64,000 nt of DNA, taken from assembly GCA_913061235.1 (NCBI GenBank), contig CAJXTB010000016.1, positions 1-64,000 of the forward strand, written 5' to 3'. This stretch comes from an uncultured Pseudomonadota bacterium (GTDB taxonomy: Bacteria; Myxococcota_A; UBA796; GCA-2862545). Positions 1 through 64,000 of this stretch are shown here, piece after piece. How positions within the stretch are numbered: position 1 is the first letter of the stretch; each line of letters begins with the position of its first letter. Made by a program: the position numbers and the translations under genes. The notes below the pieces were generated by a model. The model ran no database searches. It had not been told where the DNA came from and was given only the letters and a program-made list of their open reading frames with translations.

Positions 1-48
1 CGAGATCATGCCTAGTCTCGTGGGCTCGGAGATGTGTATAAGAGACAG
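1..48 (+). other. Illumina Nextera i7 adapter (contig-end artefact)
   Basis: Bases 1-6 are the end of the P7 flow-cell sequence. Bases 7-14 (CATGCCTA) match the reverse complement of Nextera index N706. Bases 15-29 are the i7 linker and bases 30-48 are the 19-bp Tn5 mosaic end. Genomic sequence therefore starts at base 49. The well-known artefact peptides containing SEMCIRDS and MYKRQ arise from translating these bases and should not be annotated. Confidence 0.98.
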
Positions 49-1290
49 CTGCAGTGGAACCGGCTCAACGGGAGACGGCGTGGAGTCGGCCAAGAGGTCC
101 GGATTCATCGCAATCCATGCACCCAAGCCCACTCCTCCGAGCAAGCAAACGAGCAGGATTCCGGCGCATCCAACGCCGAGCAGCCAGCCAGACCCGCCTT
201 GTGGCGCCGGACTCGACTCCGGCATGCCAATCGGCAAGGGCCCACCGCCAACAATGCCCGGTGGAAGCTTTGGTCCCGCAGCAACCTTGACTGGAGCAAC
301 CTCCGCGACAGCCTCTGTGGACGACAACGAATGAGCCAATTCAACCGGCGCAGACTCTGCAACGGGTTCATCCCGAACAGGAACGGGGCGGGGGGTCACG
401 TCAGGAACGTACTCATCCCAGCTGGAGGTGATGCCAACGAGTGATGCAGGGTTCTCTTTCGCCGTCTGGAGCGCCTGGAGTGCCGTGGCCACGGTGTTCG
501 TGCGCTGCGTAGGCTCGAACAGAGTCATCTCACTGATGCACGCAGCCAATGCCGGGCTTATCCGTGACTTTCCGTCCCAGTGTACGCCGTCTGGCCGCAG
601 GTCGAGATGCTGTGGAAGACGTCCTGCAAGCATTGCCGCAGCAAGAACACCCACTCTGTAGATATCCGCCACCATACTCGGCCCGGTCCGGGATTCCTCG
701 GGTGCAGCCCCGTCAACCAGCCGCTCTTCGTCGCCCAGTCCGATCGTGAGCAGATGATCGGAAAATGCGGAAGGATCGACGAGCATCAAGCTGTCGTCCG
801 ACTTGCGCACAACCGTATCGACGGTCAGGTTTCCATGGGGCACGCCCACAGTGTGCAGTGCTGTGAGAACAGTGAGGGCATCCTGAACAATCCCGACGAC
901 TTCAGCTTCGTCCATTGGTCCCATCTGGATGCGCTCGCGCAGCGAACCGCCGTCCACCCAAGTCCGTGCCACCCACCATGCGGGCTCGCTCGAATTATCG
1001 CCCGCAAAAGCGTCTAATACCTTGGCCAGACCCCGATGCTGCGCACCACTAAGACGTGCGAGAACCCCATTGAGTCCCTGAACAGCGTCGTCGTCCAATG
1101 CGCCGTTGACGGGGAACTCGCGCAGCGCAACACGCTGCCGGCTCATGATCTCCACGCCGCGGTACAGCGCCGAAATACCGGTTCGACGCAACAACTCTTC
1201 TAGGCGGTACCGTCCGTTGAGATACGGCGAAGCACCACATTGGCTACATGGCGACTTGAGTGTGTCGGTCGCGCATTGTGCACAGATCAT
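49..1290 (-). CDS. Zinc-ribbon, pseudokinase-like membrane protein, 3' end missing
   Basis: Reading starts at ATG 1288-1290 and stays open for 414 codons until the adapter, so the C-terminus is lost. A CxxC...CxxC ribbon (C3, C6, C15, C18) is followed by a Ser/Thr-kinase-like fold. The VAxK lysine is Arg57, the HRD motif is H152-G-N154, the catalytic-loop Lys and Asn are absent, and DFG is replaced by D172-P-S. The APE motif and the DIY-x-x-GV helix remain. A Pro/Ala-rich linker leads to one membrane helix at about residues 368-394, followed by a short tail. Loss of the catalytic residues suggests a non-catalytic scaffold or signalling protein with the kinase-like part in the cytoplasm. The partner is unknown. 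Confidence 0.8.
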
Positions 1291-1500
1291 GTCCGGTGGT
1301 CTCCAGGCGGCGCACCCTATCCAACTTCACGCAACCGTTCTGGCAGCAGGTTCAATGCACGACAACTGTTCCTTATACACCAACGAGCCAAGGGCTAGGC
1401 CCACCAGCCGTTCTAAAACGATGACTCCACGATAAGCATCATTCGTTCAGCAGCCGATCGCTGGCAGACCAGATGTGCAAGACCCGGCGGACTGCAGCGG

Positions 1501-2676
1501 TCAGCGGATGGCAACAACCTCGTCGAGTGCTGCGAGTGCAGCGTGGATGTCGTCATGACTGGCGTACCAATGTGGGGAGAACCGAAGATGACCGTTCGGC
1601 GAGGCCGCCGACACGCCGCGCTCAGCAAGACCCGCGACCAGGTCGCCAGCATGATGCTCACCAGGTTCCACAACGACAGCACCCGCACGGAATCGGCGGT
1701 CTTCCGACCACATCACCTGCCAACCGCGATGGATAAGGCCGTCCGCAAGGACCTGATTGAGTCCGTCGACGTGCTCCGAAATGGCCTCGATTCCCAGCGT
1801 GTTGAGCAGCTCAATGGAGGTGCACAGGCCCGCTGCGCCCACACCATTGAACGCACCCCCCTCAAACAACGCCGGCCCTGCGACGAGCGGCTTGTCATGG
1901 ACGAGCAACCCCCGGTCGCCAAACAGAAATCCAACGGGTTCAGGGTGAGACAACCAGCTCGCAGTGGTTCCGCCAAGCTGTGACCAGCGCTTCGGCGCAA
2001 CGGCCATGACGCCCGTACCAAAGACACCGCCGAGCCATTTGTGTCCCCCTGCCGCCATGTAGTCAATGCCGCAGTCCATTCGCAGAGGACTGACACCCAG
2101 CGCTTGAATCGCGTCTACGAACAGCTCAGTATCGGTGTCGCGACAGCGGCGAGCCAGGTGCTCGACCGGCCGTCGACGCCCCGTCACGAACGACACAGCA
2201 GACAGCGCAATCAACCGAAGTCCGCGTGAGAGCTCACGGTCGATATCCCCTAAGATGCCGCCAATATCGGTCCGAAAGCGGTCTCCGTCCATCCACACAA
2301 GCTCGAGCTCATGACGCTTCGCAGCTTGCTGCCAAGGCGTGATGTTCGCCGGAAAGTCCCCGGAGAACAACAGAACGCGGTCGCCGGGTCGCCAGTCCAG
2401 GCATGACGCCACTGCTGTGACTCCCGCAGACGTATTACCGAGCACCGCAACATCTTCCGGCGCAGCCCCGACCAACGTACCGAATGCGTCGCGGACTGCT
2501 TGGATAGACGCCGAGAAGTGCTCAACCGCCGCCACTCCCCCACGGGCCTGGTGCATCAGCGAGGTCACCATGGCGTCCGTCACAGGCTTCGACAGCGGCG
2601 AGATGGAGGCGGTGTTGAGGTAGTGCGGAACCTCTAGCGAAGGGAACAGTTCGCGCGAGCCTAGGACGGGGGTCAT
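1501..2676 (-). CDS. Class V aminotransferase-like PLP enzyme
   Basis: 391 residues, the usual size for class V aminotransferases (cysteine desulfurase, isopenicillin N epimerase and kynureninase-like enzymes). Visible signatures are the N-terminal YLNTAS motif, the cofactor Asp in VDAIQALG and the Schiff-base Lys in GGHKWL. The start overlaps the end of the upstream methyltransferase by 4 bp (ATGA), so the two are probably co-translated. Substrate cannot be told from sequence. The lack of an obvious catalytic-Cys loop argues against a true IscS/SufS desulfurase. The pairing with a SAM methyltransferase suggests modification of a small amino-containing metabolite or a peptide, which is inference only. 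Confidence 0.85.
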   Translation of the reverse strand: MTPVLGSRELFPSLEVPHYLNTASISPLSKPVTDAMVTSLMHQARGGVAAVEHFSASIQAVRDAFGTLVGAAPEDVAVLGNTSAGVTAVASCLDWRPGDRVLLFSGDFPANITPWQQAAKRHELELVWMDGDRFRTDIGGILGDIDRELSRGLRLIALSAVSFVTGRRRPVEHLARRCRDTDTELFVDAIQALGVSPLRMDCGIDYMAAGGHKWLGGVFGTGVMAVAPKRWSQLGGTTASWLSHPEPVGFLFGDRGLLVHDKPLVAGPALFEGGAFNGVGAAGLCTSIELLNTLGIEAISEHVDGLNQVLADGLIHRGWQVMWSEDRRFRAGAVVVEPGEHHAGDLVAGLAERGVSAASPNGHLRFSPHWYASHDDIHAALAALDEVVAIR

Positions 2677-4208
2677 GGATGCTCCAGCAGCATGGCATTA
2701 GCGTAGGCGCTCAGCCGGGTGTTCAACCACTGCAGAACATGGTCAAGCCCAGTATCTCCCAAGTCTTTGGGCATAGGCAGTGTGCCGCGGACGAAGCTGC
2801 GCTGCAGGTCTGCAGCAATCGTATCCACCGTGTGCTCTCCGTTGAGAATACGCAGCAATGCTCGGTCCATATCGCTCGCCCCCAACGACCGATGCCATGC
2901 GGTCGTCAGCCACCCACGTCCTAGGTGAGCCTCCGCGCGAAGAGCCTGTCGCGCGCACGGCTTTTCAGTCACGCCGTGGGACACTCGAGGCTGCGTGAAC
3001 AAGCGAACACCGTGCTGCAGATAGGCGAGCAGGAGTTGTTGCCGGAGACCTTGGTCATCTCCAAGACCATCGATGGCGTCTGAGACAGCAATCGTCGACG
3101 GCCAGGCATCCGCAATTCGGCGCCACATGCGCTTGTGTACAGCATTCAAGGCTACCAAGCCCACCAAGCCATCGGGCGTCTTCGGCTTCACTCCCATGGG
3201 CCAACTCGTGACGCCTTGCCGCTGGTCGTCATCCGTCCAGTCCCCCGGGAAGAACAGGCGCCCCCCCACGTGGAGTGTGGCCAATCGGTCGCTGTTCACG
3301 CCGTAGTCCACATCCGTTCCAGACGGCGCCAACACGGTGCGACGAAACGCGCGCTCACGAGCGAAGTCTAGGTACTGCTCGTAGCTCAGTCGGTCGGTGG
3401 CCAAGGCTTCAATGCCATCTTGCACGTCAGATGGCAGGTCGACAGGCACCATGTCGGCAAACTCAGCATCTCCAACGTAGGCCAGTCCATTGTCCGCGGC
3501 GAGCGCAGCGAATTCGTGAAACCAGACCGGGTGATTGTCCTTGGCCAGGTGCTCATGAAACAAGTACCAATCCGTCATCTCAGCGACGTCGGACAGCTCA
3601 CTGCGCATGGCCGCTCCCAACAGCCGACGGTTTTTCGGTAAGTCTGTCAACCACGTCGCAAGCTGCCGCGCTCGGGCGATTTGTTGTTTGGCATCTTCTA
3701 CATGGTTCGCGTGCCAGGCCAACATTCCGCGCATGGGCGACCGGAGCGACCATCCAGGCCACACGTTGTAGCTAATGGTCGCAAGTCCGTTCGGGCTCAG
3801 CCAGTCCGCACAGCGTCGCAGGATGGCCGTGCGTACCGCCTCGGGAACCCACGACCAGACACCGTGAACAAGGATGTAGTCGAACGGCCCAAGGTCCAAG
3901 TCTGGATCCGCGATATCTGCGGCAATCCACTGCACATTCGTCAGACCCGCTCGGTCCGAGTACGCCTGCGCCATCTCGATCAGCGACGGCGTCAGGTCCA
4001 ACCCAACGAACGTTGCTGTTGGATGCCGACCGGCCATTGGAACGAGATTTCCGCCGTCTGCACAGCCGATTTCCAACACGCGCGCGCCTGAAAGCGGCAC
4101 TGGCTTTAGCCCTAGGAGTGTCCCAACAACCGCAAGATTGTCGGGGTCGGTCTGGGCTGTCACCTGCCCTTCGTAGGGCACAGCGGTATAAGCCGCGAGG
4201 TTGTCCAT
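2673..4208 (-). CDS. SAM-dependent methyltransferase with regulatory domain
   Basis: 511 residues. A class I Rossmann methyltransferase domain occupies roughly residues 30-190, with motif I VLEIGCADGGN, the acidic end of strand 2 in VGLDLTP and the motif-IV region DYILVHGVWSWV. The remaining half resembles the methyltransferase regulatory domain (PF10119 type) that accompanies some predicted protein-lysine or small-molecule methyltransferases, though this was judged by eye. The start ATG at 4206-4208 has GGAG 7 bases upstream. The gene is divergent from the beta-helix gene with only 23 bp between start codons, and it overlaps the downstream aminotransferase by 4 bp, giving a two-gene operon. 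Confidence 0.82.
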   Translation of the reverse strand: MDNLAAYTAVPYEGQVTAQTDPDNLAVVGTLLGLKPVPLSGARVLEIGCADGGNLVPMAGRHPTATFVGLDLTPSLIEMAQAYSDRAGLTNVQWIAADIADPDLDLGPFDYILVHGVWSWVPEAVRTAILRRCADWLSPNGLATISYNVWPGWSLRSPMRGMLAWHANHVEDAKQQIARARQLATWLTDLPKNRRLLGAAMRSELSDVAEMTDWYLFHEHLAKDNHPVWFHEFAALAADNGLAYVGDAEFADMVPVDLPSDVQDGIEALATDRLSYEQYLDFARERAFRRTVLAPSGTDVDYGVNSDRLATLHVGGRLFFPGDWTDDDQRQGVTSWPMGVKPKTPDGLVGLVALNAVHKRMWRRIADAWPSTIAVSDAIDGLGDDQGLRQQLLLAYLQHGVRLFTQPRVSHGVTEKPCARQALRAEAHLGRGWLTTAWHRSLGASDMDRALLRILNGEHTVDTIAADLQRSFVRGTLPMPKDLGDTGLDHVLQWLNTRLSAYANAMLLEHP

Positions 4209-4231
4209 GCGTCATCTCCAGGAGGGTTGCC

Positions 4232-5797
4232 ATGCTGCTCACGCTTATCGCTATTGCTTTCGCGGACCCTTCGGCACTGTACGGGGAGCATGGAGAGGAC
4301 TGGGACCCACGTGGGCGCCTGCCAGACTTCTCCTATGCGGGCTACCACGCCGGCGAGTCGGACCTGCCCAACATTGAGCGCGTCACGCTTGTGACCGACC
4401 ATGGCGCTGTTGGCGACGGCGTCACCGACGACACTGCTGCATTCCAAGCCGCAATCGACGCCACAGAGTCAGGGGCGATTGGTATTCCAGCTGGCACCTG
4501 GCGCTTGGACGGTGAGCTGCGCATCAACAAGAGCAACGTGGTTCTTCAGGGTGACGGCGCCGAGACCGTCTTGTCGTTCACAAACCCCCTCGAAGCCATT
4601 CGTGGCGAAGCGGTTCAGTGGTCGTGGAATGGCGGTCTCATCCAGGTCGAGCCCAGTGGTCCGACCGCCACGTTGACCACCGTGACCACCACAGCACAGC
4701 GCGGAGACCAAACGCTGCAAGTGGTAGATGGCAGTACCCTTTCCGCCGGAGACCTGGTCGTCCTGTCCCTTGTTGACGACGACGCAGGCACCTTTGGCAG
4801 GCACCTGCACAACGACCAGTTCGATGGCGGAACCTGTAGCTACCAAGTCCCCATGACCCTCGACTGGCCGGTGTTCGTCGAGGCGGTCGACGGCAACACG
4901 GTCACCTTGGCTCAACCTCTGCGGTTGGACGCACGAACCGAGTGGCAACCCACGTTCAAGACGCACCCGGGCTTGACCGACGTTGGCATTGAGCACCTGA
5001 CGATGTCCTTCCCGGACGTACCGTACGCAGGACACCTCGAAGAACCTGGCTACAACGGTATTTTCTTCACCCGTGGTGTCGTGGACTCTTGGGTGCGAGA
5101 CGTCACCTTCGTCAACGCCGACAATGGCGTGCTCGTGGACCGACTGTCCAAGCGACACACCATCCAAGACGTCGCCTTTGAAGGGCGAAAAGGACACCAT
5201 GGGCTCAACATTGCCTTCGCCTCCGACGGGATGTACGACGGTCTTGCGTACGGCGCTGACTTTGTGCACCACATCACCGTGGACCATCGCGCCAACGGCA
5301 ACGTGTTCAAGAACGTCGTTGGGGTCGCTGAAGTCCACCTCGACCACCACCGCGACGGTCCCTTCGAGAACCTGTTCTCCCAGTTCGACGCCGAGATCAG
5401 TTTCTTCCACGGCGGAAACTTCTGTGCGGGTCATCCAGCGGGTGCGCGCGAGACAATGTGGGGACTTCCAGGGCCGCTACAGCCGCCCTACTGGTCCGCA
5501 GCTCAAGCGAATGTGGTGGGCGAACTGACGCTCGACGACGCGCTGACCGAGGACGCCCAGTGGGTCGAGAACGTCGCTGACCTCACCCCAGGGGACCTGC
5601 ATCAGGACCAGCTCGACCGCCGTCTTGGCGTGCCCATTCCAGACGTCGAAGACGACACAGAGACCGACTCCGACTCGGAGCCGGGTCCAGACCAAGCAGA
5701 CGGGTGCGCCTGCCAGACCACCGGCGTGCCGCTCACACCGTTGTGGCTAGGCCTGGTGGTCTTCGGCTACCGACGCCGTCAGCTGCCGCAGTCGTAG
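4232..5797 (+). CDS. Secreted parallel beta-helix (pectate-lyase-3-like) protein with MYXO-CTERM-like tail
   Basis: The start at 4232 is chosen because AGGAGG lies 6 bases upstream and the product then begins with a short hydrophobic signal (MLLTLIAIAFA); 521 residues result. Residues about 50-75 carry the GAVGDGVTDDTAAFQ motif typical of Pectate_lyase_3/GH28-like right-handed beta-helices, followed by strand-rich repeats. The C-terminus has an acidic Thr/Ser/Pro linker, the GCACQTTG cysteine motif, a hydrophobic segment and the basic cluster YRRR. That is the layout of MYXO-CTERM sorting signals, which implies processing and surface display. Substrate is unknown; it could be a polysaccharide lyase/hydrolase or a structural surface protein. 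The 3' end overlaps the convergent lipoprotein gene by 19 bp. Confidence 0.87.
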   Translation: MLLTLIAIAFADPSALYGEHGEDWDPRGRLPDFSYAGYHAGESDLPNIERVTLVTDHGAVGDGVTDDTAAFQAAIDATESGAIGIPAGTWRLDGELRINKSNVVLQGDGAETVLSFTNPLEAIRGEAVQWSWNGGLIQVEPSGPTATLTTVTTTAQRGDQTLQVVDGSTLSAGDLVVLSLVDDDAGTFGRHLHNDQFDGGTCSYQVPMTLDWPVFVEAVDGNTVTLAQPLRLDARTEWQPTFKTHPGLTDVGIEHLTMSFPDVPYAGHLEEPGYNGIFFTRGVVDSWVRDVTFVNADNGVLVDRLSKRHTIQDVAFEGRKGHHGLNIAFASDGMYDGLAYGADFVHHITVDHRANGNVFKNVVGVAEVHLDHHRDGPFENLFSQFDAEISFFHGGNFCAGHPAGARETMWGLPGPLQPPYWSAAQANVVGELTLDDALTEDAQWVENVADLTPGDLHQDQLDRRLGVPIPDVEDDTETDSDSEPGPDQADGCACQTTGVPLTPLWLGLVVFGYRRRQLPQS

Positions 5798-6114
5798 AGG
5801 TCAGCTGACCCTTCAAAGGGGGCTTCAGCAAACTCAGAGCACGACTGCCCACGAATGTCTGCGCGGACCTGTGCCGCTCCCCGGCCGTCCCACTCACAGC
5901 CGAGCAAGTCGTAGAAATCTTGGGTTGTCTCTACCGCCGCTGCGATGTCGTCTTGGCACTCTGAGCGGCTGTCCCAGGTGTTCTCGAAGTCTGCACGGTC
6001 GCAGCGGCGCGTCTTGCTGCACCACGCGGAAGCCAACGCATCCGGGCCGGCGTCCTCGGCAATCGAACACCCAACAATCGACAGACACAGGGCGACAAGG
6101 ACGTTGCGGTTCAT
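5779..6114 (-). CDS. Small cysteine-rich lipoprotein
   Basis: 111 residues starting at ATG 6112-6114, preceded by AGGA. The N-terminus is a lipoprotein signal ending in SIVGC (lipidated Cys16). The mature part is acidic and contains several cysteines (WCSKTRRCD, SECQDD, LLGCEW, QSCSEF, YDCGS), consistent with disulfide bonding in the periplasm or at the cell surface. It has no recognised domain; small Cys-rich lipoproteins of this kind are frequent in Myxococcota. It is divergent from the hydrolase at 6178 and overlaps the preceding beta-helix gene tail to tail. Confidence 0.75.
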   Translation of the reverse strand: MNRNVLVALCLSIVGCSIAEDAGPDALASAWCSKTRRCDRADFENTWDSRSECQDDIAAAVETTQDFYDLLGCEWDGRGAAQVRADIRGQSCSEFAEAPFEGSADLYDCGS

Positions 6115-6177
6115 CACGATTCCTGGCGGCGAGAGTGTTCGCGGATACCGGTGGGTAGTAGGTGACTGGGAGTCTCT

Positions 6178-7068
6178 GTGCACGTAAACGCTAACGGTCT
6201 GTCCATTCACGTCCAAGTCGAGGGAGAGGGCGAGCCACTCCTGATGATCATGGGCATTGGCGCCCAGCTACTTCACTGGCCGCAAGGCTTGGTAGACCTG
6301 TTCGTCGCAAACGGCTTCCAGTGCATTCGTTTCGACAACCGGGACATGGGGCTGTCCGAGCGGCTGACCGGCCGAGTAGACGTCGCAAATGTGCTCACCC
6401 GGCGCATGTTGGGCCTAAACATCGACGCTCCGTACACTCTTGCAGACATGGCCGATGACAGCGTTGGCGTTCTGGCCGCGCTGAACATCGATCGCGCGCA
6501 CATCTTTGGCGCGTCCATGGGCGGCATGATCGCCCAGCGCATTGCCATCAACCACCCACAGCGGGTGAAGTCGCTCACATCGCTCATGAGCACGCCAGGC
6601 CGTAGGCGCGACAGCCTCACCAGCGTAAAAGCCGCTCGCGCACTGCTTAAGAACCCAAACATCACAGATGCCAAGTCCCACGCAGACGCGGTCATCGCGT
6701 TCCTAGACGCCGTCGGTACCCCGGGTGTGAAGCGTGACGTTCCAGAGCTGCGACGGGTTTGCGCCGAGATCTACAGACGCGGCCTGTCGCCCGACGGATT
6801 TGTCAGGCAGCTCGCCGCCATTGCTGCCGACGGCGACCGAACACGTGAGCTTCGTTTGGTGCAGGCTCCAACATTGGTCCTCCATGGGTCGCGAGATCCC
6901 CTCATTTCCCCGGCGGGGGGCCAAGCAACCGCCGATGCCATCCCAGGGGCAACGTATCAACCACTCGACGGGATGGGACACGATCTACCGCCGTCGTACT
7001 GGCCGACCATCGCAAACGCCGTGACCCACCATGCAAACCCCCTTGCCGATGGACGATTGCGGGCCTAA
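6178..7068 (+). CDS. Alpha/beta hydrolase
   Basis: 296 residues with a GTG start at 6178. It shows the alpha/beta-hydrolase plan: an early strand with the oxyanion region MIMGIGAQ, DNRDMGLS, a nucleophile elbow GASMGGM, a probable acidic residue in LHGSRDP and a catalytic His in GMGHDLP. A cap domain fits between the elbow and the Asp. There is no signal peptide, so it should be cytoplasmic. The fold resembles the esterase/epoxide-hydrolase/haloperoxidase group, but the substrate cannot be assigned. It ends 24 bp before the next gene on the same strand. Confidence 0.87.
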   Translation: MHVNANGLSIHVQVEGEGEPLLMIMGIGAQLLHWPQGLVDLFVANGFQCIRFDNRDMGLSERLTGRVDVANVLTRRMLGLNIDAPYTLADMADDSVGVLAALNIDRAHIFGASMGGMIAQRIAINHPQRVKSLTSLMSTPGRRRDSLTSVKAARALLKNPNITDAKSHADAVIAFLDAVGTPGVKRDVPELRRVCAEIYRRGLSPDGFVRQLAAIAADGDRTRELRLVQAPTLVLHGSRDPLISPAGGQATADAIPGATYQPLDGMGHDLPPSYWPTIANAVTHHANPLADGRLRA

Positions 7069-7092
7069 GCTGGGGGAACACGGAGCTTCCTC

Positions 7093-8901
7093 ATGCCCCA
7101 GCAAACACGTCGTCCAGAAACAGCGACCGCCCAATCTACCGGGACGGAAACTGCAGCCCCCCAAGCCGAGGTCCAACAAGACCCGCTTCAAGACCAGCTT
7201 AAGGACGGCGGTAGTGCGGCCGGCTTAGCCAACTATCAGTCCTCATTGGGCAAGTGGTTGGGTAGTGAGCTGTACGGCGCTCTTGCCAAAGAGCTCTCCT
7301 TCGCATCGCTGCAGGACCACGCAACAAGTGCATGGAAGAGCGCCCTGGAATCCGGCGTCGGCGCACTCGATGGCCTCGACGGCAACGACAAGGAAGCCGG
7401 CGCGTTCACCGCAGCACTGCAGGAAGCCTACGGTCAGGCCGCAGCAGATATGCTGGAGACGGACACCGGTAAGAAGGTCATTGGCAAGCTCAACGGCTTC
7501 GTCGACGCCAACCCGCGCCTCATTCTCTTGGTCGCCCTTCTCGCAGCCGGTGGTGCAGTCGCAGCCAATGTGTCACTGCCCAAGTTCAAAGAGACCTTCA
7601 AGCTCGGCGGAGGGTTTACTGGAAAGGTCGGAGCCGACCTCGGCAAGATTCGCGACATCGCCCTGAAGGATCTGTCCGCGGCTCTCGAGTACAACTCCGG
7701 CCCCCTCATGGCTGCCGTGTCGATCAATCGAAAGGAAGACGGCGCGGTCAGCGGCGACTTCAAGGCGTCGTTGGGTGATGACGACAAGAACCTCAAGACA
7801 GACGCCAAGTTCACCAATGACGGCATCACGGTCTACAACGCATCCGGTCTGCTCACGACAGACAACGGCACCAAGATCGAGGGAAGTGTCTCTGGCGGCG
7901 CAGACAAGAACACCGTCATTGCTGGCTCCATCACGTCGGTGCACGGCGACGTAACCACCACCAACTCCGTCAACTACGACGAGACGGCTGGCACACTCTC
8001 CTTCAAGAACGTCGATATCGCCAAGCTCGGCGAAGATGGCAAAGACGGTACCATCAACTCGACAAACGGCATCAGTTCGGATGGCTCGTCACACAACAGC
8101 ATCGGCATTGACGGCAAAGTGGGCGAAAACGGAACCGGTTCGGCCTCCATCGGCCAGACAACCAACACCGAGGGCGTCACGACCCACCAGGCAAACGGTG
8201 CCTACAACTATAAGAAAGACGACTTCGCTGCTGGAATCAAGGCCGACTACAACGGCGGCAATGGCTCAATCAGCGGCAACGTCTCGAACACCTTCGCTCC
8301 CGGCTTCACAGGCAAGGCTGCCCTCAAGCAGACCTTCGGGGAAACCTCCGCATTGAGCGGTAGCGGTGCTCTCGACTACAAGTCGAAGAACTTCAACACG
8401 GGTCTTAGCGGACAGTTCGACGGCGTAGGAAACGGCTCCATCACCGGAATGGCAAACGGCAACTTCAACAAGAACACCTCGGCGGGTTTCGACCTCACCC
8501 AGAAGTTCGGTGAAGGCGCGGGCACGTCTGGCAACATCAACGCCGCGTACATGACTGACGACCTGAAGTTCGGCGGTTCTGCAGGGTTCGATACCAATAA
8601 GAACGCATTCAATGCGAAGGCCTTCGGCCAGGCGAACATCGGCGACAACTGGAAGGGACGCGTGGACGGTTCCTTCGGCACCTCTGACAGCGGCACCAAC
8701 TACGAGGCCGGCGGATTGGCCTACCGTAAGATCAACGACGACCTCTCGGTCTTTGGCGGCGGCTCAGTGAAGTACGACGACATGGGCGGAACCCGGTTCG
8801 TTCCGAAGGTTGGCGTTGAGGTCAAGGGCGTTCCCCTACAGTACAGCTTCGACCCGGCGACCAAGCAGCATAAGGTCGGCATCACACTGTTCAAGTGGTA
8901 A
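7093..8901 (+). CDS. Repetitive Gly/Asn-rich, barrel-like protein of unknown function
   Basis: 602 residues, not recognised. ATG 7093 has GGAG about 7 bases upstream. Residues 1-35 are Gln/Thr/Ala-rich and disordered, 40-130 are helical, and 141-160 form a single hydrophobic helix (LILLVALLAAGGAVAA). From about 165 to the end the chain consists of short amphipathic strands joined by Gly/Asn/Asp turns, in loose repeats such as SGNVSNTF, GSGALDYKS and GSITGMANG. It ends in an aromatic-terminated strand, ITLFKW, as outer-membrane barrels do. There is no Sec signal, which conflicts with a simple porin. Possibilities are a barrel exported by another route, a cargo of a secretion or injection machine, or a soluble beta-solenoid. 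The neighbours (hydrolase, Lrp regulator) give no clue. Confidence 0.8.
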   Translation: MPQQTRRPETATAQSTGTETAAPQAEVQQDPLQDQLKDGGSAAGLANYQSSLGKWLGSELYGALAKELSFASLQDHATSAWKSALESGVGALDGLDGNDKEAGAFTAALQEAYGQAAADMLETDTGKKVIGKLNGFVDANPRLILLVALLAAGGAVAANVSLPKFKETFKLGGGFTGKVGADLGKIRDIALKDLSAALEYNSGPLMAAVSINRKEDGAVSGDFKASLGDDDKNLKTDAKFTNDGITVYNASGLLTTDNGTKIEGSVSGGADKNTVIAGSITSVHGDVTTTNSVNYDETAGTLSFKNVDIAKLGEDGKDGTINSTNGISSDGSSHNSIGIDGKVGENGTGSASIGQTTNTEGVTTHQANGAYNYKKDDFAAGIKADYNGGNGSISGNVSNTFAPGFTGKAALKQTFGETSALSGSGALDYKSKNFNTGLSGQFDGVGNGSITGMANGNFNKNTSAGFDLTQKFGEGAGTSGNINAAYMTDDLKFGGSAGFDTNKNAFNAKAFGQANIGDNWKGRVDGSFGTSDSGTNYEAGGLAYRKINDDLSVFGGGSVKYDDMGGTRFVPKVGVEVKGVPLQYSFDPATKQHKVGITLFKW

Positions 8902-8970
8902 TCGGCATTCGCTGACTCCTGTGGGTAGGTTTCCTGGCGCACTCTCCGTTTCAGTGTGAGATGACGCCCC

Positions 8971-9471
8971 ATGCATGACATGGACGCTATCGACACCCAA
9001 CTACTCGCGTTGTTGCAAGACGACGCGAAGGCCTCCTTCGCTCGCATGGGCGAAGCGGTGGGCCTGTCCGCTCCAGCCGCCCTCGAGCGGGTTCGCAAGC
9101 TAGAGGCCGCAGGCGTTATCCGCGGCTACCGCGCCATCCTGTCGCCTAAGGGCGTTGGCTTGTCGGTCGGCGCATTCATTGGCGTAGCGATTGACGGCGT
9201 AGACGATGTACAGCGCTTTTGTGAGTACATCCGGCATAAGGCCCACGTTCTAGAGGCCCACCATGTGACGGGCTCCTGGACCCTCATGCTCAAGGTGCGT
9301 ACGGCGAGCAACAGCGACCTAGAGATGCTGCTGAACGACCTGCGCCGCCAGATGGGTGTGACGCGTACGGAGACCCTGGTGGTGCTGTCTACAGCGGTAG
9401 AGAACACCAAGCTGCCAGTGGCACCCTCGGACTCCCCAACTCCCCAGCGTCCCCGTGGTCGGAAGCGCTAG
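8971..9471 (+). CDS. Lrp/AsnC-family transcriptional regulator
   Basis: 166 residues. The N-terminal winged helix-turn-helix (IDTQLLALLQDDAK through AALERVRKLEAAGVI) and the C-terminal RAM/AsnC ligand-binding domain (GVAIDG, HHVTGSWTLMLKV) are in the standard order and length, with an extra basic Pro/Ser-rich tail. Start could be 8971 or the in-frame ATG at 8980. The family senses amino acids and acts as dimers or octamers. The stop codon is followed directly by the GTG of recX, so the two are probably one transcript. Confidence 0.93.
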   Translation: MHDMDAIDTQLLALLQDDAKASFARMGEAVGLSAPAALERVRKLEAAGVIRGYRAILSPKGVGLSVGAFIGVAIDGVDDVQRFCEYIRHKAHVLEAHHVTGSWTLMLKVRTASNSDLEMLLNDLRRQMGVTRTETLVVLSTAVENTKLPVAPSDSPTPQRPRGRKR

Positions 9472-10026
9472 GTGGCAGCGCGTCGGAAGCCAAGACCGCT
9501 GACACAAGCGCGACTGTTCCGATACGCCGACTGGTACCTGGAGCGGTGGGCATCGACCGAGAAGAGCCTGTCGCGTGCGCTCTGGCGGCGGTCTTACAAG
9601 GTCATGCGAGAGCACCCGGAAGACCAGGACGTGGTCGGACAGTGGATTACCCACATCGTGCAGACGGTTGTAGAACGGCGCCTGGTCAACGACGAACAAT
9701 ACGCCAAGGACGTCATTCGCAGCCACCGGCGTCGTGGGGTGTCGTCGCGGAAGACGCGTAGCAAGCTCATTGTGAAGGGGGTCGAATCCAGCTTGGTCGA
9801 CACCCTGATGGCCGACGCTGACCCCCAACAAGAACTGCGCAGCGCCTGCAAATACGCCCGTCGTCGGCGCTTGGGACCCTATCGTCGCAACCCTACAGAC
9901 CACGACGGCAAGCAGAAGGAGCTCGCCAAGCTCGGACGTGCAGGATTCGGTTTCGACGTGGCGCGAGTCGTTGTGGATGCAGACACTGAAGAAACGCTCG
10001 ATGAGCTGTTCGACGGCGGCTTGTAG
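9472..10026 (+). CDS. recX: RecX-family regulatory protein
   Basis: 184 residues with a GTG start directly after the upstream TAG. The sequence shows the three-helix RecX repeats: a first unit with LERWASTEKSLSRALWRR, a second with LVNDEQYAKDVIRSHRRRGVSSRKTRSKL, and a third ending in GFGFDVARVVVD. RecX binds RecA filaments and modulates recombination and the SOS response. No recA is in this window, so it is unlinked here. It ends 6 bp from the convergent gene at 10033. Confidence 0.8.
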   Translation: MAARRKPRPLTQARLFRYADWYLERWASTEKSLSRALWRRSYKVMREHPEDQDVVGQWITHIVQTVVERRLVNDEQYAKDVIRSHRRRGVSSRKTRSKLIVKGVESSLVDTLMADADPQQELRSACKYARRRRLGPYRRNPTDHDGKQKELAKLGRAGFGFDVARVVVDADTEETLDELFDGGL

Positions 10027-10032
10027 ACACCG

Positions 10033-10767
10033 TCAGCGACTGGCGACGGTCTCGAAGATCTGGTCTCGCTGGGCCAACAAGTCCGCACAGGTCGTCGTGT
10101 CGCTCACGGGCACCCAGCTCACAGTCGACTCGGCGGGGTCAGGGTGGGGCCGCGACGAACGGTCTGACTTGAGCCACCACGTCGTCGCATCCAAGACCAC
10201 TTCTTCTACTGAGTTGGAGATGGTCCCCGACCAGCCGTCCCCAACTCGGGCCATCGACAACGAGCTGGTGCTGCGCTGGGCCACATAGACATCGCCCTGC
10301 CCCATCACCGACTGGCGCACCGAGATGGTCACGCCGGGAAGGCCGTCTCCATCGGTATCCACGGCGCTATCGGCGTTCAGCGTGGAGACCGTAGAATCCG
10401 CGCCAATGACCTGTACGTACGGTCCAGCGGTCAGCTGGTCGCCAACGATCTGCCCGGCCCGTGGACGGCTCACGAGGCTCGCGATGAATGCCGGCGAGTA
10501 CGATGTCGTGGTACCAAATACGCGAGTCGTCGCTACGTCACAGGTACGCTCGACATACGAGATCTGACCGTCTTTTTCGACGGCGTCCAACAGACCCCAA
10601 CCCGACGTGCGAACCGTTGTCCACCGACTGCTCGACATGGGGTTCGGGTTCTTCACTTGGACCGCTACCGACTGCTGGGCAGCGTAGCGTTGAGTGTGTT
10701 GCGCCGACGCCGAGGTGGCGAGACACAACCCAAGCAAGCTGATCGATAGTTTGTATAGGCTTTGCAT
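10033..10767 (-). CDS. Secreted protein of unknown function
   Basis: 244 residues. A clear Sec signal peptide (hydrophobic SLLGLCLATSASA, cleavage near residue 22) is followed by a Ser/Thr/Val-rich domain. Two cysteines lie in the mature part (ERTCDV and TTTCADL) and a DTDGDGLPG loop near the middle resembles a calcium-binding turn. No family was recognised. It probably acts in the periplasm or outside. It lies 36 bp downstream of prfC on the same strand and may be co-transcribed with it, but no functional link is evident. Confidence 0.75.
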   Translation of the reverse strand: MQSLYKLSISLLGLCLATSASAQHTQRYAAQQSVAVQVKNPNPMSSSRWTTVRTSGWGLLDAVEKDGQISYVERTCDVATTRVFGTTTSYSPAFIASLVSRPRAGQIVGDQLTAGPYVQVIGADSTVSTLNADSAVDTDGDGLPGVTISVRQSVMGQGDVYVAQRSTSSLSMARVGDGWSGTISNSVEEVVLDATTWWLKSDRSSRPHPDPAESTVSWVPVSDTTTCADLLAQRDQIFETVASR

Positions 10768-10803
10768 AGTGTACCTAGAACACGTCAGGGACTCAACTGT
10801 TCG

Positions 10804-12405
10804 TCACGGAGAGTCGCTGTTTCCAATCGGACTGATATCCAGCAACTCAAGACCGGGATTTTGTTGGATAGCGTACTGCAAAGGCCAGTCGCGTTCAGCC
10901 AGCACAACAGGGCGACCATCGCGGTCTTCCACCATCAGGTAGTCGCGCCGTGCCATCATCCAAGCCAGCCCCTTTTCACTCCCCGTCACCCAGCGTGCAG
11001 CGCGTAGATTGGTCGGATTGAGGGCGACTTCCACGTTGTACTCGCTCCGTAGTCGCTCTACGAGGACCTCGAACTGAAGCAGGCCGACCGCCCCCAAGTA
11101 GGGATCTGCGGGTCCAAAGTCTGGGTGGATAAAGCGCTGAATGGCGCCTTCGTGGGCGAGCTGCTCCAGTCCCTTGGTCAGGTGCTTGCGACGTGTCGGG
11201 TCCAACAGACGCACGCGAACAAAGTGCTCAGGGGCGAACCGAGGGATGCCGGCAAACTCTACGGGCTCGCCAGCCGCCAAGGTGTCTCCCAGACGGAATC
11301 CACCTGGGTCGTATAGACCTACGATATCGCCAGGCACGGCGTCTTCGACAATCGAGCGCTCTGACGCAACGAAAGTATGTGGATTCGACAGACGCATGGT
11401 CTTGCCGGTGCGTGCCAAGGTGACGTTCATGCCGCGCTCAAAGTGACCGCTGACCACGCGCAAGAAGGCGATACGGTCGCGGTGACGCGGATTCATGTTC
11501 GCTTGAATCTTGAAGATGAAGCCCGAAAAATCAGGATTCATTGGTGAGCGTTCACCCGACACTGTGGGTCGCGGACGAGGGCTCGGGGACATGCTCAGGA
11601 GTGCGTCGAGCACAGGCTGAACACCGAAGTTGGTCATGGCGGAGCCGAAGAAGAACGGCGTGACGTCTCCCGCGAGGAAGTCCTCGATACTCCAAGGGTC
11701 ACCTGCCATTTCTAGCAGCTCCAATTCCTCGCTTACTTCGTCATACAGCTCGGGTCCGACCAGTTCCCGCACGCGTGGGTCGTCGAATGGCAGGCGAACT
11801 TCTTCGAGGACCGCCGTGCCGCCCGCGACCCGTTCGTACAGGGTCACTTCGTTGGACGTCAGGTCCACGATGCCCTTGAACGACGTTCCAGCGCCAATGG
11901 GCCAGTTCACTGGAACCGTACGAATGTCCAGCGTCTTGCTGACCTCATCGAGCAGCGTCAGCGGGTCAAGACCCGGACGGTCCATCTTGTTGACGAAGGT
12001 GAGCACGGGCAGCTTGCGCAGGCGGCAGACCTTGAACAGCGTGAGTGTTCGAGGCTCCACGCCCTTGGCGGCATCGAGCAGCATCAGTGCCGAGTCGACC
12101 GCTGCAAGGACTCGGTAGGTATCTTCGGAGAAGTCGGCATGGCCGGGTGTATCGAGCAAGTTCAGACGCTTGCCTTCGAAGTCGAACTGCATCACCGAGC
12201 TGGTGATGGAGATGCCCTTCTCCTTTTCCATGGCCATCCAGTCACTGACAGCGTGACTCTTCGCCTTGCGTGCCTTGACCGCACCGGCTGTATGAACAGC
12301 ACCGCCGTACAGCAGCAACTTCTCGGTGAGCGTGGTCTTTCCCGCATCCGGGTGAGAGATAATGGCGAACGTCCGACGACGTTCAACCTCTGCTGCCAGG
12401 TCCAT
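10804..12405 (-). CDS. prfC: Peptide chain release factor 3
   Basis: 533 residues, the usual RF3 length. The GTPase domain carries the P-loop SHPDAGKTTLTEKLL, DTPGHADFSEDTYR (G3) and FVNKMDRPG (G4, NKMD), followed by the RF3-type domain II/III. The early sequence (RRTFAIISHPDAGKTTLTEKLLLYGGA, shortened here) and overall architecture are those of RF3, not EF-G. The protein recycles RF1/RF2 from the ribosome after peptide release using GTP, in the cytoplasm. It is a housekeeping gene, well conserved. Confidence 0.95.
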   Translation of the reverse strand: MDLAAEVERRRTFAIISHPDAGKTTLTEKLLLYGGAVHTAGAVKARKAKSHAVSDWMAMEKEKGISITSSVMQFDFEGKRLNLLDTPGHADFSEDTYRVLAAVDSALMLLDAAKGVEPRTLTLFKVCRLRKLPVLTFVNKMDRPGLDPLTLLDEVSKTLDIRTVPVNWPIGAGTSFKGIVDLTSNEVTLYERVAGGTAVLEEVRLPFDDPRVRELVGPELYDEVSEELELLEMAGDPWSIEDFLAGDVTPFFFGSAMTNFGVQPVLDALLSMSPSPRPRPTVSGERSPMNPDFSGFIFKIQANMNPRHRDRIAFLRVVSGHFERGMNVTLARTGKTMRLSNPHTFVASERSIVEDAVPGDIVGLYDPGGFRLGDTLAAGEPVEFAGIPRFAPEHFVRVRLLDPTRRKHLTKGLEQLAHEGAIQRFIHPDFGPADPYLGAVGLLQFEVLVERLRSEYNVEVALNPTNLRAARWVTGSEKGLAWMMARRDYLMVEDRDGRPVVLAERDWPLQYAIQQNPGLELLDISPIGNSDSP

Positions 12406-12474
12406 GCTGCCTCCGAGGTGGGCTAGGGAACCCGGTAGACCCGTTCTGTCTAGGTACGAGACGTGCTCATCGCC

Positions 12475-13773
12475 TCAGGTGCGCAGAAAACGCCCAGAAA
12501 TTCGGACTCGAAGTCCCCCTTCCGGGCCAGGGTCAAGCTGTAGGGTCCATCCCAGGCGTCGCACAATCTCATGCGTAATCGCGAGTCCCAGGCCGCTACT
12601 GCGACGACGCGCAGGATCGGAACGGAACGTCTTGGCTTCCAAGTCCGCAATCGCGTCATGGGTCAACCCAGCGCCATCATCGAGTACGGTCACGACAAAG
12701 CAATCACTGCTGACATCCACCAGGACCGCGACGTGCTCTCCGCCGTGGATAGTCGCGTTGTGGACCAAGTTGCCAACCGCACGTTCTAGCAACGCCGTCT
12801 CACAGCCAACCCACAGGTGACCTTCAGGTACAGAGGCTGCAACGTCCACCCCTTTGGCCGCTCCCAACGCCCGAAAGCGTAGCTCAACCCTACGGACAAC
12901 ATCCAACAGGTCACACTCGCCCAAACTGGGATCGAGGCCGTGTCGAAGTCGAGCTGCCTGATGCAAGTTGTCGACGAGAGCAGTGGTGTAGGCCGCATCT
13001 CCAATCGCCCGTGCCGTCGCCGGGGAGCCCGGATGAGCGGCGTCAACCTCGCCAAGCGCCAGCAACAGGGAGCCGAGGGGGGTTCGTAGGTCGTGGGCAA
13101 TCTCGGCGAGGTGGTTCTCGAGCGCTTGGTGCCGAGCCAACAGCTCGACGCGGTCTTCGACAATACGGGTGTGGCTGCCGTCGAGTACGTTTCCAATCGC
13201 TGAGAGTGCGTCATTGACGTCATCAGCAGCGGGTTCGTAGTCGTCTTTACCGAGCCGAGTCGCGGCACTACGAATCCCCTCAATGCGCCCGAGCAGTGGC
13301 CGCACGGTCAACCAATAGGAGCCAAAACCTGCGCCCAAGATGGCCAGAAAGACACCGAGAGCGCCGCCAATCCGAGTGGCGTCGTGAATGCGCGGAGGCG
13401 GTCCGCCAGCCAGTGCTGCCCAGGCACAAGGACCCGTCTCAGCCATATGCCACCAGCGAAACCGTGGGTTCTCAGGGTCACGGCGACGGTCACCTACGGC
13501 CATCGAACGCAACCCCTCGGGCACGTCGTTAACTGCGGCATCGGACGCAACAAACCCAACCTCAACATGTCCTACTCGTACTCGTCTCCACTGCTCAGGC
13601 GCTGCCTTGCAGGCCTGGAGCAATGCCGGTGCCAGCTCGCCATCGGGCCCGCTTCCAAGTCCCCGCGTACTGCTGACCACCAGCCCCGTCGATGCCCACA
13701 CCAAGAGCAGGGCCAACAACGCGGTGAACACGGAGCTAAGCAAGATACGAGCGCGGAAAGAGCGAAGGGTCAA
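12475..13773 (-). CDS. Membrane sensor histidine kinase
   Basis: About 432 residues if started at TTG 13771-13773, which overlaps the regulator's stop (TTGA); a longer in-frame start at 13806 would run 37 bp into the regulator gene. Domains in order: a transmembrane helix near the N-terminus, a roughly 100-residue periplasmic domain, a second transmembrane helix (GVFLAILGAGFGSYWL), HAMP, HisKA with the phospho-acceptor His in AEIAHDLRTPLGS, and HATPase with N-box NLVHNATIHG, DDGAGL and GLGLA. It should phosphorylate the co-encoded regulator. Placement after an EF-hand gene suggests a divalent-cation or envelope signal, which is inference. Confidence 0.92.
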   Translation of the reverse strand: MTLRSFRARILLSSVFTALLALLLVWASTGLVVSSTRGLGSGPDGELAPALLQACKAAPEQWRRVRVGHVEVGFVASDAAVNDVPEGLRSMAVGDRRRDPENPRFRWWHMAETGPCAWAALAGGPPPRIHDATRIGGALGVFLAILGAGFGSYWLTVRPLLGRIEGIRSAATRLGKDDYEPAADDVNDALSAIGNVLDGSHTRIVEDRVELLARHQALENHLAEIAHDLRTPLGSLLLALGEVDAAHPGSPATARAIGDAAYTTALVDNLHQAARLRHGLDPSLGECDLLDVVRRVELRFRALGAAKGVDVAASVPEGHLWVGCETALLERAVGNLVHNATIHGGEHVAVLVDVSSDCFVVTVLDDGAGLTHDAIADLEAKTFRSDPARRRSSGLGLAITHEIVRRLGWTLQLDPGPEGGLRVRISGRFLRT

Positions 13774-14438
13774 CCCAGTTTCTCCACGCGGTAGCCAATG
13801 CCCCAAACGGTCTTGATCAGTGCCGCGTCGTCTCCAAGCTTCTTGCGTAGCCGGGACATGTGGCTGTCGACCGTGCGGTCGTTCGGCTCATCCAGACCGA
13901 GAGCTTGCAGCGCTAGCGTGCTCCTACGAACCGCATGGCCCCGGTGCTCCACCAACCAGGCCAACACATTGAACTCAATGGGGGTCAGGCCGAGATCGAC
14001 GGCACCTCGGTGGACCACTCGCGCGTCTAGGTCGATCTCGCACTCGCCGATGACCGCACGCTTCTGCTCACCGACTTCTTTGCGACCTAAGCGGACCGAG
14101 ATTCGAGCCACCAGTTCTTCAATCCAGAAGGGCTTGCTGACGAAGTCCACCGCTCCAAGCTCAAAGCTCTTGAGCCGGGCATCGAGCTCGTTGCGGGCAG
14201 ACAGGACCACCACGGGCGTTGAGACTCGGCCGCTCATGGCCTGAAGCACTTCGTAGCCAGACGCATCCGGCAGCATCAAGTCGAGTAGGACCAAGTCAAA
14301 GCACTCGTTCACCGCGCGCTCTTGAGCGACGAGGCCATCCATGGCGACCTCTACGTCAAACCCAGCACGGCGTAGGCCGGCGAGCAGCCCTTGCACGACG
14401 TTTGCGTCGTCTTCCACAACTAGAATGCGTGGCTTCAC
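13770..14438 (-). CDS. OmpR/PhoB-family response regulator
   Basis: 222 residues. The receiver domain has the acidic pair D10-D11, phospho-acceptor D53 in LVLLDLMLPD, Thr/Ser in LSAR and K102 in SKPF. The C-terminal winged helix (LTPIEFNVLAWLVEH, DSHMSRLRKKLG, VWGIGYRVEKLG) is of OmpR type. It lies 31 bp downstream of the EF-hand gene and overlaps the kinase, so it is the middle gene of a three-gene operon. OmpR-type regulators usually bind tandem direct repeats; a pair of such repeats lies upstream of the operon at 15051-15069. Confidence 0.95.
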   Translation of the reverse strand: MKPRILVVEDDANVVQGLLAGLRRAGFDVEVAMDGLVAQERAVNECFDLVLLDLMLPDASGYEVLQAMSGRVSTPVVVLSARNELDARLKSFELGAVDFVSKPFWIEELVARISVRLGRKEVGEQKRAVIGECEIDLDARVVHRGAVDLGLTPIEFNVLAWLVEHRGHAVRRSTLALQALGLDEPNDRTVDSHMSRLRKKLGDDAALIKTVWGIGYRVEKLG

Positions 14439-14469
14439 GAGTCCTCCTCAGTCACTCTACCCTCATGAA

Positions 14470-14976
14470 TCAAGACGGATGCGGAAACGGTGGCAAGCCA
14501 TTGCGAAGGCGGTCTTGGATGTCAGCTCGCGCACTCGCTCGTTCGTCGTCCGACAGCTCGTGGTCCCGGTGCGTGTCGTAGGCGCGCATGGCGGGTGGGG
14601 GCAGCGGTGGACGCTCGGCATCGTCGTCTCTGGGTGGCCGATGCCCATGATGTCCACCGCGGCCAAGATGGGGAGGACGGCCAACAAGCTCGTGAAGGAC
14701 GTCACGCTCATCGTCGTCGATGACGCCGTCACCGTTGGTATCAATACGACGGACCATCGCATCCAGAGCGTCACAGCGAAGGGCCATGTCGCTGTCACGC
14801 TTGGCGGTCTCGGACGCATCCAGAACGCCGCTGTCGTCGGCGTCGTACGCAAAGTCGAGCAGACGGCCCATCGGGGGTCGCTCGGGCGCATCTGCTGGGG
14901 CGACCTTGCTGTGAAAGTCCGAGTCGCAGTCCGCGTGGGCCACGGAAGCCAGGAGTAGGAAGAGTGCAGCTAGCAT
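14470..14976 (-). CDS. Periplasmic EF-hand calcium-binding protein
   Basis: 168 residues from ATG 14974-14976, which has AGGAG upstream. A signal peptide (LAALFLLLASVAHA) is followed by three EF-hand loops: 45-56 (DADDSGVLDASE), 79-90 (DTNGDGVIDDDE, canonical) and 134-145 (DTHRDHELSDDE, degenerate). A His/Arg/Pro-rich linker around 103-128 could bind metal. It is the first gene of an operon with a response regulator and a histidine kinase. A secreted Ca2+ binder ahead of a two-component pair suggests a calcium-responsive or cation-responsive envelope system. The Ca2+ binding itself is well supported by the loops; the sensing role is inference. Confidence 0.85.
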   Translation of the reverse strand: MLAALFLLLASVAHADCDSDFHSKVAPADAPERPPMGRLLDFAYDADDSGVLDASETAKRDSDMALRCDALDAMVRRIDTNGDGVIDDDERDVLHELVGRPPHLGRGGHHGHRPPRDDDAERPPLPPPAMRAYDTHRDHELSDDERASARADIQDRLRNGLPPFPHPS

Positions 14977-15050
14977 GAAGTTCTCCTGTTGCCGCCGTGC
15001 GGTGCCGAAGGGACCCACAACACCGGTCGCACGTGGGAAGTAGCCAGCAA

Positions 15051-15069
15051 GTTGTGACGGAAGTTGTGA
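15051..15069. promoter_or_regulatory. Tandem direct repeat, candidate response-regulator box
   Basis: GTTGTGA occurs at 15051-15057 and again at 15063-15069 with a 5-base spacer, a 12-bp period (extended to AAGTTGTGA at 15049 and 15061). The second copy is also half of the near-palindrome TTGTGAGCACAA. It lies in the 137-bp divergent region between the EF-hand/two-component operon and the ABC exporter. Such spaced repeats are the usual target type of OmpR-family regulators, so autoregulation and control of the exporter are plausible but unproven. Confidence 0.4.
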
Positions 15070-15113
15070 GCACAAGACAGTCTGTCCGGCTGTGCAACAG
15101 GGTAGAGCGTGCC

Positions 15114-16886
15114 ATGACTGCTCCCCTGTTTCGTCTCCTCCGCTATGCCAAGCCACACCGCGCCCAGCTCATCGCGGCATCTGCTTGTTCTGTCCTCAAC
15201 AAGCTGTTCGACCTGGCCCCACCGCTGCTGATCGGAATGGCCGTGGACGTCGTCGTCAAACAAGAAGACAGCCTGCTCGCGAGCTGGGGTGTGCCGGACC
15301 CAATGAACCAGCTGTGGGTCATTGCCGGACTCACTGTGTTCATCTGGGGCATGGAGTCGGTGTTCGAGTACGCGTTCGGGGTGCTGTGGCGAAACCTGGC
15401 GCAGACCATCCAGCATGAGCTGCGAATCGGTGCGTACGACCACATTCAGAACCTCGACCTCGGCTGGTTCCAAGAGCACGACAGCGGCGGTCTAATGGCC
15501 ATCCTGAATGACGACGTCAACCAACTGGAGCGCTTCCTAGATGGAGGCGCCAACGACATCTTGCAGGTCTCGACCACGGTCGTTGCAGTGGGCATCGCAT
15601 TTACCGCTGTCTCCCCTGCGGTCGCAGGCCTCGCGTTCTTGCCTGTGCCCATCATTCTGGGGGGTTCCTTCGCCTTCCAGCGACGCATTGGCCCCCGCTA
15701 CGCCGCCGTTAGACAGCGCGTCTCCGAGCTCTCCAGCCAGCTGGCAAACAACCTGGGAGGTATCGCCACCATCAAGGCCTACACCTCTGAGGCTCACGAA
15801 AAGGCACGAGTTGAGGCGTTGTCCAACGCCTACCGAGACAGCAACCGAGACGCGATTCGCATGTCCGCAGCCTTCTCTCCGCTGATTCGCATGGCTATCG
15901 TCGTAGGCTTCACCGGCACGCTCATGTACGGCGGGCACCTAGCACTCACCGGCGTTCTAGAGGTCGGAGCGTACTCGGTCTTGGTGTTCTTGACGCAGCG
16001 CCTGCTCTGGCCGCTCACTCGCCTAGGCGCCACGTTCGACCTGTACCAACGCGCCATGGCCAGCACATCGCGCGTACTCGACCTGCTCGACACTCCCCTC
16101 ACCTTGACCGACGGCGGCCGCGCCCTGCCCGTCGCTGACGTCAACGGTGCACTTGGTTTTCACAACCTCACCTTCGCCTACCCCGACCGAGAGCCCGTGC
16201 TTCACAACGTCTCCATAGACGTTCCCGCGGGTGGCACCGTGGCTATCGTCGGCTCCACTGGGTCCGGCAAGAGTACGCTTGTTCGACTGCTCTTACGCCT
16301 GTTTGATGCACAACAAGGGCACATCACGATTGACGGCGTGGACCACAAAGAATGGGCTGTTGGGGATGTACGACGAGCGATTGGCCTGGTCAGCCAGAAC
16401 GTCTTCCTGTTCTCCGGAACCGTTCGCGAGAACATTCGCTACGGCTCCTTTGACGCCACCGATGACGACGTAGAGCGCGCCGCCACCAGTGCGGAGGCGA
16501 CCGAGTTCATCGACGCGCTGCCACAGGGCTACGACACGGTCATCGGCGAGCGTGGCGTCAAGCTCTCTGGCGGTCAGAGACAGCGCCTCTCTATCGCTCG
16601 CGCCCTGCTCAAGAACCCGCCCATTCTCGTACTTGACGAGGCAACTTCTGCCGTGGATAACGAGACAGAGGCCGCTATTCAGCGCTCCCTAGAGCGGGTG
16701 ACTGCCGACCGAACCACGGTCATCATTGCCCACCGGCTGTCCACCATCCGCAACGCGGACAACATCATTGTGCTGGAACAGGGACAAGTGGTGGAGCACG
16801 GCCGTCATGACGCACTCACGGAGCTTGGCGGTGTGTACGCTGGACTGTGGGCCGTTCAGACAGGCGAAGCGGCGGCGGGTCGCTAA
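15114..16886 (+). CDS. ABC exporter, fused permease and ATPase (MsbA-like)
   Basis: 590 residues from ATG 15114. The N-terminal half is a six-helix ABC exporter membrane domain beginning [14 protein letters not shown]. The C-terminal nucleotide-binding domain has Walker [11 protein letters not shown]-loop VSQNVF, signature LSGGQRQR, Walker [10 protein letters not shown] and H-loop IIAHRLSTI. This half-size type works as a dimer in the inner membrane and exports lipids, peptides or drugs; the substrate is not readable. It is divergent from the EF-hand two-component operon and might be under its control through the repeats at 15051-15069. Confidence 0.94.
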
Positions 16887-16905
16887 AAGCGCCCGACTAG
16901 ACTCC

Positions 16906-17805
16906 CTACTCTGCCTGGGCAATCCACTCTTGAAGCGGAACGCCATCCACGCTGTCGAGACTGCCCGCGATGGCCGTTCGACCTGTCAGCAACGACTTGT
17001 CCAGCAGGCATGCGGCACGCCCACCAATCAAGATTGGCATGTCGGCTCCCACACTGTCGCGGATGGCCTTGACCCAACCCGACACAATGTCTGCGTCTCG
17101 ATCAAGAACGATAGAAGCCGCCACAAGTTGCGGTTTGACCTGCAAGATGGTGCTGGCGACTTCTTCCGATGGAACATCGACCCCCAGATACACCACCTGC
17201 CAGCCTCGCAAGGCCAGACGAATGGCCACCGCTAGAATGCCAAACTCGTGGCGGTCTCCTGACGGGGTTGCGCAGACCACGGTCAGCGCACTCTCGCGCG
17301 TGGTCCGCAGGGCGCTCATCATGACGAAGAGCTGCTCGCGGGCCCAGCCTGACGCAAAGTGCTCTTGGGCAATGCTGACCTTTCCATGCTCCCAACCCAG
17401 CCCAATCTCATGGGCCAAGGGCAGGAAGACGTGGTCGAGTCGGTCGATGAACGACAGGTCCACAAGCCGGGTGACCAGGCGGTCAGCGCCGGCGCGGTCA
17501 AAGGCCAACAGGCACTGCTTGAGGGAATCCCGCAGCCTCTCCAGACCCGCAAATCCGTCCTCTTCTGGAGCCGGCAGCGACGGAGACGGCTGTGTCTGGA
17601 CGATTTCTGCCGCCTCAGAGATTCGGTACCCAGCCGAGATCAGCTCTTTGATGCGGACCAGTGTGCGAACATCTTCATCACTGTAGCGACGGTACCCAGA
17701 CTCCGTGCGGTCCGGTTCCACCACGCCGTGACGGCGCTCCCACGCAATGAGGGTGTTCTTGGGAATTCCAACCATCTTGGAGACGGTCTTGATGAGGTAT
17801 CTCAT
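16906..17805 (-). CDS. carH: CarH-type B12-dependent photoreceptor repressor
   Basis: 299 residues. The N-terminal MerR-type HTH (LIKTVSKMVGIPKNTLIAWERRHG, shortened here) is followed by a four-helix bundle and a B12-binding Rossmann domain. The light-sensing signature W-x9-EH is intact (W138, E148, H149), as is the cobalamin motif D184-R-H186-E-F-G189, where H186 would be the lower cobalt ligand. In CarH, adenosylcobalamin in the dark stabilises a DNA-bound tetramer and light breaks it. The gene overlaps crtB by 4 bp and ends the leftward carotenoid operon, so it probably represses its own operon in the dark. In Thermus CarH, from memory, the light-state cobalt-capping His directly follows the Trp; here that position is E139 and the nearest His is H140. 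Confidence 0.9.
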   Translation of the reverse strand: MRYLIKTVSKMVGIPKNTLIAWERRHGVVEPDRTESGYRRYSDEDVRTLVRIKELISAGYRISEAAEIVQTQPSPSLPAPEEDGFAGLERLRDSLKQCLLAFDRAGADRLVTRLVDLSFIDRLDHVFLPLAHEIGLGWEHGKVSIAQEHFASGWAREQLFVMMSALRTTRESALTVVCATPSGDRHEFGILAVAIRLALRGWQVVYLGVDVPSEEVASTILQVKPQLVAASIVLDRDADIVSGWVKAIRDSVGADMPILIGGRAACLLDKSLLTGRTAIAGSLDSVDGVPLQEWIAQAE

Positions 17806-18758
17806 GATGCAACCTCGGCTGTTGCGGTTCCAGGCAGTCCGTCCAAGCGACGATGCAGTGACCCACGGTGAGGACGTAAGGCCGTCCAACCTTGAACATT
17901 CGGGGATGCGAATGAGAATAGAGCGCCTAGGGTGGCCCAGGCTTTGCCAGCCGAGCCCACAATAGTTCGGCCCTTCCAAGGGTCAGAGCCAGCGCGTCTC
18001 AGCTGTGTGCCAATGGCTCGGTACACTGCGCTCGCCACGGTGATGGCAAAGCGAGCACGCCACGGGATAAACCGCAGACCGTCCCGACCACTTCGGTAGT
18101 AAATATCTGCCATATCGAGCAGGTCGTGGGTCACAGTGGCCACGGCCACTCGGTCTGGATTTCCGTCCGTCAGCGCCTTGGGTGTGGTCCCAGCGGCACG
18201 AAGACGGTCCGCCGGAAGGTACGTGCGCCCTCGCTCGGCATCTTCTCGGACATCGCGAGAGATGTTGGTCAGCTGCATGGCAATGCCCAGGTCGATGGCT
18301 GGAGCGATGGCAGCCGGGTCGGTCACGCCGAGCACGCCGCACATCATCAAACCCACGGTTCCAGCGACCTGATAGCAATAGCGAAGCAGCTCCCGGTCGT
18401 CTTCCATGCAGACGTCTTCAAGGTCCGACTCCACACCATCGAGCAACGAAACCGCCGCACCCAGCGGCATGTTTCGGGTCTCGCATAGGGAGACGAACGC
18501 CTCGATCAGCGGGCGACGAGCCACTGTTCCCATCAGCTCGGCACGAGCCCGCCCTAGGTCGGTTCGGGCGACGCTTGTACTTGGGGCTTCGTCCGCGAGG
18601 TCGTCTACCAGACGGCAGAATGCGTACACCACTGCCGCGTCATCTTGGGCATTGCTGGGCAGAAACACGCTCGCCCACTTGAACGAGCGCGCATGCTTCG
18701 CAAGCACTTGTCGTGAATCAGCAACGAGGTCCGCAGCAATGGCAATGTCTTGGCTCAC
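17802..18758 (-). CDS. crtB: Phytoene synthase
   Basis: 318 residues. Both aspartate-rich motifs of squalene/phytoene synthases are present: RLVDDLADE in the first helix pair and NISRDVREDAERGRTYLP (18 residues) in the second. The enzyme condenses two geranylgeranyl diphosphates to phytoene, the first committed carotenoid step, at the membrane surface. It overlaps carH by 4 bp at its 3' end and crtE by 4 bp at its 5' end, so translation is coupled across the operon. Confidence 0.93.
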   Translation of the reverse strand: MSQDIAIAADLVADSRQVLAKHARSFKWASVFLPSNAQDDAAVVYAFCRLVDDLADEAPSTSVARTDLGRARAELMGTVARRPLIEAFVSLCETRNMPLGAAVSLLDGVESDLEDVCMEDDRELLRYCYQVAGTVGLMMCGVLGVTDPAAIAPAIDLGIAMQLTNISRDVREDAERGRTYLPADRLRAAGTTPKALTDGNPDRVAVATVTHDLLDMADIYYRSGRDGLRFIPWRARFAITVASAVYRAIGTQLRRAGSDPWKGRTIVGSAGKAWATLGALFSFASPNVQGWTALRPHRGSLHRRLDGLPGTATAEVAS

Positions 18759-19822
18759 AGTACATCGCCAGTTGGCAACGATTGGTCCAGGTGGCGAATC
18801 GGGTGCAGCATGCGCTGAAGTAGAATGCGGGCCGTCTCATTGAGACCGGGTTCTGCGGCGAGAATCGGACTGTCAAAGGTCGCGTTTGACAGGCTGTAGA
18901 TCCGCTCCAGCACCTCTTCCAACGCGCCGGCAAACTGGAAACGTCGGCGCACTTGCTGAACGTCTGCGTCCGTGGTCATGCTGCGTGAGCACGCAAGAAC
19001 TCCGCACAGCCATGAGCCATCTTCCGGGTACTGCTCCAGGTGTTCGACGACGAGCGCGGTAATCTTGCCCTCGCGAATATCCGAGCCCAACGGACGGTTG
19101 TTGCCGTTGCCGAACACGTCCAGGACGTCATCTTGAATCTGAAAGACGAAGCCCAGCCGCTCGAACTCACCCGCGACGGCCCGCGCATCTTTTTCGGACC
19201 GACCCGCAAGTAGGGCAGCACCGTAGACCGGCAGAGCAAACAGCGCCGCTGTCTTGCCACGTGCCGCATGTTCGTAGTCTTTCCAGGTCAATCGCCCAAG
19301 AGATAGCAGCGCCATCTCGAGAGACTGACCGCGGACCGTTCGTGCTGCGTAGCCGGAGAGTGCTCGCGACAGTCGGTAGCGAATGGCGTCGTCTGCTGGG
19401 ATGTGGTCAACAGCCAAACCAGGCAGCATCAGCAACAAGTCGCCCGCGTTGATGGCCTGTGCCACACCGTGTCGGACCCAAGTGGTTGGCATGCCACGAC
19501 GCACTCGGTCACCATCTTGAACATCGTCGTGAATGAGGCTGGCATTGTGCAGCAACTCACAGGCCGCGGCCCAGGCGACAGCGGAGGCGCGGTCCACGTT
19601 CATGAGACGGCACGCGGCCAGAGCAAGCTGGGCGCGAAGACGCTTTCCACCCGTCGACAGATGCTCTACGACCATGGCGCCACAGCGGTCCAGTCGGTCA
19701 CCTGTGGACAGGCGGATCATCAGATCTTCAACATCCTTCAACCCCTCATCCGTGAGCTGGGCCGCAGACGGCAGTCCGTCCGGGTGCGTCAACGGGACCT
19801 GGGTGAGTTCTAGTGACATCAT
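18755..19822 (-). CDS. crtE: Geranylgeranyl diphosphate synthase (polyprenyl synthetase)
   Basis: 355 residues from ATG 19820-19822, which overlaps the lycopene cyclase stop by 4 bp; a longer in-frame start would intrude into crtY. The first Asp-rich motif is IHDDVQDGD with the following RRGMPT, and the second is QIQDDVLDV. Class I trans-prenyl transferases with this layout extend FPP/GPP with IPP. Context next to crtB indicates GGPP as the product. The C-terminal 70 residues are longer than the core family and carry no recognised motif. Confidence 0.9.
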   Translation of the reverse strand: MMSLELTQVPLTHPDGLPSAAQLTDEGLKDVEDLMIRLSTGDRLDRCGAMVVEHLSTGGKRLRAQLALAACRLMNVDRASAVAWAAACELLHNASLIHDDVQDGDRVRRGMPTTWVRHGVAQAINAGDLLLMLPGLAVDHIPADDAIRYRLSRALSGYAARTVRGQSLEMALLSLGRLTWKDYEHAARGKTAALFALPVYGAALLAGRSEKDARAVAGEFERLGFVFQIQDDVLDVFGNGNNRPLGSDIREGKITALVVEHLEQYPEDGSWLCGVLACSRSMTTDADVQQVRRRFQFAGALEEVLERIYSLSNATFDSPILAAEPGLNETARILLQRMLHPIRHLDQSLPTGDVL

Positions 19823-21063
19823 GCGCTCCGACGAGTGCGGGTGAGAGAACGAATTGCGGACACGGCAGTTTTCCACTCGGCTCCGGACCACACCATGCGC
19901 AGACGCAGGCCAGCCGGGCAAGCACCGAAGACAGCGAGCATGACAGCCGCCAGCTCACCGGCGGGCAAGTCACCTTGCAGGTAGGCCACCCAAGACTCGC
20001 GAGGAGTCGAGAAGAAGGCTTCGAAAAACGACCGCGTCTGCTGAGTATCGAGTGTTGTGAGGAACCGGGCACCAAACTGAAACAACTGGTGCGCCAGGAC
20101 TGCATCTTCAGGCCAAAGCTCTGCGTAGGCAATTGCTGAAAGCGCCGCTGATGAACGCCCTTCTGCAAGTCCGTCGGCAAGGGCTTGAGCAAGTGGGCCG
20201 CTCGCCTTCAGTGTTCGACCGAAAGAGTAGCCGGTAGCGGGGTGGACCATTGAAGACGCGGCACCGAACGCAACGACGCGCTGGGTGAAGTCGGGCAGCG
20301 ACACGTCCATTGGAATGCGGACGGTCTCCACGGAGCCACAAATCGGCCCTGTGATGCCGTCCCGTTCCAGGCGCGCATGCAGCCGGCGCGTCAGTTCATC
20401 AAAGTCGCCCTCGTCATCCGAGATCAGCGTTGTTTCTTCAACGAATACGCCGCCTTCCAAGGGCATGGCGTACAAGAAGCTCGGCGCGTCCGTTGCGGAG
20501 TGCACACCCTCGCTTGAGAAGTCCATCAGACGCATGCTGTCGGCTGAGTACGGATGAGCGCCAGAGACCCGCCATCCAACGGCGTACTGAAACAGTGACG
20601 GTGGTGGCCCTTGGTGACGCGTAAACGAGCCGATGCCGGTCGCATCAATGATGAGCTTGGCTCGAGCGGTACCCCCAGAGGTCAATCGCACGGTGCTTCC
20701 AACGTCGTCGTGTTCCACCGAGGTGACGCCGCTGGGATGAATGGTCACGTCGTTCAACTGTAGGACGGAACTGAGGCGCCGAATCGCAGCGACATTGTCG
20801 ATGCGGCAGTAGCCTCGTCCCAGATCGCGCACGTCATCTGTATCGAGTGCGACCTGAGTACCCGGCCACTCAGCAACCGTGCAGCCATCCAGCACGGTTC
20901 CTGCGATCTCGTCGAGCCACGTTCCATATGTGTTCGGCCATCTGAATTGGTCATCGCGTGTCACGATGCCGACTGAGCAACCGCAATTCGCCAGATCTGC
21001 AGCAATGCATAGCCCTGCAGGACCCGACCCAACCACGATAATGTCGGCTATGAAACGATGCAC
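19819..21063 (-). CDS. crtY: Lycopene cyclase (CrtL/CrtY-like FAD enzyme)
   Basis: 414 residues. An N-terminal dinucleotide-binding motif (IIVVGSGPAGLCIAADLA), the cyclase motifs FLYAMPL and VFVEETTL, and HPATGYSFGRTL near the C-terminus identify the lycopene beta/epsilon-cyclase family, nearer the plant/cyanobacterial CrtL form than the heterodimeric CrtYc/Yd form. It converts psi ends to beta rings. With a CrtC-like hydratase in the partner operon, one end may be cyclised and the other hydrated. It is the first gene of the leftward operon, 67 bp from the divergent crtC start. Confidence 0.87.
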   Translation of the reverse strand: MHRFIADIIVVGSGPAGLCIAADLANCGCSVGIVTRDDQFRWPNTYGTWLDEIAGTVLDGCTVAEWPGTQVALDTDDVRDLGRGYCRIDNVAAIRRLSSVLQLNDVTIHPSGVTSVEHDDVGSTVRLTSGGTARAKLIIDATGIGSFTRHQGPPPSLFQYAVGWRVSGAHPYSADSMRLMDFSSEGVHSATDAPSFLYAMPLEGGVFVEETTLISDDEGDFDELTRRLHARLERDGITGPICGSVETVRIPMDVSLPDFTQRVVAFGAASSMVHPATGYSFGRTLKASGPLAQALADGLAEGRSSAALSAIAYAELWPEDAVLAHQLFQFGARFLTTLDTQQTRSFFEAFFSTPRESWVAYLQGDLPAGELAAVMLAVFGACPAGLRLRMVWSGAEWKTAVSAIRSLTRTRRSA

Positions 21064-21130
21064 TCTTCAAACCTTTGCGTATGGCGCAAAGGGTGTGTAT
21101 AGGGTTTGCACGACCTTGGCAATACGAACC
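21064..21130. promoter_or_regulatory. Divergent crt promoter region with inverted repeat, candidate CarH operator
   Basis: This 67-bp gap separates the two carotenoid operons. A perfect 8-bp inverted repeat, CCTTTGCG (21072-21079) and CGCAAAGG (21085-21092), flanks TATGG. A rightward sigma70-like promoter can be drawn with TTGCGT at 21075-21080, a 17-base spacer and TATAGG at 21098-21103. A bound repressor at the repeat would cover the -35. On the minus strand, TATACA near 21101-21096 could be the leftward -10. CarH binding here is inferred from position only. Confidence 0.5.
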
Positions 21131-22219
21131 ATGCTTCATGTTCTCGACCCGAAATTATCGACTACCGAATCCGCTTTGACTCGTTCGGGCAGCTTCGCGT
21201 GGTGGTACGTGGATGCCCTAGACGCCGACCTCAACGGGTTCGTCTGTATATGGTCGTGGGGGCTGCCATTCCTGCCCGGACTGGCTGGCGGACTGCGTGC
21301 AGGCTCCTCGATTCCTGGCGTTTCACGTCCTAGTTTCAACTTGGTGGTCTACGAGCGCGGCGTGCCAAAGCTGTACGTGCTGCAAGAACACGAGCCCAGC
21401 AATGCACAGTGTTTGCAGGAACGGTGGCGGTTCGGACGGACGGTCATCGAACGAACCGGCACAACCATCACCATCAATGTCGACTGCGACGTTCCAGGAT
21501 CGGTTGAACCGCTGCGCGGCTCCGTCACAATCGACGGCCCTGCCTGGACCGAAGTCAAAGGTACAACGCCAGTAAGCGACCGCACTCACGGCTGGTGCCC
21601 TCAGCTCGGTCCATGCCGTGCACAGGGTTTGCTTTCCCACGGCTCTCGCCAGTTCAGCTACGACGGCCCGGCGTACGCCGACAGGAACGCCGGAGACCGC
21701 CCCCTGCATGACCTGGGCATCCGCCGCTGGGTGTGGGGCCGTGCCACCTTCGGAGATGAGACCCGCATTGCGTACGTGCTGTGGCCAGAAGACGGCGGAC
21801 CTCCCACTCCCCTGGCCATTCGGGTTGGAGCAGACGGCGTCGCAGAAGTGACCGAAGGCGTTGTGACAACGGGCTCAGATGGCTGGTCAGCGTGGGGAGA
21901 GAGCACACCGAAGACGCTGTCGCTCGAGGTCGACGGTGAGCCCTTCGTCAGCTTGACCGTTCGCCAGCAAGTCGACAGCAGTCCCTTCTACGCTCGCGCT
22001 GTCGGGCACGGCACGGCTCCAGGGCGGGACACAGTGCCAGCGGTCATCGAGAGCTGCACACCGTCACGCATTGACCCGGGCTGGTTCCGACCGTTGCTGA
22101 ACATGGCCACCCACAACGTGGGAGGCGCCAACTCCATGTGGTTGCCCCTGTTCAACGGACCCCATCAAGGCCGCTGGGGCCGACTGTTTGCCAGCTGGCG
22201 GGGAGTTGGACGGCCATGA
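21131..22219 (+). CDS. crtC: Carotenoid 1,2-hydratase-like protein
   Basis: 362 residues from ATG 21131. Upstream in-frame ATGs lie inside crtY or its promoter and were rejected. The sequence fits the CrtC (hydroxyneurosporene synthase) type: an early FAWWYVDALD segment, WCPQLGPC-like and DRNAGDRPLHDLGIRRWVWGRA (shortened here) central motifs, and a lipocalin-like strand-rich fold. CrtC adds water across the terminal psi-end double bond to give a tertiary hydroxyl that can be glycosylated. It heads the rightward operon and overlaps the glycosyltransferase by 4 bp. Confidence 0.85.
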   Translation: MLHVLDPKLSTTESALTRSGSFAWWYVDALDADLNGFVCIWSWGLPFLPGLAGGLRAGSSIPGVSRPSFNLVVYERGVPKLYVLQEHEPSNAQCLQERWRFGRTVIERTGTTITINVDCDVPGSVEPLRGSVTIDGPAWTEVKGTTPVSDRTHGWCPQLGPCRAQGLLSHGSRQFSYDGPAYADRNAGDRPLHDLGIRRWVWGRATFGDETRIAYVLWPEDGGPPTPLAIRVGADGVAEVTEGVVTTGSDGWSAWGESTPKTLSLEVDGEPFVSLTVRQQVDSSPFYARAVGHGTAPGRDTVPAVIESCTPSRIDPGWFRPLLNMATHNVGGANSMWLPLFNGPHQGRWGRLFASWRGVGRP

Positions 22220-23340
22220 TGACGCTGCTTTGGTGCCTCGCAGCCCCGACCCTGGTCGCTGCCGCAATGGGCGCCATCAACGCATTCACGTGGACACGAG
22301 GCCACGCCACAGGCGACCTTAGTCAGGTGTCTGTGTGCATCCCAGCACGAGACGAAGAAGCCACCATCGAGCCCGTTGTCCGAGCAGCACTCGCTAGCAA
22401 TCCACTCGAAGTGGTGGTGTGCAACGACAACTCGACAGATGCCACGACGGAGCTGCTCGCGGCCATCGGTGCCACCGACCCACGCTTGCGCGTCATCGAC
22501 GCCCCCCCCCTACCTGCCGGTTGGGTCGGAAAGGTGCGTGCGTGCCACTTGCTCACGCGCGAAGCAACGAGCGCCACCCTCATCTTCGTGGATGCCGACA
22601 CCGAGGTTCGTCCCGGCGGCTTGCAGCGAGTCATTCAGCTACTCGACCACCATGACGCGTCCATTGTCACGGCAGTCCCTCGACAGGTCGTGGGGTCGTG
22701 GATGGAGCGCTTGGTCGTGCCGTTGCTTCACGTCACCTACACCAGCTGGCTGCCGCTCGCGCTGGTGTGGGCGAGCAAGAACCCGCGCTTTCTGGCTGCA
22801 AACGGTCAAATCGTAGGCATTCGGCGTTCCGCACTGACCGAGATCGGTGGGTTCGAGGCTATCAAAGACCAAGTCGTGGACGACATGGCCCTGTGCCGCC
22901 GGGCCAAAGAGCACGGGCACCGCGTGGTCTTCGCCGACGGTCACCACATGGCCAACTGCCGTATGTACGACTCGGCCTCACAGGTCTGGGAGGGGTTCTC
23001 CAAGAACATCTTCGAAGGACTCGGCGAGTCCATCATCGCGCTGACCGCCGTGTCTACCTTGTACATCTTGGCCTTTGTCGCCCCGTACGTTCTAGCCATG
23101 GCATCCATCTGGCTTCCCGAGCTGCGACCGGTCGCTGTGACGATGTTGAGCGTGGCTCTACTCTCCCGAATTGCTCTCGCGATTCGCCACAAACACCCCG
23201 TCACGAGCGTGGTCTTCCACCCCTTGGGCGTGCTCGTCCTCATTGCCATCGCCTGGAACTCCATGCGCTGGTCCCGCAGCGGCACCATTCACTGGGCGGG
23301 TCGCACCTACCCACGCTTGTCCTCCCGGGACACACCATGA
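22216..23340 (+). CDS. Family 2 glycosyltransferase, probable carotenoid glycosyltransferase
   Basis: 374 residues. An N-terminal membrane helix is followed by a GT-A domain with VCIPARDEEATIEPVV, VDADTEVRPGG (DxD-type) and the acceptor-loop region FEAIKDQVVDDMALCRR with a catalytic Asp pair. Three or so hydrophobic helices follow near the C-terminus. It resembles CruC/CrtQ-like enzymes that glycosylate hydroxylated carotenoids. Starts at ATG 22216, overlapping crtC, and overlaps the acyltransferase at its 3' end, so the three genes are translationally coupled. The sugar is not readable. Confidence 0.82.
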   Translation: MMTLLWCLAAPTLVAAAMGAINAFTWTRGHATGDLSQVSVCIPARDEEATIEPVVRAALASNPLEVVVCNDNSTDATTELLAAIGATDPRLRVIDAPPLPAGWVGKVRACHLLTREATSATLIFVDADTEVRPGGLQRVIQLLDHHDASIVTAVPRQVVGSWMERLVVPLLHVTYTSWLPLALVWASKNPRFLAANGQIVGIRRSALTEIGGFEAIKDQVVDDMALCRRAKEHGHRVVFADGHHMANCRMYDSASQVWEGFSKNIFEGLGESIIALTAVSTLYILAFVAPYVLAMASIWLPELRPVAVTMLSVALLSRIALAIRHKHPVTSVVFHPLGVLVLIAIAWNSMRWSRSGTIHWAGRTYPRLSSRDTP

Positions 23341-24035
23341 GCATGGACTGGCGTCGCTACGTGGCTGCCCCCTACGGTCGCTACCGAGTCCGCAACGGTC
23401 TCGACGGGCTGCACGTGTTCGGCCTCGACAACGCCCGTGAGGCTCTCGCCCTGGGACCCGTGACCTTCGCGGCCACCCATGTGGCGTGGTGGGACGGCGT
23501 GCTGATGGTGGTGTTGGACGACTTACTCGGCTGTCAGTCCCGATTCGTGATGGATGACACCAACCTCCGTAAGTTTCCCTTCTTCAGGGCTATTGGCGCG
23601 ATTGGCCTGGACCGTTCATCCCCAATGGCCCCGCGACGCGCCCTGCTCACGGCACGAAAGCACCTCAGCGGGCCAAACAACGCGGTGTGGATGTTCCCGC
23701 AAGGCCGCCAGCGTCCGCGTCATGTACGCCCACTCGGGCTGCAGCCAGGCTTGGAGTTCCTTCAGCGAAAAACACGGGGCCACGTGGTTCCGGTCACCTT
23801 GGGCTACGGGTTTCGCGAGTCGCACAAGGCCGCAGCAGTCGTCACCTTTGAGCCGGCAATGACGCCAGGGTTCACACAGTCGATGCTGGAGCACGCACTG
23901 CTTGGGGGCATCGAGCGCGCAGACGGCTTCCTAGACGGCCAGACAGATGGCTTCACCACCGTCATGGGCCAACGCACGGCCATTGTCCATCGTGGCCTCG
24001 GGTCGCGCATTCTTGCGAGGTTGACCCGTGGCTAG
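23337..24035 (+). CDS. PlsC-type acyltransferase, probable carotenoid glycoside acyltransferase
   Basis: 232 residues from ATG 23337. A longer upstream reading is possible but lies wholly inside the glycosyltransferase gene. The HX4D catalytic motif is THVAWWD, followed by the glycerolipid-type block MFPQGRQRP. This is the arrangement of CruD-like enzymes that add a fatty acyl chain to the sugar of a carotenoid glycoside. Position between a carotenoid glycosyltransferase and a desaturase supports that over a phospholipid role. Confidence 0.8.
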   Translation: MSMDWRRYVAAPYGRYRVRNGLDGLHVFGLDNAREALALGPVTFAATHVAWWDGVLMVVLDDLLGCQSRFVMDDTNLRKFPFFRAIGAIGLDRSSPMAPRRALLTARKHLSGPNNAVWMFPQGRQRPRHVRPLGLQPGLEFLQRKTRGHVVPVTLGYGFRESHKAAAVVTFEPAMTPGFTQSMLEHALLGGIERADGFLDGQTDGFTTVMGQRTAIVHRGLGSRILARLTRG

Positions 24036-25479
24036 CGCAGTCGTAGTGGGTGCGGGTATCGGAGGGTTGGCGGCAGCCATGGACCTGCTCGCTCAGGGCG
24101 TGTCGGTGGACGTCTTCGAGGCGCACAGTCGCGTAGGTGGCAAAGCCGGAATCTCCCTGTCCGACGGCGTGGCCTTCGACACCGGGCCTAGCATCCTGAC
24201 CATGCCAGACGTCTTCGACGCGCTGTTCGACCGCTGTGGTGCCACCTTCCGCGAACGCGTCACCCTCGTCGCCCCATCGCCGGTGTTTCGCTATCTGTAC
24301 CCCGATGACGTCGCTGTTGACGTACACCTGGACCTAGATGACACCCTCGCCTCCGTCGCCAGTAGCCTGGGTTCAGACGCACGCGACCAGCTCACCGCCT
24401 TCTTGAAGCAGTCCAAGCGCATCTGGGACATTGCCGGGCCGCAGTTCGTCTACGGCCCCGCTCCAACCGTGGGTCACGTCTTGGGACTCGGGCCCGCGGC
24501 CTGGATTTCCATGACCGGAATCGACGCCCACCGGACCATGCTTGGAGCCATACGCAAGACGGTCAAAGACAAGCATCTGCAGTGGTTATTGGCTCGATAC
24601 GCCACCTACAATGGGTCGGACCCGCGAACGGCTCCAGCAACGCTCAACTGTATTGCCTGGGTAGAGCTGGGCCTCGGCGGTTTCGGTGTCTCTGGCGGCA
24701 TGCACGCCCTCGCACTGGCCATGGCGCAGGTGATTCGAGAGCGAGGTGGACGCATTCATTTGGACTCTCCCGTCGCCCAAGTCCTCACGGACAACCGGAG
24801 AGCGGTCGGCGTTCGCGTGCACGAGACCGACCACCACGCAGACGCCGTGGTCATCAACGCAGACGTCGCCCACCTCATCGCGGACTTGCTACCCGGCCGT
24901 CTGCCCACGCCAAAGACCGAGCGGTCCACGTCTGGTTTCACCGCCGTTGTGCGCAGTCGTGCTCGCTCGGACCGCGCGGCTCACACCGTGGTCTTTCCGC
25001 ATGACTACGACGCCGAGTTTGCCGACATGTTCGACGCCCGGCGGCCGCCTGCTGCCCCCACCGTCTACGCATGCGCCCAGTCGACCGCCCACGAGCGCCC
25101 GGGGTGGGACGACGCCGAACCCGTCTTTCTGATGGCCAACGCACCCGCAACAGACGACGACGTGGACTACAGCGCTCTGCGCGAACAGGTCTTGTCACGA
25201 GCCATCGCTGCGGGCCTGGTCTCAGCAGACGAACCTGTCGTGTGGGAGCGCACACCCACCGACCTCGCAGCGCAGTACCCGCGCACCGGTGGCGCTATCT
25301 ACGGAGCTGCATCCACCGACCGCTTCGCCGCGTTCCGTCGACCCAACAATCGAACGTCCGTACCCGGACTGTTCGTCGCATCGGGCTCGGCCCATCCTGG
25401 CGGCGGCGTGCCGTTGTGCGCCCTGTCCGGTGTGCAGGCGGCAAAACAGGTACTTCGCGACCTGGCCAAACCGCGTTAG
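24028..25479 (+). CDS. CrtI/CrtD-family carotenoid desaturase
   Basis: 483 residues with a GTG start overlapping the previous gene by 8 bp. The FAD motif is VVVGAGIGGLAAAMDLLAQG, with FDTGPSILTMP following, and the C-terminal GLFVASGSAHPGGGVPLC block is the bacterial phytoene-desaturase signature. It could be the phytoene desaturase or the 3,4-desaturase CrtD that acts after CrtC. Location beside crtC favours CrtD, but it is the only desaturase visible here, so a dual role or an unlinked crtI must be considered. Confidence 0.88.
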   Translation: MASAVVVGAGIGGLAAAMDLLAQGVSVDVFEAHSRVGGKAGISLSDGVAFDTGPSILTMPDVFDALFDRCGATFRERVTLVAPSPVFRYLYPDDVAVDVHLDLDDTLASVASSLGSDARDQLTAFLKQSKRIWDIAGPQFVYGPAPTVGHVLGLGPAAWISMTGIDAHRTMLGAIRKTVKDKHLQWLLARYATYNGSDPRTAPATLNCIAWVELGLGGFGVSGGMHALALAMAQVIRERGGRIHLDSPVAQVLTDNRRAVGVRVHETDHHADAVVINADVAHLIADLLPGRLPTPKTERSTSGFTAVVRSRARSDRAAHTVVFPHDYDAEFADMFDARRPPAAPTVYACAQSTAHERPGWDDAEPVFLMANAPATDDDVDYSALREQVLSRAIAAGLVSADEPVVWERTPTDLAAQYPRTGGAIYGAASTDRFAAFRRPNNRTSVPGLFVASGSAHPGGGVPLCALSGVQAAKQVLRDLAKPR

Positions 25480-25503
25480 ACGACGCCTCTATCTGGAGGC
25501 CCC

Positions 25504-26034
25504 ATGCGTCATCTGTCCCTCGTTGCCCTCGTCCTCGCCGCTTGCGGCACCGCCACAGCACCCGAAGTCTCCGAAGCGCCAGCCGCCCACGCAGACGACG
25601 CTCACGTCGCTGAACACGAAGAAGCGGCCCCTGCCGCAGACGCCGAGTGGGCATCGTTCGGTGAGCCCATGGTGTCGGACAACACCGTGAGCCTCGCGGA
25701 CCTGCTCGACAGCCCGGACACCTACACCGGACAGACCATTCGCGTTCAGGGCACCGTCGCAGACGTCTGCCAGACGGCCGGCTGCTGGATGGTCATGGCA
25801 GATGGCGAGCGCACCATGCGCATCACCATGAAGGACCACGGATTCGCCGTCGCCAAAGACGCCGCCACCTCCATGGGCGAAGTCGAAGGCGTTGTGATTG
25901 CCCGCCCAGCCGACCCGGAACGTGCCGCGCACTTCGCCAGCGAAGCTGCAAATCCAGACGCCATGCCTGAGAACACCGGCGCCGAGATGCTGTACGAAAT
26001 CAATGCGACCGGCGTTCGCATCAAGAACGGATAG
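25504..26034 (+). CDS. DUF4920-like lipoprotein
   Basis: 176 residues. The lipobox LAAC (Cys14) follows a short signal, then an Ala/His/Glu-rich linker. The core (residues about 70-150) has TIRVQGTVADVCQTAGCWMVM and ITMKDHGFAVAKD, the pattern I associate with DUF4920, an OB-fold-like family with a conserved GCWM cysteine. Probably outer-membrane anchored facing the periplasm; function unknown. It lies 24 bp after the carotenoid desaturase on the same strand, perhaps co-transcribed. Confidence 0.8.
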   Translation: MRHLSLVALVLAACGTATAPEVSEAPAAHADDAHVAEHEEAAPAADAEWASFGEPMVSDNTVSLADLLDSPDTYTGQTIRVQGTVADVCQTAGCWMVMADGERTMRITMKDHGFAVAKDAATSMGEVEGVVIARPADPERAAHFASEAANPDAMPENTGAEMLYEINATGVRIKNG

Positions 26035-26056
26035 ACGCGCAACCATTGGAGTGTCT

Positions 26057-26401
26057 ATGGAACCCGCCGCCCTTGTTGTTGCCGCTTACGAGACTGCCTT
26101 GCCGAATGACGAGCGCATAAAGCGCAAGCGCATGTTCGGATCCCCCTGTGCCTTCGTGAATCGCCAGATGTTCTTTGGCACCTTCGAACAAACGCTCGTG
26201 GCTCGGCTCGGTCCGGACCGCGTGCAGGACTTTGTAGACACCCCTGGAATGCAGGTCTTCACGCTGTCGCCCGACAAGACGTGGGACGACTACATTCAGA
26301 TGGACGCGACCGTCGAGCCAAGTGTGCTCGCAGAGATGGCCGCAGAGGCGCTGGCCTGGTGTGAGTCGCTGCCGCCCAAGACCAAGTGGACCGGAAAGTA
26401 G
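26057..26401 (+). CDS. TfoX/Sxy N-terminal-domain protein
   Basis: 114 residues from ATG 26057, with GGAG upstream and 22 bp after the DUF4920 gene. The sequence RKRMFGSPCAFVNRQMFFGTFEQTLVARLG (shortened here) followed by DTPGMQVFTL and the tail with WDDYIQMDAT fits the TfoX N-terminal domain. It lacks the C-terminal helical domain of the Haemophilus competence regulator, so it is the common stand-alone form whose role is unknown. A second small protein of similar type is at 36778. Confidence 0.75.
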   Translation: MEPAALVVAAYETALPNDERIKRKRMFGSPCAFVNRQMFFGTFEQTLVARLGPDRVQDFVDTPGMQVFTLSPDKTWDDYIQMDATVEPSVLAEMAAEALAWCESLPPKTKWTGK

Positions 26402-26448
26402 GCTCTGCCAAGCTGGCGGGCCTCGGCCCGTCGCACAACGAGATGCTG

Positions 26449-27351
26449 TCAGCGAGCCACTTCTAGGCGAATCGCTTGCAGCTGAACCGTCTGATTGCTG
26501 TCCCACGCAGTGACGCGCACACGGGCAAACCGCTCGCCGTCGCTAGCGAGAACGGCTCCAGACTGTGCGACCGCCTGAAAACAGTCGTCATTCGACACAG
26601 ATGCCTCGTCCGGACCTGTACAGAGGGTGACGGTGTGTCCCGAGTCCGGCCCGCTGCTCACGAATGCGTGTGCGGCGGCCCAGCGACCGTCACCGTCGAA
26701 CGACAGTATTGGAGAGGTGTAGACACCGTAATGCCGCCCGCCAGTAGCATAGCCGCCGTCCTCGTCTACCAAGCCCGGGGCGGGTGTGATGGTGCCCCCC
26801 GCAGCGACCTCAGCGCCATCTAGGCGAATACGACCGACGCCACCGGGTCCGCCAGTTCCACCACCACCGACCTCGCTCCCTCCGGCACCGCCATTGGCAC
26901 GAATGGTTCCCGAGAGGTTGAGCTGCCGGGCGCGCAGATGGATGGACCCACCTGAGCCACCACCACCGCCGCCGTTGTTGCTGATTGTGGCGTTTCCGCC
27001 CCGCGCGCCATCGGCCAGCACTTGCCCGGTCACCACGAGGGCGTCGGCTTGAATACGAATGGCGCCTCCGCCATTTCCGCCGTGCCCCCCACGGCCCAAG
27101 TGGTCTTCATCTGAGCCCGACGCACCGCCACCACTGCCTAAGTACAGAACCGACAGCTCGGCATCTCCGTAGGGCTGGCCACCCGTGGCGTCCAGGGAGG
27201 CGTTGCGAGGGCAATCGCGTGTGACACCGGCACCCGCATATCCACCACCGCCGCCAGCACACCCGTAGTTCCCGGCATCGTACAGGCCGCCGCCGCCGCC
27301 GCCGACCACGTTGCTGCCGCTGATCTCACCGCCTGCTCGGTACCAGCCCAA
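26449..27351 (-). CDS. Glycine-rich surface protein, 3' part downstream of an in-frame stop
   Basis: From TTG 27349-27351 this reads 300 residues, but it is in the same frame as the 5' part and separated only by the TAA at 27388-27390 plus 12 codons. It probably encodes the C-terminal half of one protein. Gly-rich low-complexity runs (GGGGGG, GGAGGS) alternate with short strand motifs such as AIRIQADALVVTGQVLADG and SIHLRARQLNLSGTIRANG, a beta-helix-like surface fold. The C-terminal part (from about SPILSFDGDG on) is a normal folded domain. Whether this half is translated separately from the weak TTG, by readthrough, or not at all is open. Confidence 0.6.
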   Translation of the reverse strand: MGWYRAGGEISGSNVVGGGGGGLYDAGNYGCAGGGGGYAGAGVTRDCPRNASLDATGGQPYGDAELSVLYLGSGGGASGSDEDHLGRGGHGGNGGGAIRIQADALVVTGQVLADGARGGNATISNNGGGGGGSGGSIHLRARQLNLSGTIRANGGAGGSEVGGGGTGGPGGVGRIRLDGAEVAAGGTITPAPGLVDEDGGYATGGRHYGVYTSPILSFDGDGRWAAAHAFVSSGPDSGHTVTLCTGPDEASVSNDDCFQAVAQSGAVLASDGERFARVRVTAWDSNQTVQLQAIRLEVAR

Positions 27352-27387
27352 GATGGACTCACCGGGCTGCCCCGCAGTTCCCTGTGG

Positions 27388-28107
27388 TTACGATGTGAGA
27401 AATGAGTACTCGGCGCGTCCCCCTCGATACCCACGGGCAGACGCGTCGATCGTCCCGCTGATGACTACCTCTCCACGGGCTTGAATGTCGATGACCCCGC
27501 CATCCACGCCGTTGTACACCTGCGGAACTAAGGTGCCTTCAATGCGCACAGTGTTGTAGGCGTGAACGCCTGGCGCGAGCGTGAACGTCTCCCCCGTTGG
27601 CACAATGAGGTCGGTCAGGCCGGCTCCCCAGCCGCCACCGCCCAACGTCAATCCGTTCGTGTCTAGCTGCCAGCCATCCAGCTGCGCACCCAATCCACCA
27701 AGCTCGTCCCCTTGCACAGTGATCTCAGTCCGTGCGACCAACTGCTCGGCGGTCAGTCCTGCGACCGTGGCCGCCGACGGGGCTGCAGTCAGCCGCTGAC
27801 GAGGTCCCACCGCAACACCATCGACCGACGTCTGCACCCAACGAGGTCCGGCGAGAGCCGCGTCATCCAGGGAGTCGTCGGCCCCCAGGACAAGCGACGC
27901 ATAGCCATCCTGCAGAGTGAGCGTGAACGACTCGCTGAACACCGCATTGCCTGAGGTGGCGCTGTCGTACAGGACGACGGAGAGCCCATGTTCACCGTTG
28001 ACCGGCCCTCCCGCCGCGTCCAGAAGACGGACCTGGTGGTGTAGCTGAACGGGGGCGGCCGACGCCGACGCGGTCAACGAGAGAAGAGCGACTAAGCGCA
28101 GGATCAT
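27388..28107 (-). CDS. Glycine-rich surface protein, 5' part ending at premature TAA
   Basis: 239 residues from ATG 28105-28107. A signal peptide (LRLVALLSLTASASA) precedes a domain found at the start of many secreted myxobacterial proteins (HHQVRLLDAAGGPVNGEHGL, shortened), then beta-helix-type repeats (VVISGTIDASARGYRGG). It stops at TAA 27388-27390, yet the same frame continues for 312 codons with matching glycine-rich repeats. A single CAA-to-TAA change would explain it. It could be a recent pseudogene, a sequencing error or a programmed split. The export signal makes the 5' part translatable on its own. Confidence 0.7.
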   Translation of the reverse strand: MILRLVALLSLTASASAAPVQLHHQVRLLDAAGGPVNGEHGLSVVLYDSATSGNAVFSESFTLTLQDGYASLVLGADDSLDDAALAGPRWVQTSVDGVAVGPRQRLTAAPSAATVAGLTAEQLVARTEITVQGDELGGLGAQLDGWQLDTNGLTLGGGGWGAGLTDLIVPTGETFTLAPGVHAYNTVRIEGTLVPQVYNGVDGGVIDIQARGEVVISGTIDASARGYRGGRAEYSFLTS

Positions 28108-28233
28108 TGGAAACCTCGGTTGGTTCCACAGTGTACAGGACGCGACACAACATGAGCTGACAACCTGCTGACGACTCGGGCGGAACCGAAGCCAAACGCC
28201 GCCGGTCCACTGTTGACCACCAAGGAGTTCGCC

Positions 28234-29433
28234 GTGGGCCTGTCCCAGATTGCCGCCACCCTCGCCCTCGTGGGTGTGCCCTTCGCGTTGAGCGCTGGCA
28301 CTGCCTTCTTCACCGGCGTCCTGCGTCGCCACCGATCGATCACAACCACCCAGACTGCTGGAGAGTGGCTAACTGACGCAGTCATGACGGTACCCGATGT
28401 TCGCTGTGGCGTGTCTCCCGAGCTCGCCGGGGACGCCGACGGCTACTGGCCGCATGCCAAGACCATCACGCTCGGCTCAAGCACCTGGCGCGGTGTGGAC
28501 GCGGACGCCCAGGCGATTGCGGCACACGAGCTTGGACACGCCATTGAGCACCGCGACCGCCCCCAGCTCGCGGACCGACTGGCCCTGGCGCGCCGGATGA
28601 ACGGTGTCGTCACCCAGACCTTCGTCGCCTCTGCCCTCATCACCGTACTCTTTGCAGCCCCCGCCCTACTCCCACTCGTCGGCATCTCGCTTCTGCTAAG
28701 CGTCACACTTGGCGTTGCTACGTTGATTGAAGAAGGGTTGGCGTCCCGCGCAGCACACCGCTGGCTGGCACTGCACGAGCCCCGTCTCGACGTTCGCAAG
28801 CGGGTGACCCTTGGACTGGTCAGCGCGTTCGCTATCTACGCGAGCGAATGGCTCGGACGCGCAGCACTGCTTGTGGTTGGCGCGACATACAGCCAGTGGT
28901 TCGTTGCCGCGGAGCCGCTCGCTGTCACGGTGGATGCCGCTTGGCTGGGCTGGGCGGTGTTCTTCCTGACCCCCATCCTGGCCCTTCACGCTGGCGCCAC
29001 ACTCATTGGCGCCATCCGTCCGCCCGTCGCAGACACCGAGTTCCGCTTGGCGTGGACCTCTCAGCGCGAAGCAACTTGGGAGTTCCATGCCGCCCTGGTC
29101 ATCTTGGTGTGGGCCACCCTTGCGGCTCTGCATCCATGGAGTCGCCCCTACGCCCCATTGGTCGTTTTAGCAGCGATTCCAGCCATGGGTCCACTGGCCC
29201 ACTTGGGGCGCGGCATGGCATTGGTCCCGGTGATTGCGGCGTGGGCAGTTGGCGCCCATGTTGGCCTGTGGGGAGACGGCACCCGGCCCATGCGCGGGCG
29301 CACCCCTCGCCCCATTCCAGCCACTCAACTTGCCGTACTGAACGAAGACACGCTCACTCGTCTAGGACGTCTCGTTCGCGTCGCCTATGTCCCGCTTGCG
29401 CTTGTGTGGACTGTCCGATTCATGGCGGGCTGA
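28234..29433 (+). CDS. Membrane zinc metallopeptidase
   Basis: 399 residues. The GTG at 28234 is chosen over the upstream TTG because AAGGAG (28222-28227) sits 6 bases before it. An N-terminal membrane helix, the zinc site AAHELGHAIEHRD (HExxH) and a later EEGLASRA glutamate resemble the membrane Zn-peptidase 2 (PF04298) group. Several further membrane helices follow (around VASALITVLFAAPALLPLV, and two or more toward the C-terminus). Probably inner membrane; substrate unknown. Divergent from the glycine-rich surface protein. Confidence 0.83.
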   Translation: MGLSQIAATLALVGVPFALSAGTAFFTGVLRRHRSITTTQTAGEWLTDAVMTVPDVRCGVSPELAGDADGYWPHAKTITLGSSTWRGVDADAQAIAAHELGHAIEHRDRPQLADRLALARRMNGVVTQTFVASALITVLFAAPALLPLVGISLLLSVTLGVATLIEEGLASRAAHRWLALHEPRLDVRKRVTLGLVSAFAIYASEWLGRAALLVVGATYSQWFVAAEPLAVTVDAAWLGWAVFFLTPILALHAGATLIGAIRPPVADTEFRLAWTSQREATWEFHAALVILVWATLAALHPWSRPYAPLVVLAAIPAMGPLAHLGRGMALVPVIAAWAVGAHVGLWGDGTRPMRGRTPRPIPATQLAVLNEDTLTRLGRLVRVAYVPLALVWTVRFMAG

Positions 29434-29570
29434 GTCGTCTCTCCACGCGAGCGCCCCGCTCTGATCGTTGGACGCAATGCCAGTACATCCGCCCTGCCAC
29501 GGGGTCCAACCACAATCGCTGTAGTCGTACTTGGAAAGTGATCTAAGGTGATTTGTCGCAAGGAGAAACA

Positions 29571-30038
29571 GTGTCGTTGAGCCGTGCCGAACGCGAAGGT
29601 CTCGAGGTTGCAGGGTTCGCCCTGGCCGAAGGCATTGTGCGTGCAACACGGGCCACCCAGCTCGGCGCTGCGTTGGTGGTTCGTCATGGCAACGACATGC
29701 AGTGCATCCCGCTGGACGCGACCGCCGACCCCATGACCCGCGTCACCGCCATGCTTCAGACCGTAGGCAGCGGCGTGGCGGACGCTGCACTCCTAGAAGA
29801 ACAGGTCCATGGCGGACAGCGAACCATCCAGGTCTCCGCCTGGGTAGACGGCGAGTGGCGCTGCCAAATCGCTCTGCCATTCAGCGCCGGACAACCGCTT
29901 CATGTGCGACCCGAGCGCCTCATTGGCGACTGGCCGGTCACAGCGGACGTCGGACAAGCCCTGGATGCGGTGTACTCGGGTGTGTCCAACCACCCCGACG
30001 GCCTTCGCGCCTGGGTGAATGCCGTGGTGGACGTCTAG
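29571..30038 (+). CDS. Protein of unknown function
   Basis: 155 residues from GTG 29571, which has AAGGAG at 29560-29565. No signal peptide or membrane helix; the composition is that of a soluble alpha/beta protein. Motifs such as GAALVVRHGND and QVSAWVDGEWRCQIALPF are not recognised. It converges with the giant pseudokinase gene, ending 3 bp from its stop. The 137-bp gap before it holds no other gene. Confidence 0.65.
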   Translation: MSLSRAEREGLEVAGFALAEGIVRATRATQLGAALVVRHGNDMQCIPLDATADPMTRVTAMLQTVGSGVADAALLEEQVHGGQRTIQVSAWVDGEWRCQIALPFSAGQPLHVRPERLIGDWPVTADVGQALDAVYSGVSNHPDGLRAWVNAVVDV

Positions 30039-30041
30039 CCG

Positions 30042-33000
30042 CTACTCGTCGTCTCTACGAGACTTGCGTAGCCGAGCACGCAGTGCTTCCCGCTTCTTTC
30101 GACGGGCTTCCGCCGCTGCATCACCGGCTGGCGGTGCAGGACGGGCTGCACGTGGCACAGCCTTGGCTTCGGTTCCAAAGGACTCGCGACGCGGTGCCGC
30201 CAACTTCTCGGCCGGTGGGTCTTGGCGTGACGCGGCGGCATCACGAACGGGTGAGTCTCCCCCCGCGCGACGTTTCTCCATGCGCTCAGACCGACTCTTC
30301 GCAGGTCCCCCTGCGCGCAACGACTGACGCAACCGAGCCAGCCGGTCTTCACCACTGCCAGCAGCAGGCTCCGGAGGACTGCGACGCGGTGGGGGGGCTG
30401 GCGTGTTGAGGGGCCGCGGAGCCGGCGGTGGTGCCGCAGCTGTACGTGGGGACGGCGGCGTTGGACTCGACGATGTCTCACTGTTGTAGGTGCGACTGCG
30501 CGCGTGGCGCTCACGGGTTTCACGCGTTGGCCGTGGTGCGCCGCCAGAGGCTTCCAGACGGCTGCGTAGACGGTCAGCCCGGCTGCTTCCACTGCTGCGA
30601 CGGGGAAGACGACGACGCTCGTTCACGGCGGCCTCTGCGGCCTTGCGTGCAGCGTCTTCACGGGCGCGGTCAATGGCTTCGCGGCCCTTACGGTCCAACT
30701 CGAGGGACCTAGCCAACGCGGCAATGGCAGAATCCAACGCGCTAGCAGCTTGGTCGGCCATGTCAGAAGCCAGGAGTGGACGGTCCACTTCACTCACCTC
30801 TAGCGACAAGCCGAGGGCCTTTGCAGCGGCGTTCTCAGCGTCGTCCACCACCCGTTCAAGGTCGGCCAGCGTCTGCTGAACCGCAGGCCCGACGTCGTCC
30901 AGATCACTCGCCGTGCTCTGAAGAGCTTCGAGGGTGTCACGGCAGCCGGTTGCGGCTTCTTGCGCAGACACCGCTGCATCGGACACATCACTCTGCGCTC
31001 TGTCGATGGCGGCCACATGGGCCTGGCGTTGAGTGATGGCTGCACGCGCAGCTTCCATGCGCTGAGTGGCTTCGCCAAGGGCTGCAATCGTTGCGTCCGT
31101 GCCCAAGCGAATCAGGTCGGCAAGGTCCAATACGGCATCAAGGTCCTGTGCTGCAGCCAGTCCCTCGCCAACGCGAACCGTGTCGCCTGCACGCACCCGA
31201 ACGTCATCCGCGGCAGACTTCAGCGCTGCTAGCGCCGCTTGAATCGCGGGACTGTCGACACTCGCGGCATCCTTCTCCGCAGCAGTCACAAATCCCTGCG
31301 CTCTGGCGACCGAGGCACGCGCCTGGGACAGTGGATGACGGGCATCTGAGCGGGCTTCTTCCAGGCGACGGTCCGCTTCTGCGCGCTCTTCGTCCATTCG
31401 ACGGTTTGCGTCTGCCAAGATCTCACTGACAGAGGCGGCGACCTCTTCTGCGCGTTCGGCAGACAGACGTGCCGCACGAACAATCGGCTCTGCAGCGGCA
31501 AGTTCCGCCACCAGAGCGACCATCGGTCCTGCGGCAGCCGCCTTCTTCGCCGCTTTTTCCGCGAGTGCTACGGCAGCCTGCGCTCGCTGGGCGACTTCGC
31601 GCGTGGACGCACGTTCGGCCAACTCAACCAAGTGAGCGACCTCGCTGGCGCGCACACGGGTCACTTCAACCGCTGCCCGCGCACGGCCTCCCAGGGTAGC
31701 AACCTCTTCGCGGACCGTCTGCAGAGCACTGGCCTCTTCAACGGCTCGGCGTGCGCTGTCGACCGCAAGCTCGACCGCTCCGGTCAGGTCCGCCGCGCAG
31801 GTCTCGGCCAGCTCGATGAGGGGCTGGACCTCAGGAGCCAGCAGCTCGGGGTCGTCATGAGTCAACCGCTCGACCAGGTCTGCGAGGCGTTCATAGGCCG
31901 CGCCAACCCGCATGGCTCCGCGACGTGCCGCGGCGAACCGGTCCAGAGCGTCGTCTGAGTCGGCGCGGGTGACTTCTTCGCGAGCGCCCTCAATGGCCGC
32001 GTCCACACGTTCGCGAATCTCACTCGCCCGGTCAAAACCGCCTTGAACCACGCGAACAGCATCATCACGTCGCCGCTTCGCATCACTGGCGCGCGACTGT
32101 GCTTCGTCTTCAGCAGCGGCCACCACAGTCTCGGACAGCTCACCGGCCTCGAGGGTCAGCGCTTCGAGTTCATCGCTCGCAGCCCGTGCTTGATTCGCGA
32201 GCGGCTCTGCCGCGACACGTGTGCTCGCACTGGCAACACCATCTGCTAAGAGCTGGAACTCGGGTCCGAGCGACTCGGCACGCATGACCATCACTTCCAG
32301 CCGGCGAATCCCGTCCGAGATGGACGCTCCTCGAGCGGCGAACGGAATGATCTCGCGTTGGGTCGAAGAGAGTAGGCCACGCAGCGTGTCTGTATGTGCC
32401 GCGACCTGGGTCCGACAGCGCCCCACCGTCTCGCGGGCCTCGGTCAATGCATCCGACTCGGTTCGCGCAGAGGTCAACGCCGCCTGAAGCGCACCGGAAG
32501 CGCCATCGAGTCGCTGTAGTAGCTGCTCCACACGGGCCGCAGCCTCATGGGTGGTTCCCATGGCCGACTCGACGACAGAAGCGGCTCCAGCTCCTTCGGC
32601 CGCGCGGCGAGCCCCCATTGTTCGCTGCACTTGAGCGGCGAACTCCGGCCCGAGACCTTCGAGCGCGGACATGGCCATCTGCGTATCTGGCGTGTTCCAC
32701 CCACGGGCTTCGTGACGCGCGGCGGTCATGACCTCGGTCCACTTGCGCTGTGCATCTGCAACCGTGGTCTCAAAGCCGGTCAGACGCTCTAGCGCCGACG
32801 TGCGACGTTGGACGTCTTCATCAAGCGCTGCTGTCGCCTTGGCCATAGCCGAGTGCGCTGCTGGAATGTCTTCAGCAATGCGCTCACGGAACGAGCGCGC
32901 CGTGTCGGCATACCGAGCGGCCTCATCTGCATGAGCTTGGGTCTTGGCCTGCCGTGCGGCGTCGCGGGCTTCAGACGCCTGATACGCCGCAATATCGATG

Positions 33001-35606
33001 ATCTCAGCGGCGACATCCCGCAGTCGAGTCGCTTCGAGGTGTCCACCATCCACCACGCGTGCGGACAGGGTGGCCAGCTCTTCTTGTGCGCTGGTCACTT
33101 GCGCCGAACAGAGCTTGGCGCTCTTTTGGGCCTCACTCACAGCATCGGTCAGGGCTTGAGCAGCCTGGCGCTCACGGCGCAGCTCAGCGAGCTCTCGGTT
33201 GCACGCCTCACGCGCACGCCGGGCCAAGTCGAGCACTTGGTCGGCCGAACCACTGACTTCCGCGGCACTGGACCGAGCAGAACTCAAGGCTTGCTGTGCG
33301 TCTTCGACGGTCGAGGCGACGGCAACACGGGCGGCATGCCCCCGCGCTTCTACACCCGCTCGCTGAAGCTCCGACCACGCTTGGCTGGCTTGGCGAATGG
33401 CGGTCCGTGCGCCGCCGCCCTGCACCTCTTTCGTGTCTTCCAGAAGCTGGTCCATGACCTGACGAACGCGAGCGGTCGCCGCATCTGACTGCTCCACCGC
33501 CTTAGCGGCATCCTGGCGGGCGGCATCTCGACGCGCCAGTGCTTCGGCTGCAAGCCGAGTCGCTGTGATGGCCTGCTCTACGCGTTCGCCACCGAGAACA
33601 AGCTGCGCATCGACGCGCCCCAGACACAAGCGGGCCTGCTGGGCGGCTGCCAGCGCATCCGTCTCATTGTCAGATGCGCGTGCGTCGCTGACTGCGGCCG
33701 CACAGGCGTCGCGCTCACCCATGAGGATGTCCACAATCGCAGACGCCCGACCAATAGCGGCCGTCGCTTCGTCTGTCGGACTGACGGCATTGGCGCTCTG
33801 GGCGCTCTCTAGACGGTCCGTGAGCCGAGTGAGCCGCTCTTCGAGAGTACGGTGAGACCGCTCAGCGGCATCCACGGCTTCGAGCCGCGCTCGGTCGACA
33901 TCTGCGCGCAGAGTGTCGAGCAAGGAACTTGCAGCGGTGCCAGCAGATTCAGCAGCATTGGCGGCATCACGCAGGCGCAGAAGCGCGGCATCTGCTACCT
34001 CAGCGAGCGTTGCCGAAGCCAGGACCGAGGCCGCTTCTTCCGCGACACGCAAGGCACGCTCTGCCCGCTGACGCAGGTCATCCAGTCCTTGCTGCCCCGC
34101 TCCCGTAGGCAGCTTGTCCGACGCCATCTCCGAGCGGACCGCATCCGCAATTCGAGCCACCGCCCGGACACCAGAACGCGCGCGAGACACGGCTTCCGGC
34201 GCTTCACTACGGGCTTCTTCCACCCGCTCCATCTCGCCAGCGATCCGATGGGCCGAACGTCGAATGTCGGTCAGCGCGTCGACCGCTGCGGCCAGCGCAA
34301 CGTCCGCTTGACGAGCAGCGCCGTGTACGAGGGTCAAGGTGATCTGAGCTTCCGCCGCAGACTCGTCCATGTCCACCAGATTCGACGCACCGCGTGCCGA
34401 GTCACGCGCCTTCTCCGCCCTACGCGCAGCCGACGTTGCCCGGTCGATGTCCGCTGCCGATTCGAGTCCGAGGTCTCGGCCTTCGTTGCGGCACATCTCG
34501 GCCAGCTCGGCGGCCAAGGCGGCCACACGGCCTGCACGCTCAACGACATCCGTGGCATGGGTCTGAACGCTCTGAAGCGTCATCTCACCGGCCAACGGCT
34601 CGACCGCCTCTACAATCCCCAAGACTTGGGTGGGTGCAGGGTCAAACACATCGTCATCGTCATCGAGCTCGACCTCAACAACGACAACCTCAACGGCCGC
34701 ATCGTCGTCCAAGGGAAGCTCTGGGACGTCTTCTTCAATCGGCACATCGTCCGGCGACAGCGACTTCAAGGCCGTACGAACAGCTTGCCCGAGGCCCGGT
34801 CCTTCAAGCGCTCCAAGACCATCGAGTGCCCGAAGGAACTCAGACCCGCGGCGGTAGCGGTCGGACGGCGTTCGTGAGGTGGCACGCGCCAAGATGACCA
34901 CAAGTTCTGGCGGATATCCCTCGCCCAGCTCAGCCATGGCCACTGGGCCTTCGCCACGGTGGATTTGCTCCAGGACCTCTTCCGCATCGCCCACGTAGGC
35001 GTGGTGACCAGTCAGCACTTCCACCGCTACCAGGCACAGCGCCATCAGGTCGCTCGACAATTCCTCAGCAGCATTGTCGATGACTTCGGGTGCGGTGTAG
35101 CGGAGCGCGTCACCGGGCAGCTTGACCGCGTCATCGTCTAGGAATCCGTAGATGTCTACGCGCGGCATGGCGTAGCCCAACACCTGAACGGCACCGTCAC
35201 CGTCGACCAAAACGGTCCAGGGCGTCACAGCACCGTGAGCGTACACACCGACACGAGCGCCCATACGAGAGGCACGAATCAGCACCTCACCAACGCGGCG
35301 CAGGAACTCGGCGCAGGCGCGCGGCCCACAGGTGTTGCCAGCGGCCTTGAGGGTGTCCACCACCTCTCGAACCGAGAATCCAGGGTGCACTTTGTAGTTG
35401 AAGGCGCCCTGCTGGACCTCACCGAACAGCCCAGCCAGACCCGGAATGTTGGGCTGACGTAGCCATACATCGGCGTCCCCGAAGCCTCTACGCAGCTCCG
35501 CATGCGCTCGGAACGTCTTGTGAAACCAGACGGTAGCGGTGCCTGCGGCATCGTCCAGCAGCAGGTCAAACCCAGGTCCGGTGACGGTTCGCTGTCCTTG
35601 CCCCAC
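30042..35606 (-). CDS. Giant pseudokinase-like protein with very long coiled coil
   Basis: 1854 residues, GTG start at 35606 with AGGAG upstream. Residues 1-290 resemble a protein kinase but lack catalysis: the VxxK Lys may be K30, HRD is H124-G-A126, and DFG is replaced by G144-Y-A, while the APE motif (172-174) remains. An acidic linker (about 290-340, Asp/Glu/Val-rich) leads to about 1350 residues of Ala/Glu/Arg/Asp heptads, predicted coiled coil. The last about 160 residues are basic and Pro/Ser/Arg-rich (with RRSSGSSRADRLRSRLEASG, and ending KKREALRARLRKSRRDDE). No membrane segment is seen. A cytoskeletal or organising scaffold with a ligand-binding pseudokinase head is the likeliest reading, which is inference. 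Confidence 0.83.
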   Translation of the reverse strand: MGQGQRTVTGPGFDLLLDDAAGTATVWFHKTFRAHAELRRGFGDADVWLRQPNIPGLAGLFGEVQQGAFNYKVHPGFSVREVVDTLKAAGNTCGPRACAEFLRRVGEVLIRASRMGARVGVYAHGAVTPWTVLVDGDGAVQVLGYAMPRVDIYGFLDDDAVKLPGDALRYTAPEVIDNAAEELSSDLMALCLVAVEVLTGHHAYVGDAEEVLEQIHRGEGPVAMAELGEGYPPELVVILARATSRTPSDRYRRGSEFLRALDGLGALEGPGLGQAVRTALKSLSPDDVPIEEDVPELPLDDDAAVEVVVVEVELDDDDDVFDPAPTQVLGIVEAVEPLAGEMTLQSVQTHATDVVERAGRVAALAAELAEMCRNEGRDLGLESAADIDRATSAARRAEKARDSARGASNLVDMDESAAEAQITLTLVHGAARQADVALAAAVDALTDIRRSAHRIAGEMERVEEARSEAPEAVSRARSGVRAVARIADAVRSEMASDKLPTGAGQQGLDDLRQRAERALRVAEEAASVLASATLAEVADAALLRLRDAANAAESAGTAASSLLDTLRADVDRARLEAVDAAERSHRTLEERLTRLTDRLESAQSANAVSPTDEATAAIGRASAIVDILMGERDACAAAVSDARASDNETDALAAAQQARLCLGRVDAQLVLGGERVEQAITATRLAAEALARRDAARQDAAKAVEQSDAATARVRQVMDQLLEDTKEVQGGGARTAIRQASQAWSELQRAGVEARGHAARVAVASTVEDAQQALSSARSSAAEVSGSADQVLDLARRAREACNRELAELRRERQAAQALTDAVSEAQKSAKLCSAQVTSAQEELATLSARVVDGGHLEATRLRDVAAEIIDIAAYQASEARDAARQAKTQAHADEAARYADTARSFRERIAEDIPAAHSAMAKATAALDEDVQRRTSALERLTGFETTVADAQRKWTEVMTAARHEARGWNTPDTQMAMSALEGLGPEFAAQVQRTMGARRAAEGAGAASVVESAMGTTHEAAARVEQLLQRLDGASGALQAALTSARTESDALTEARETVGRCRTQVAAHTDTLRGLLSSTQREIIPFAARGASISDGIRRLEVMVMRAESLGPEFQLLADGVASASTRVAAEPLANQARAASDELEALTLEAGELSETVVAAAEDEAQSRASDAKRRRDDAVRVVQGGFDRASEIRERVDAAIEGAREEVTRADSDDALDRFAAARRGAMRVGAAYERLADLVERLTHDDPELLAPEVQPLIELAETCAADLTGAVELAVDSARRAVEEASALQTVREEVATLGGRARAAVEVTRVRASEVAHLVELAERASTREVAQRAQAAVALAEKAAKKAAAAGPMVALVAELAAAEPIVRAARLSAERAEEVAASVSEILADANRRMDEERAEADRRLEEARSDARHPLSQARASVARAQGFVTAAEKDAASVDSPAIQAALAALKSAADDVRVRAGDTVRVGEGLAAAQDLDAVLDLADLIRLGTDATIAALGEATQRMEAARAAITQRQAHVAAIDRAQSDVSDAAVSAQEAATGCRDTLEALQSTASDLDDVGPAVQQTLADLERVVDDAENAAAKALGLSLEVSEVDRPLLASDMADQAASALDSAIAALARSLELDRKGREAIDRAREDAARKAAEAAVNERRRLPRRSSGSSRADRLRSRLEASGGAPRPTRETRERHARSRTYNSETSSSPTPPSPRTAAAPPPAPRPLNTPAPPPRRSPPEPAAGSGEDRLARLRQSLRAGGPAKSRSERMEKRRAGGDSPVRDAAASRQDPPAEKLAAPRRESFGTEAKAVPRAARPAPPAGDAAAEARRKKREALRARLRKSRRDDE

Positions 35607-35626
35607 GTGATCGACTCCTGTGACCG

Positions 35627-35638
35627 AGGGTATACCCT
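35627..35638. promoter_or_regulatory. Perfect 12-bp palindrome between giant gene and dusA
   Basis: AGGGTATACCCT is an exact palindrome in the 98-bp divergent region, 21 bp upstream of the GTG of the giant pseudokinase gene. It contains TATACC, which could serve as a -10 on the minus strand, but no convincing -35 is seen. It may be an operator; a chance 12-bp palindrome cannot be excluded. Confidence 0.3.
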
Positions 35639-35704
35639 ACGTCGCTAGGTCCGTAGCACGTCACAGCACCTTGACGGGCGGAGTCTGACGTAGGAAGTGG
35701 CCAT

Positions 35705-36775
35705 ATGGAATCGACCCCCCTGCCAACAAATCGAGCCGCGTCCCACCCTGTCTCCGTCGCACCCATGATGGAACGGACAGACCGGCACTACCGCGTATTC
35801 ATGCGCGGAATCACAAAGCACACACTGCTGTACACCGAGATGGTCGTTGCCCAGGCGGTGCGTCATGGTCCCCGCGACCGACTGCTCGGATTCGACGCCG
35901 TGGAGCATCCCATTTCGCTCCAGCTCGGTGGAGACGACCCCGCATTGTTAGCCGAAGCGAGCAAGATCGCAGAAGACCTCGGCTACGACGAGGTCAATCT
36001 GAATGTCGGCTGCCCTAGCAGTCGCGTCCAGTCCGGCAACTTTGGCGTGTGTCTGATGGGCGACCCCGACCGCGTGGCCGACTGCATTGAGGCCATGCGC
36101 AGCGCCGTCAGCATTCCAGTGACCTGCAAGCACCGCATTGGCTTTGATGAGATTGATAAGTACGAAGACATGCAGCGCTTCGTCGCACGAGTGGCCCAGA
36201 CCGGGTGTGACCGCTTCACCGTCCACGCGCGAAAAGCCTGGCTCCAGGGTCTTTCTCCCAAGGACAATCGCAACATTCCGCCGCTACGCTACGACGATGT
36301 GTACCGGCTCAAGCAGGAGTTCCCGAACCTTGTTGTGGAGATCAACGGAGGACTGCGCGTGGCGGACATTCAGAGCCAGCTGACCAAGGTCGACGCCGTC
36401 ATGCTCGGCCGCGTGGCCTGGGACGACCCGTACAGCTTTGTGACCGTAGACGCCGACATCTACGGAGACGACTCCCCCACCCTGTCGCGCGAAGAAGTCG
36501 TCCGCCGCTACCTTCCGTACGCCGAAGACCGCCTGACCATGGGTCACCGCATCAGCCACGTGGTCAAGCCTATGCTGGGCCTGTTCGCCGGTGAAGTCGG
36601 TGCACGACTGTGGCGACGTCAGCTGACGGAGGGTGGAAACAAGCGCACCGAGAGCCTGACAGAGATTGTGGAGACAGCGCTCAGCGCGGTCCACAGCGCA
36701 CAAGCTCGCTTTGCCGAATCTACAGCTGCACGTGCCCAAGCAGCAACCATCGCTGACATCGAACACGGGAGCTGA
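35705..36775 (+). CDS. dusA: tRNA-dihydrouridine synthase A
   Basis: 356 residues from ATG 35705, with AGGAAG upstream. It has the FMN-binding TIM-barrel signatures: APMMERTDRHYR, the catalytic Cys in VNLNVGCPSSRVQSGNFG, KHRIGFDE, and the DusA block HARKAWLQGLSPKDNR, then INGG and the MLGRVAWDDP end. DusA reduces U20/U20a in tRNA using NADPH. Housekeeping. The small TfoX-like gene begins 3 bp after its stop. Confidence 0.95.
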   Translation: MESTPLPTNRAASHPVSVAPMMERTDRHYRVFMRGITKHTLLYTEMVVAQAVRHGPRDRLLGFDAVEHPISLQLGGDDPALLAEASKIAEDLGYDEVNLNVGCPSSRVQSGNFGVCLMGDPDRVADCIEAMRSAVSIPVTCKHRIGFDEIDKYEDMQRFVARVAQTGCDRFTVHARKAWLQGLSPKDNRNIPPLRYDDVYRLKQEFPNLVVEINGGLRVADIQSQLTKVDAVMLGRVAWDDPYSFVTVDADIYGDDSPTLSREEVVRRYLPYAEDRLTMGHRISHVVKPMLGLFAGEVGARLWRRQLTEGGNKRTESLTEIVETALSAVHSAQARFAESTAARAQAATIADIEHGS

Positions 36776-36777
36776 CC

Positions 36778-37098
36778 TTGAAAAAGGTGCCCACACACGC
36801 CGACTACCCAGCTCTTGTAGAGCACCTCCAAGAAGCGGTCATTGGCGTGACCACTGGAAGCATGTTCGGCATGCCATGTGCCAAGCGTGGCGGTAAGGCG
36901 TGGCTCGGAGCAGCATTTGGTGGGGTCGTCTTCAAGCTCACAGGCCAAGCCCACACCGATGCTCTGGCGCTTGATGGCGCTGAGCTGTTCGACCCGTCCG
37001 GCAAAGGCAAGCCGATGAAGGCGTGGGTGGTGGTTCCGGCGGAGCAAAAAGAGCACTGGTTCGATCTGGGGCAGAAAGCTCTCGCGCAGGCCGACTGA
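36778..37098 (+). CDS. Small TfoX-like protein
   Basis: 106 residues, TTG start 2 bp after dusA and preceded by GGGAG. The sequence VTTGSMFGMPCAKRGGKAWLG followed by KLTGQAHTDALALDGAELFDP and GKPMKAWVVVP fits the TfoX/YjbR-like small domain, with the first part (MFGMPC) close to the TfoX start. Function unknown. It is the second such small gene in the window besides 26057 but the two are not closely similar. The 100 bp after it, before the convergent mqnC stop, contain no gene. Confidence 0.6.
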   Translation: MKKVPTHADYPALVEHLQEAVIGVTTGSMFGMPCAKRGGKAWLGAAFGGVVFKLTGQAHTDALALDGAELFDPSGKGKPMKAWVVVPAEQKEHWFDLGQKALAQAD

Positions 37099-37198
37099 CC
37101 CAACAGGACGGACGGCGGGCTGGCTAACGGCCCCACATCCGCGGCTGCCATGAGCTGCGGCGGCGTTCAGACACACGCAGGCCACGCCGTTTTGGGGG

Positions 37199-38284
37199 CT
37201 AGACCGCTTCCAGGTCTACCAACGTCACTTCACCGCGCAGACCAAACGGCTCACGGTGCTGTGGCTCAAACCCTTGTGCCCGACAGCTCGCAAGAATCGT
37301 GTCGAACTCGTGGCTGATGCGAGCGCCAGCCTTGGTCGTCACTAGGTCTTCGGTCGGCAGGTCGAAGTCGTCTGCGCCGTAGTGCAGTCCAAGAAGCGCA
37401 TCTTCGTTCTTGGTCAGCACACTGGTGCGAATGTGCGGGATGTTGTCGAGGTAGATGCGGCTCACGGCTAGCCAACGCAGGTACGACGCACTGTCGATTT
37501 CGCTACCGCCCAGCTCGTTGTTGTAAGGCATGTACGTCCAGCAAAGGAAGCTCGGAAGAGCACCGTTGCTCTCGGTCTGGAAGGTACGCAGGCGCTCAAG
37601 ATGGCTCAAGCGCTCGTCCAAGCTCTCATCAAAGCCAATGACCATGGTCGCGGTGCTACCCATTCCGGCGTCCAAGATCGCCTTCTGTGCGGTGTAATAG
37701 TCCTCAACCTTGTACTTGAGCGGACTGTGACGCTTGCGGAAGCGGTCGTCTAGAATCTCAGCACCACCGCCCGTAATCCAGCGTGTGCCGCTCTCGGCCA
37801 AGATGCGCGCGCCTTCGTCGTAGGAGACCTTGCTCACCTTGCAGTAGAACATGAACTCGGCCACGGTGAACTCAAAGAAATCGACCTTTCCTTTGTACTT
37901 TTCGCGAATTTCACCGAAGAGCTTCGCGTAGTCCGTGATGCGCAGCTTGGGGTGGAAGCCGCCGTTGAAGCTGACCAGTGTACCGCCGAGCCCGAGCATT
38001 ACGTCAATCTGCTGACAGACCTGCTCGGTGCTCAGCAAGTAGGTGTCTTTGGCGTTTGGAAGGCGGTAGAACGAGCAGTAGTCACACTTAGCAACACACA
38101 CATTGGTGTAGTTGACGATGGCCATGACCAGATAGGTCGCTGCATTGGGCGCGTGGTAGCGGTTACGCACGAAGGTCGCCAGTTCTCGCAGGTCAGCGTC
38201 CTCTGCAACGCCGTACAGCCAGCCTGCCTCTTCGCGGGAAATGGACTCGTGAGCACGAACTTTGGTGCGAATGGCGTCGATCAT
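37199..38284 (-). CDS. mqnC: Radical SAM enzyme of the futalosine pathway, MqnC-like
   Basis: 361 residues. The radical SAM cluster motif is CVAKCDYCSFYR (CxxxCxxC) preceded by IVNYTNVC, and the later GGGAEILDDRFRKRHSP and FLCWTYMPYNNELGG blocks are typical of the MqnC/MqnE/CofH group. MqnC closes dehypoxanthine futalosine to the cyclic form in menaquinone synthesis. MqnE or a CofG/H-like enzyme is possible from sequence alone. No other mqn gene is in the window, so the pathway assignment rests on this gene only. Confidence 0.78.
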   Translation of the reverse strand: MIDAIRTKVRAHESISREEAGWLYGVAEDADLRELATFVRNRYHAPNAATYLVMAIVNYTNVCVAKCDYCSFYRLPNAKDTYLLSTEQVCQQIDVMLGLGGTLVSFNGGFHPKLRITDYAKLFGEIREKYKGKVDFFEFTVAEFMFYCKVSKVSYDEGARILAESGTRWITGGGAEILDDRFRKRHSPLKYKVEDYYTAQKAILDAGMGSTATMVIGFDESLDERLSHLERLRTFQTESNGALPSFLCWTYMPYNNELGGSEIDSASYLRWLAVSRIYLDNIPHIRTSVLTKNEDALLGLHYGADDFDLPTEDLVTTKAGARISHEFDTILASCRAQGFEPQHREPFGLRGEVTLVDLEAV

Positions 38285-38456
38285 AGCAACCCTCCGGTCT
38301 CAACCAGCTAACCCCGGCGTTTCAAGCAACAACGCCGCTTGCGGTTGCGTCTTCACACAAACCGAGAGTCCGTGTGGCCCCCCTCTACACGTTTGACAGC
38401 CCGAGATGAAACGCGACGCGGGCAGGCGATACGGCCACGACCTACCGAGGCCGACC

Positions 38457-39032
38457 ATGCGCTTGCCATCTGTGTTGCTTCCCATCGCTATTTCGCTCGT
38501 AGGTTGCTCTGCAATCGCGGACGCCCCACAGCCAAACACACCCCACGAGGCCCCCGTGACCCTACAATCCCTGTCCCTGACCCAGCTCGACGGCACCCCG
38601 CTCCCCCCAGAGACCTTGGCAGGCAAGGCGGTCTTGTTCGTCAACGTCGCCAGTCGGTGCGGCTACACACGCCAATATGATGGCCTACAAGCGCTGTACG
38701 CAGACAAGGTGGACGACGGGCTCGTGGTCGTGGGCATCCCCTGCAACCAGTTCGGCGGACAAGAACCCGGCAGCGCTGAGGAGATTGCCACCTTCTGCCG
38801 TGTCAACTACGGCGTCAACTTCCCCATTCTAGCGAAGCAGGACGTCAACGGAGCCGACCGCTCAGCGCTGTACGCATCACTCATCGGTTCGAGTGCCGGC
38901 GGAGGAGCAGACGTCGCCTGGAACTTCGAGAAGTTCCTCGTAGCCCCCGATGGAACAGTCTCAGCGCGATTTCCGAGCAGTGTAGAGCCGAACAGCCCAG
39001 AGCTCATCGCCGCTATCAACGCACTGCTGTGA
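38457..39032 (+). CDS. Glutathione peroxidase-like lipoprotein
   Basis: 191 residues from ATG 38457. A lipobox LVGC (about Cys16) follows the signal, so it is exported and lipidated. The peroxidase core has the catalytic Cys in NVASRCGYTRQY, the Gln motif GIPCNQFGGQEPG and the Trp motif DVAWNFEKFLV, giving the Cys-Gln-Trp triad. It is a Cys form, not a selenoprotein, and probably uses thioredoxin-like reductants in the periplasm. It may act with the di-haem peroxidase next door, both removing peroxides, though 197 bp separate them. Confidence 0.9.
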   Translation: MRLPSVLLPIAISLVGCSAIADAPQPNTPHEAPVTLQSLSLTQLDGTPLPPETLAGKAVLFVNVASRCGYTRQYDGLQALYADKVDDGLVVVGIPCNQFGGQEPGSAEEIATFCRVNYGVNFPILAKQDVNGADRSALYASLIGSSAGGGADVAWNFEKFLVAPDGTVSARFPSSVEPNSPELIAAINALL

Positions 39033-39229
39033 GTGTTTCCTGACACGAGGTGGGAGCAGACCTGCCCTAGCTGAAGACGAAGCCTGGGTTGTCGCTGAAC
39101 TCTGTATGGGTGGCGCCTGACAACGCCGCAGGTGCGAATCATGGGGGTGCGCTGCGCTGTCGCGGGCAAGCCCAGCAGCGCTAAAGTCTGGACGGTTGGG
39201 TCCGATTGGGTGGGTGGAGGTCGCCCGTT

Positions 39230-40231
39230 TTGCGCCGATCTGTTCTAGCCATCGTCGCCCTGATCTCGGTCGGCTGCACACCTGACACCCCGTCAGGCTC
39301 TCTGTCCCCCCTAGATTTTGACCCGGTGGACATCCGAGACGAGCCCTTGCAGTCTTTGCCTGCCGTTCCGTACCAGGCACCCGAGCTGGTTCACCTTGGT
39401 GGGCTGCTCTTTCACGACGTGCGACTGTCGGCCGACAACTCCCTGTCTTGCCACAGCTGCCACAACATCGCCCAAGGCGGCGCCGACGGTCGGGTAGTGA
39501 GTGTGGGTATCGACGGAGCACTGGGCTCAATTAACGCCCCCACAGTGCTCAACAGCGGTCTCAACATCGCGCAGTTCTGGGACGGGCGGGCCCCGACCCT
39601 CGAAGACCAAGTGAACGGTCCCCTCACCCACCCTAGCGAGATGGGCTCGAGCTGGGACGACGTTGTCGCGAAGCTCTCCATTGACCCAGCGATGGTCGGG
39701 GCGTTCGACCGGGCTCTAGACGGACCTGTCACGCCGGCGAACATCCGGACGGCCATCGCCGCGTACGAACGAACGCTTCAGACTCCCAACAGCCCCTTCG
39801 ATCAGTGGTTGCAGGGCGACGATTCAGCGCTCACGACAGCCGAACAGCGCGGCTACACACGGTTCAAAGAGCTCGGCTGCGTAGCCTGCCACCAAGGGAG
39901 AAATGTGGGTGGCAACATGTACCAAACCTTCGGAGTGCTCGCAGACTACTTCGCAGACCGCGGAGACATCACCCCCGCCGACCTCGGACGCTTTGCCGTC
40001 ACAGGCGACGAATCGGACAGGTTCCGATTCCGCGTGCCGTCACTACGCAACGTGGAGCTCACAGCCCCCTACTTCCACGATGGCAGCGCCCCAAACCTGC
40101 CGTCCGCCATTGCAATCATGGCGCACTACCAACTGGGTCGACCGCTGGCCGAACGCGACGTGGACGACATCGCCGCGTTCCTACGCAGTCTGACCGGCAC
40201 ACTTCCTTCCACTGATGAGTACCTTCAATGA
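39230..40231 (+). CDS. MauG/cytochrome c peroxidase-family di-haem lipoprotein
   Basis: 333 residues from TTG 39230, preceded by GGAGG; a TTG at 39206 is an alternative. Lipobox SVGC anchors it to the membrane. Two c-type haem sites are visible: CHSCH in the first domain (preceded by DNSLS) and CVACH in the second (ELGCVACHQGRN), with YFHDGSAPNLPSAI near the C-terminus, as in bacterial di-haem peroxidases. These reduce peroxide with electrons from cytochromes in the periplasm, or oxidise other targets (MauG type). The stop overlaps the ATG of the sensor kinase by 4 bp. Confidence 0.9.
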   Translation: MRRSVLAIVALISVGCTPDTPSGSLSPLDFDPVDIRDEPLQSLPAVPYQAPELVHLGGLLFHDVRLSADNSLSCHSCHNIAQGGADGRVVSVGIDGALGSINAPTVLNSGLNIAQFWDGRAPTLEDQVNGPLTHPSEMGSSWDDVVAKLSIDPAMVGAFDRALDGPVTPANIRTAIAAYERTLQTPNSPFDQWLQGDDSALTTAEQRGYTRFKELGCVACHQGRNVGGNMYQTFGVLADYFADRGDITPADLGRFAVTGDESDRFRFRVPSLRNVELTAPYFHDGSAPNLPSAIAIMAHYQLGRPLAERDVDDIAAFLRSLTGTLPSTDEYLQ

Positions 40232-42495
40232 TTGGGCGGAACATCCTGCGTGTCCAGGGAAGTGCGGCCGCCATCTTGATGGTGCTCACGGCCACTGCGT
40301 TGTGGCGGATGGGGCACACCTACGACGACGCCCACCGTCACACTCTCAATGCAATGACCACCACGCGTCATGCACAGGCGGAGCTTCGGCAGCACACCCT
40401 CATGATTCGTCTCGGGGTCTTGCAGAGCTACGACCCTCTAAACGACGACATCACAGACCTTCGACGTGCCCAGGTTCAGATGAAGGACTGGGCCAACACC
40501 GTAGTGGGGAAAGACGACGCCATCACGTCTGCGCACGCGGAGTTGACGTTGGCCACCGAACTCAAGGCCGCGCTGGTTGAGCAGTACACCTCGCAAGTAT
40601 CGAAACACCGCAACTCGTTGATATACCTGCCCATCGCGCTCGATGCATGGAAGCAGTCTTCCGAGACAGGTACGTCCACTCCAGACCACATGGCCGCCGC
40701 CCAAGATCTGGTACGTCTTGCCCTGACCTACAACGCGGCTCCAACCGAGGCATTCCGAGCCCAGCTGGCGGAGACCCTCAGCCGCTCTGAACAACTGCCC
40801 CAGCTCTCATCGGCAACAACACGGCAGAGCTGGACCCTCCTCCTTCGGCATACCCGCATCGTTCTGGATGTGACCGAGCCGCTGAGCGATACCCTCGACC
40901 AGTTGCTCGAACCCGACATCTCACGCGCTGACCAATCGGTTCACACCGCCTACATGACCGCGTACTCGGGGTTGCGCCAACGTCAGGGCATGCTCCGGCT
41001 GCTCACTTACGCACTGGTGGTGGTCAGCGGGCTACTCTTCGCCGACCTCATTTTGCGCATTCGCCGCCTCTATGCGAGCCTAGAGCAACGCATTGCACGG
41101 CGCACCCATGAGCTTGCCGAGGTGGTCGCGGGCAGTAGACGCATCCTCGACAATGTGAGCGAAGGACTGATCTCGGTCGACCTTCAAGGAATGCCGGACT
41201 CCCAAGCCTCCACAGCACTGCGGAAGTGGCTCGGCGCCCCCGGAGACGCAGAGTCCATTTGGCAATGGCTCGGTCGCTTTGACAAGGAGCTCGGCCAGTG
41301 GTGTGAGCTTGGTTGGGAAGACCTAAAAGCGGGCTTCATGCCCCACGACGTTGTGCTGGACCAACTCCCCAACCAAGTGGAGCTCAACGACCAGATCATT
41401 CGAATTCGCTACAGCCCTATTATTGACGACGAAGGCAATCTACAGCGGGTCCTCGTCATCATGCACGACATCACGCGCCAGGAAAGAGCAGAGCGGAAAC
41501 ACGCCCAAGATGCCGAAAAACTGCAGGTGTTGATGCACGTCATGAACGACCGCGCAGGACTCGGCGACTGCATGGAGCAGACCTCCGACCTGCTGGACCA
41601 ACTGCAGGCAACCACACAAGACCCGCTGGCCTGCAAGCGGCATCTGCACACGCTCAAGGGCAATGTTGGAATGTACGACATGCAGAGCATGATGGCCTGC
41701 TGCCACCAAATCGAGACGCGCCTCCAAGTCAACAACACAAGTGTGAGCCTGAAGGACATCGAGGAACTACGCGAGAAGTGGCGGTACTACGAAGAACTTG
41801 TTCAGCCCTTCTACCAAGCCGACTGTGCCCCATCGCGTGAGGCTGCCCAGCTCAAAGACATTGCTGGCTTGATCGAACAACGCGCTCCCTACGCACGGTT
41901 GGCCTCAACGGCAGCCAGCTGGAATCAAGAATCTATGGCCCTGCGTTTGGCACGACTCGCGCGCCAGACCCAGCACACTGCTAGGCGCCTTGAACATCAG
42001 GTAGACACGTGTATCCAGGACAACGGGCTGTTTACTCCCCTACACACGCTGGACTCACTGTGGGCAGTCGTGCCACACCTCATCCGCAATGCACTGGACC
42101 ACGGAATCGAAGACCCAGACGTTCGCGCGGCACTCGGAAAACCTGCCCGGGGCCGCATTGTGCTTGCAACGCGACGCGCGGCAGACACCTTCGTCTTGTC
42201 GATTCGGGACGATGGAGCTGGAATCCAATGGCAGGCACTGCGAGACAAGGCCATGAAGCTCGGCATGCCCCATACATCACGCTCTGAACTGGAGGCGGTG
42301 TTGTTTGCCGACGGCATCAGCTCCAAAGACACGGTCAGCCAGTTCTCTGGCCGCGGCGTTGGCATGGCCGCCGTTCTACAAGAAACAGTGCGCCGTGGTG
42401 GCACCGTGTCCGTCCACAGCGAGCCGAATGTGGGAACCACCATCGAGTGTGCCATTCCTGGCATCTTCCACAGCATGGAACGAATGGTGGGCTAA
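40228..42495 (+). CDS. Membrane-bound CheA-like hybrid histidine kinase
   Basis: 755 residues. Two membrane helices (about 10-28 and 257-277) flank a helical extracytoplasmic sensor of about 230 residues. Then comes a PAS-like region (RRILDNVSEGLISVDLQG, RYSPIIDDEG), an Hpt domain with H474-T-L-K477-G (HLHTLKGN), and a CheA-type ATPase with N621 in LIRNALDHGIE, DDGAGI and SGRGVGM. No CheW-like domain or receiver is present. The arrangement (Hpt and ATPase in one membrane protein) differs from both classical kinases and soluble CheA. Coupled by 4-bp overlap to the di-haem peroxidase, suggesting an oxidative-stress signal, which is inference. The partner regulator is not in the neighbourhood. 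Confidence 0.87.
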   Translation: MIGRNILRVQGSAAAILMVLTATALWRMGHTYDDAHRHTLNAMTTTRHAQAELRQHTLMIRLGVLQSYDPLNDDITDLRRAQVQMKDWANTVVGKDDAITSAHAELTLATELKAALVEQYTSQVSKHRNSLIYLPIALDAWKQSSETGTSTPDHMAAAQDLVRLALTYNAAPTEAFRAQLAETLSRSEQLPQLSSATTRQSWTLLLRHTRIVLDVTEPLSDTLDQLLEPDISRADQSVHTAYMTAYSGLRQRQGMLRLLTYALVVVSGLLFADLILRIRRLYASLEQRIARRTHELAEVVAGSRRILDNVSEGLISVDLQGMPDSQASTALRKWLGAPGDAESIWQWLGRFDKELGQWCELGWEDLKAGFMPHDVVLDQLPNQVELNDQIIRIRYSPIIDDEGNLQRVLVIMHDITRQERAERKHAQDAEKLQVLMHVMNDRAGLGDCMEQTSDLLDQLQATTQDPLACKRHLHTLKGNVGMYDMQSMMACCHQIETRLQVNNTSVSLKDIEELREKWRYYEELVQPFYQADCAPSREAAQLKDIAGLIEQRAPYARLASTAASWNQESMALRLARLARQTQHTARRLEHQVDTCIQDNGLFTPLHTLDSLWAVVPHLIRNALDHGIEDPDVRAALGKPARGRIVLATRRAADTFVLSIRDDGAGIQWQALRDKAMKLGMPHTSRSELEAVLFADGISSKDTVSQFSGRGVGMAAVLQETVRRGGTVSVHSEPNVGTTIECAIPGIFHSMERMVG

Positions 42496-42501
42496 TCACG
42501 A

Positions 42502-42535
42502 AAACGGCCGCTCCCAAGTTTGGAAGCGGCCGTTT
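42502..42535. terminator. Bidirectional hairpin terminator
   Basis: Arms AAACGGCCGCT (42502-42512) and AGCGGCCGTTT (42525-42535) form a strong stem with a short loop; the next pair is a C/T mismatch followed by two G-C pairs. T-rich bases follow (GTTTCATTT) on the plus strand and AAAA precedes on the minus. It lies between the convergent kinase and acyl-CoA dehydrogenase genes and probably ends both transcripts. Confidence 0.8.
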
Positions 42536-42555
42536 CATTTCAGTTCGACGAGACC

Positions 42556-44388
42556 TTAGATCTTGTCGCTTTCGAGCCAGCTGTAGCCACCTTCGAGCAT
42601 CTTGACGCCTTCGGTGTAGTTGAAGGCGTCATCGTTGCGCCACATGTCGCGGAACCAGTCGTTGATGCGACGGCGAGCGGCGCGGGCAAACAAGTCGGCC
42701 AGCTCTTCCGCTTGCTTCGCGTCCGGATGGTTGGCCTTCTTCATCTTCTGCGCGCGGGCTGCACAGGCGCCAATAGCGTACAGCTCATTGGCGATTTCGA
42801 CGGCACGGAACAGGAAGCCCTGCTTCTTCTCGAGCTTGGCTTGGTAGCGAGCCATGCCGTGGAAGACGGTGCGAGCGAGGCGACGTGCTGCGCGGTCACA
42901 GAAGCGAAGGTGCGAGCCGAGCTTACCGGCTGAGCGGTACTTAAACGGGGTCAGTCCCATCCAGAGGCTTGGGTACCACCAGCTGTAGAAACCAGCCATG
43001 CTCGGCAACGCGCCGACCATGTCGCCGATTCCCGCACCAGGCTTCACTGCGTTTCCAGCGACCTGCAGGTGCTTGTCCAAGGCTTCGCGCGCCATGAACA
43101 GGTGCATGATCTCGGAAGACCCCTCGAAGATGCGGTTGATACGGGCATCACGCATGGCGCGCTCGATGTTGGCCGGCTTCTCACCGCGAGCAATGAGGGA
43201 CGACTCCATCTCGTAGCCACGACCACCGCGAACCTGCATGCCCTTGTCTAGGAGGTCCCAGTGACGGGTTGTGCAGAATTCCTTCGCCGCAGAGGCTTCC
43301 AGACGAATGTCGTAGCCTTGACGGTCAGCGAGCTCGTTGGACAATCGGGCGACCGACTCAATGGCGTAGGTGTGTGCGGTCATGTCGGCGAGCATGTGGG
43401 AGACAGCTTCGTGCTTGCCTACAGGTGCGCCCCACTGAACACGCTCACTAGCGAACTCGCGACACGCCTTGAGTACGTCGCGTGCGCCACCTGCGGTGCC
43501 ACTCGGAATCGACAAACGACCGGCGTTGAGCGTGGTCAGCGCAATGCGCATGCCCATGCCTTCCTTGCCGAGCAGGTTGCCCACGGGAACCTTGACGTCC
43601 TTGAAGAGGATGACGCCGTTGGCGAGTGCCTTGAGGCCCATGAAGTGGCAGCGGTGCTTGACGGTGATGCCGGGGGAGTTGGCCTCAACGACAAAGGCGC
43701 TGATCTTCTTGGTCTCAGGGTTGCGGGCCATAACGACCATCAGCTCGCAGATGGTGCCGTTCGTACACCACAGCTTCTCGCCGTTGAGGATGTAGTACTC
43801 ACCGGTCTCGTCCAACACTGCGGAGCTCGCCAACTTGCCGGGGTCCGAGCCAACCTGTGGCTCGGTCAGAGCAAAGGCGGAGATGGCGCCAGCAGCACAG
43901 CGCGGCAGGAATTCCTTCTTCTGAGCATCGGTTCCGAACAGCTTGACCGGCTGGGGCACGCCAATGGACTGGTGGGCGGAGAGCAGGGCCAAGACGCTGG
44001 CGTCGTACCGACCAAGCATCTCCATGGCCAGGCCGTACTCCACTTGGCTGAAGCCCAGTCCGCCGTACTCGGCCGGAATCTTCATGCCGAAGCAGCCGAG
44101 CTCGGTGAGGCCCTTGATGACGTCATCACCGTACTCTCCGGTGGCATCGATCTTGATGGGGTCAACGTTCGCAGAGAACCATGCGTCTGCCTTGGCAGCC
44201 CACTCCACGAATCGGGCGCTCGGGGCCACTTCCGGCTGCTCGGAAATCCACTCGTACTTGAAGTTGCCGAGGAAGATGTCCTTCATGAAGGAGCGACCCT
44301 TCCAGTCAGCGTCACGAGACTCCTCAATAAGGTCCCGTGTTTCGGCTTCGGCTTTGGCGAGTTCCTGCTCGGATGCTACGCGATTCAT
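42556..44388 (-). CDS. Acyl-CoA dehydrogenase (long/very-long-chain type)
   Basis: 610 residues from ATG 44386-44388, longer than the about 380-residue short-chain enzymes and comparable to VLCAD/ACAD9-like forms. FAD and substrate motifs include FALTEPQVGSDPGK, LNGEKLWCTNG and VRGGRGYEM; the catalytic Glu sits in RIFEGSSEIMH. The C-terminal 150 residues are the extra helical domain of the long family. It oxidises fatty acyl-CoA at C2-C3 in beta-oxidation. Control by a FadR-type repressor is suggested by the palindrome 14 bp upstream of the start. Confidence 0.93.
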   Translation of the reverse strand: MNRVASEQELAKAEAETRDLIEESRDADWKGRSFMKDIFLGNFKYEWISEQPEVAPSARFVEWAAKADAWFSANVDPIKIDATGEYGDDVIKGLTELGCFGMKIPAEYGGLGFSQVEYGLAMEMLGRYDASVLALLSAHQSIGVPQPVKLFGTDAQKKEFLPRCAAGAISAFALTEPQVGSDPGKLASSAVLDETGEYYILNGEKLWCTNGTICELMVVMARNPETKKISAFVVEANSPGITVKHRCHFMGLKALANGVILFKDVKVPVGNLLGKEGMGMRIALTTLNAGRLSIPSGTAGGARDVLKACREFASERVQWGAPVGKHEAVSHMLADMTAHTYAIESVARLSNELADRQGYDIRLEASAAKEFCTTRHWDLLDKGMQVRGGRGYEMESSLIARGEKPANIERAMRDARINRIFEGSSEIMHLFMAREALDKHLQVAGNAVKPGAGIGDMVGALPSMAGFYSWWYPSLWMGLTPFKYRSAGKLGSHLRFCDRAARRLARTVFHGMARYQAKLEKKQGFLFRAVEIANELYAIGACAARAQKMKKANHPDAKQAEELADLFARAARRRINDWFRDMWRNDDAFNYTEGVKMLEGGYSWLESDKI

Positions 44389-44401
44389 AGATGACTCCAG
44401 T

Positions 44402-44419
44402 TGAATGAACGCTCATTCA
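44402..44419. promoter_or_regulatory. FadR-type (TetR family) operator palindrome
   Basis: TGAATGA (44402-44408), 4-base spacer ACGC, and TCATTCA (44413-44419). The arms match the Bacillus FadR consensus TGAATGA-N4-TCATTCA, a repressor released by long-chain acyl-CoA. Placed 14 bp upstream of the acyl-CoA dehydrogenase start, it should repress fatty-acid degradation until acyl-CoA is present. No TetR gene is in the window. The rest of the 250-bp gap to 44639 contains no gene. Confidence 0.7.
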
Positions 44420-44638
44420 CCTGGCGAGGCTCCCCCTGCAAGCGGGAAGTCTTGACGTTGCGTCACGAAAACGTCACTGACGTACACGTGAGCAAAGGCG
44501 GACTCTCAGCCGTCCACGCGCTGGTGGCCTCGCAACCTCCCTTTCAGCGGGTGCAAGCGGCGCAGACCGTCGGCACGCAGCTCGCGGCAGATGCATCCTA
44601 AGGGAGCCTCGTTCCTACGATCTCCATGGTTCGCAGTC

Positions 44639-45328
44639 CTAGACGGGGCTTGAGCCGTCCAGCCACACCGCTCGGACCGCCTCTGCAAACGGCTCCGGTT
44701 CCGCAAGCTTTCCGGCAACGTCCACCATGTCCTCACGCAGCGCGTCGTCTTGCCGCTCGCAGCGCACCCGAACAATTCCGTGCAGCCAATCTTCCATCTT
44801 GCGCTCGCTCTCGTGCTCTTCGTCAATCAGCCAAGCAAGACCGCGGTAGCCAGCAAGCAGAGCCTCTGCACTGGCCAGTCCGTGGTTGCGAACGGCAACG
44901 CGCATGGGACGAACGAACGTCTCAAGCGCCGTGTGAGACGTGCCATCCGTGCGGAAGACAGGCCAGTCGACGACCTCTCCTTCTCCCCAAGGTGTCTGGG
45001 CGCCAATGGCCCACGGGTTGTCGATGAGGTCCCAGGTGTCGGCATCGACCTCCCCCACACACAACGACTCAATGAACAGGTCCAGCAGAACGATGTCCTT
45101 GAAGGTCCCCGATGCCATCTCACTCGCCAAGTGGAGAAAGTGCTGAGCGTGACCGGTGAAGGCATCGCTGTGCGCTAGCCCCAGACGCCACGCAAGGTCC
45201 GCGGTCTTTTCATGACGCCCCTTGGTCTCGGCAATCGACGCAGTCAACCAGGCAATCGCGTCATCTGCCGACAGCGAATCAGCCTTGGCCACTACGTCGG
45301 CGTACCAGCTGTCATCGTCGTGTCCCAT
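44639..45328 (-). CDS. Acidic cytoplasmic protein of unknown function
   Basis: 229 residues from ATG 45326-45328, with GAGG upstream. No signal, no membrane segment; rich in Asp/Glu/Ala/Trp and probably all-helical. Blocks such as LAWRLGLAHSDAFTGHAQHF and WAIGAQTPWGEGEVVDWP are not recognised. An upstream extension to 45400 has no ribosome site in its favour. It lies 85 bp downstream of the zinc-peptidase-like lipoprotein on the same strand, possibly one transcript. Confidence 0.65.
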   Translation of the reverse strand: MGHDDDSWYADVVAKADSLSADDAIAWLTASIAETKGRHEKTADLAWRLGLAHSDAFTGHAQHFLHLASEMASGTFKDIVLLDLFIESLCVGEVDADTWDLIDNPWAIGAQTPWGEGEVVDWPVFRTDGTSHTALETFVRPMRVAVRNHGLASAEALLAGYRGLAWLIDEEHESERKMEDWLHGIVRVRCERQDDALREDMVDVAGKLAEPEPFAEAVRAVWLDGSSPV

Positions 45329-45413
45329 TTCCACCCTCGTCGTTTGGCGGCGCCCTAATCCGGCTGGCCCTGTGTGAGCCACCGCATGTCGTCGTCCCAC
45401 GTCGACGCGCGCG

Positions 45414-46766
45414 CTACTCGGCAGGGTCCAGTCGGTCCAAGACCATTCGCACGGCCTGTGGAAGTCGCTCGCCAGGACGAAAGCCAGCCGCTTGAATCAC
45501 CACGACCTCACTGCCATGACGAACCCACAGTGTGAAGATCTCGGAGCCCGGACCGGCTGACCTCTCGCCATCTCGCGTGGCAATGGCAGACACCATCCAG
45601 GCTTCGTCACCAAGATCTGGCACAGCGTCAGCGGTGTACAGCGTAGGCATGCTCGGCGTCATGGTGCGCGCCTTGGAGAAGCCCTCACTGAACTCGCTGT
45701 GCAGGCCAATCAGCGTAGAGGCGGCCCCGTCGGAGTCACAGCGCAGGAAGAACGACAGCACCGACCGATCACTGCGGGAAGCAGACCGTGTGGCACCACC
45801 GAGAACATGGTCAAGAGCGGCCTCAACCTCGGGTGCAGGAGCTCCGAACAACAAGCGCCGCAGGTCCTGTTCTATGAGCGGACTTGTCTGTGGGAACCAA
45901 CGAGCCTCCATGACCGCCATTTCCATTCCTTCCAAAATGCGCTCATCTGAAGGATCAGCGGGTGCCTCACTGCCGTAATCTTCGGGAACAAACAGCGTCC
46001 GTGAGCGCGATGGCGGGTCGGCGAGCACCTCCAGCGTGCGCGGCAGCCCTCCGGCAGCAGCTTGCCAGCGCATGAACGCCGTTCCCTGGCCGTAGGCAAC
46101 CCAAGTGCCGAACGACCACACGCCGACAGGCCCGTCCTCATCCCAGCCTTGACCGGCGTTGATGACCTTCTCCACCGCTTGCAGGCCCAATGCCTCCGCC
46201 ACCCGAGACTCTACAAAGTTGGCATGGCCTTCGGTGACGCCGCGTAGGGCCTGAAAGGCGTCTACATGCTCGGGGTGCTCAAACTGGTCGGCAATCGCAA
46301 ACTGTTGGTCTTGGAGTGCATGGGCCATCTCGTGAGCGAGCACCAGTCGCGTGACATGGTCGAGCGCCAATGGGTCGTCTTCTACGTGAGAGGCCACACG
46401 AGCCATGGCGTCCGGGGCGACGAGCAGAATGCGTTCTGCCAGCGCATACTTACCGGCAATCCCAGCAGAACCCGCGTCACGAATGAACCGGTCGCGCAAC
46501 CAGTCTGGCGCGTCTGGACTCAACGCGTCGTAAGTAGAACCTGCCTCATTACGCACAATCCGGTCCAGATCCGACTTTCGACCCAGTCGTACAAACGGAA
46601 CTTCTTTGAAGGGGATGCCCGCAGCTGCCTCGACCAATGGGACCAGCTCACGCACCACTGCGTTCAAGTGCGCCTCGTCCAAGTCCGACGGCGCCGCCAA
46701 CACAGTTGGGACGGTCTTCTTGACGCACCCCGCCATGAGTAATCCGAGCACCACAATCCACTTCAT
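45414..46766 (-). CDS. Zinc metallopeptidase-like lipoprotein
   Basis: 450 residues. The lipobox LMAGC (Cys14) anchors it to a membrane. The zinc site is LAHEMAHALQDQQF (HExxH), and a likely third ligand Glu is in GVTEGHANF about 35 residues on, as in gluzincin-like enzymes. Trp/Pro-rich stretches follow and the C-terminus (SEVVVIQAAGFRPGE) is strand-rich. Periplasmic or surface protease is the likely role; the substrate is unknown. The upstream gap to 46821 is divergent. Confidence 0.8.
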   Translation of the reverse strand: MKWIVVLGLLMAGCVKKTVPTVLAAPSDLDEAHLNAVVRELVPLVEAAAGIPFKEVPFVRLGRKSDLDRIVRNEAGSTYDALSPDAPDWLRDRFIRDAGSAGIAGKYALAERILLVAPDAMARVASHVEDDPLALDHVTRLVLAHEMAHALQDQQFAIADQFEHPEHVDAFQALRGVTEGHANFVESRVAEALGLQAVEKVINAGQGWDEDGPVGVWSFGTWVAYGQGTAFMRWQAAAGGLPRTLEVLADPPSRSRTLFVPEDYGSEAPADPSDERILEGMEMAVMEARWFPQTSPLIEQDLRRLLFGAPAPEVEAALDHVLGGATRSASRSDRSVLSFFLRCDSDGAASTLIGLHSEFSEGFSKARTMTPSMPTLYTADAVPDLGDEAWMVSAIATRDGERSAGPGSEIFTLWVRHGSEVVVIQAAGFRPGERLPQAVRMVLDRLDPAE

Positions 46767-46820
46767 CGAGCGCCCTCACAGTCCAGACGCGCTAGGGTGC
46801 CATGCGCCAAGGAGGACGTC

Positions 46821-47663
46821 GTGGCCCGAAACCTGATTGCTGCCATTCAAGAGTTTGACGAGAGCGACCGCACGGTCCAATTAGTCGATGCTGTCATGCG
46901 AATTGTTCCGTATGCCCCCGACTATCGTCACGCAGGGCAACTCAAAATGCTCGCCCAACAACTTCACGTTGCCCCGTCGCCGGAAAACATGAACCGCATC
47001 CGCGTTTTGGCGCAGGAAGACCGAGTTGGAGACGCTTTGTGGATGGCATCCGCACTCGATACAACCGACAAAGCGTACGGTGTGTACTCGGGTGTGAAGC
47101 AGGCCGTGAATCTGTTCTTCGGTGGTAAACGCCGCAATGTGGACTTTGATGGCGCACAACGCAATGACGCGGCCCTCAAGGCACTCGGCATTGCGTACAT
47201 GGTGCACAAAGCCATTCCCGGAACCATCAGCGAAAAGGCCCATGCCTTCGCTGAATACGAGTCCGGCCAGATGCTCATTGCCTACTTTGCTGGCATGGAA
47301 ATCGCTCTCCCATTCGCTGACAACTTGGTCACCGAAGGCCCTGGCTTCCTGGACAAGCTGCTCACCACAACCCTGAGCAAGCAAATTCAGCGCCTGAGCG
47401 CCATTCCAGGCGTGGGCTCGATGGACGGTGTGCAAGACACGCTGACAGCCATCAGCGGCAGCCTAAAGAACGGCGTGAACCGAGCCCAGGACAAGGCACC
47501 GAAGCTGGCAGACGCCGCTCGTCGGTTCGTTCCTGCGGTCAGCCATATGGCAGATGTCGCCACGGGCGTTGCCGCACAAGGCGTTGACCTGATGCCTGTG
47601 TATCGCTTGCTCGGTGCTCGCTTTATCGCTGAAGCGACCATCCGCCGCGGACACGTTTCGTAG
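46821..47663 (+). CDS. Protein of unknown function
   Basis: 280 residues from GTG 46821, chosen because AAGGAGG (46809-46815) precedes it with 5 bases spacing. Mostly helical with no signal peptide; a weakly hydrophobic segment is around ESGQMLIAYFAGMEIALPF and the C-terminus has MADVATGVAAQGVDLMPVY. Not recognised. It may be membrane-associated. Divergent from the zinc-peptidase lipoprotein by 54 bp. Confidence 0.65.
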   Translation: MARNLIAAIQEFDESDRTVQLVDAVMRIVPYAPDYRHAGQLKMLAQQLHVAPSPENMNRIRVLAQEDRVGDALWMASALDTTDKAYGVYSGVKQAVNLFFGGKRRNVDFDGAQRNDAALKALGIAYMVHKAIPGTISEKAHAFAEYESGQMLIAYFAGMEIALPFADNLVTEGPGFLDKLLTTTLSKQIQRLSAIPGVGSMDGVQDTLTAISGSLKNGVNRAQDKAPKLADAARRFVPAVSHMADVATGVAAQGVDLMPVYRLLGARFIAEATIRRGHVS

Positions 47664-47683
47664 CGAGACTCGATTTCGGTAGC

Positions 47684-47710
47684 TCTGGGGATCAGCTTAA
47701 AATCCCCGGA
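47684..47710 (+). terminator. Hairpin after 46821-47663, possible terminator
   Basis: TCTGGGGAT (47684-47692) and ATCCCCGGA (47702-47710) pair over 9 bp with one G-T wobble and a 9-base loop, 20 bp after the stop. No T-tract follows, so it is a weak or Rho-assisted terminator at best. Confidence 0.45.
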
Positions 47711-47750
47711 ACTCGAATGCCGGGCCACGAATAGGTGTCGCGGCACGGAA

Positions 47751-49984
<2,234 letters not shown>

Positions 49985-49993
49985 GCCCACATC

Positions 49994-50710
49994 ATGCGCT
50001 GTGTGACCTACAACTTGAACGGCCTCGACGACACCGATGTAGACGTGCGTACCGAGTACGCCATCTTGTCGCTCCTGGTCGGTGAGCCCCTCCAAGACGT
50101 CTTGTTGGGCCTACGAGACCCCGACCCTGCTCCCGACGTCATCTGCCTACAAGAAGTCACCGCACGGACCTTCCACGCACACGTCAGGCCCCACTTAGTC
50201 GGCGCTGGCTACACGCTCTTCCCGGCTGAGCCGAGAGAACGAGAGCACTTCGAGGTCATTGCCAGTCGCATTCCCATGCGTGAACAGCGCGTGGACCCGC
50301 TCATTGGTTCCCTCTTCGGACGAGAATTCGTCGCCGTTCAATTGGACTCCGGAGTGTGGGTACACACTGCCCACATGGACAGCCTCAAGGACGGTAAACA
50401 CGCCCGTCAGCGTCAGCTACGCGAGATCTTCTACGACCTGAACCAACGCTCGCCCAGCCTGTTTCTAGGAGACACGAACCTACGCGATTCGGAAGTCCCA
50501 GACGTCCTACCTAACGGCATCGTAGACGCATGGGAGGCTGCCGGTAGTCCCGCCTGGGCCAAGAACACCTGGGCTGGAAAGATGCGCTTTGACCGTGCGT
50601 ACGCGTCTGGCCTAACGGTGCAGAGTGTCAAAGTGACCGGTCGCAAGCCCATGGATTCCACAGGTTCCCCAGCGTCGGACCATGCGGCCCTGTGGGTGAC
50701 AACCACCTAG
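49994..50710 (+). CDS. Endonuclease/exonuclease/phosphatase-family protein (TDP2-like)
   Basis: 238 residues, starting 9 bp after fadH. EEP motifs are in order: TYNLNG, ICLQEVT (metal Glu), HTAHMDS, LFLGDTNLRD (metal Asp/Asn), and the final SDHAALW. The set resembles the TDP2-like branch that acts on 5'-phosphotyrosyl DNA ends, but a general phosphodiesterase or nuclease role is equally possible. No signal peptide, so cytoplasmic. Confidence 0.85.
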   Translation: MRCVTYNLNGLDDTDVDVRTEYAILSLLVGEPLQDVLLGLRDPDPAPDVICLQEVTARTFHAHVRPHLVGAGYTLFPAEPREREHFEVIASRIPMREQRVDPLIGSLFGREFVAVQLDSGVWVHTAHMDSLKDGKHARQRQLREIFYDLNQRSPSLFLGDTNLRDSEVPDVLPNGIVDAWEAAGSPAWAKNTWAGKMRFDRAYASGLTVQSVKVTGRKPMDSTGSPASDHAALWVTTT

Positions 50711-50917
50711 ACCCAGGCACAGCCAACGTCGACAGTCTGTTGCCAGGCCACGCCAAGCCCCATGCCAAGCAATAAACGACCGGCAACAAGTGCTCGCCAA
50801 CGCCGACTCCGTCCGATTCTATGGCTTTGCCAGACTGATTGGCACCCCTTCCGGTAGTCTGTCCGCAGAACATCAGCTTCCACGCTCCTGTTCACCCCTG
50901 CAGAACGATGGGAGCGG

Positions 50918-52249
50918 GTGTTGCTTCACTCCATCGCCGACGCGAGACGCTGGTTCATCACAGGATGGCCGCCTTCCCGCGCTGTCCCATCGCCCCAGCA
51001 CAGTGCTTTCATCGCTCAAACACGCGAGTCGAGCCGGAGGATTCTGTGGGCCGCGGTCGCCGTCTTAATGGTGGCAAATGGCCTCTTCTGGCTCGAAGAC
51101 CCTTGGGCATTTGCGGACTTTCCGCAGCTCGTCCCCATTTTATCGCAAGGGCGGGCCGCTGTTACGGGCCTCGGGGCTCTGACGCTGATGGCCGTTTGGG
51201 CACAACCGCGGTGGGCGTACGGAATCGGCATCACCAGCGGTCTCGTCGGCATGGCAATTCTCTGCCATACTCTTGGTCGCTGTGGCGACCTAACAACGCC
51301 ATGGCCCTACTTCACCCTGCCCTTTGCCTTGGTCAGCATCGGCGCGTGGGCCCAACCCTGGGTACGCACGGTAGGACTCGGCGCCCTCGGGGTTGTGCAA
51401 TGCGCCACCTTCCTGTGGACAGACCCAAGCATCACCGCAGACCCAATGGCCCGCATCGCCGTTGGATTCATGTCGTTTGTTCTGTTTCTGTGCCTCATCT
51501 TCGGTCTGATGGCAGACGAAACCCGAGTTCGAGGCTTCATTGCCAAAGACGAGCTGAACGCAGAACGCCGCCTGCTGTCCGACCGTGTTCACGAGCAAAC
51601 CCAGGTCGTCACTGCCCTGTCGCGCCGACTCGGAGCAGCGCGAGAAGTGGAGCGAGCCGCTATCGCCCGAGACCTCCACGATGACGTTGGCCAGAGCCTG
51701 ACAGCCGCACAGCTCGCAACAGGTCTGGCTCGGCGCCGGTACGCCCAGGACCCGACCAGCATCCACGCCAACCTGGCCCTCATCGAGTCGAGCCTCAAGC
51801 ACATGGCGACCCAGACCGGACACCTGTTGAAGTCGGTTCGTTCGTCCATTGTCGATGAACGCTCCCTAAACGGGGCGATAGACGCGCTGGTCCGACGTAC
51901 CGGCGATGTTGGCCAAGTCCAAGTCCACTACGAGGGCGTGGACACGACCATGGAATGCTCTACCGATGCCAGCGTTGCAATCTGGCGGTGTAGCCAGGAA
52001 GCTCTCACCAACGTTCTACGGCACGCTTCCTGCCGAAAGCTCACGGTGACACTGTCCATCCAAGGGCCAGATGTCGTGGTGGACGTTCGAGACGACGGTG
52101 TAGGGTTCGACCCCGGGCAACCCACACAACGGCTCGGGCTCCTTGGCATGCGCGAGCGCGCCGCCACTCTAAACGGGTCCGTTCAGGTGACCTCACAGCC
52201 CGGCGAGACCCTAATTTCTGTTCGCATTCCCAAGAGAGCTACCCTGTGA
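50918..52249 (+). CDS. Membrane sensor histidine kinase, NarX-type (HisKA_3)
   Basis: 443 residues from TTG 50918, preceded by GGGAG. About five or six hydrophobic segments make up residues 40-205 (LWAAVAVLMVANGLFWL to FMSFVLFLCLIFGLM) with no large external domain, so it may sense the membrane or a small molecule. The HisKA_3 dimer helix has H254 in ARDLHDDVGQSLTAAQ. The ATPase domain follows with EALTNVLRHA and DDGVGFDPG, then GLLGMRERA. It overlaps the response-regulator GTG by 4 bp. The 207 bp before it contain no gene. Confidence 0.9.
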   Translation: MLLHSIADARRWFITGWPPSRAVPSPQHSAFIAQTRESSRRILWAAVAVLMVANGLFWLEDPWAFADFPQLVPILSQGRAAVTGLGALTLMAVWAQPRWAYGIGITSGLVGMAILCHTLGRCGDLTTPWPYFTLPFALVSIGAWAQPWVRTVGLGALGVVQCATFLWTDPSITADPMARIAVGFMSFVLFLCLIFGLMADETRVRGFIAKDELNAERRLLSDRVHEQTQVVTALSRRLGAAREVERAAIARDLHDDVGQSLTAAQLATGLARRRYAQDPTSIHANLALIESSLKHMATQTGHLLKSVRSSIVDERSLNGAIDALVRRTGDVGQVQVHYEGVDTTMECSTDASVAIWRCSQEALTNVLRHASCRKLTVTLSIQGPDVVVDVRDDGVGFDPGQPTQRLGLLGMRERAATLNGSVQVTSQPGETLISVRIPKRATL

Positions 52250-52869
52250 TTCACGTCTTCATCGCAGACGACCACCGGATTGTACGTAGCGGACTGCGCG
52301 CCGTGATCGACGAAGAACCCGACATGCAAGTGGTCGGAGAAGCCGGCAACGGATGGGACGTCTTGCATGCCCTTGAGCAGCCCGAGTGCGCGGTAGATGT
52401 ACTCATCTTGGACCTCTCCATGCCCGTGCTCGGCGGATTTGAGGTCCTTCGTCGGGCGCGTAAGCTCCGGCCTGCGGTGCAGGTCTTGGTGCTGTCCATG
52501 TACCCACGTGAGCACTGGGAGACGCAGATGCAGTCTGCAGGTGCTGCGGGCTACTTGAGCAAGTCGGATTCCGACACCCAGCTCATTGACGCCCTTCGCA
52601 CCGTCGCCCTTGGTGAACCCTACTTTTCAGTCTTGCTGCAAGACGAGCCCACCTTGGACACCGCTCCCCCACACCAAGCGCTCACCGGGCGCGAGCTTCA
52701 GGTGTTTCTCCTGGTCATCGAGGGCCGCTCGGTGATGGACATTGCTGCAGCGTTGAATCTTGGTCAGAGCACAGTGAGCACGCACATGGCGCGTATTCGC
52801 GCAAAGCTACAGGTAGATACCGTAGCTGCCATGGTCACCTACGCTCACCGTGAAGGGCTCATCGCCTAA
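52246..52869 (+). CDS. NarL/FixJ-family response regulator
   Basis: 207 residues with GTG start 52246 overlapping the kinase stop. The receiver carries the acidic pair in IADDHR, phospho-acceptor D56 in LILDLSMPV, and K in LSKSDSD. A LuxR-type HTH (LTGRELQVFLLVIEGRS, LNLGQSTVSTHMARIRAKL) is C-terminal. It forms a pair with the preceding kinase. Targets not visible. Confidence 0.94.
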   Translation: MIHVFIADDHRIVRSGLRAVIDEEPDMQVVGEAGNGWDVLHALEQPECAVDVLILDLSMPVLGGFEVLRRARKLRPAVQVLVLSMYPREHWETQMQSAGAAGYLSKSDSDTQLIDALRTVALGEPYFSVLLQDEPTLDTAPPHQALTGRELQVFLLVIEGRSVMDIAAALNLGQSTVSTHMARIRAKLQVDTVAAMVTYAHREGLIA

Positions 52870-52880
52870 GGAGACAGCCC

Positions 52881-55800
52881 CTAGCCGAACAGCCCGGTGA
52901 ACCATCCCCACGCCTTCTTGGCAATGTTGGCGACGACCTTGGCACCGCTGCTGACAGCCTTCGCAACGGCCTTCGCGGCCTCGGCAGCCATTCGAGCGGC
53001 ACTCGCAATGGGACGCAAGAAGAACTTCGCCGCTGATGCCACGCCGGAGAGCAACCCCTTTGAGACTTGTGTCATCGCGGGAATACCGTCGGTGAGCTTA
53101 GCGAGGGCCCCAATGCCCTCGTTGTCGTGGTGGTTCCGCAGCGCCGTCTTGATGCCGCCCTTCACGTCCTCGGTGACACCGTCGACAGCGTTGGATACGG
53201 TGTCCTTACCGGCAGTCTCCACGTGACCAAGCACCCCTTCCGTCTCTTTCAGGACCGGGGAGATTGCTACGGGCAGCACGACCTTGCCGCCAATGTCCTT
53301 CACCTTCACCCCGGTCTCGCCGACGACGAGTCCCCGTCGAACATGGCCAATCATGCGACGGCCTGCTCCGGCAACCATGCCGCCAAAGCTGCCAACCGAA
53401 TGGCCGAGCAATCCACCCAGGCCAGACAACGGCGCTGCTCCAGCCTCTACGGACCGGTCAATCAGCACGTGTCCAGCCAGCTTGATGCGCGTCACAATAC
53501 GCCGCACACCATCGAGAATCGCGCTGATGACCTCTGTGACCTGGACCACGGCATCGTCAATGCGTGCTTCCCAGTCCCCATCAATGAGCGCCTTCGGGTC
53601 CAGCGATTTCACCTGGCCAATCTTGCCGACGGCAGAGGAGACGGCACCGCCAAGCGTAGAGATCAAGCTGCCGGCCTCGGCAATTCCAGATCTCACCAAG
53701 TCGCCAAGCGCACTTCCAGTCGCTTCAGACGCCTGCCCAACTGACGCGAACGCCCCGGTGAGCGCAGACTTCAGCGAGTTCAGCAGTCCCGAGCCAAACG
53801 TCATGGCCTTCTTGACCTCACCAAAGGCCTTGCCCGCACCCCCGGTTGCAGCGCTGCTGACGGTGGACTTCGCGGCGTCGATGGCATCCCGCCCGGCGCT
53901 GTTCTGACTGGCCTTTGCATCATCAATCGTGGTTGGCGCTCCCTTGCCTTCCGGACGGTACATGCCGGTGAACGCCGCAGCGGTGAGGTCCCCTGGGTCC
54001 GCAGAGGGAATCACGCCGCTCTCTGCCAGCTTTTCGAGCGGAAGGCGCAGCGGAAAGGAGGGATCGATGGTGAGAACCATGCCCACGCCCGCACCAACCC
54101 CCAAGGCCGCCCCGGCTTCTGCTTGTGCGCCCGTCTTGTGAATCTTCGCGTAGAGTTCCCCGCTCGCCTCCGCTCCAGCGCCCGCCCGAACATTGCCCTC
54201 TACGCCAATCAAACCGAAGTTCAGCCCGCCAGCGCCGAGCTCAGCGCGGACTTGCCCGCCGGCCTTGGCGCCTGCGAAAGCCCCGACCTGCCCGCCCAAT
54301 CCAAAGCCCGTCAATCCGGCCTCAGCATTGCCAGACGCATGGGCCTGGGCCCCAACGAACGCTTCGCCTTCGGCCACCGCGTCTACGTCGACCCCGCCGA
54401 GTGAGCCGCCAGCCGTGACCATGCCCGACGCTTCGGCACCTGCCATGGCCTTCGCAGCACCGGTGACACGGGCGCCTTTCCAGCTCGCTTCAGCCTCTCC
54501 AGTCACACCCGCCTTTGCACCCGCGAATGCCTGTCCATCTGCCTTGGCACGGACAGCGGCAAGAGCAAACCCGTCTCTGTTGATGCCGGCCTTTCCGCCG
54601 ACATGTCCGCTAATTATGCCGCCAATGGAGGCCTCCGCGTTGGCCTTGGCCTTGACGCTACTACCGCTGACAGTCGTACTTGCTCCTGCGTTGCCTTCGA
54701 TTCCAACGAACGTCTTCCCGCCGACAGAAGCGCCCGCCTCACCCTTGACCCGACCGCCCAGGTTCGTCTGATGGGTAGCCCCCGCATCCACTTCAGCGGC
54801 CACACCAGCCGCGACAGAGGCGTTGACGCCACGTTCCACACCACCGCTGGTCCACGTTTCTCGCTGGCTCGCTTTCGCGTCTAGCCGGGCGTCGGCGGTA
54901 CCGTTGATCCCTGCTTTTCCGACAGTCTCGTTCCCGAAGGCGTCGGTGCCTTTGGCGCTGTGCTGTGCGCTGCCAGACGACTTCTTGCCAAAGCCAGCGG
55001 TGGCCGTGGTCTTCTTTTCGGTGTTCGTATTTTCAGACGAAATGCCGGTATTGGTATCGGTGACCTCGTTGGCGCGGTTCTTCTGAAACGAGTCGAGGTC
55101 GAGACCGCTCTCGTCGCCAATGCTTCCAATGGCGAGGTGACGAAGCATGCTGTCGACCGCGCCGTGCTTGCCCTGTGCTTTACCGGCATCGCCTTCTGAG
55201 TACGCGTCGCCATCGCCCGCTTCGCTCGGGCCTTGTTTCTTTAGCTCATGCCGCTTTTTCTTGCGTGTGAGCTTGCGTTTGAGAGCTTCGGCGTCCTCTT
55301 TCTTGCCCTTGAGCGCACCCTTGACCTTGTCGCCCTTGGACTTTTTGGTGTGCTCGACTTCGTAGCCGGAAGCGCCCTTCTCGAAGTCGCCGTCTCCGGA
55401 GTAGATGCCACGCTTCTTGTTGAACGACCGGGAGACCTCCGACGTCTTCGACTTCTTTCCGTCGAAGTCTTCCTGGTTGACCTCCCGCTTGACGTAGGAG
55501 CCTCCGTCGCGTTCGCGCTCTTCGTACTGCCGCGTCCGTTGCGTCTTCTCACGTCCTTCCTTCAGTGTGCTCCGGTTCGTGCGGGTTGTGCCGTCCACAC
55601 CGGTCTTCGAATCGGTCTTCTTGACGTCTCGACCCTTGCCGCGTGCGTCGGCATTGTAGGTGTACGACTTGCCGGATGACTGCCCATCACTGCCTTGCTG
55701 CTGCACGCCGTAGCTAGCGTCACGGCCGAACTTCCAGTTTCGTTGTGCACGCCCGCCACCCTTGATGAACTTGCCGGACCGCTTTTTCTTTTGTGTCTGA

Positions 55801-56048
55801 AGAACGCCCGCGGCCTTTCCGCGCTTTCCCTTGCCATCGCCCATTGAGCCAGGATTCCATTCCGACTCCGCGACGGTGTCCACGAGCGAATTGACTGCCT
55901 GATGGGGCATGCCCGGTTGAGCCGCGCACAACGGGTCAACGAGCGTCTCGGCAGCCGACGGTACCGCCTGAAGCGGGTCAGTAAGCGGGTCAGCGCTCTC
56001 AGTTGAGACGGGCGCATCCGCTTGCGGTAATCGGTCGACGTCGAACAC
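52881..56048 (-). CDS. Large repetitive protein of unknown function
   Basis: 1055 residues, GTG start at 56048 with GAGG upstream. Not recognised. Domains by eye: an acidic/Pro N-terminus (1-60), a Lys/Arg/Glu-rich disordered segment (about 70-310), an Ala/Gly repeat zone (about 390-650) with about 20-residue units of alternating small residues (KAGVTGEAEASWKGARVTG as one example), and a helical tail (about 690-1055) with amphipathic Ala/Gly/Val helices, ending AWGWFTGLFG. No signal peptide. The Ala/Gly units could form a beta-solenoid or a glycine-zipper membrane domain and the tail could insert in membranes. It may be a secreted effector, surface fibre or intracellular structural protein; none is shown. 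Confidence 0.78.
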   Translation of the reverse strand: MFDVDRLPQADAPVSTESADPLTDPLQAVPSAAETLVDPLCAAQPGMPHQAVNSLVDTVAESEWNPGSMGDGKGKRGKAAGVLQTQKKKRSGKFIKGGGRAQRNWKFGRDASYGVQQQGSDGQSSGKSYTYNADARGKGRDVKKTDSKTGVDGTTRTNRSTLKEGREKTQRTRQYEERERDGGSYVKREVNQEDFDGKKSKTSEVSRSFNKKRGIYSGDGDFEKGASGYEVEHTKKSKGDKVKGALKGKKEDAEALKRKLTRKKKRHELKKQGPSEAGDGDAYSEGDAGKAQGKHGAVDSMLRHLAIGSIGDESGLDLDSFQKNRANEVTDTNTGISSENTNTEKKTTATAGFGKKSSGSAQHSAKGTDAFGNETVGKAGINGTADARLDAKASQRETWTSGGVERGVNASVAAGVAAEVDAGATHQTNLGGRVKGEAGASVGGKTFVGIEGNAGASTTVSGSSVKAKANAEASIGGIISGHVGGKAGINRDGFALAAVRAKADGQAFAGAKAGVTGEAEASWKGARVTGAAKAMAGAEASGMVTAGGSLGGVDVDAVAEGEAFVGAQAHASGNAEAGLTGFGLGGQVGAFAGAKAGGQVRAELGAGGLNFGLIGVEGNVRAGAGAEASGELYAKIHKTGAQAEAGAALGVGAGVGMVLTIDPSFPLRLPLEKLAESGVIPSADPGDLTAAAFTGMYRPEGKGAPTTIDDAKASQNSAGRDAIDAAKSTVSSAATGGAGKAFGEVKKAMTFGSGLLNSLKSALTGAFASVGQASEATGSALGDLVRSGIAEAGSLISTLGGAVSSAVGKIGQVKSLDPKALIDGDWEARIDDAVVQVTEVISAILDGVRRIVTRIKLAGHVLIDRSVEAGAAPLSGLGGLLGHSVGSFGGMVAGAGRRMIGHVRRGLVVGETGVKVKDIGGKVVLPVAISPVLKETEGVLGHVETAGKDTVSNAVDGVTEDVKGGIKTALRNHHDNEGIGALAKLTDGIPAMTQVSKGLLSGVASAAKFFLRPIASAARMAAEAAKAVAKAVSSGAKVVANIAKKAWGWFTGLFG

Positions 56049-56128
56049 AGAGACCTCGGGCTAGGAGGCAATTTAAGGCCTCCATGGCAGTCTCTGGCTG
56101 ATGTCGATGTATCGCTACGCCGAAACGA

Positions 56129-57274
56129 CTACGGGCGAGGACGCGTCATTGTTCCATCATTCGGAGGCGTGGGCTCACCCGTCGCGGGACGACGAGGACC
56201 TTGAATCATCTCAGGTCCAGTTGGTTCGGCCTCCGGTGGCGGAGCCATCTGCTCTTGGACCCGGTCACGCTCGCGAATGCGTTGCTCGACCGTCACTACA
56301 TAGCGGCGAGAACGGCCATTTCCGAGGGTCACAGCCGCTGCACGGGCCGCGGTCAAGCTGCGCTCAAATCGACCCATCGCTTCTTCGGCGACTGCCAAGT
56401 TGAACTGCGCCCGTCCGCGAACCTTGCTCTCAGGGTGCTCCGCCAGTCCTTCGTAGACTCGGATGGCGCCTTCGTAGTCGCGGGCGCGCATGTAGTTCTT
56501 GCCAAGCTTCAGCTCTGAACTCTTCTTGCCGCGTGCGTAAAAGGACCGGTACACAAGCATCGGCGTTGGCGCGATGCGACGGCCGTACGAAGCACCGGCG
56601 CGGTACGCAGACAAGCGGACGGTCTCAACCTGAGACGGCAGATTCCGCATGGCCTGGGCGCGCGAGTCACCCCGTCCGGTCCAGCTGTAGCGATCCGTGC
56701 GGTCCCGAAGGTCGTCCAGGATTCGCTGGCCGTCTGGCTGGTAGATGCGCCAAGCGGTGAGCACGCGGGTGCGGCGGTCCACCGACCACTCGGTCGCGTT
56801 GTACTTGCGACCATTGCTATCGGTGCGTTCGACCTGGCGTTGGGTCACGTCATCGGAGGTGTCCGAGTCGAAGGCCTCTAGGGCTACGATACCCTGACAT
56901 CCGGCATCACGGCAGATCTTGGTCGCCGTACGCCAGGACATCTCGCGGGCGAAGAGGCTCTGCTCACGCTCGATTCCCGATGGCTGCACAACGTCAAAAC
57001 GAGCACTCGTTGCCAACATCTCTCGCAGCCCGCGAACCGTCTCGCGACGCCCCTCGGTGTCGGCGCCAATGGCCTCGCCGGTCAGCGCGCCTTCCAGCAC
57101 GCCCAAGATGCCTTGTCCGATGTTCGACGCACCAGACCGGTCGATCACAGCCACCGTCTGGACCGTAGACGGAACGGCGACATCCGCAGCGCGGATCATC
57201 TGCATTTGCACCTTAGGCCCACAGGCCGTCGCAAGAATGCCCACGAGCAAGGCGGCGGCTACGCGAATGGTCAT
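56129..57274 (-). CDS. DUF6340-like lipoprotein with TPR segment
   Basis: 381 residues. ATG 57272-57274 is preferred because GGAGG lies 5 bases upstream. Lipobox LATAC (about Cys15) anchors it. The N-terminal half (TVAVIDRSGASNIG and a later WRIYQPDGQRILDDLRDRTD) resembles the DUF6340 lipoprotein family by eye. Residues about 250-340 carry TPR-like helices (KNYMRARDYEGAIRVYEGL, FNLAVAEEAMGRFERSLTAA). The tail is Pro-rich. Probably a periplasmic outer-membrane lipoprotein. It is divergent from the MerR/TPR gene. Confidence 0.73.
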   Translation of the reverse strand: MTIRVAAALLVGILATACGPKVQMQMIRAADVAVPSTVQTVAVIDRSGASNIGQGILGVLEGALTGEAIGADTEGRRETVRGLREMLATSARFDVVQPSGIEREQSLFAREMSWRTATKICRDAGCQGIVALEAFDSDTSDDVTQRQVERTDSNGRKYNATEWSVDRRTRVLTAWRIYQPDGQRILDDLRDRTDRYSWTGRGDSRAQAMRNLPSQVETVRLSAYRAGASYGRRIAPTPMLVYRSFYARGKKSSELKLGKNYMRARDYEGAIRVYEGLAEHPESKVRGRAQFNLAVAEEAMGRFERSLTAARAAAVTLGNGRSRRYVVTVEQRIRERDRVQEQMAPPPEAEPTGPEMIQGPRRPATGEPTPPNDGTMTRPRP

Positions 57275-57332
57275 CATTCCCTCCATACACAGCACGTCCT
57301 ACCACATTCCGGGCAGGTTACGCCCGCCCGCC

Positions 57333-58139
57333 ATGTCTACCTACGCCACACGAGACGTCCTCCGCCTGTGCAAGCTGTCCACCCACCAGGTGCGACAGCT
57401 CGTCCGCCAAGGCTGGGTGACGCCCGACCGCGACAGCCGCGGTCGCCTGCAGTTTGACCTGGCCATGATTGGCCGTCTCAAGCGTGCGCACCAGCTCATC
57501 CAACAAGTGCCAGCACGTCGCCTGGGAGCTGCGCTGCGCAGAATGCAGGGCATGCCAAACCTAGACAGCGTCTTGGTGGTCGGCGGCGAGCTGGTCATCA
57601 CGGATGGCACGGGTATGTGGGAAGCACGCACCGGACAAGTCCCCATGGACTTCGAACCCCCCGAATACTCGGTCCTTGCCGCCCTTCCCGTGCCTACGGC
57701 CATCCCAGTTCACACCGAAGAGTGGACCGCAGAAGATTGGTTTGAGCTCGGCTGTGACCGAGACGGCTACGACAATGAAGGCGCCAAGAAGGCCTACCTG
57801 AGCGCCCTGGAGATGGACCCCAAGCACATTGACGCACGCATTGGTCTGGCCGGTATCCACGAATCGGAAGGCGATACCTACGCCGCCATCTCCCTACTCG
57901 AGAGCGCTGTGGAAGATGACTCTGGCAACGCCGTTGGTTGGCAGCTCTTGGCCACCTGCCTGGCACAAGCAGGGCGCGATGACGAAGCGCTCGTTGCGTT
58001 CGACAACGCGATTGACGCCGACCCGTACGTTGCGGACGTACACCAGGGCGCGGCCCAAGTCTGCACCCGTCTGGGCCTCACAAGCCGCGCCGCTGAGCAC
58101 AACGCCCTGTACAAGGAACTCGCTGAGGACAGCTGGTGA
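57333..58139 (+). CDS. MerR-type HTH fused to TPR repeats
   Basis: 268 residues from ATG 57333. Residues 1-70 are MerR-like (RDVLRLCKLSTHQVRQLVRQG, shortened, then GWVTPDRDSRGRLQFD). The middle is a short unassigned segment. From about 140 the chain is TPR: AYLSALEMDPKHIDARIGLA, AISLLESAVEDDSGNAVGW, ALVAFDNAIDADPYVADV. A DNA-binding head with a protein-interaction tail suggests a regulator that recruits or is controlled by a partner. Overlaps the lipase start by 4 bp. Confidence 0.82.
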   Translation: MSTYATRDVLRLCKLSTHQVRQLVRQGWVTPDRDSRGRLQFDLAMIGRLKRAHQLIQQVPARRLGAALRRMQGMPNLDSVLVVGGELVITDGTGMWEARTGQVPMDFEPPEYSVLAALPVPTAIPVHTEEWTAEDWFELGCDRDGYDNEGAKKAYLSALEMDPKHIDARIGLAGIHESEGDTYAAISLLESAVEDDSGNAVGWQLLATCLAQAGRDDEALVAFDNAIDADPYVADVHQGAAQVCTRLGLTSRAAEHNALYKELAEDSW

Positions 58140-59224
58140 CGCACCACGTCGTGCTCATTCCTGGCTTCTTCGGCTTTGTGAACCTGGGCGACCTGACCTA
58201 CTTCACGCACGTCCGCACACACATCACCGCATGGGCCCAGACACGCGGTCTGGACGTGGTCGTACACCGTCCCAAGACGCCTCCCACAGCGTCCATCGCT
58301 GTTCGCGCGCGCGTGCTCTACGACCTCATTGAGAACGAAATCCCTGTTGATGACGGTCCCATTCACCTCATCGGCCACAGCGCAGGTGGCCTCGACGCGC
58401 GCTGGCTCACCTCCCCTGTTGCCGTCATCGAGGGCGCAGACAACCTCAACGCCGTCGCCTCTCGCATCAAGACCGTCGTCTGCGTGAGCACCCCTCACCG
58501 CGGCACGCCCATCGCCACACTGTTCAGCTCCGTCATGGGCGGCAAGCTGTTGCGCTTACTGTCCATCATCAGCACCATCACCCTTCACGGTGGTGACCTA
58601 CCGCTGTCGCTGGTGACCAGCATGATTCGGGCGTTCAAGAACGATGACCAGAGCGCCCTTGGCGACGTCGACGAGAACATGTACAGCACCTTGGACGCCT
58701 CGCTCACCGAAGGCCTCAAGGCGTTCGTCAAGGAGATTGGCGTGGACCAACGCCTTGTCGAAGAGCTTTCCACAGGCCGCTCCATCGAGCGCGACTTCCT
58801 GCTTCGCGACCGCGACGGCATCCGCTACGCATCGGTCGCCACCGTTGGTCAGCGACCCGGACTGCGCACGACCCTACGACAAGGCGTTCGACCCGACCAT
58901 CACGCATCCCACGCCCTGTACACAGCGGCATGGTCCGTGGCAGCAACCACCGACCTTCAGCCTCCAAACGGCTCGGTTGATGCCTCGGGCTCCAATATCG
59001 AGAGCATCGACAATGACGGTATCGTCCCCACCGCCTCACAGCTTCGCGGTCATGTCATCACCACCATGCACGGCGACCACCTAGACGTCCTCGGCCACTA
59101 CTCCGGGCGCGACGCCACCCCGCGACACTACGACTGGCTACGCTCGGGCAGCCAATGTGACCTCGAGCGGTTCAGCAAGACGTGGGACCGCATCTGGGAG
59201 TTCGTGTTCCCGCGTGACGAATAA
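58136..59224 (+). CDS. Lipase/esterase, alpha/beta-hydrolase fold
   Basis: 362 residues, GTG start overlapping the MerR/TPR stop. The catalytic Ser lies in LIGHSAGGLDARW, with the early oxyanion motif LIPGFFGF, CVSTPHRGTP, a probable Asp in DNDGIVPTAS and His in HGDHLDVLGHY. No signal peptide is visible, so it is cytoplasmic unless exported otherwise. The architecture resembles triacylglycerol-lipase/GPI-deacylase-type enzymes. Coupling to the HTH/TPR gene suggests shared control. Confidence 0.87.
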   Translation: MTHHVVLIPGFFGFVNLGDLTYFTHVRTHITAWAQTRGLDVVVHRPKTPPTASIAVRARVLYDLIENEIPVDDGPIHLIGHSAGGLDARWLTSPVAVIEGADNLNAVASRIKTVVCVSTPHRGTPIATLFSSVMGGKLLRLLSIISTITLHGGDLPLSLVTSMIRAFKNDDQSALGDVDENMYSTLDASLTEGLKAFVKEIGVDQRLVEELSTGRSIERDFLLRDRDGIRYASVATVGQRPGLRTTLRQGVRPDHHASHALYTAAWSVAATTDLQPPNGSVDASGSNIESIDNDGIVPTASQLRGHVITTMHGDHLDVLGHYSGRDATPRHYDWLRSGSQCDLERFSKTWDRIWEFVFPRDE

Positions 59225-59248
59225 ACGCAGGAACATAGGTCCCATCCA

Positions 59249-62146
59249 TCAGTCCGTTGGCCACACGCCATAGGGACCGCCGGTACTTCCAACGTTCGAG
59301 CGCGACCCATCGACATCGGTCATGGCTGGGTCCCCGGCGTCACGTAGTGGCGAGCTGCTGATCAAGCCAAAGTCCCACACGCGCGCGTTCGAGCTGAACA
59401 CATTTCGGTATCCAGGTTCGGACGTCGTCATGCCGTCACCGAAGCTGCTCTGCTGGACATTGGTGTAGTCCACCGTGCCGTTCGAGAAGCTGTTGGTGTA
59501 GCTCAACATCGGAGCCCATGAGGATGCACTCCACATCGCACCGCCACTCTCGTCCGAGCCGCAGACAGCCATGTTGTCGTAAAAGGTAGAGTTGCGAACC
59601 GTCACATTGACTCCGTTCGGGTCGCTCACCCCAATGGCCCCTCCGCCGCAGACCGAGCCCTCGGTTCCAATGGCGCGGTTCCCCACAAAGTCCACGTTGT
59701 TCACGGTCAGCGTACCCGACGACACCTCGATGGCCCCGCCGGTGGCCGCGACACCGTTGGCTTCGTTATCTCCAAAGCGCCCGCCATTGATAGTGACGGT
59801 ACTACTCCGAATCTTCAGTACGCCGCCGCCGCCGCGGTTGTTGGTATTTCCAATCGCCGTCAGACGGATGAACTCCACGTCGGAGCCCCCGTCGATGAGA
59901 ATTGTGCCGCCCGATATCGAGCTGACATTGCCGACACTGTCGAAGACCGAGAGATCTTCGAGGAGAACGTCGCAGCCGTTGAGTCGCATCACGGTGCCCA
60001 CGCCTGTGGTGCCCGAGACGCCGGGCTCGGCCATGATGTTGTCGAAGGTCAGACCGTGTGCAGAACCGGTCCAGCTTGTGGCCTTGATGCCGGCAGTCAC
60101 CGTGCGGCTCGCGCTGCCAGTACGCGATGCGGAGATGTTGTCGAACACCACATCCTCAAGAACCGCCCCGCTGTTCTGGATGCCTGCACCGGAGAAGTGG
60201 TCGCTGCTCGATGCGTGGAAGTCGGTGAAGCGCACATCGCGAATGACCGGACTCGCCCCTGAGATGTGCAAGATGCCCTTGTCACCCGAGCTCTGGCCGT
60301 CGATGCCCCGGAAAGTCATGTAGGCGAGCAGTGAGCTGGCGTTCTCACCATCCACGAACCTGGGACCAACCGTGCTCTGCACAATGACGCTGTCGCGGTC
60401 TACGCCCATCATGCGCAGGCTCTTGCCATCAAAGTCGATAGTGTCGTCGTAGGTGCCCGCGTCTACGCAGATGAGGTCACCAAACCGAGCATCGGTCAAC
60501 GCGGCGCTCGGCAGGCTGTAGGGATGCCCATCGCCAACCCAAAGAGCGACCTCTGGGACGCCATCGCAGTCGTCGTCAATAAAGTTGCACAGCTCTGGTG
60601 CTGTTGGATTTCGGGTAGGGTCGCTGTCGTCGCAGTCGAGGGGACGGTCGACGGTACCTGGAGGTTGGTCGCACGCAATGATGACCTCCAGAGGGTCACC
60701 AAATCCGTCACCGTCCAGGTCAACGAACCACTCATCGCCTTCGTCAAGGTTGTCATCAACAAAGCCGTTGCAGTCGTCATCAATGCCGTTGCAGATGTCC
60801 AGGGCGTCCGGGTTGATGGTGAACTCAGTGTCATCGCAGTCGTCCGCGACGTGAGTGCTTGTGGCGTCTGGCGGGTCGCACTGGACCGCAGCGGTGGCGA
60901 AGTCTCCAAACCCATCTTCATCAACGTCTGCGTACCAGGTGGGTGGGTCCTCATCGACCAGACCGTCGCAGTCATTGTCCAGGTCATCACAGACTTCCTC
61001 CGCGCCCGGGTAGACACTGTTGTTGCTGTCCAGGCAGTCGTCCGCTTCGGCGATGTAGTTGCTGCCCGGAGCTTCGCAGGCGAGCACGACCGTTGCGGGG
61101 TCACCGTAGTCATCGGCGTCGGCGTCCACGTACCAGGCTGTCGCGTCAATGGCGTCGTCGTCTACAAGTTCGTTGCAGTCGTCGTCTACGCCGTTGCACA
61201 GCTCGTCGGCACCCGGGTAGACGGTCGTTTCGGTGTCATCGCAGTCTGTGGCATCGGCCACGTGTCCCTCTGGCGCCTCACACGCGACCACGGCCTCGCC
61301 GGCTCCGAAGCTATCAATATCGGTATCGGCAAACCAAGAGGGCGCATCGTTGTCGATGATGCCGTCGCAGTCGTTGTCCACGCCGTCACACAGGTCCTCC
61401 GCTCCGGGGAAGGTGTCGGGGTTGTCGTCGTCACAGTCGTCTTCGGCCAGAATGCCGTCGTTGTCATTGTCCACAACGACGGTGATGAAGGCTTCGGCGT
61501 AGCCCTCAGAGCCGAACCGGTCCCGAACGGTGATGCCTGCGGTATACGCCGCGGCGTCCAGCTCGGAGAGAGTCACCCCCATGGTGCCATCGGAGTTGAA
61601 CTGGGTCGGCAGCGTAAACGCATCCGCGAGAGTGCCGGACCACTCCACGGTCAGGTCCCCCGGTGTGTCACGGTCATCGCTGGCAATGAGCGTCATTCGG
61701 TAGTCGTCTAGGGTGCGAACGAGCACGATGTCTGTGGTTGCAGGCGCGGTAAATGCGACGAGCGGGGCATCATTGGGGACGGCGCTGACGACGACGCTGT
61801 CTTCGGCATTTTCACCCTCTTCATCTGCGACGATAGCCGTGAGTGTGTGCGCGCCAGCAGACAGTCCAAGGTCCATCATCATGGACGCTTCTCCGCCGGT
61901 CCACAACCACTCGCCATCAATCGGGCCGTCTCGGTCGGACGTCCACGACAAGACGAGGTCTTCGTTTGCCGTTTCCCGGTCTCCAGCGATTACGACAAGC
62001 GTAAATGGCTGGTTTGCTGCGACCTCTGTGTCCGCCGTTGGGTACGAAATCGTGATCTCGGGAGCCTGATTGGGAAGCTCATTAATGGGCGTTTCGTTCT
62101 TGCAAGCAAAGAGCGACAGGGCGAACAGAACGGAGATGGGGCGCAT
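59249..62146 (-). CDS. Surface lipoprotein with MopE-like metal-binding repeats and beta-helix
   Basis: 965 residues from ATG 62144-62146, with GAGG upstream; further upstream in-frame starts lack support. Lipobox SLFAC puts the lipid Cys at residue 15. Residues 27-225 are two Ig/PKD-like strand domains (ITISYPTADTEV, VAFTAPATTDIV). Residues 226-531 hold five putative metal-binding repeats (DCDD...PGA.ELC.GVDNDCDG type). Residues about 535-965 form a right-handed beta-helix with polymorphic-membrane-protein-like repeats such as GGGVLKIRSSTVTINGG and GGAIEVSSGTLTVNNVDF. Likely an outer-membrane surface protein binding Ca2+ or Cu; the metal is unknown. It converges on the lipase. Confidence 0.9.
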   Translation of the reverse strand: MRPISVLFALSLFACKNETPINELPNQAPEITISYPTADTEVAANQPFTLVVIAGDRETANEDLVLSWTSDRDGPIDGEWLWTGGEASMMMDLGLSAGAHTLTAIVADEEGENAEDSVVVSAVPNDAPLVAFTAPATTDIVLVRTLDDYRMTLIASDDRDTPGDLTVEWSGTLADAFTLPTQFNSDGTMGVTLSELDAAAYTAGITVRDRFGSEGYAEAFITVVVDNDNDGILAEDDCDDDNPDTFPGAEDLCDGVDNDCDGIIDNDAPSWFADTDIDSFGAGEAVVACEAPEGHVADATDCDDTETTVYPGADELCNGVDDDCNELVDDDAIDATAWYVDADADDYGDPATVVLACEAPGSNYIAEADDCLDSNNSVYPGAEEVCDDLDNDCDGLVDEDPPTWYADVDEDGFGDFATAAVQCDPPDATSTHVADDCDDTEFTINPDALDICNGIDDDCNGFVDDNLDEGDEWFVDLDGDGFGDPLEVIIACDQPPGTVDRPLDCDDSDPTRNPTAPELCNFIDDDCDGVPEVALWVGDGHPYSLPSAALTDARFGDLICVDAGTYDDTIDFDGKSLRMMGVDRDSVIVQSTVGPRFVDGENASSLLAYMTFRGIDGQSSGDKGILHISGASPVIRDVRFTDFHASSSDHFSGAGIQNSGAVLEDVVFDNISASRTGSASRTVTAGIKATSWTGSAHGLTFDNIMAEPGVSGTTGVGTVMRLNGCDVLLEDLSVFDSVGNVSSISGGTILIDGGSDVEFIRLTAIGNTNNRGGGGVLKIRSSTVTINGGRFGDNEANGVAATGGAIEVSSGTLTVNNVDFVGNRAIGTEGSVCGGGAIGVSDPNGVNVTVRNSTFYDNMAVCGSDESGGAMWSASSWAPMLSYTNSFSNGTVDYTNVQQSSFGDGMTTSEPGYRNVFSSNARVWDFGLISSSPLRDAGDPAMTDVDGSRSNVGSTGGPYGVWPTD
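60554..61471 (-). repeat. Five MopE-like repeats inside the surface lipoprotein gene
   Basis: This stretch encodes residues 226-531 of the lipoprotein. Each unit of about 60-70 residues has a DxDGFGD-like Ca turn, a DCDD/DCLD segment, NP/YPGA and C(D/N)GxD(N/D)DC(D/N)GxVD. Five units are clear; the fifth is degenerate (NFIDDDCDGVPEV). The base composition (Gac/Gtc/tgc-rich) leaves a long open reading on the plus strand, which is a shadow. Confidence 0.85.
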
Positions 62147-62475
62147 GGAAATCCTCGACACCTGAGACAACAAATGTGGGTGAACTGTACCGCAAAAACG
62201 AGCCGAATGACCACGTAGAATACATGCAACCATGCTCCAAGTAGGCACATTCCAGGCCCGACCTGCCGATAGTGTTTGACCGCCCTACATAGCCGTGAGG
62301 GGTACTGCCTGGCATTACTCGCGCCGGCCGCTCACACTCCCACCCCAGTCACGTTCCAATGCAGGGCTACAGCGCAGCCCCGCATAAATCTGCAGAGGTA
62401 CCGCTGTTGTGACCGAATGCAATCACGGGTCATCCACAGTGGTGAGCCACGCCGCCACGAGTCCCTAAGGACACG
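62147..62475. other. Non-coding gap upstream of surface lipoprotein
   Basis: This 329-bp stretch lies between the end of the beta-helix-like gene at 62476 and the start of the lipoprotein at 62146, all on the minus strand. No gene, tRNA or repeat is seen. Only the ribosome site GAGG near 62155 and a possible -10 TATTCT (minus strand, about 62217-62222) are visible, without a clear -35. Confidence 0.5.
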
Positions 62476-64000
62476 CTAGTTGCACGTGCTGGGAGGTGCC
62501 GTTCCGTTGACGGTGCAGGTGCCGTTGACAACGAATGCGGTGCCGCCAAAATTCAGCGTGCCTGTGTTTTGTACCAGTAGGTCGCCTGCAATCGTGGTGT
62601 CACGCTGCACAGTTGCGGTACTGTCAACGGTGAGGCTGCTCATCGCGATGTCTTGGCTGGATGACGTCAGGAATGTCTTGGTACCGGCTCCGCCCACAAA
62701 GACGGCTGCCAGGGTAGCCGTGGTATCAAGCCCGTGACCGAGGTTTAGGGTCTGGTTGCCTGGGCCGTCAAAGTACACTGGGGCGCTACCGCTGTGGAAC
62801 ACATTGACGGGGGTGTCTTGCACCGCGAGGTCGCCTCGGAAACGCAGCGTGCCGCTGGTGAGATTGCTCAACGAGATGAACCGAGTGCCGGTGAAGGTTG
62901 CATCTCCGTTGAACGTAGCCACGTCACCCGACGATAGAATGAGCCCCTGTGCTGCGTCGCCAATGTGTTGGCTGTAGTTGCCATTGAGGGTGAAATCGTT
63001 GCCGTTGGTGCGTAGGGTTCCTCCGTCTTGTACGCGCAGCTCCGAGAGGGTGTGGTCCCAGTCCTCCTGAAGCGACACATTCCCAACAACGTCTACGTAG
63101 GTGACGTTGAAGGTTCCGGTTGGGATTGGAAGCCGGCTGTGTGCCTTGAGCGTGGTCAGGCTGACCGTCGCCGTGCTGCCCATGGTGAGGCCCTGGTACA
63201 TGTCGACCGTGCTTCCGGTGAGCTGACCGGTGCCCTGAATCGAGATGTCGCCGTTGAAGTCCGCACTGGGCACATGGAGGGTCGACCCATCTACAATTGT
63301 GGTGGTTCCTCCAATGTATAGGTCCGTACTTGCGTCCACAGAAACGACGCCTGCACTGGCAATAATGACGTCTCCAAGTCGATTTCCAACGCTGTTCGTG
63401 TCGCGCATTGTGATGGTCTGGTCGGACGGCCCGTCAAAGTAGATGGGTTGGGTGGTGGAAGGCAAGAAGACCGTGATTGCAATGTCTTGCACGGTGAGGT
63501 CGCCGCGGAAGTGCAGCGTGCCATTCGCTAGATTGCTGCTCGACATGAAGCGCGTGCCATTGAACGATGCCTCGCCATTGAACAGCCCAACCCCACCGGT
63601 TGCAAACCGAATGCCCGCCGCACCGTCCCCGATGTCCTGGTTGTAGGTGCTGTCCGCTTCAAAGGTACGACTGCCAACATTCAGGCTGGACAATCCAAGC
63701 ATAGACACAGCACCCGTGGCCTTGGTGTAGCCGGAGAGTGCGACATTTCCGCGGATATCCAGACCTGGGACCACGCCGCGTAGGGAGGTGTCATTGGGCA
63801 TGAGCAGGATGCCTGACCCGCCAATGATGCCGGCTACGACGTCTCCATTGCCGTACAGCGTGCGCCCATTGGTGTTCAAGGTCGCTGTTCCACTCATGGA
63901 GAGATTCCGAACATTCCCGTCGAAGGTGAGGGTTGGCTGAGGAACAACGGTGCCACAGATGAAGGCGTCGCTGGTGCCATTGGGCGCGACCGACGCAGAC
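62476..64000 (-). CDS. Beta-helix-like repetitive surface protein, 5' end off the window
   Basis: The frame is open from the right edge (64000) to the TAG at 62476, at least 508 residues; an internal ATG at 63897 is not its true start because the same frame reads on upstream with matching repeats. Units of about 20-24 residues recur with the pattern SGTLRFRGDLTVQD.., FNG.ATFTGTRFISLSNL and SGNV..G, in Asn/Thr/Gly/Ser-rich strands. Two long near-copies (SNLxxGTLxFRGDLxVQD) about 250 residues apart indicate internal duplication. The end has two Cys (GTCTVNG...STC). An autotransporter-like or secreted beta-solenoid of the cell surface is likely. It is followed by the MopE-repeat lipoprotein on the same strand. 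Confidence 0.78.
   Translation of the reverse strand, partial: SASVAPNGTSDAFICGTVVPQPTLTFDGNVRNLSMSGTATLNTNGRTLYGNGDVVAGIIGGSGILLMPNDTSLRGVVPGLDIRGNVALSGYTKATGAVSMLGLSSLNVGSRTFEADSTYNQDIGDGAAGIRFATGGVGLFNGEASFNGTRFMSSSNLANGTLHFRGDLTVQDIAITVFLPSTTQPIYFDGPSDQTITMRDTNSVGNRLGDVIIASAGVVSVDASTDLYIGGTTTIVDGSTLHVPSADFNGDISIQGTGQLTGSTVDMYQGLTMGSTATVSLTTLKAHSRLPIPTGTFNVTYVDVVGNVSLQEDWDHTLSELRVQDGGTLRTNGNDFTLNGNYSQHIGDAAQGLILSSGDVATFNGDATFTGTRFISLSNLTSGTLRFRGDLAVQDTPVNVFHSGSAPVYFDGPGNQTLNLGHGLDTTATLAAVFVGGAGTKTFLTSSSQDIAMSSLTVDSTATVQRDTTIAGDLLVQNTGTLNFGGTAFVVNGTCTVNGTAPPSTCN

Follow-up and report, generated by a model that had tools for sequence, protein, structure and literature searches.

The window analysed here is a stretch of 64,000 nucleotides from an uncultured bacterium (assembly GCA_913061235.1, contig CAJXTB010000016.1). 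On its minus strand, positions 30042-35606 hold an uninterrupted reading frame of 1854 codons that begins with GTG and has its stop codon at 30042-30044; a Shine-Dalgarno sequence (AGGAG, 35615-35619, minus strand) lies 8 nt before the start. The encoded 1854-aa protein divides into a pseudokinase head (residues 1-265, 34812-35606), an acidic linker that from its composition is probably flexible (residues 284-337, 34596-34757), a helical rod predicted to hold about 11 repeats of ~119 aa (residues 338-1640, 30687-34595) and a basic tail, by composition probably disordered (residues 1641-1854, 30045-30686), all on the minus strand. The gene is more than a chance reading frame, as its head matches PknB and StkP and takes a kinase fold in AlphaFold2 (AF2) prediction, and orthologues with the identical head-then-rod order are present in other genomes. 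No curated family covers the protein, with no Pfam match past the cut-off and no NCBIfam match. In a hydropathy scan, no segment reached the hydrophobicity of a membrane helix or signal peptide (the highest 19-residue value, 1.55, lies within the kinase fold), and thus the sequence makes a cytosolic location most likely.

The neighbours of the rod gene in the window are housekeeping-like: a putative zinc peptidase, a 161-aa ORF, a dihydrouridine synthase and a radical SAM protein. The 161-aa ORF (29553-30038) is convergent with the rod gene and is without a Pfam match, as is a 300-aa glycine-rich ORF at 26449-27351. Elsewhere in the window are carotenoid-type genes (19819-25479), encoding lycopene cyclase, an amino-oxidase/desaturase-like protein and an acyltransferase, and a gene for a 999-aa protein with five MopE putative metal-binding motifs (59249-62248). 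No neighbours are common to rod genes across genomes, except for one protein in a congeneric genome pair. A protein of ~390 aa that by eye resembles a cytosolic M14 carboxypeptidase adjoins the rod gene in G002 and G014 (L044 and L049), and one of the same type, again by eye, lies near a paralogous head copy of the window's own genome (class A, L058; see below).

The head (residues 1 to ~265) matches PknB in sequence searches with an E value of 1e-9, and a profile built from 13 heads of the family matches StkP, PknA and PknB in hmmsearch, StkP being the best match (E 4e-16). AF2 predicts a kinase fold for the head from a shallow alignment of nine sequences (pLDDT 90, pTM 0.91), and in Foldseek the model places PknA and Stk1 on top (E about 1e-11). 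The head therefore combines STK homology with the predicted bilobal fold of STK-type protein kinases. However, all three residues of an active Ser/Thr kinase are missing from it: the HRD and DFG Asps are lost, as HRDxxxxN is replaced by HGAVTPWT and DFG by GYA, and the beta-3 slot has no Lys. The first-pass annotation had called the head a catalytically dead kinase, and both the motifs and the predicted fold bear this out. The dead loop, HGxLTPWR plus GY(G/A), is itself conserved across the 42 heads of the family, with Arg in the Asn slot of HRDxxxxN in 40/42 and Gly in the DFG Asp slot also in 40/42, and Asp is kept at the HRD position in just five. Since the replacement motifs are conserved, the head is, judged from these alignments, a member of a conserved pseudokinase family rather than a decayed kinase. 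With all three catalytic motifs changed, nucleotide binding by the window head is unlikely, and the suggestion that it reads a ligand finds no support. In a tree of the heads, that of the window is on a long branch (1.6) with unresolved placement (61/65).

Seven bacterial families that include pseudokinases are listed in a 2025 review: ActPs1-3, GLW, CP1, DYD and DLHK (PMC12599244). Their pseudokinases, too, are of the STK type and conserved in bacteria, with motifs that have diverged. The signature of the present family (HGxLTPWR plus GY(G/A), no beta-3 Lys) is unlike the motifs that the review quotes, none of which matches it when compared by eye. The text of the review mentions neither Myxococcota nor coiled coils, and a literature search for bacterial pseudokinases with coiled coils in connection with Myxococcota or polarity found none. 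The family defined here is also named by none of the curated libraries searched.

At E 1e-40, the head is found in 46 of 379 genomes of the phylum, all 46 of them within the window's order. On this sequence evidence, the head represents an undescribed pseudokinase family that is restricted to the order. At the same threshold, carriers in other families of the order have a single head copy, often near contractile-injection-system genes; in the copies inspected, the head is followed by a linker that varies and a C-terminal domain in two parts. Within the window's family, many genomes hold 3 to 7 copies. The window's own genome has four (the window gene and those denoted C1, C20 and C3). The rod is narrower in distribution, and is found in 8/63 genomes of the order: six, including the window's own, carry close orthologues that are full or truncated by contig ends, and two carry distant or partial ones. 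A distant, headless rod paralogue (L092) spans 1259 residues of the rod profile. The named relatives are all MAGs, and their records are mostly labelled Deltaproteobacteria or Proteobacteria. The first-pass annotation knew of no described system with this build. This holds in so far as no curated family or review motif matches; however, the protein is not a one-off, given the several head copies in many genomes of the family and the eight genomes with a rod.

Other combinations of the head were also seen. Two head proteins (L062 in G010 and L064 in G019) have rods of 1900-2100 residues with turns every 74 residues, a different repeat architecture, and in another (L068, G019:C58) the same head is fused, as judged by eye, to a winged-helix plus ATPase/TPR-type regulator. 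An apparently headless orthologue, L083, was rejected as biology. In its genome, the contig that carries the head (L040, G007:C747) ends in a (GAGCCG/GAGCCC)n repeat, and the rod contig (L083/L095, G007:C131) starts with secE and has a different reading start. Thus, its headlessness is probably a misassembly, a chimera in which a secE-linked start was joined to the rod gene at the EP-encoding repeat, and the missing head is not used as evidence.

The rod had been described in the first-pass annotation as about 1350 residues of Ala-rich coiled coil. The composition and heptad signal are real: Ala makes up 24% of residues ~338-1640, and the hydrophobic periodicity of 3.5 residues is about three times that of shuffled sequences, features that make the rod read as a coiled coil. 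However, it also has turns at intervals of ~120 residues, which spectrin-like repeats fit better. In the orthologue alignment, turn-propensity autocorrelation, which is independent of any structural model, peaks at 120 and 238, its value of 0.349 exceeding the 0.262 that marks the 99.8% level of block shuffles. Each full-length orthologue taken alone has its top turn peak at 118-123, although in the window sequence alone this peak is under the shuffle threshold (0.154 vs 0.200). Self-similarity of the rod profile peaks at 119-121, above the 99% null. The C-terminal part of the rod, beyond the region modelled below, also peaks at 120 (p 0.038). With 1303 residues at 119 per unit, about 11 repeats are expected.

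Residues 341-1140 (32187-34586, minus strand) were modelled with AF2 from a shallow alignment of six sequences (pLDDT 87.7, pTM 0.35). In the model, long helices of 74-88 residues (417-495, 535-608, 648-724, 767-854, 893-967 and 1009-1089) alternate with short ones of 28-33 (503-530, 612-644, 731-762, 857-889, 973-1004 and 1094-1126), with a spacing of about 118. Tandem units with a shared long helix and a short middle helix, the layout of spectrin-like rods, are thus predicted by the model, and two sequence tests give a period of 119-120, within the 99-122 aa of such repeats. Structural comparisons gave less specific results. VIA-align superposes ~118-residue blocks of the model on helical bundles at 2-3 A with Z 8-9.7, which is below the level trusted for helical bundles and can be given by common helical arrangements, and neither spectrin nor EzrA is among the 50 matches listed. 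Foldseek with the rod model returned no significant solved match, the best being vinculin (E 0.018), and the rod profile matches mostly designed bundles and long helices among solved structures. No Spectrin match is found among Pfam matches to the protein up to E 1. EzrA (PF06160) does not match the protein in the Pfam scan either, nor anything in the window's own genome at E 0.001.

The rod is about 1305 residues long, and full-length orthologues keep this length within about 1% at identities of 23-28%: L044, L066 and L083 have lost no more than 8 residues and gained no more than 13. Length conserved in this way while the sequence diverges would be expected of a spacer. It would also suit an ordinary long two-stranded coiled coil, forming a dimeric scaffold like those of the ROCK kinases or FrzS/AglZ in which length or the ends set function. 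Tether length conserved in spite of sequence divergence has been argued to matter for ROCK2 (PMC4686654), and the pseudo-receiver of FrzS functions without phosphorylation (PMC1974792). The strong 3.5-residue periodicity is in keeping with this explanation as well. However, in every full-length orthologue turns recur regularly at ~120-residue intervals, which favours helical-bundle repeats over one continuous two-stranded coil, and the model shows locally bundled helices of alternating length. A plain coiled coil therefore appears somewhat unlikely, and the rod is probably made of spectrin/EzrA-like helical repeats, going by the model and the sequence periodicity.

The tail, described earlier as basic, is indeed Arg/Pro-rich, with 21% Arg and a net charge of +25 over residues 1641-1854. 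It carries three copies of an LRxRLR-type motif on the minus strand: LRSRLE (residues 1680-1685, 30552-30569), LRQSLR (residues 1759-1764, 30315-30332) and LRARLR (residues 1842-1847, 30066-30083), the last of which stops seven residues short of the C-terminus. A C-terminal version of the motif ends four rod proteins (window, L044, L083 and L094). Copy numbers are 3 in the window, L044, L058 and L074, 5 in L083 and 6 in L063+, against fewer than 0.1 in shuffled tails. The motif is absent from four of eleven tails (L061, L065, L063-minus and L060), and as the pattern was also written after inspection of the tails, the enrichment is descriptive.

The head copy that looks ancestral is class A, and it belongs to a conserved gene group whose other members are a lytic transglycosylase-like protein (PF01464 in 8/8 of these neighbours), a small protein and a Ser/Thr kinase that is intact, with HRD, DFG and VAIK present. 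In about ten loci, including one of the window's own genome, class A is close to contractile-injection-type genes, namely Baseplate_J/TIGR02243, Tail_P2_I/TIGR02242, a CIS13-like protein and a YukD-containing protein. Examples of the group, often near such baseplate genes, are L058 (G000:C1:110000-128000), L052, L043 and L042. The C-terminus of class A gives a weak YukD-like match (E 0.017). An FHA domain guessed by eye in a class A neighbour of ~550 aa was dropped, as Pfam and PDB searches found none, and a literature search for Myxococcota injection systems that combine kinase and FHA returned nothing relevant.

These loci raise the question of whether the rod protein is a satellite of a contractile injection pathway that tethers or positions the machine or its kinase, which would be compatible with the tether reading developed below. 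The C1 paralogue of the same genome (L058) shares the kind of head and the tail motif, and sits with the baseplate-type genes, the lytic transglycosylase-like gene and the intact kinase. However, contractile injection genes accompany class A only, with none among the scanned neighbours in the window and none seen adjoining rod orthologues, and the rod occurs in eight genomes only, the class A paralogue in many more. Such a satellite role is thus considered unlikely.

An organiser of the nucleoid or of a ribonucleoprotein, binding nucleic acid through the basic tail, would agree with the charge and Arg content of that region. This appears improbable, as the tail motifs are spaced amphipathic LRxRLR units and not diffuse charge, and Pfam recognises no nucleic-acid-binding domain in the protein. 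A decaying, functionless kinase gene with a low-complexity extension would account for the long branch and lost catalytic residues of the window head, but is very hard to reconcile with 1854 open codons, rod positions and length conserved across genera at 23-28% identity, and dead motifs conserved family-wide.

The reading preferred here, with a probability of roughly 0.55, is that of a giant cytosolic bacterial tether, with a docking pseudokinase head, a spectrin/EzrA-like rod of ~11 repeats and a multivalent motif tail. The non-catalytic head would serve to dock whichever protein the heads of this order-specific pseudokinase family recognise. The rod, predicted from model and periodicity as about 11 tandem three-helix repeats of ~119 residues that share continuous helices, would keep head and tail at a roughly fixed distance, which we estimate at ~55 nm if each repeat adds ~5 nm as in spectrins (PMC4243239). 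The repeated LRxRLR motifs may anchor multivalently to a second partner or surface common to the paralogues. The protein would then work as a bacterial spectrin or ruler scaffold, with which the scaffold role proposed in the first-pass annotation fits. The cytoskeletal or polarity function also suggested there is conjectural. Against the tether reading stand the headless rod paralogue (L092), the lack of conserved neighbours of the rod gene and the paralogue tails without the motif. More tentatively, and at less than even odds, these proteins could be a second, unrelated lineage of bacterial spectrins, with ~11-repeat rods, a pseudokinase docking head and LRxRLR anchors, acting within the cell as a ruler or skeleton connected to signalling, by way of a pathway that serves a contractile injection system in the paralogues. 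If so, this second, independent and larger case would imply that spectrin-type rods are used more widely by bacteria, and would connect a dead kinase with a fixed-length tether, and possibly with an envelope-spanning machine, in a way that can be tested.

Spectrin-like rods are, to our knowledge, almost unknown in bacteria. The authors of the EzrA study (2014) knew of no other bacterial protein of serial spectrin-like repeats (PMC4243239). Like the predicted rod, EzrA is a cytosolic rod of tandem ~100-residue helical repeats joined by long helices, sequence similarity between repeats is not needed, and EzrA itself is without meaningful sequence homology to spectrins (PMC4243239). However, EzrA has 5 repeats behind an N-terminal membrane helix and binds FtsZ (PMC4243239), whereas the rod protein has about 11 predicted repeats of ~119 aa between its pseudokinase head and motif-bearing tail, and lacks both the membrane helix and the PF06160 match. 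Eukaryotic spectrin and alpha-actinin rods have repeats of 99-122 aa (PMC4243239) and alternating long and short helices, and the predicted rod fits both; it differs in that no Pfam Spectrin match or actin-binding domain is recognised and its fold is a prediction. For the head, PknA, PknB and StkP are the bacterial Ser/Thr kinases with which it shares fold and sequence ancestry, all three catalytic motifs having been lost in the window head. ROCK2 similarly joins a kinase-fold head to a very long helical tether whose length is proposed to set function (PMC4686654), although ROCK is an active kinase with a two-stranded coil and is eukaryotic. In FrzS of Myxococcus, a degenerate signalling head likewise serves for recognition within a larger scaffold protein, but this head has a receiver fold rather than a kinase fold, and the role of FrzS in polar motility was shown experimentally (PMC1974792). 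Neither ROCK2 nor FrzS is a relative of the rod protein; they illustrate that long tethers (PMC4686654) and dead signalling heads (PMC1974792) can work in this way.
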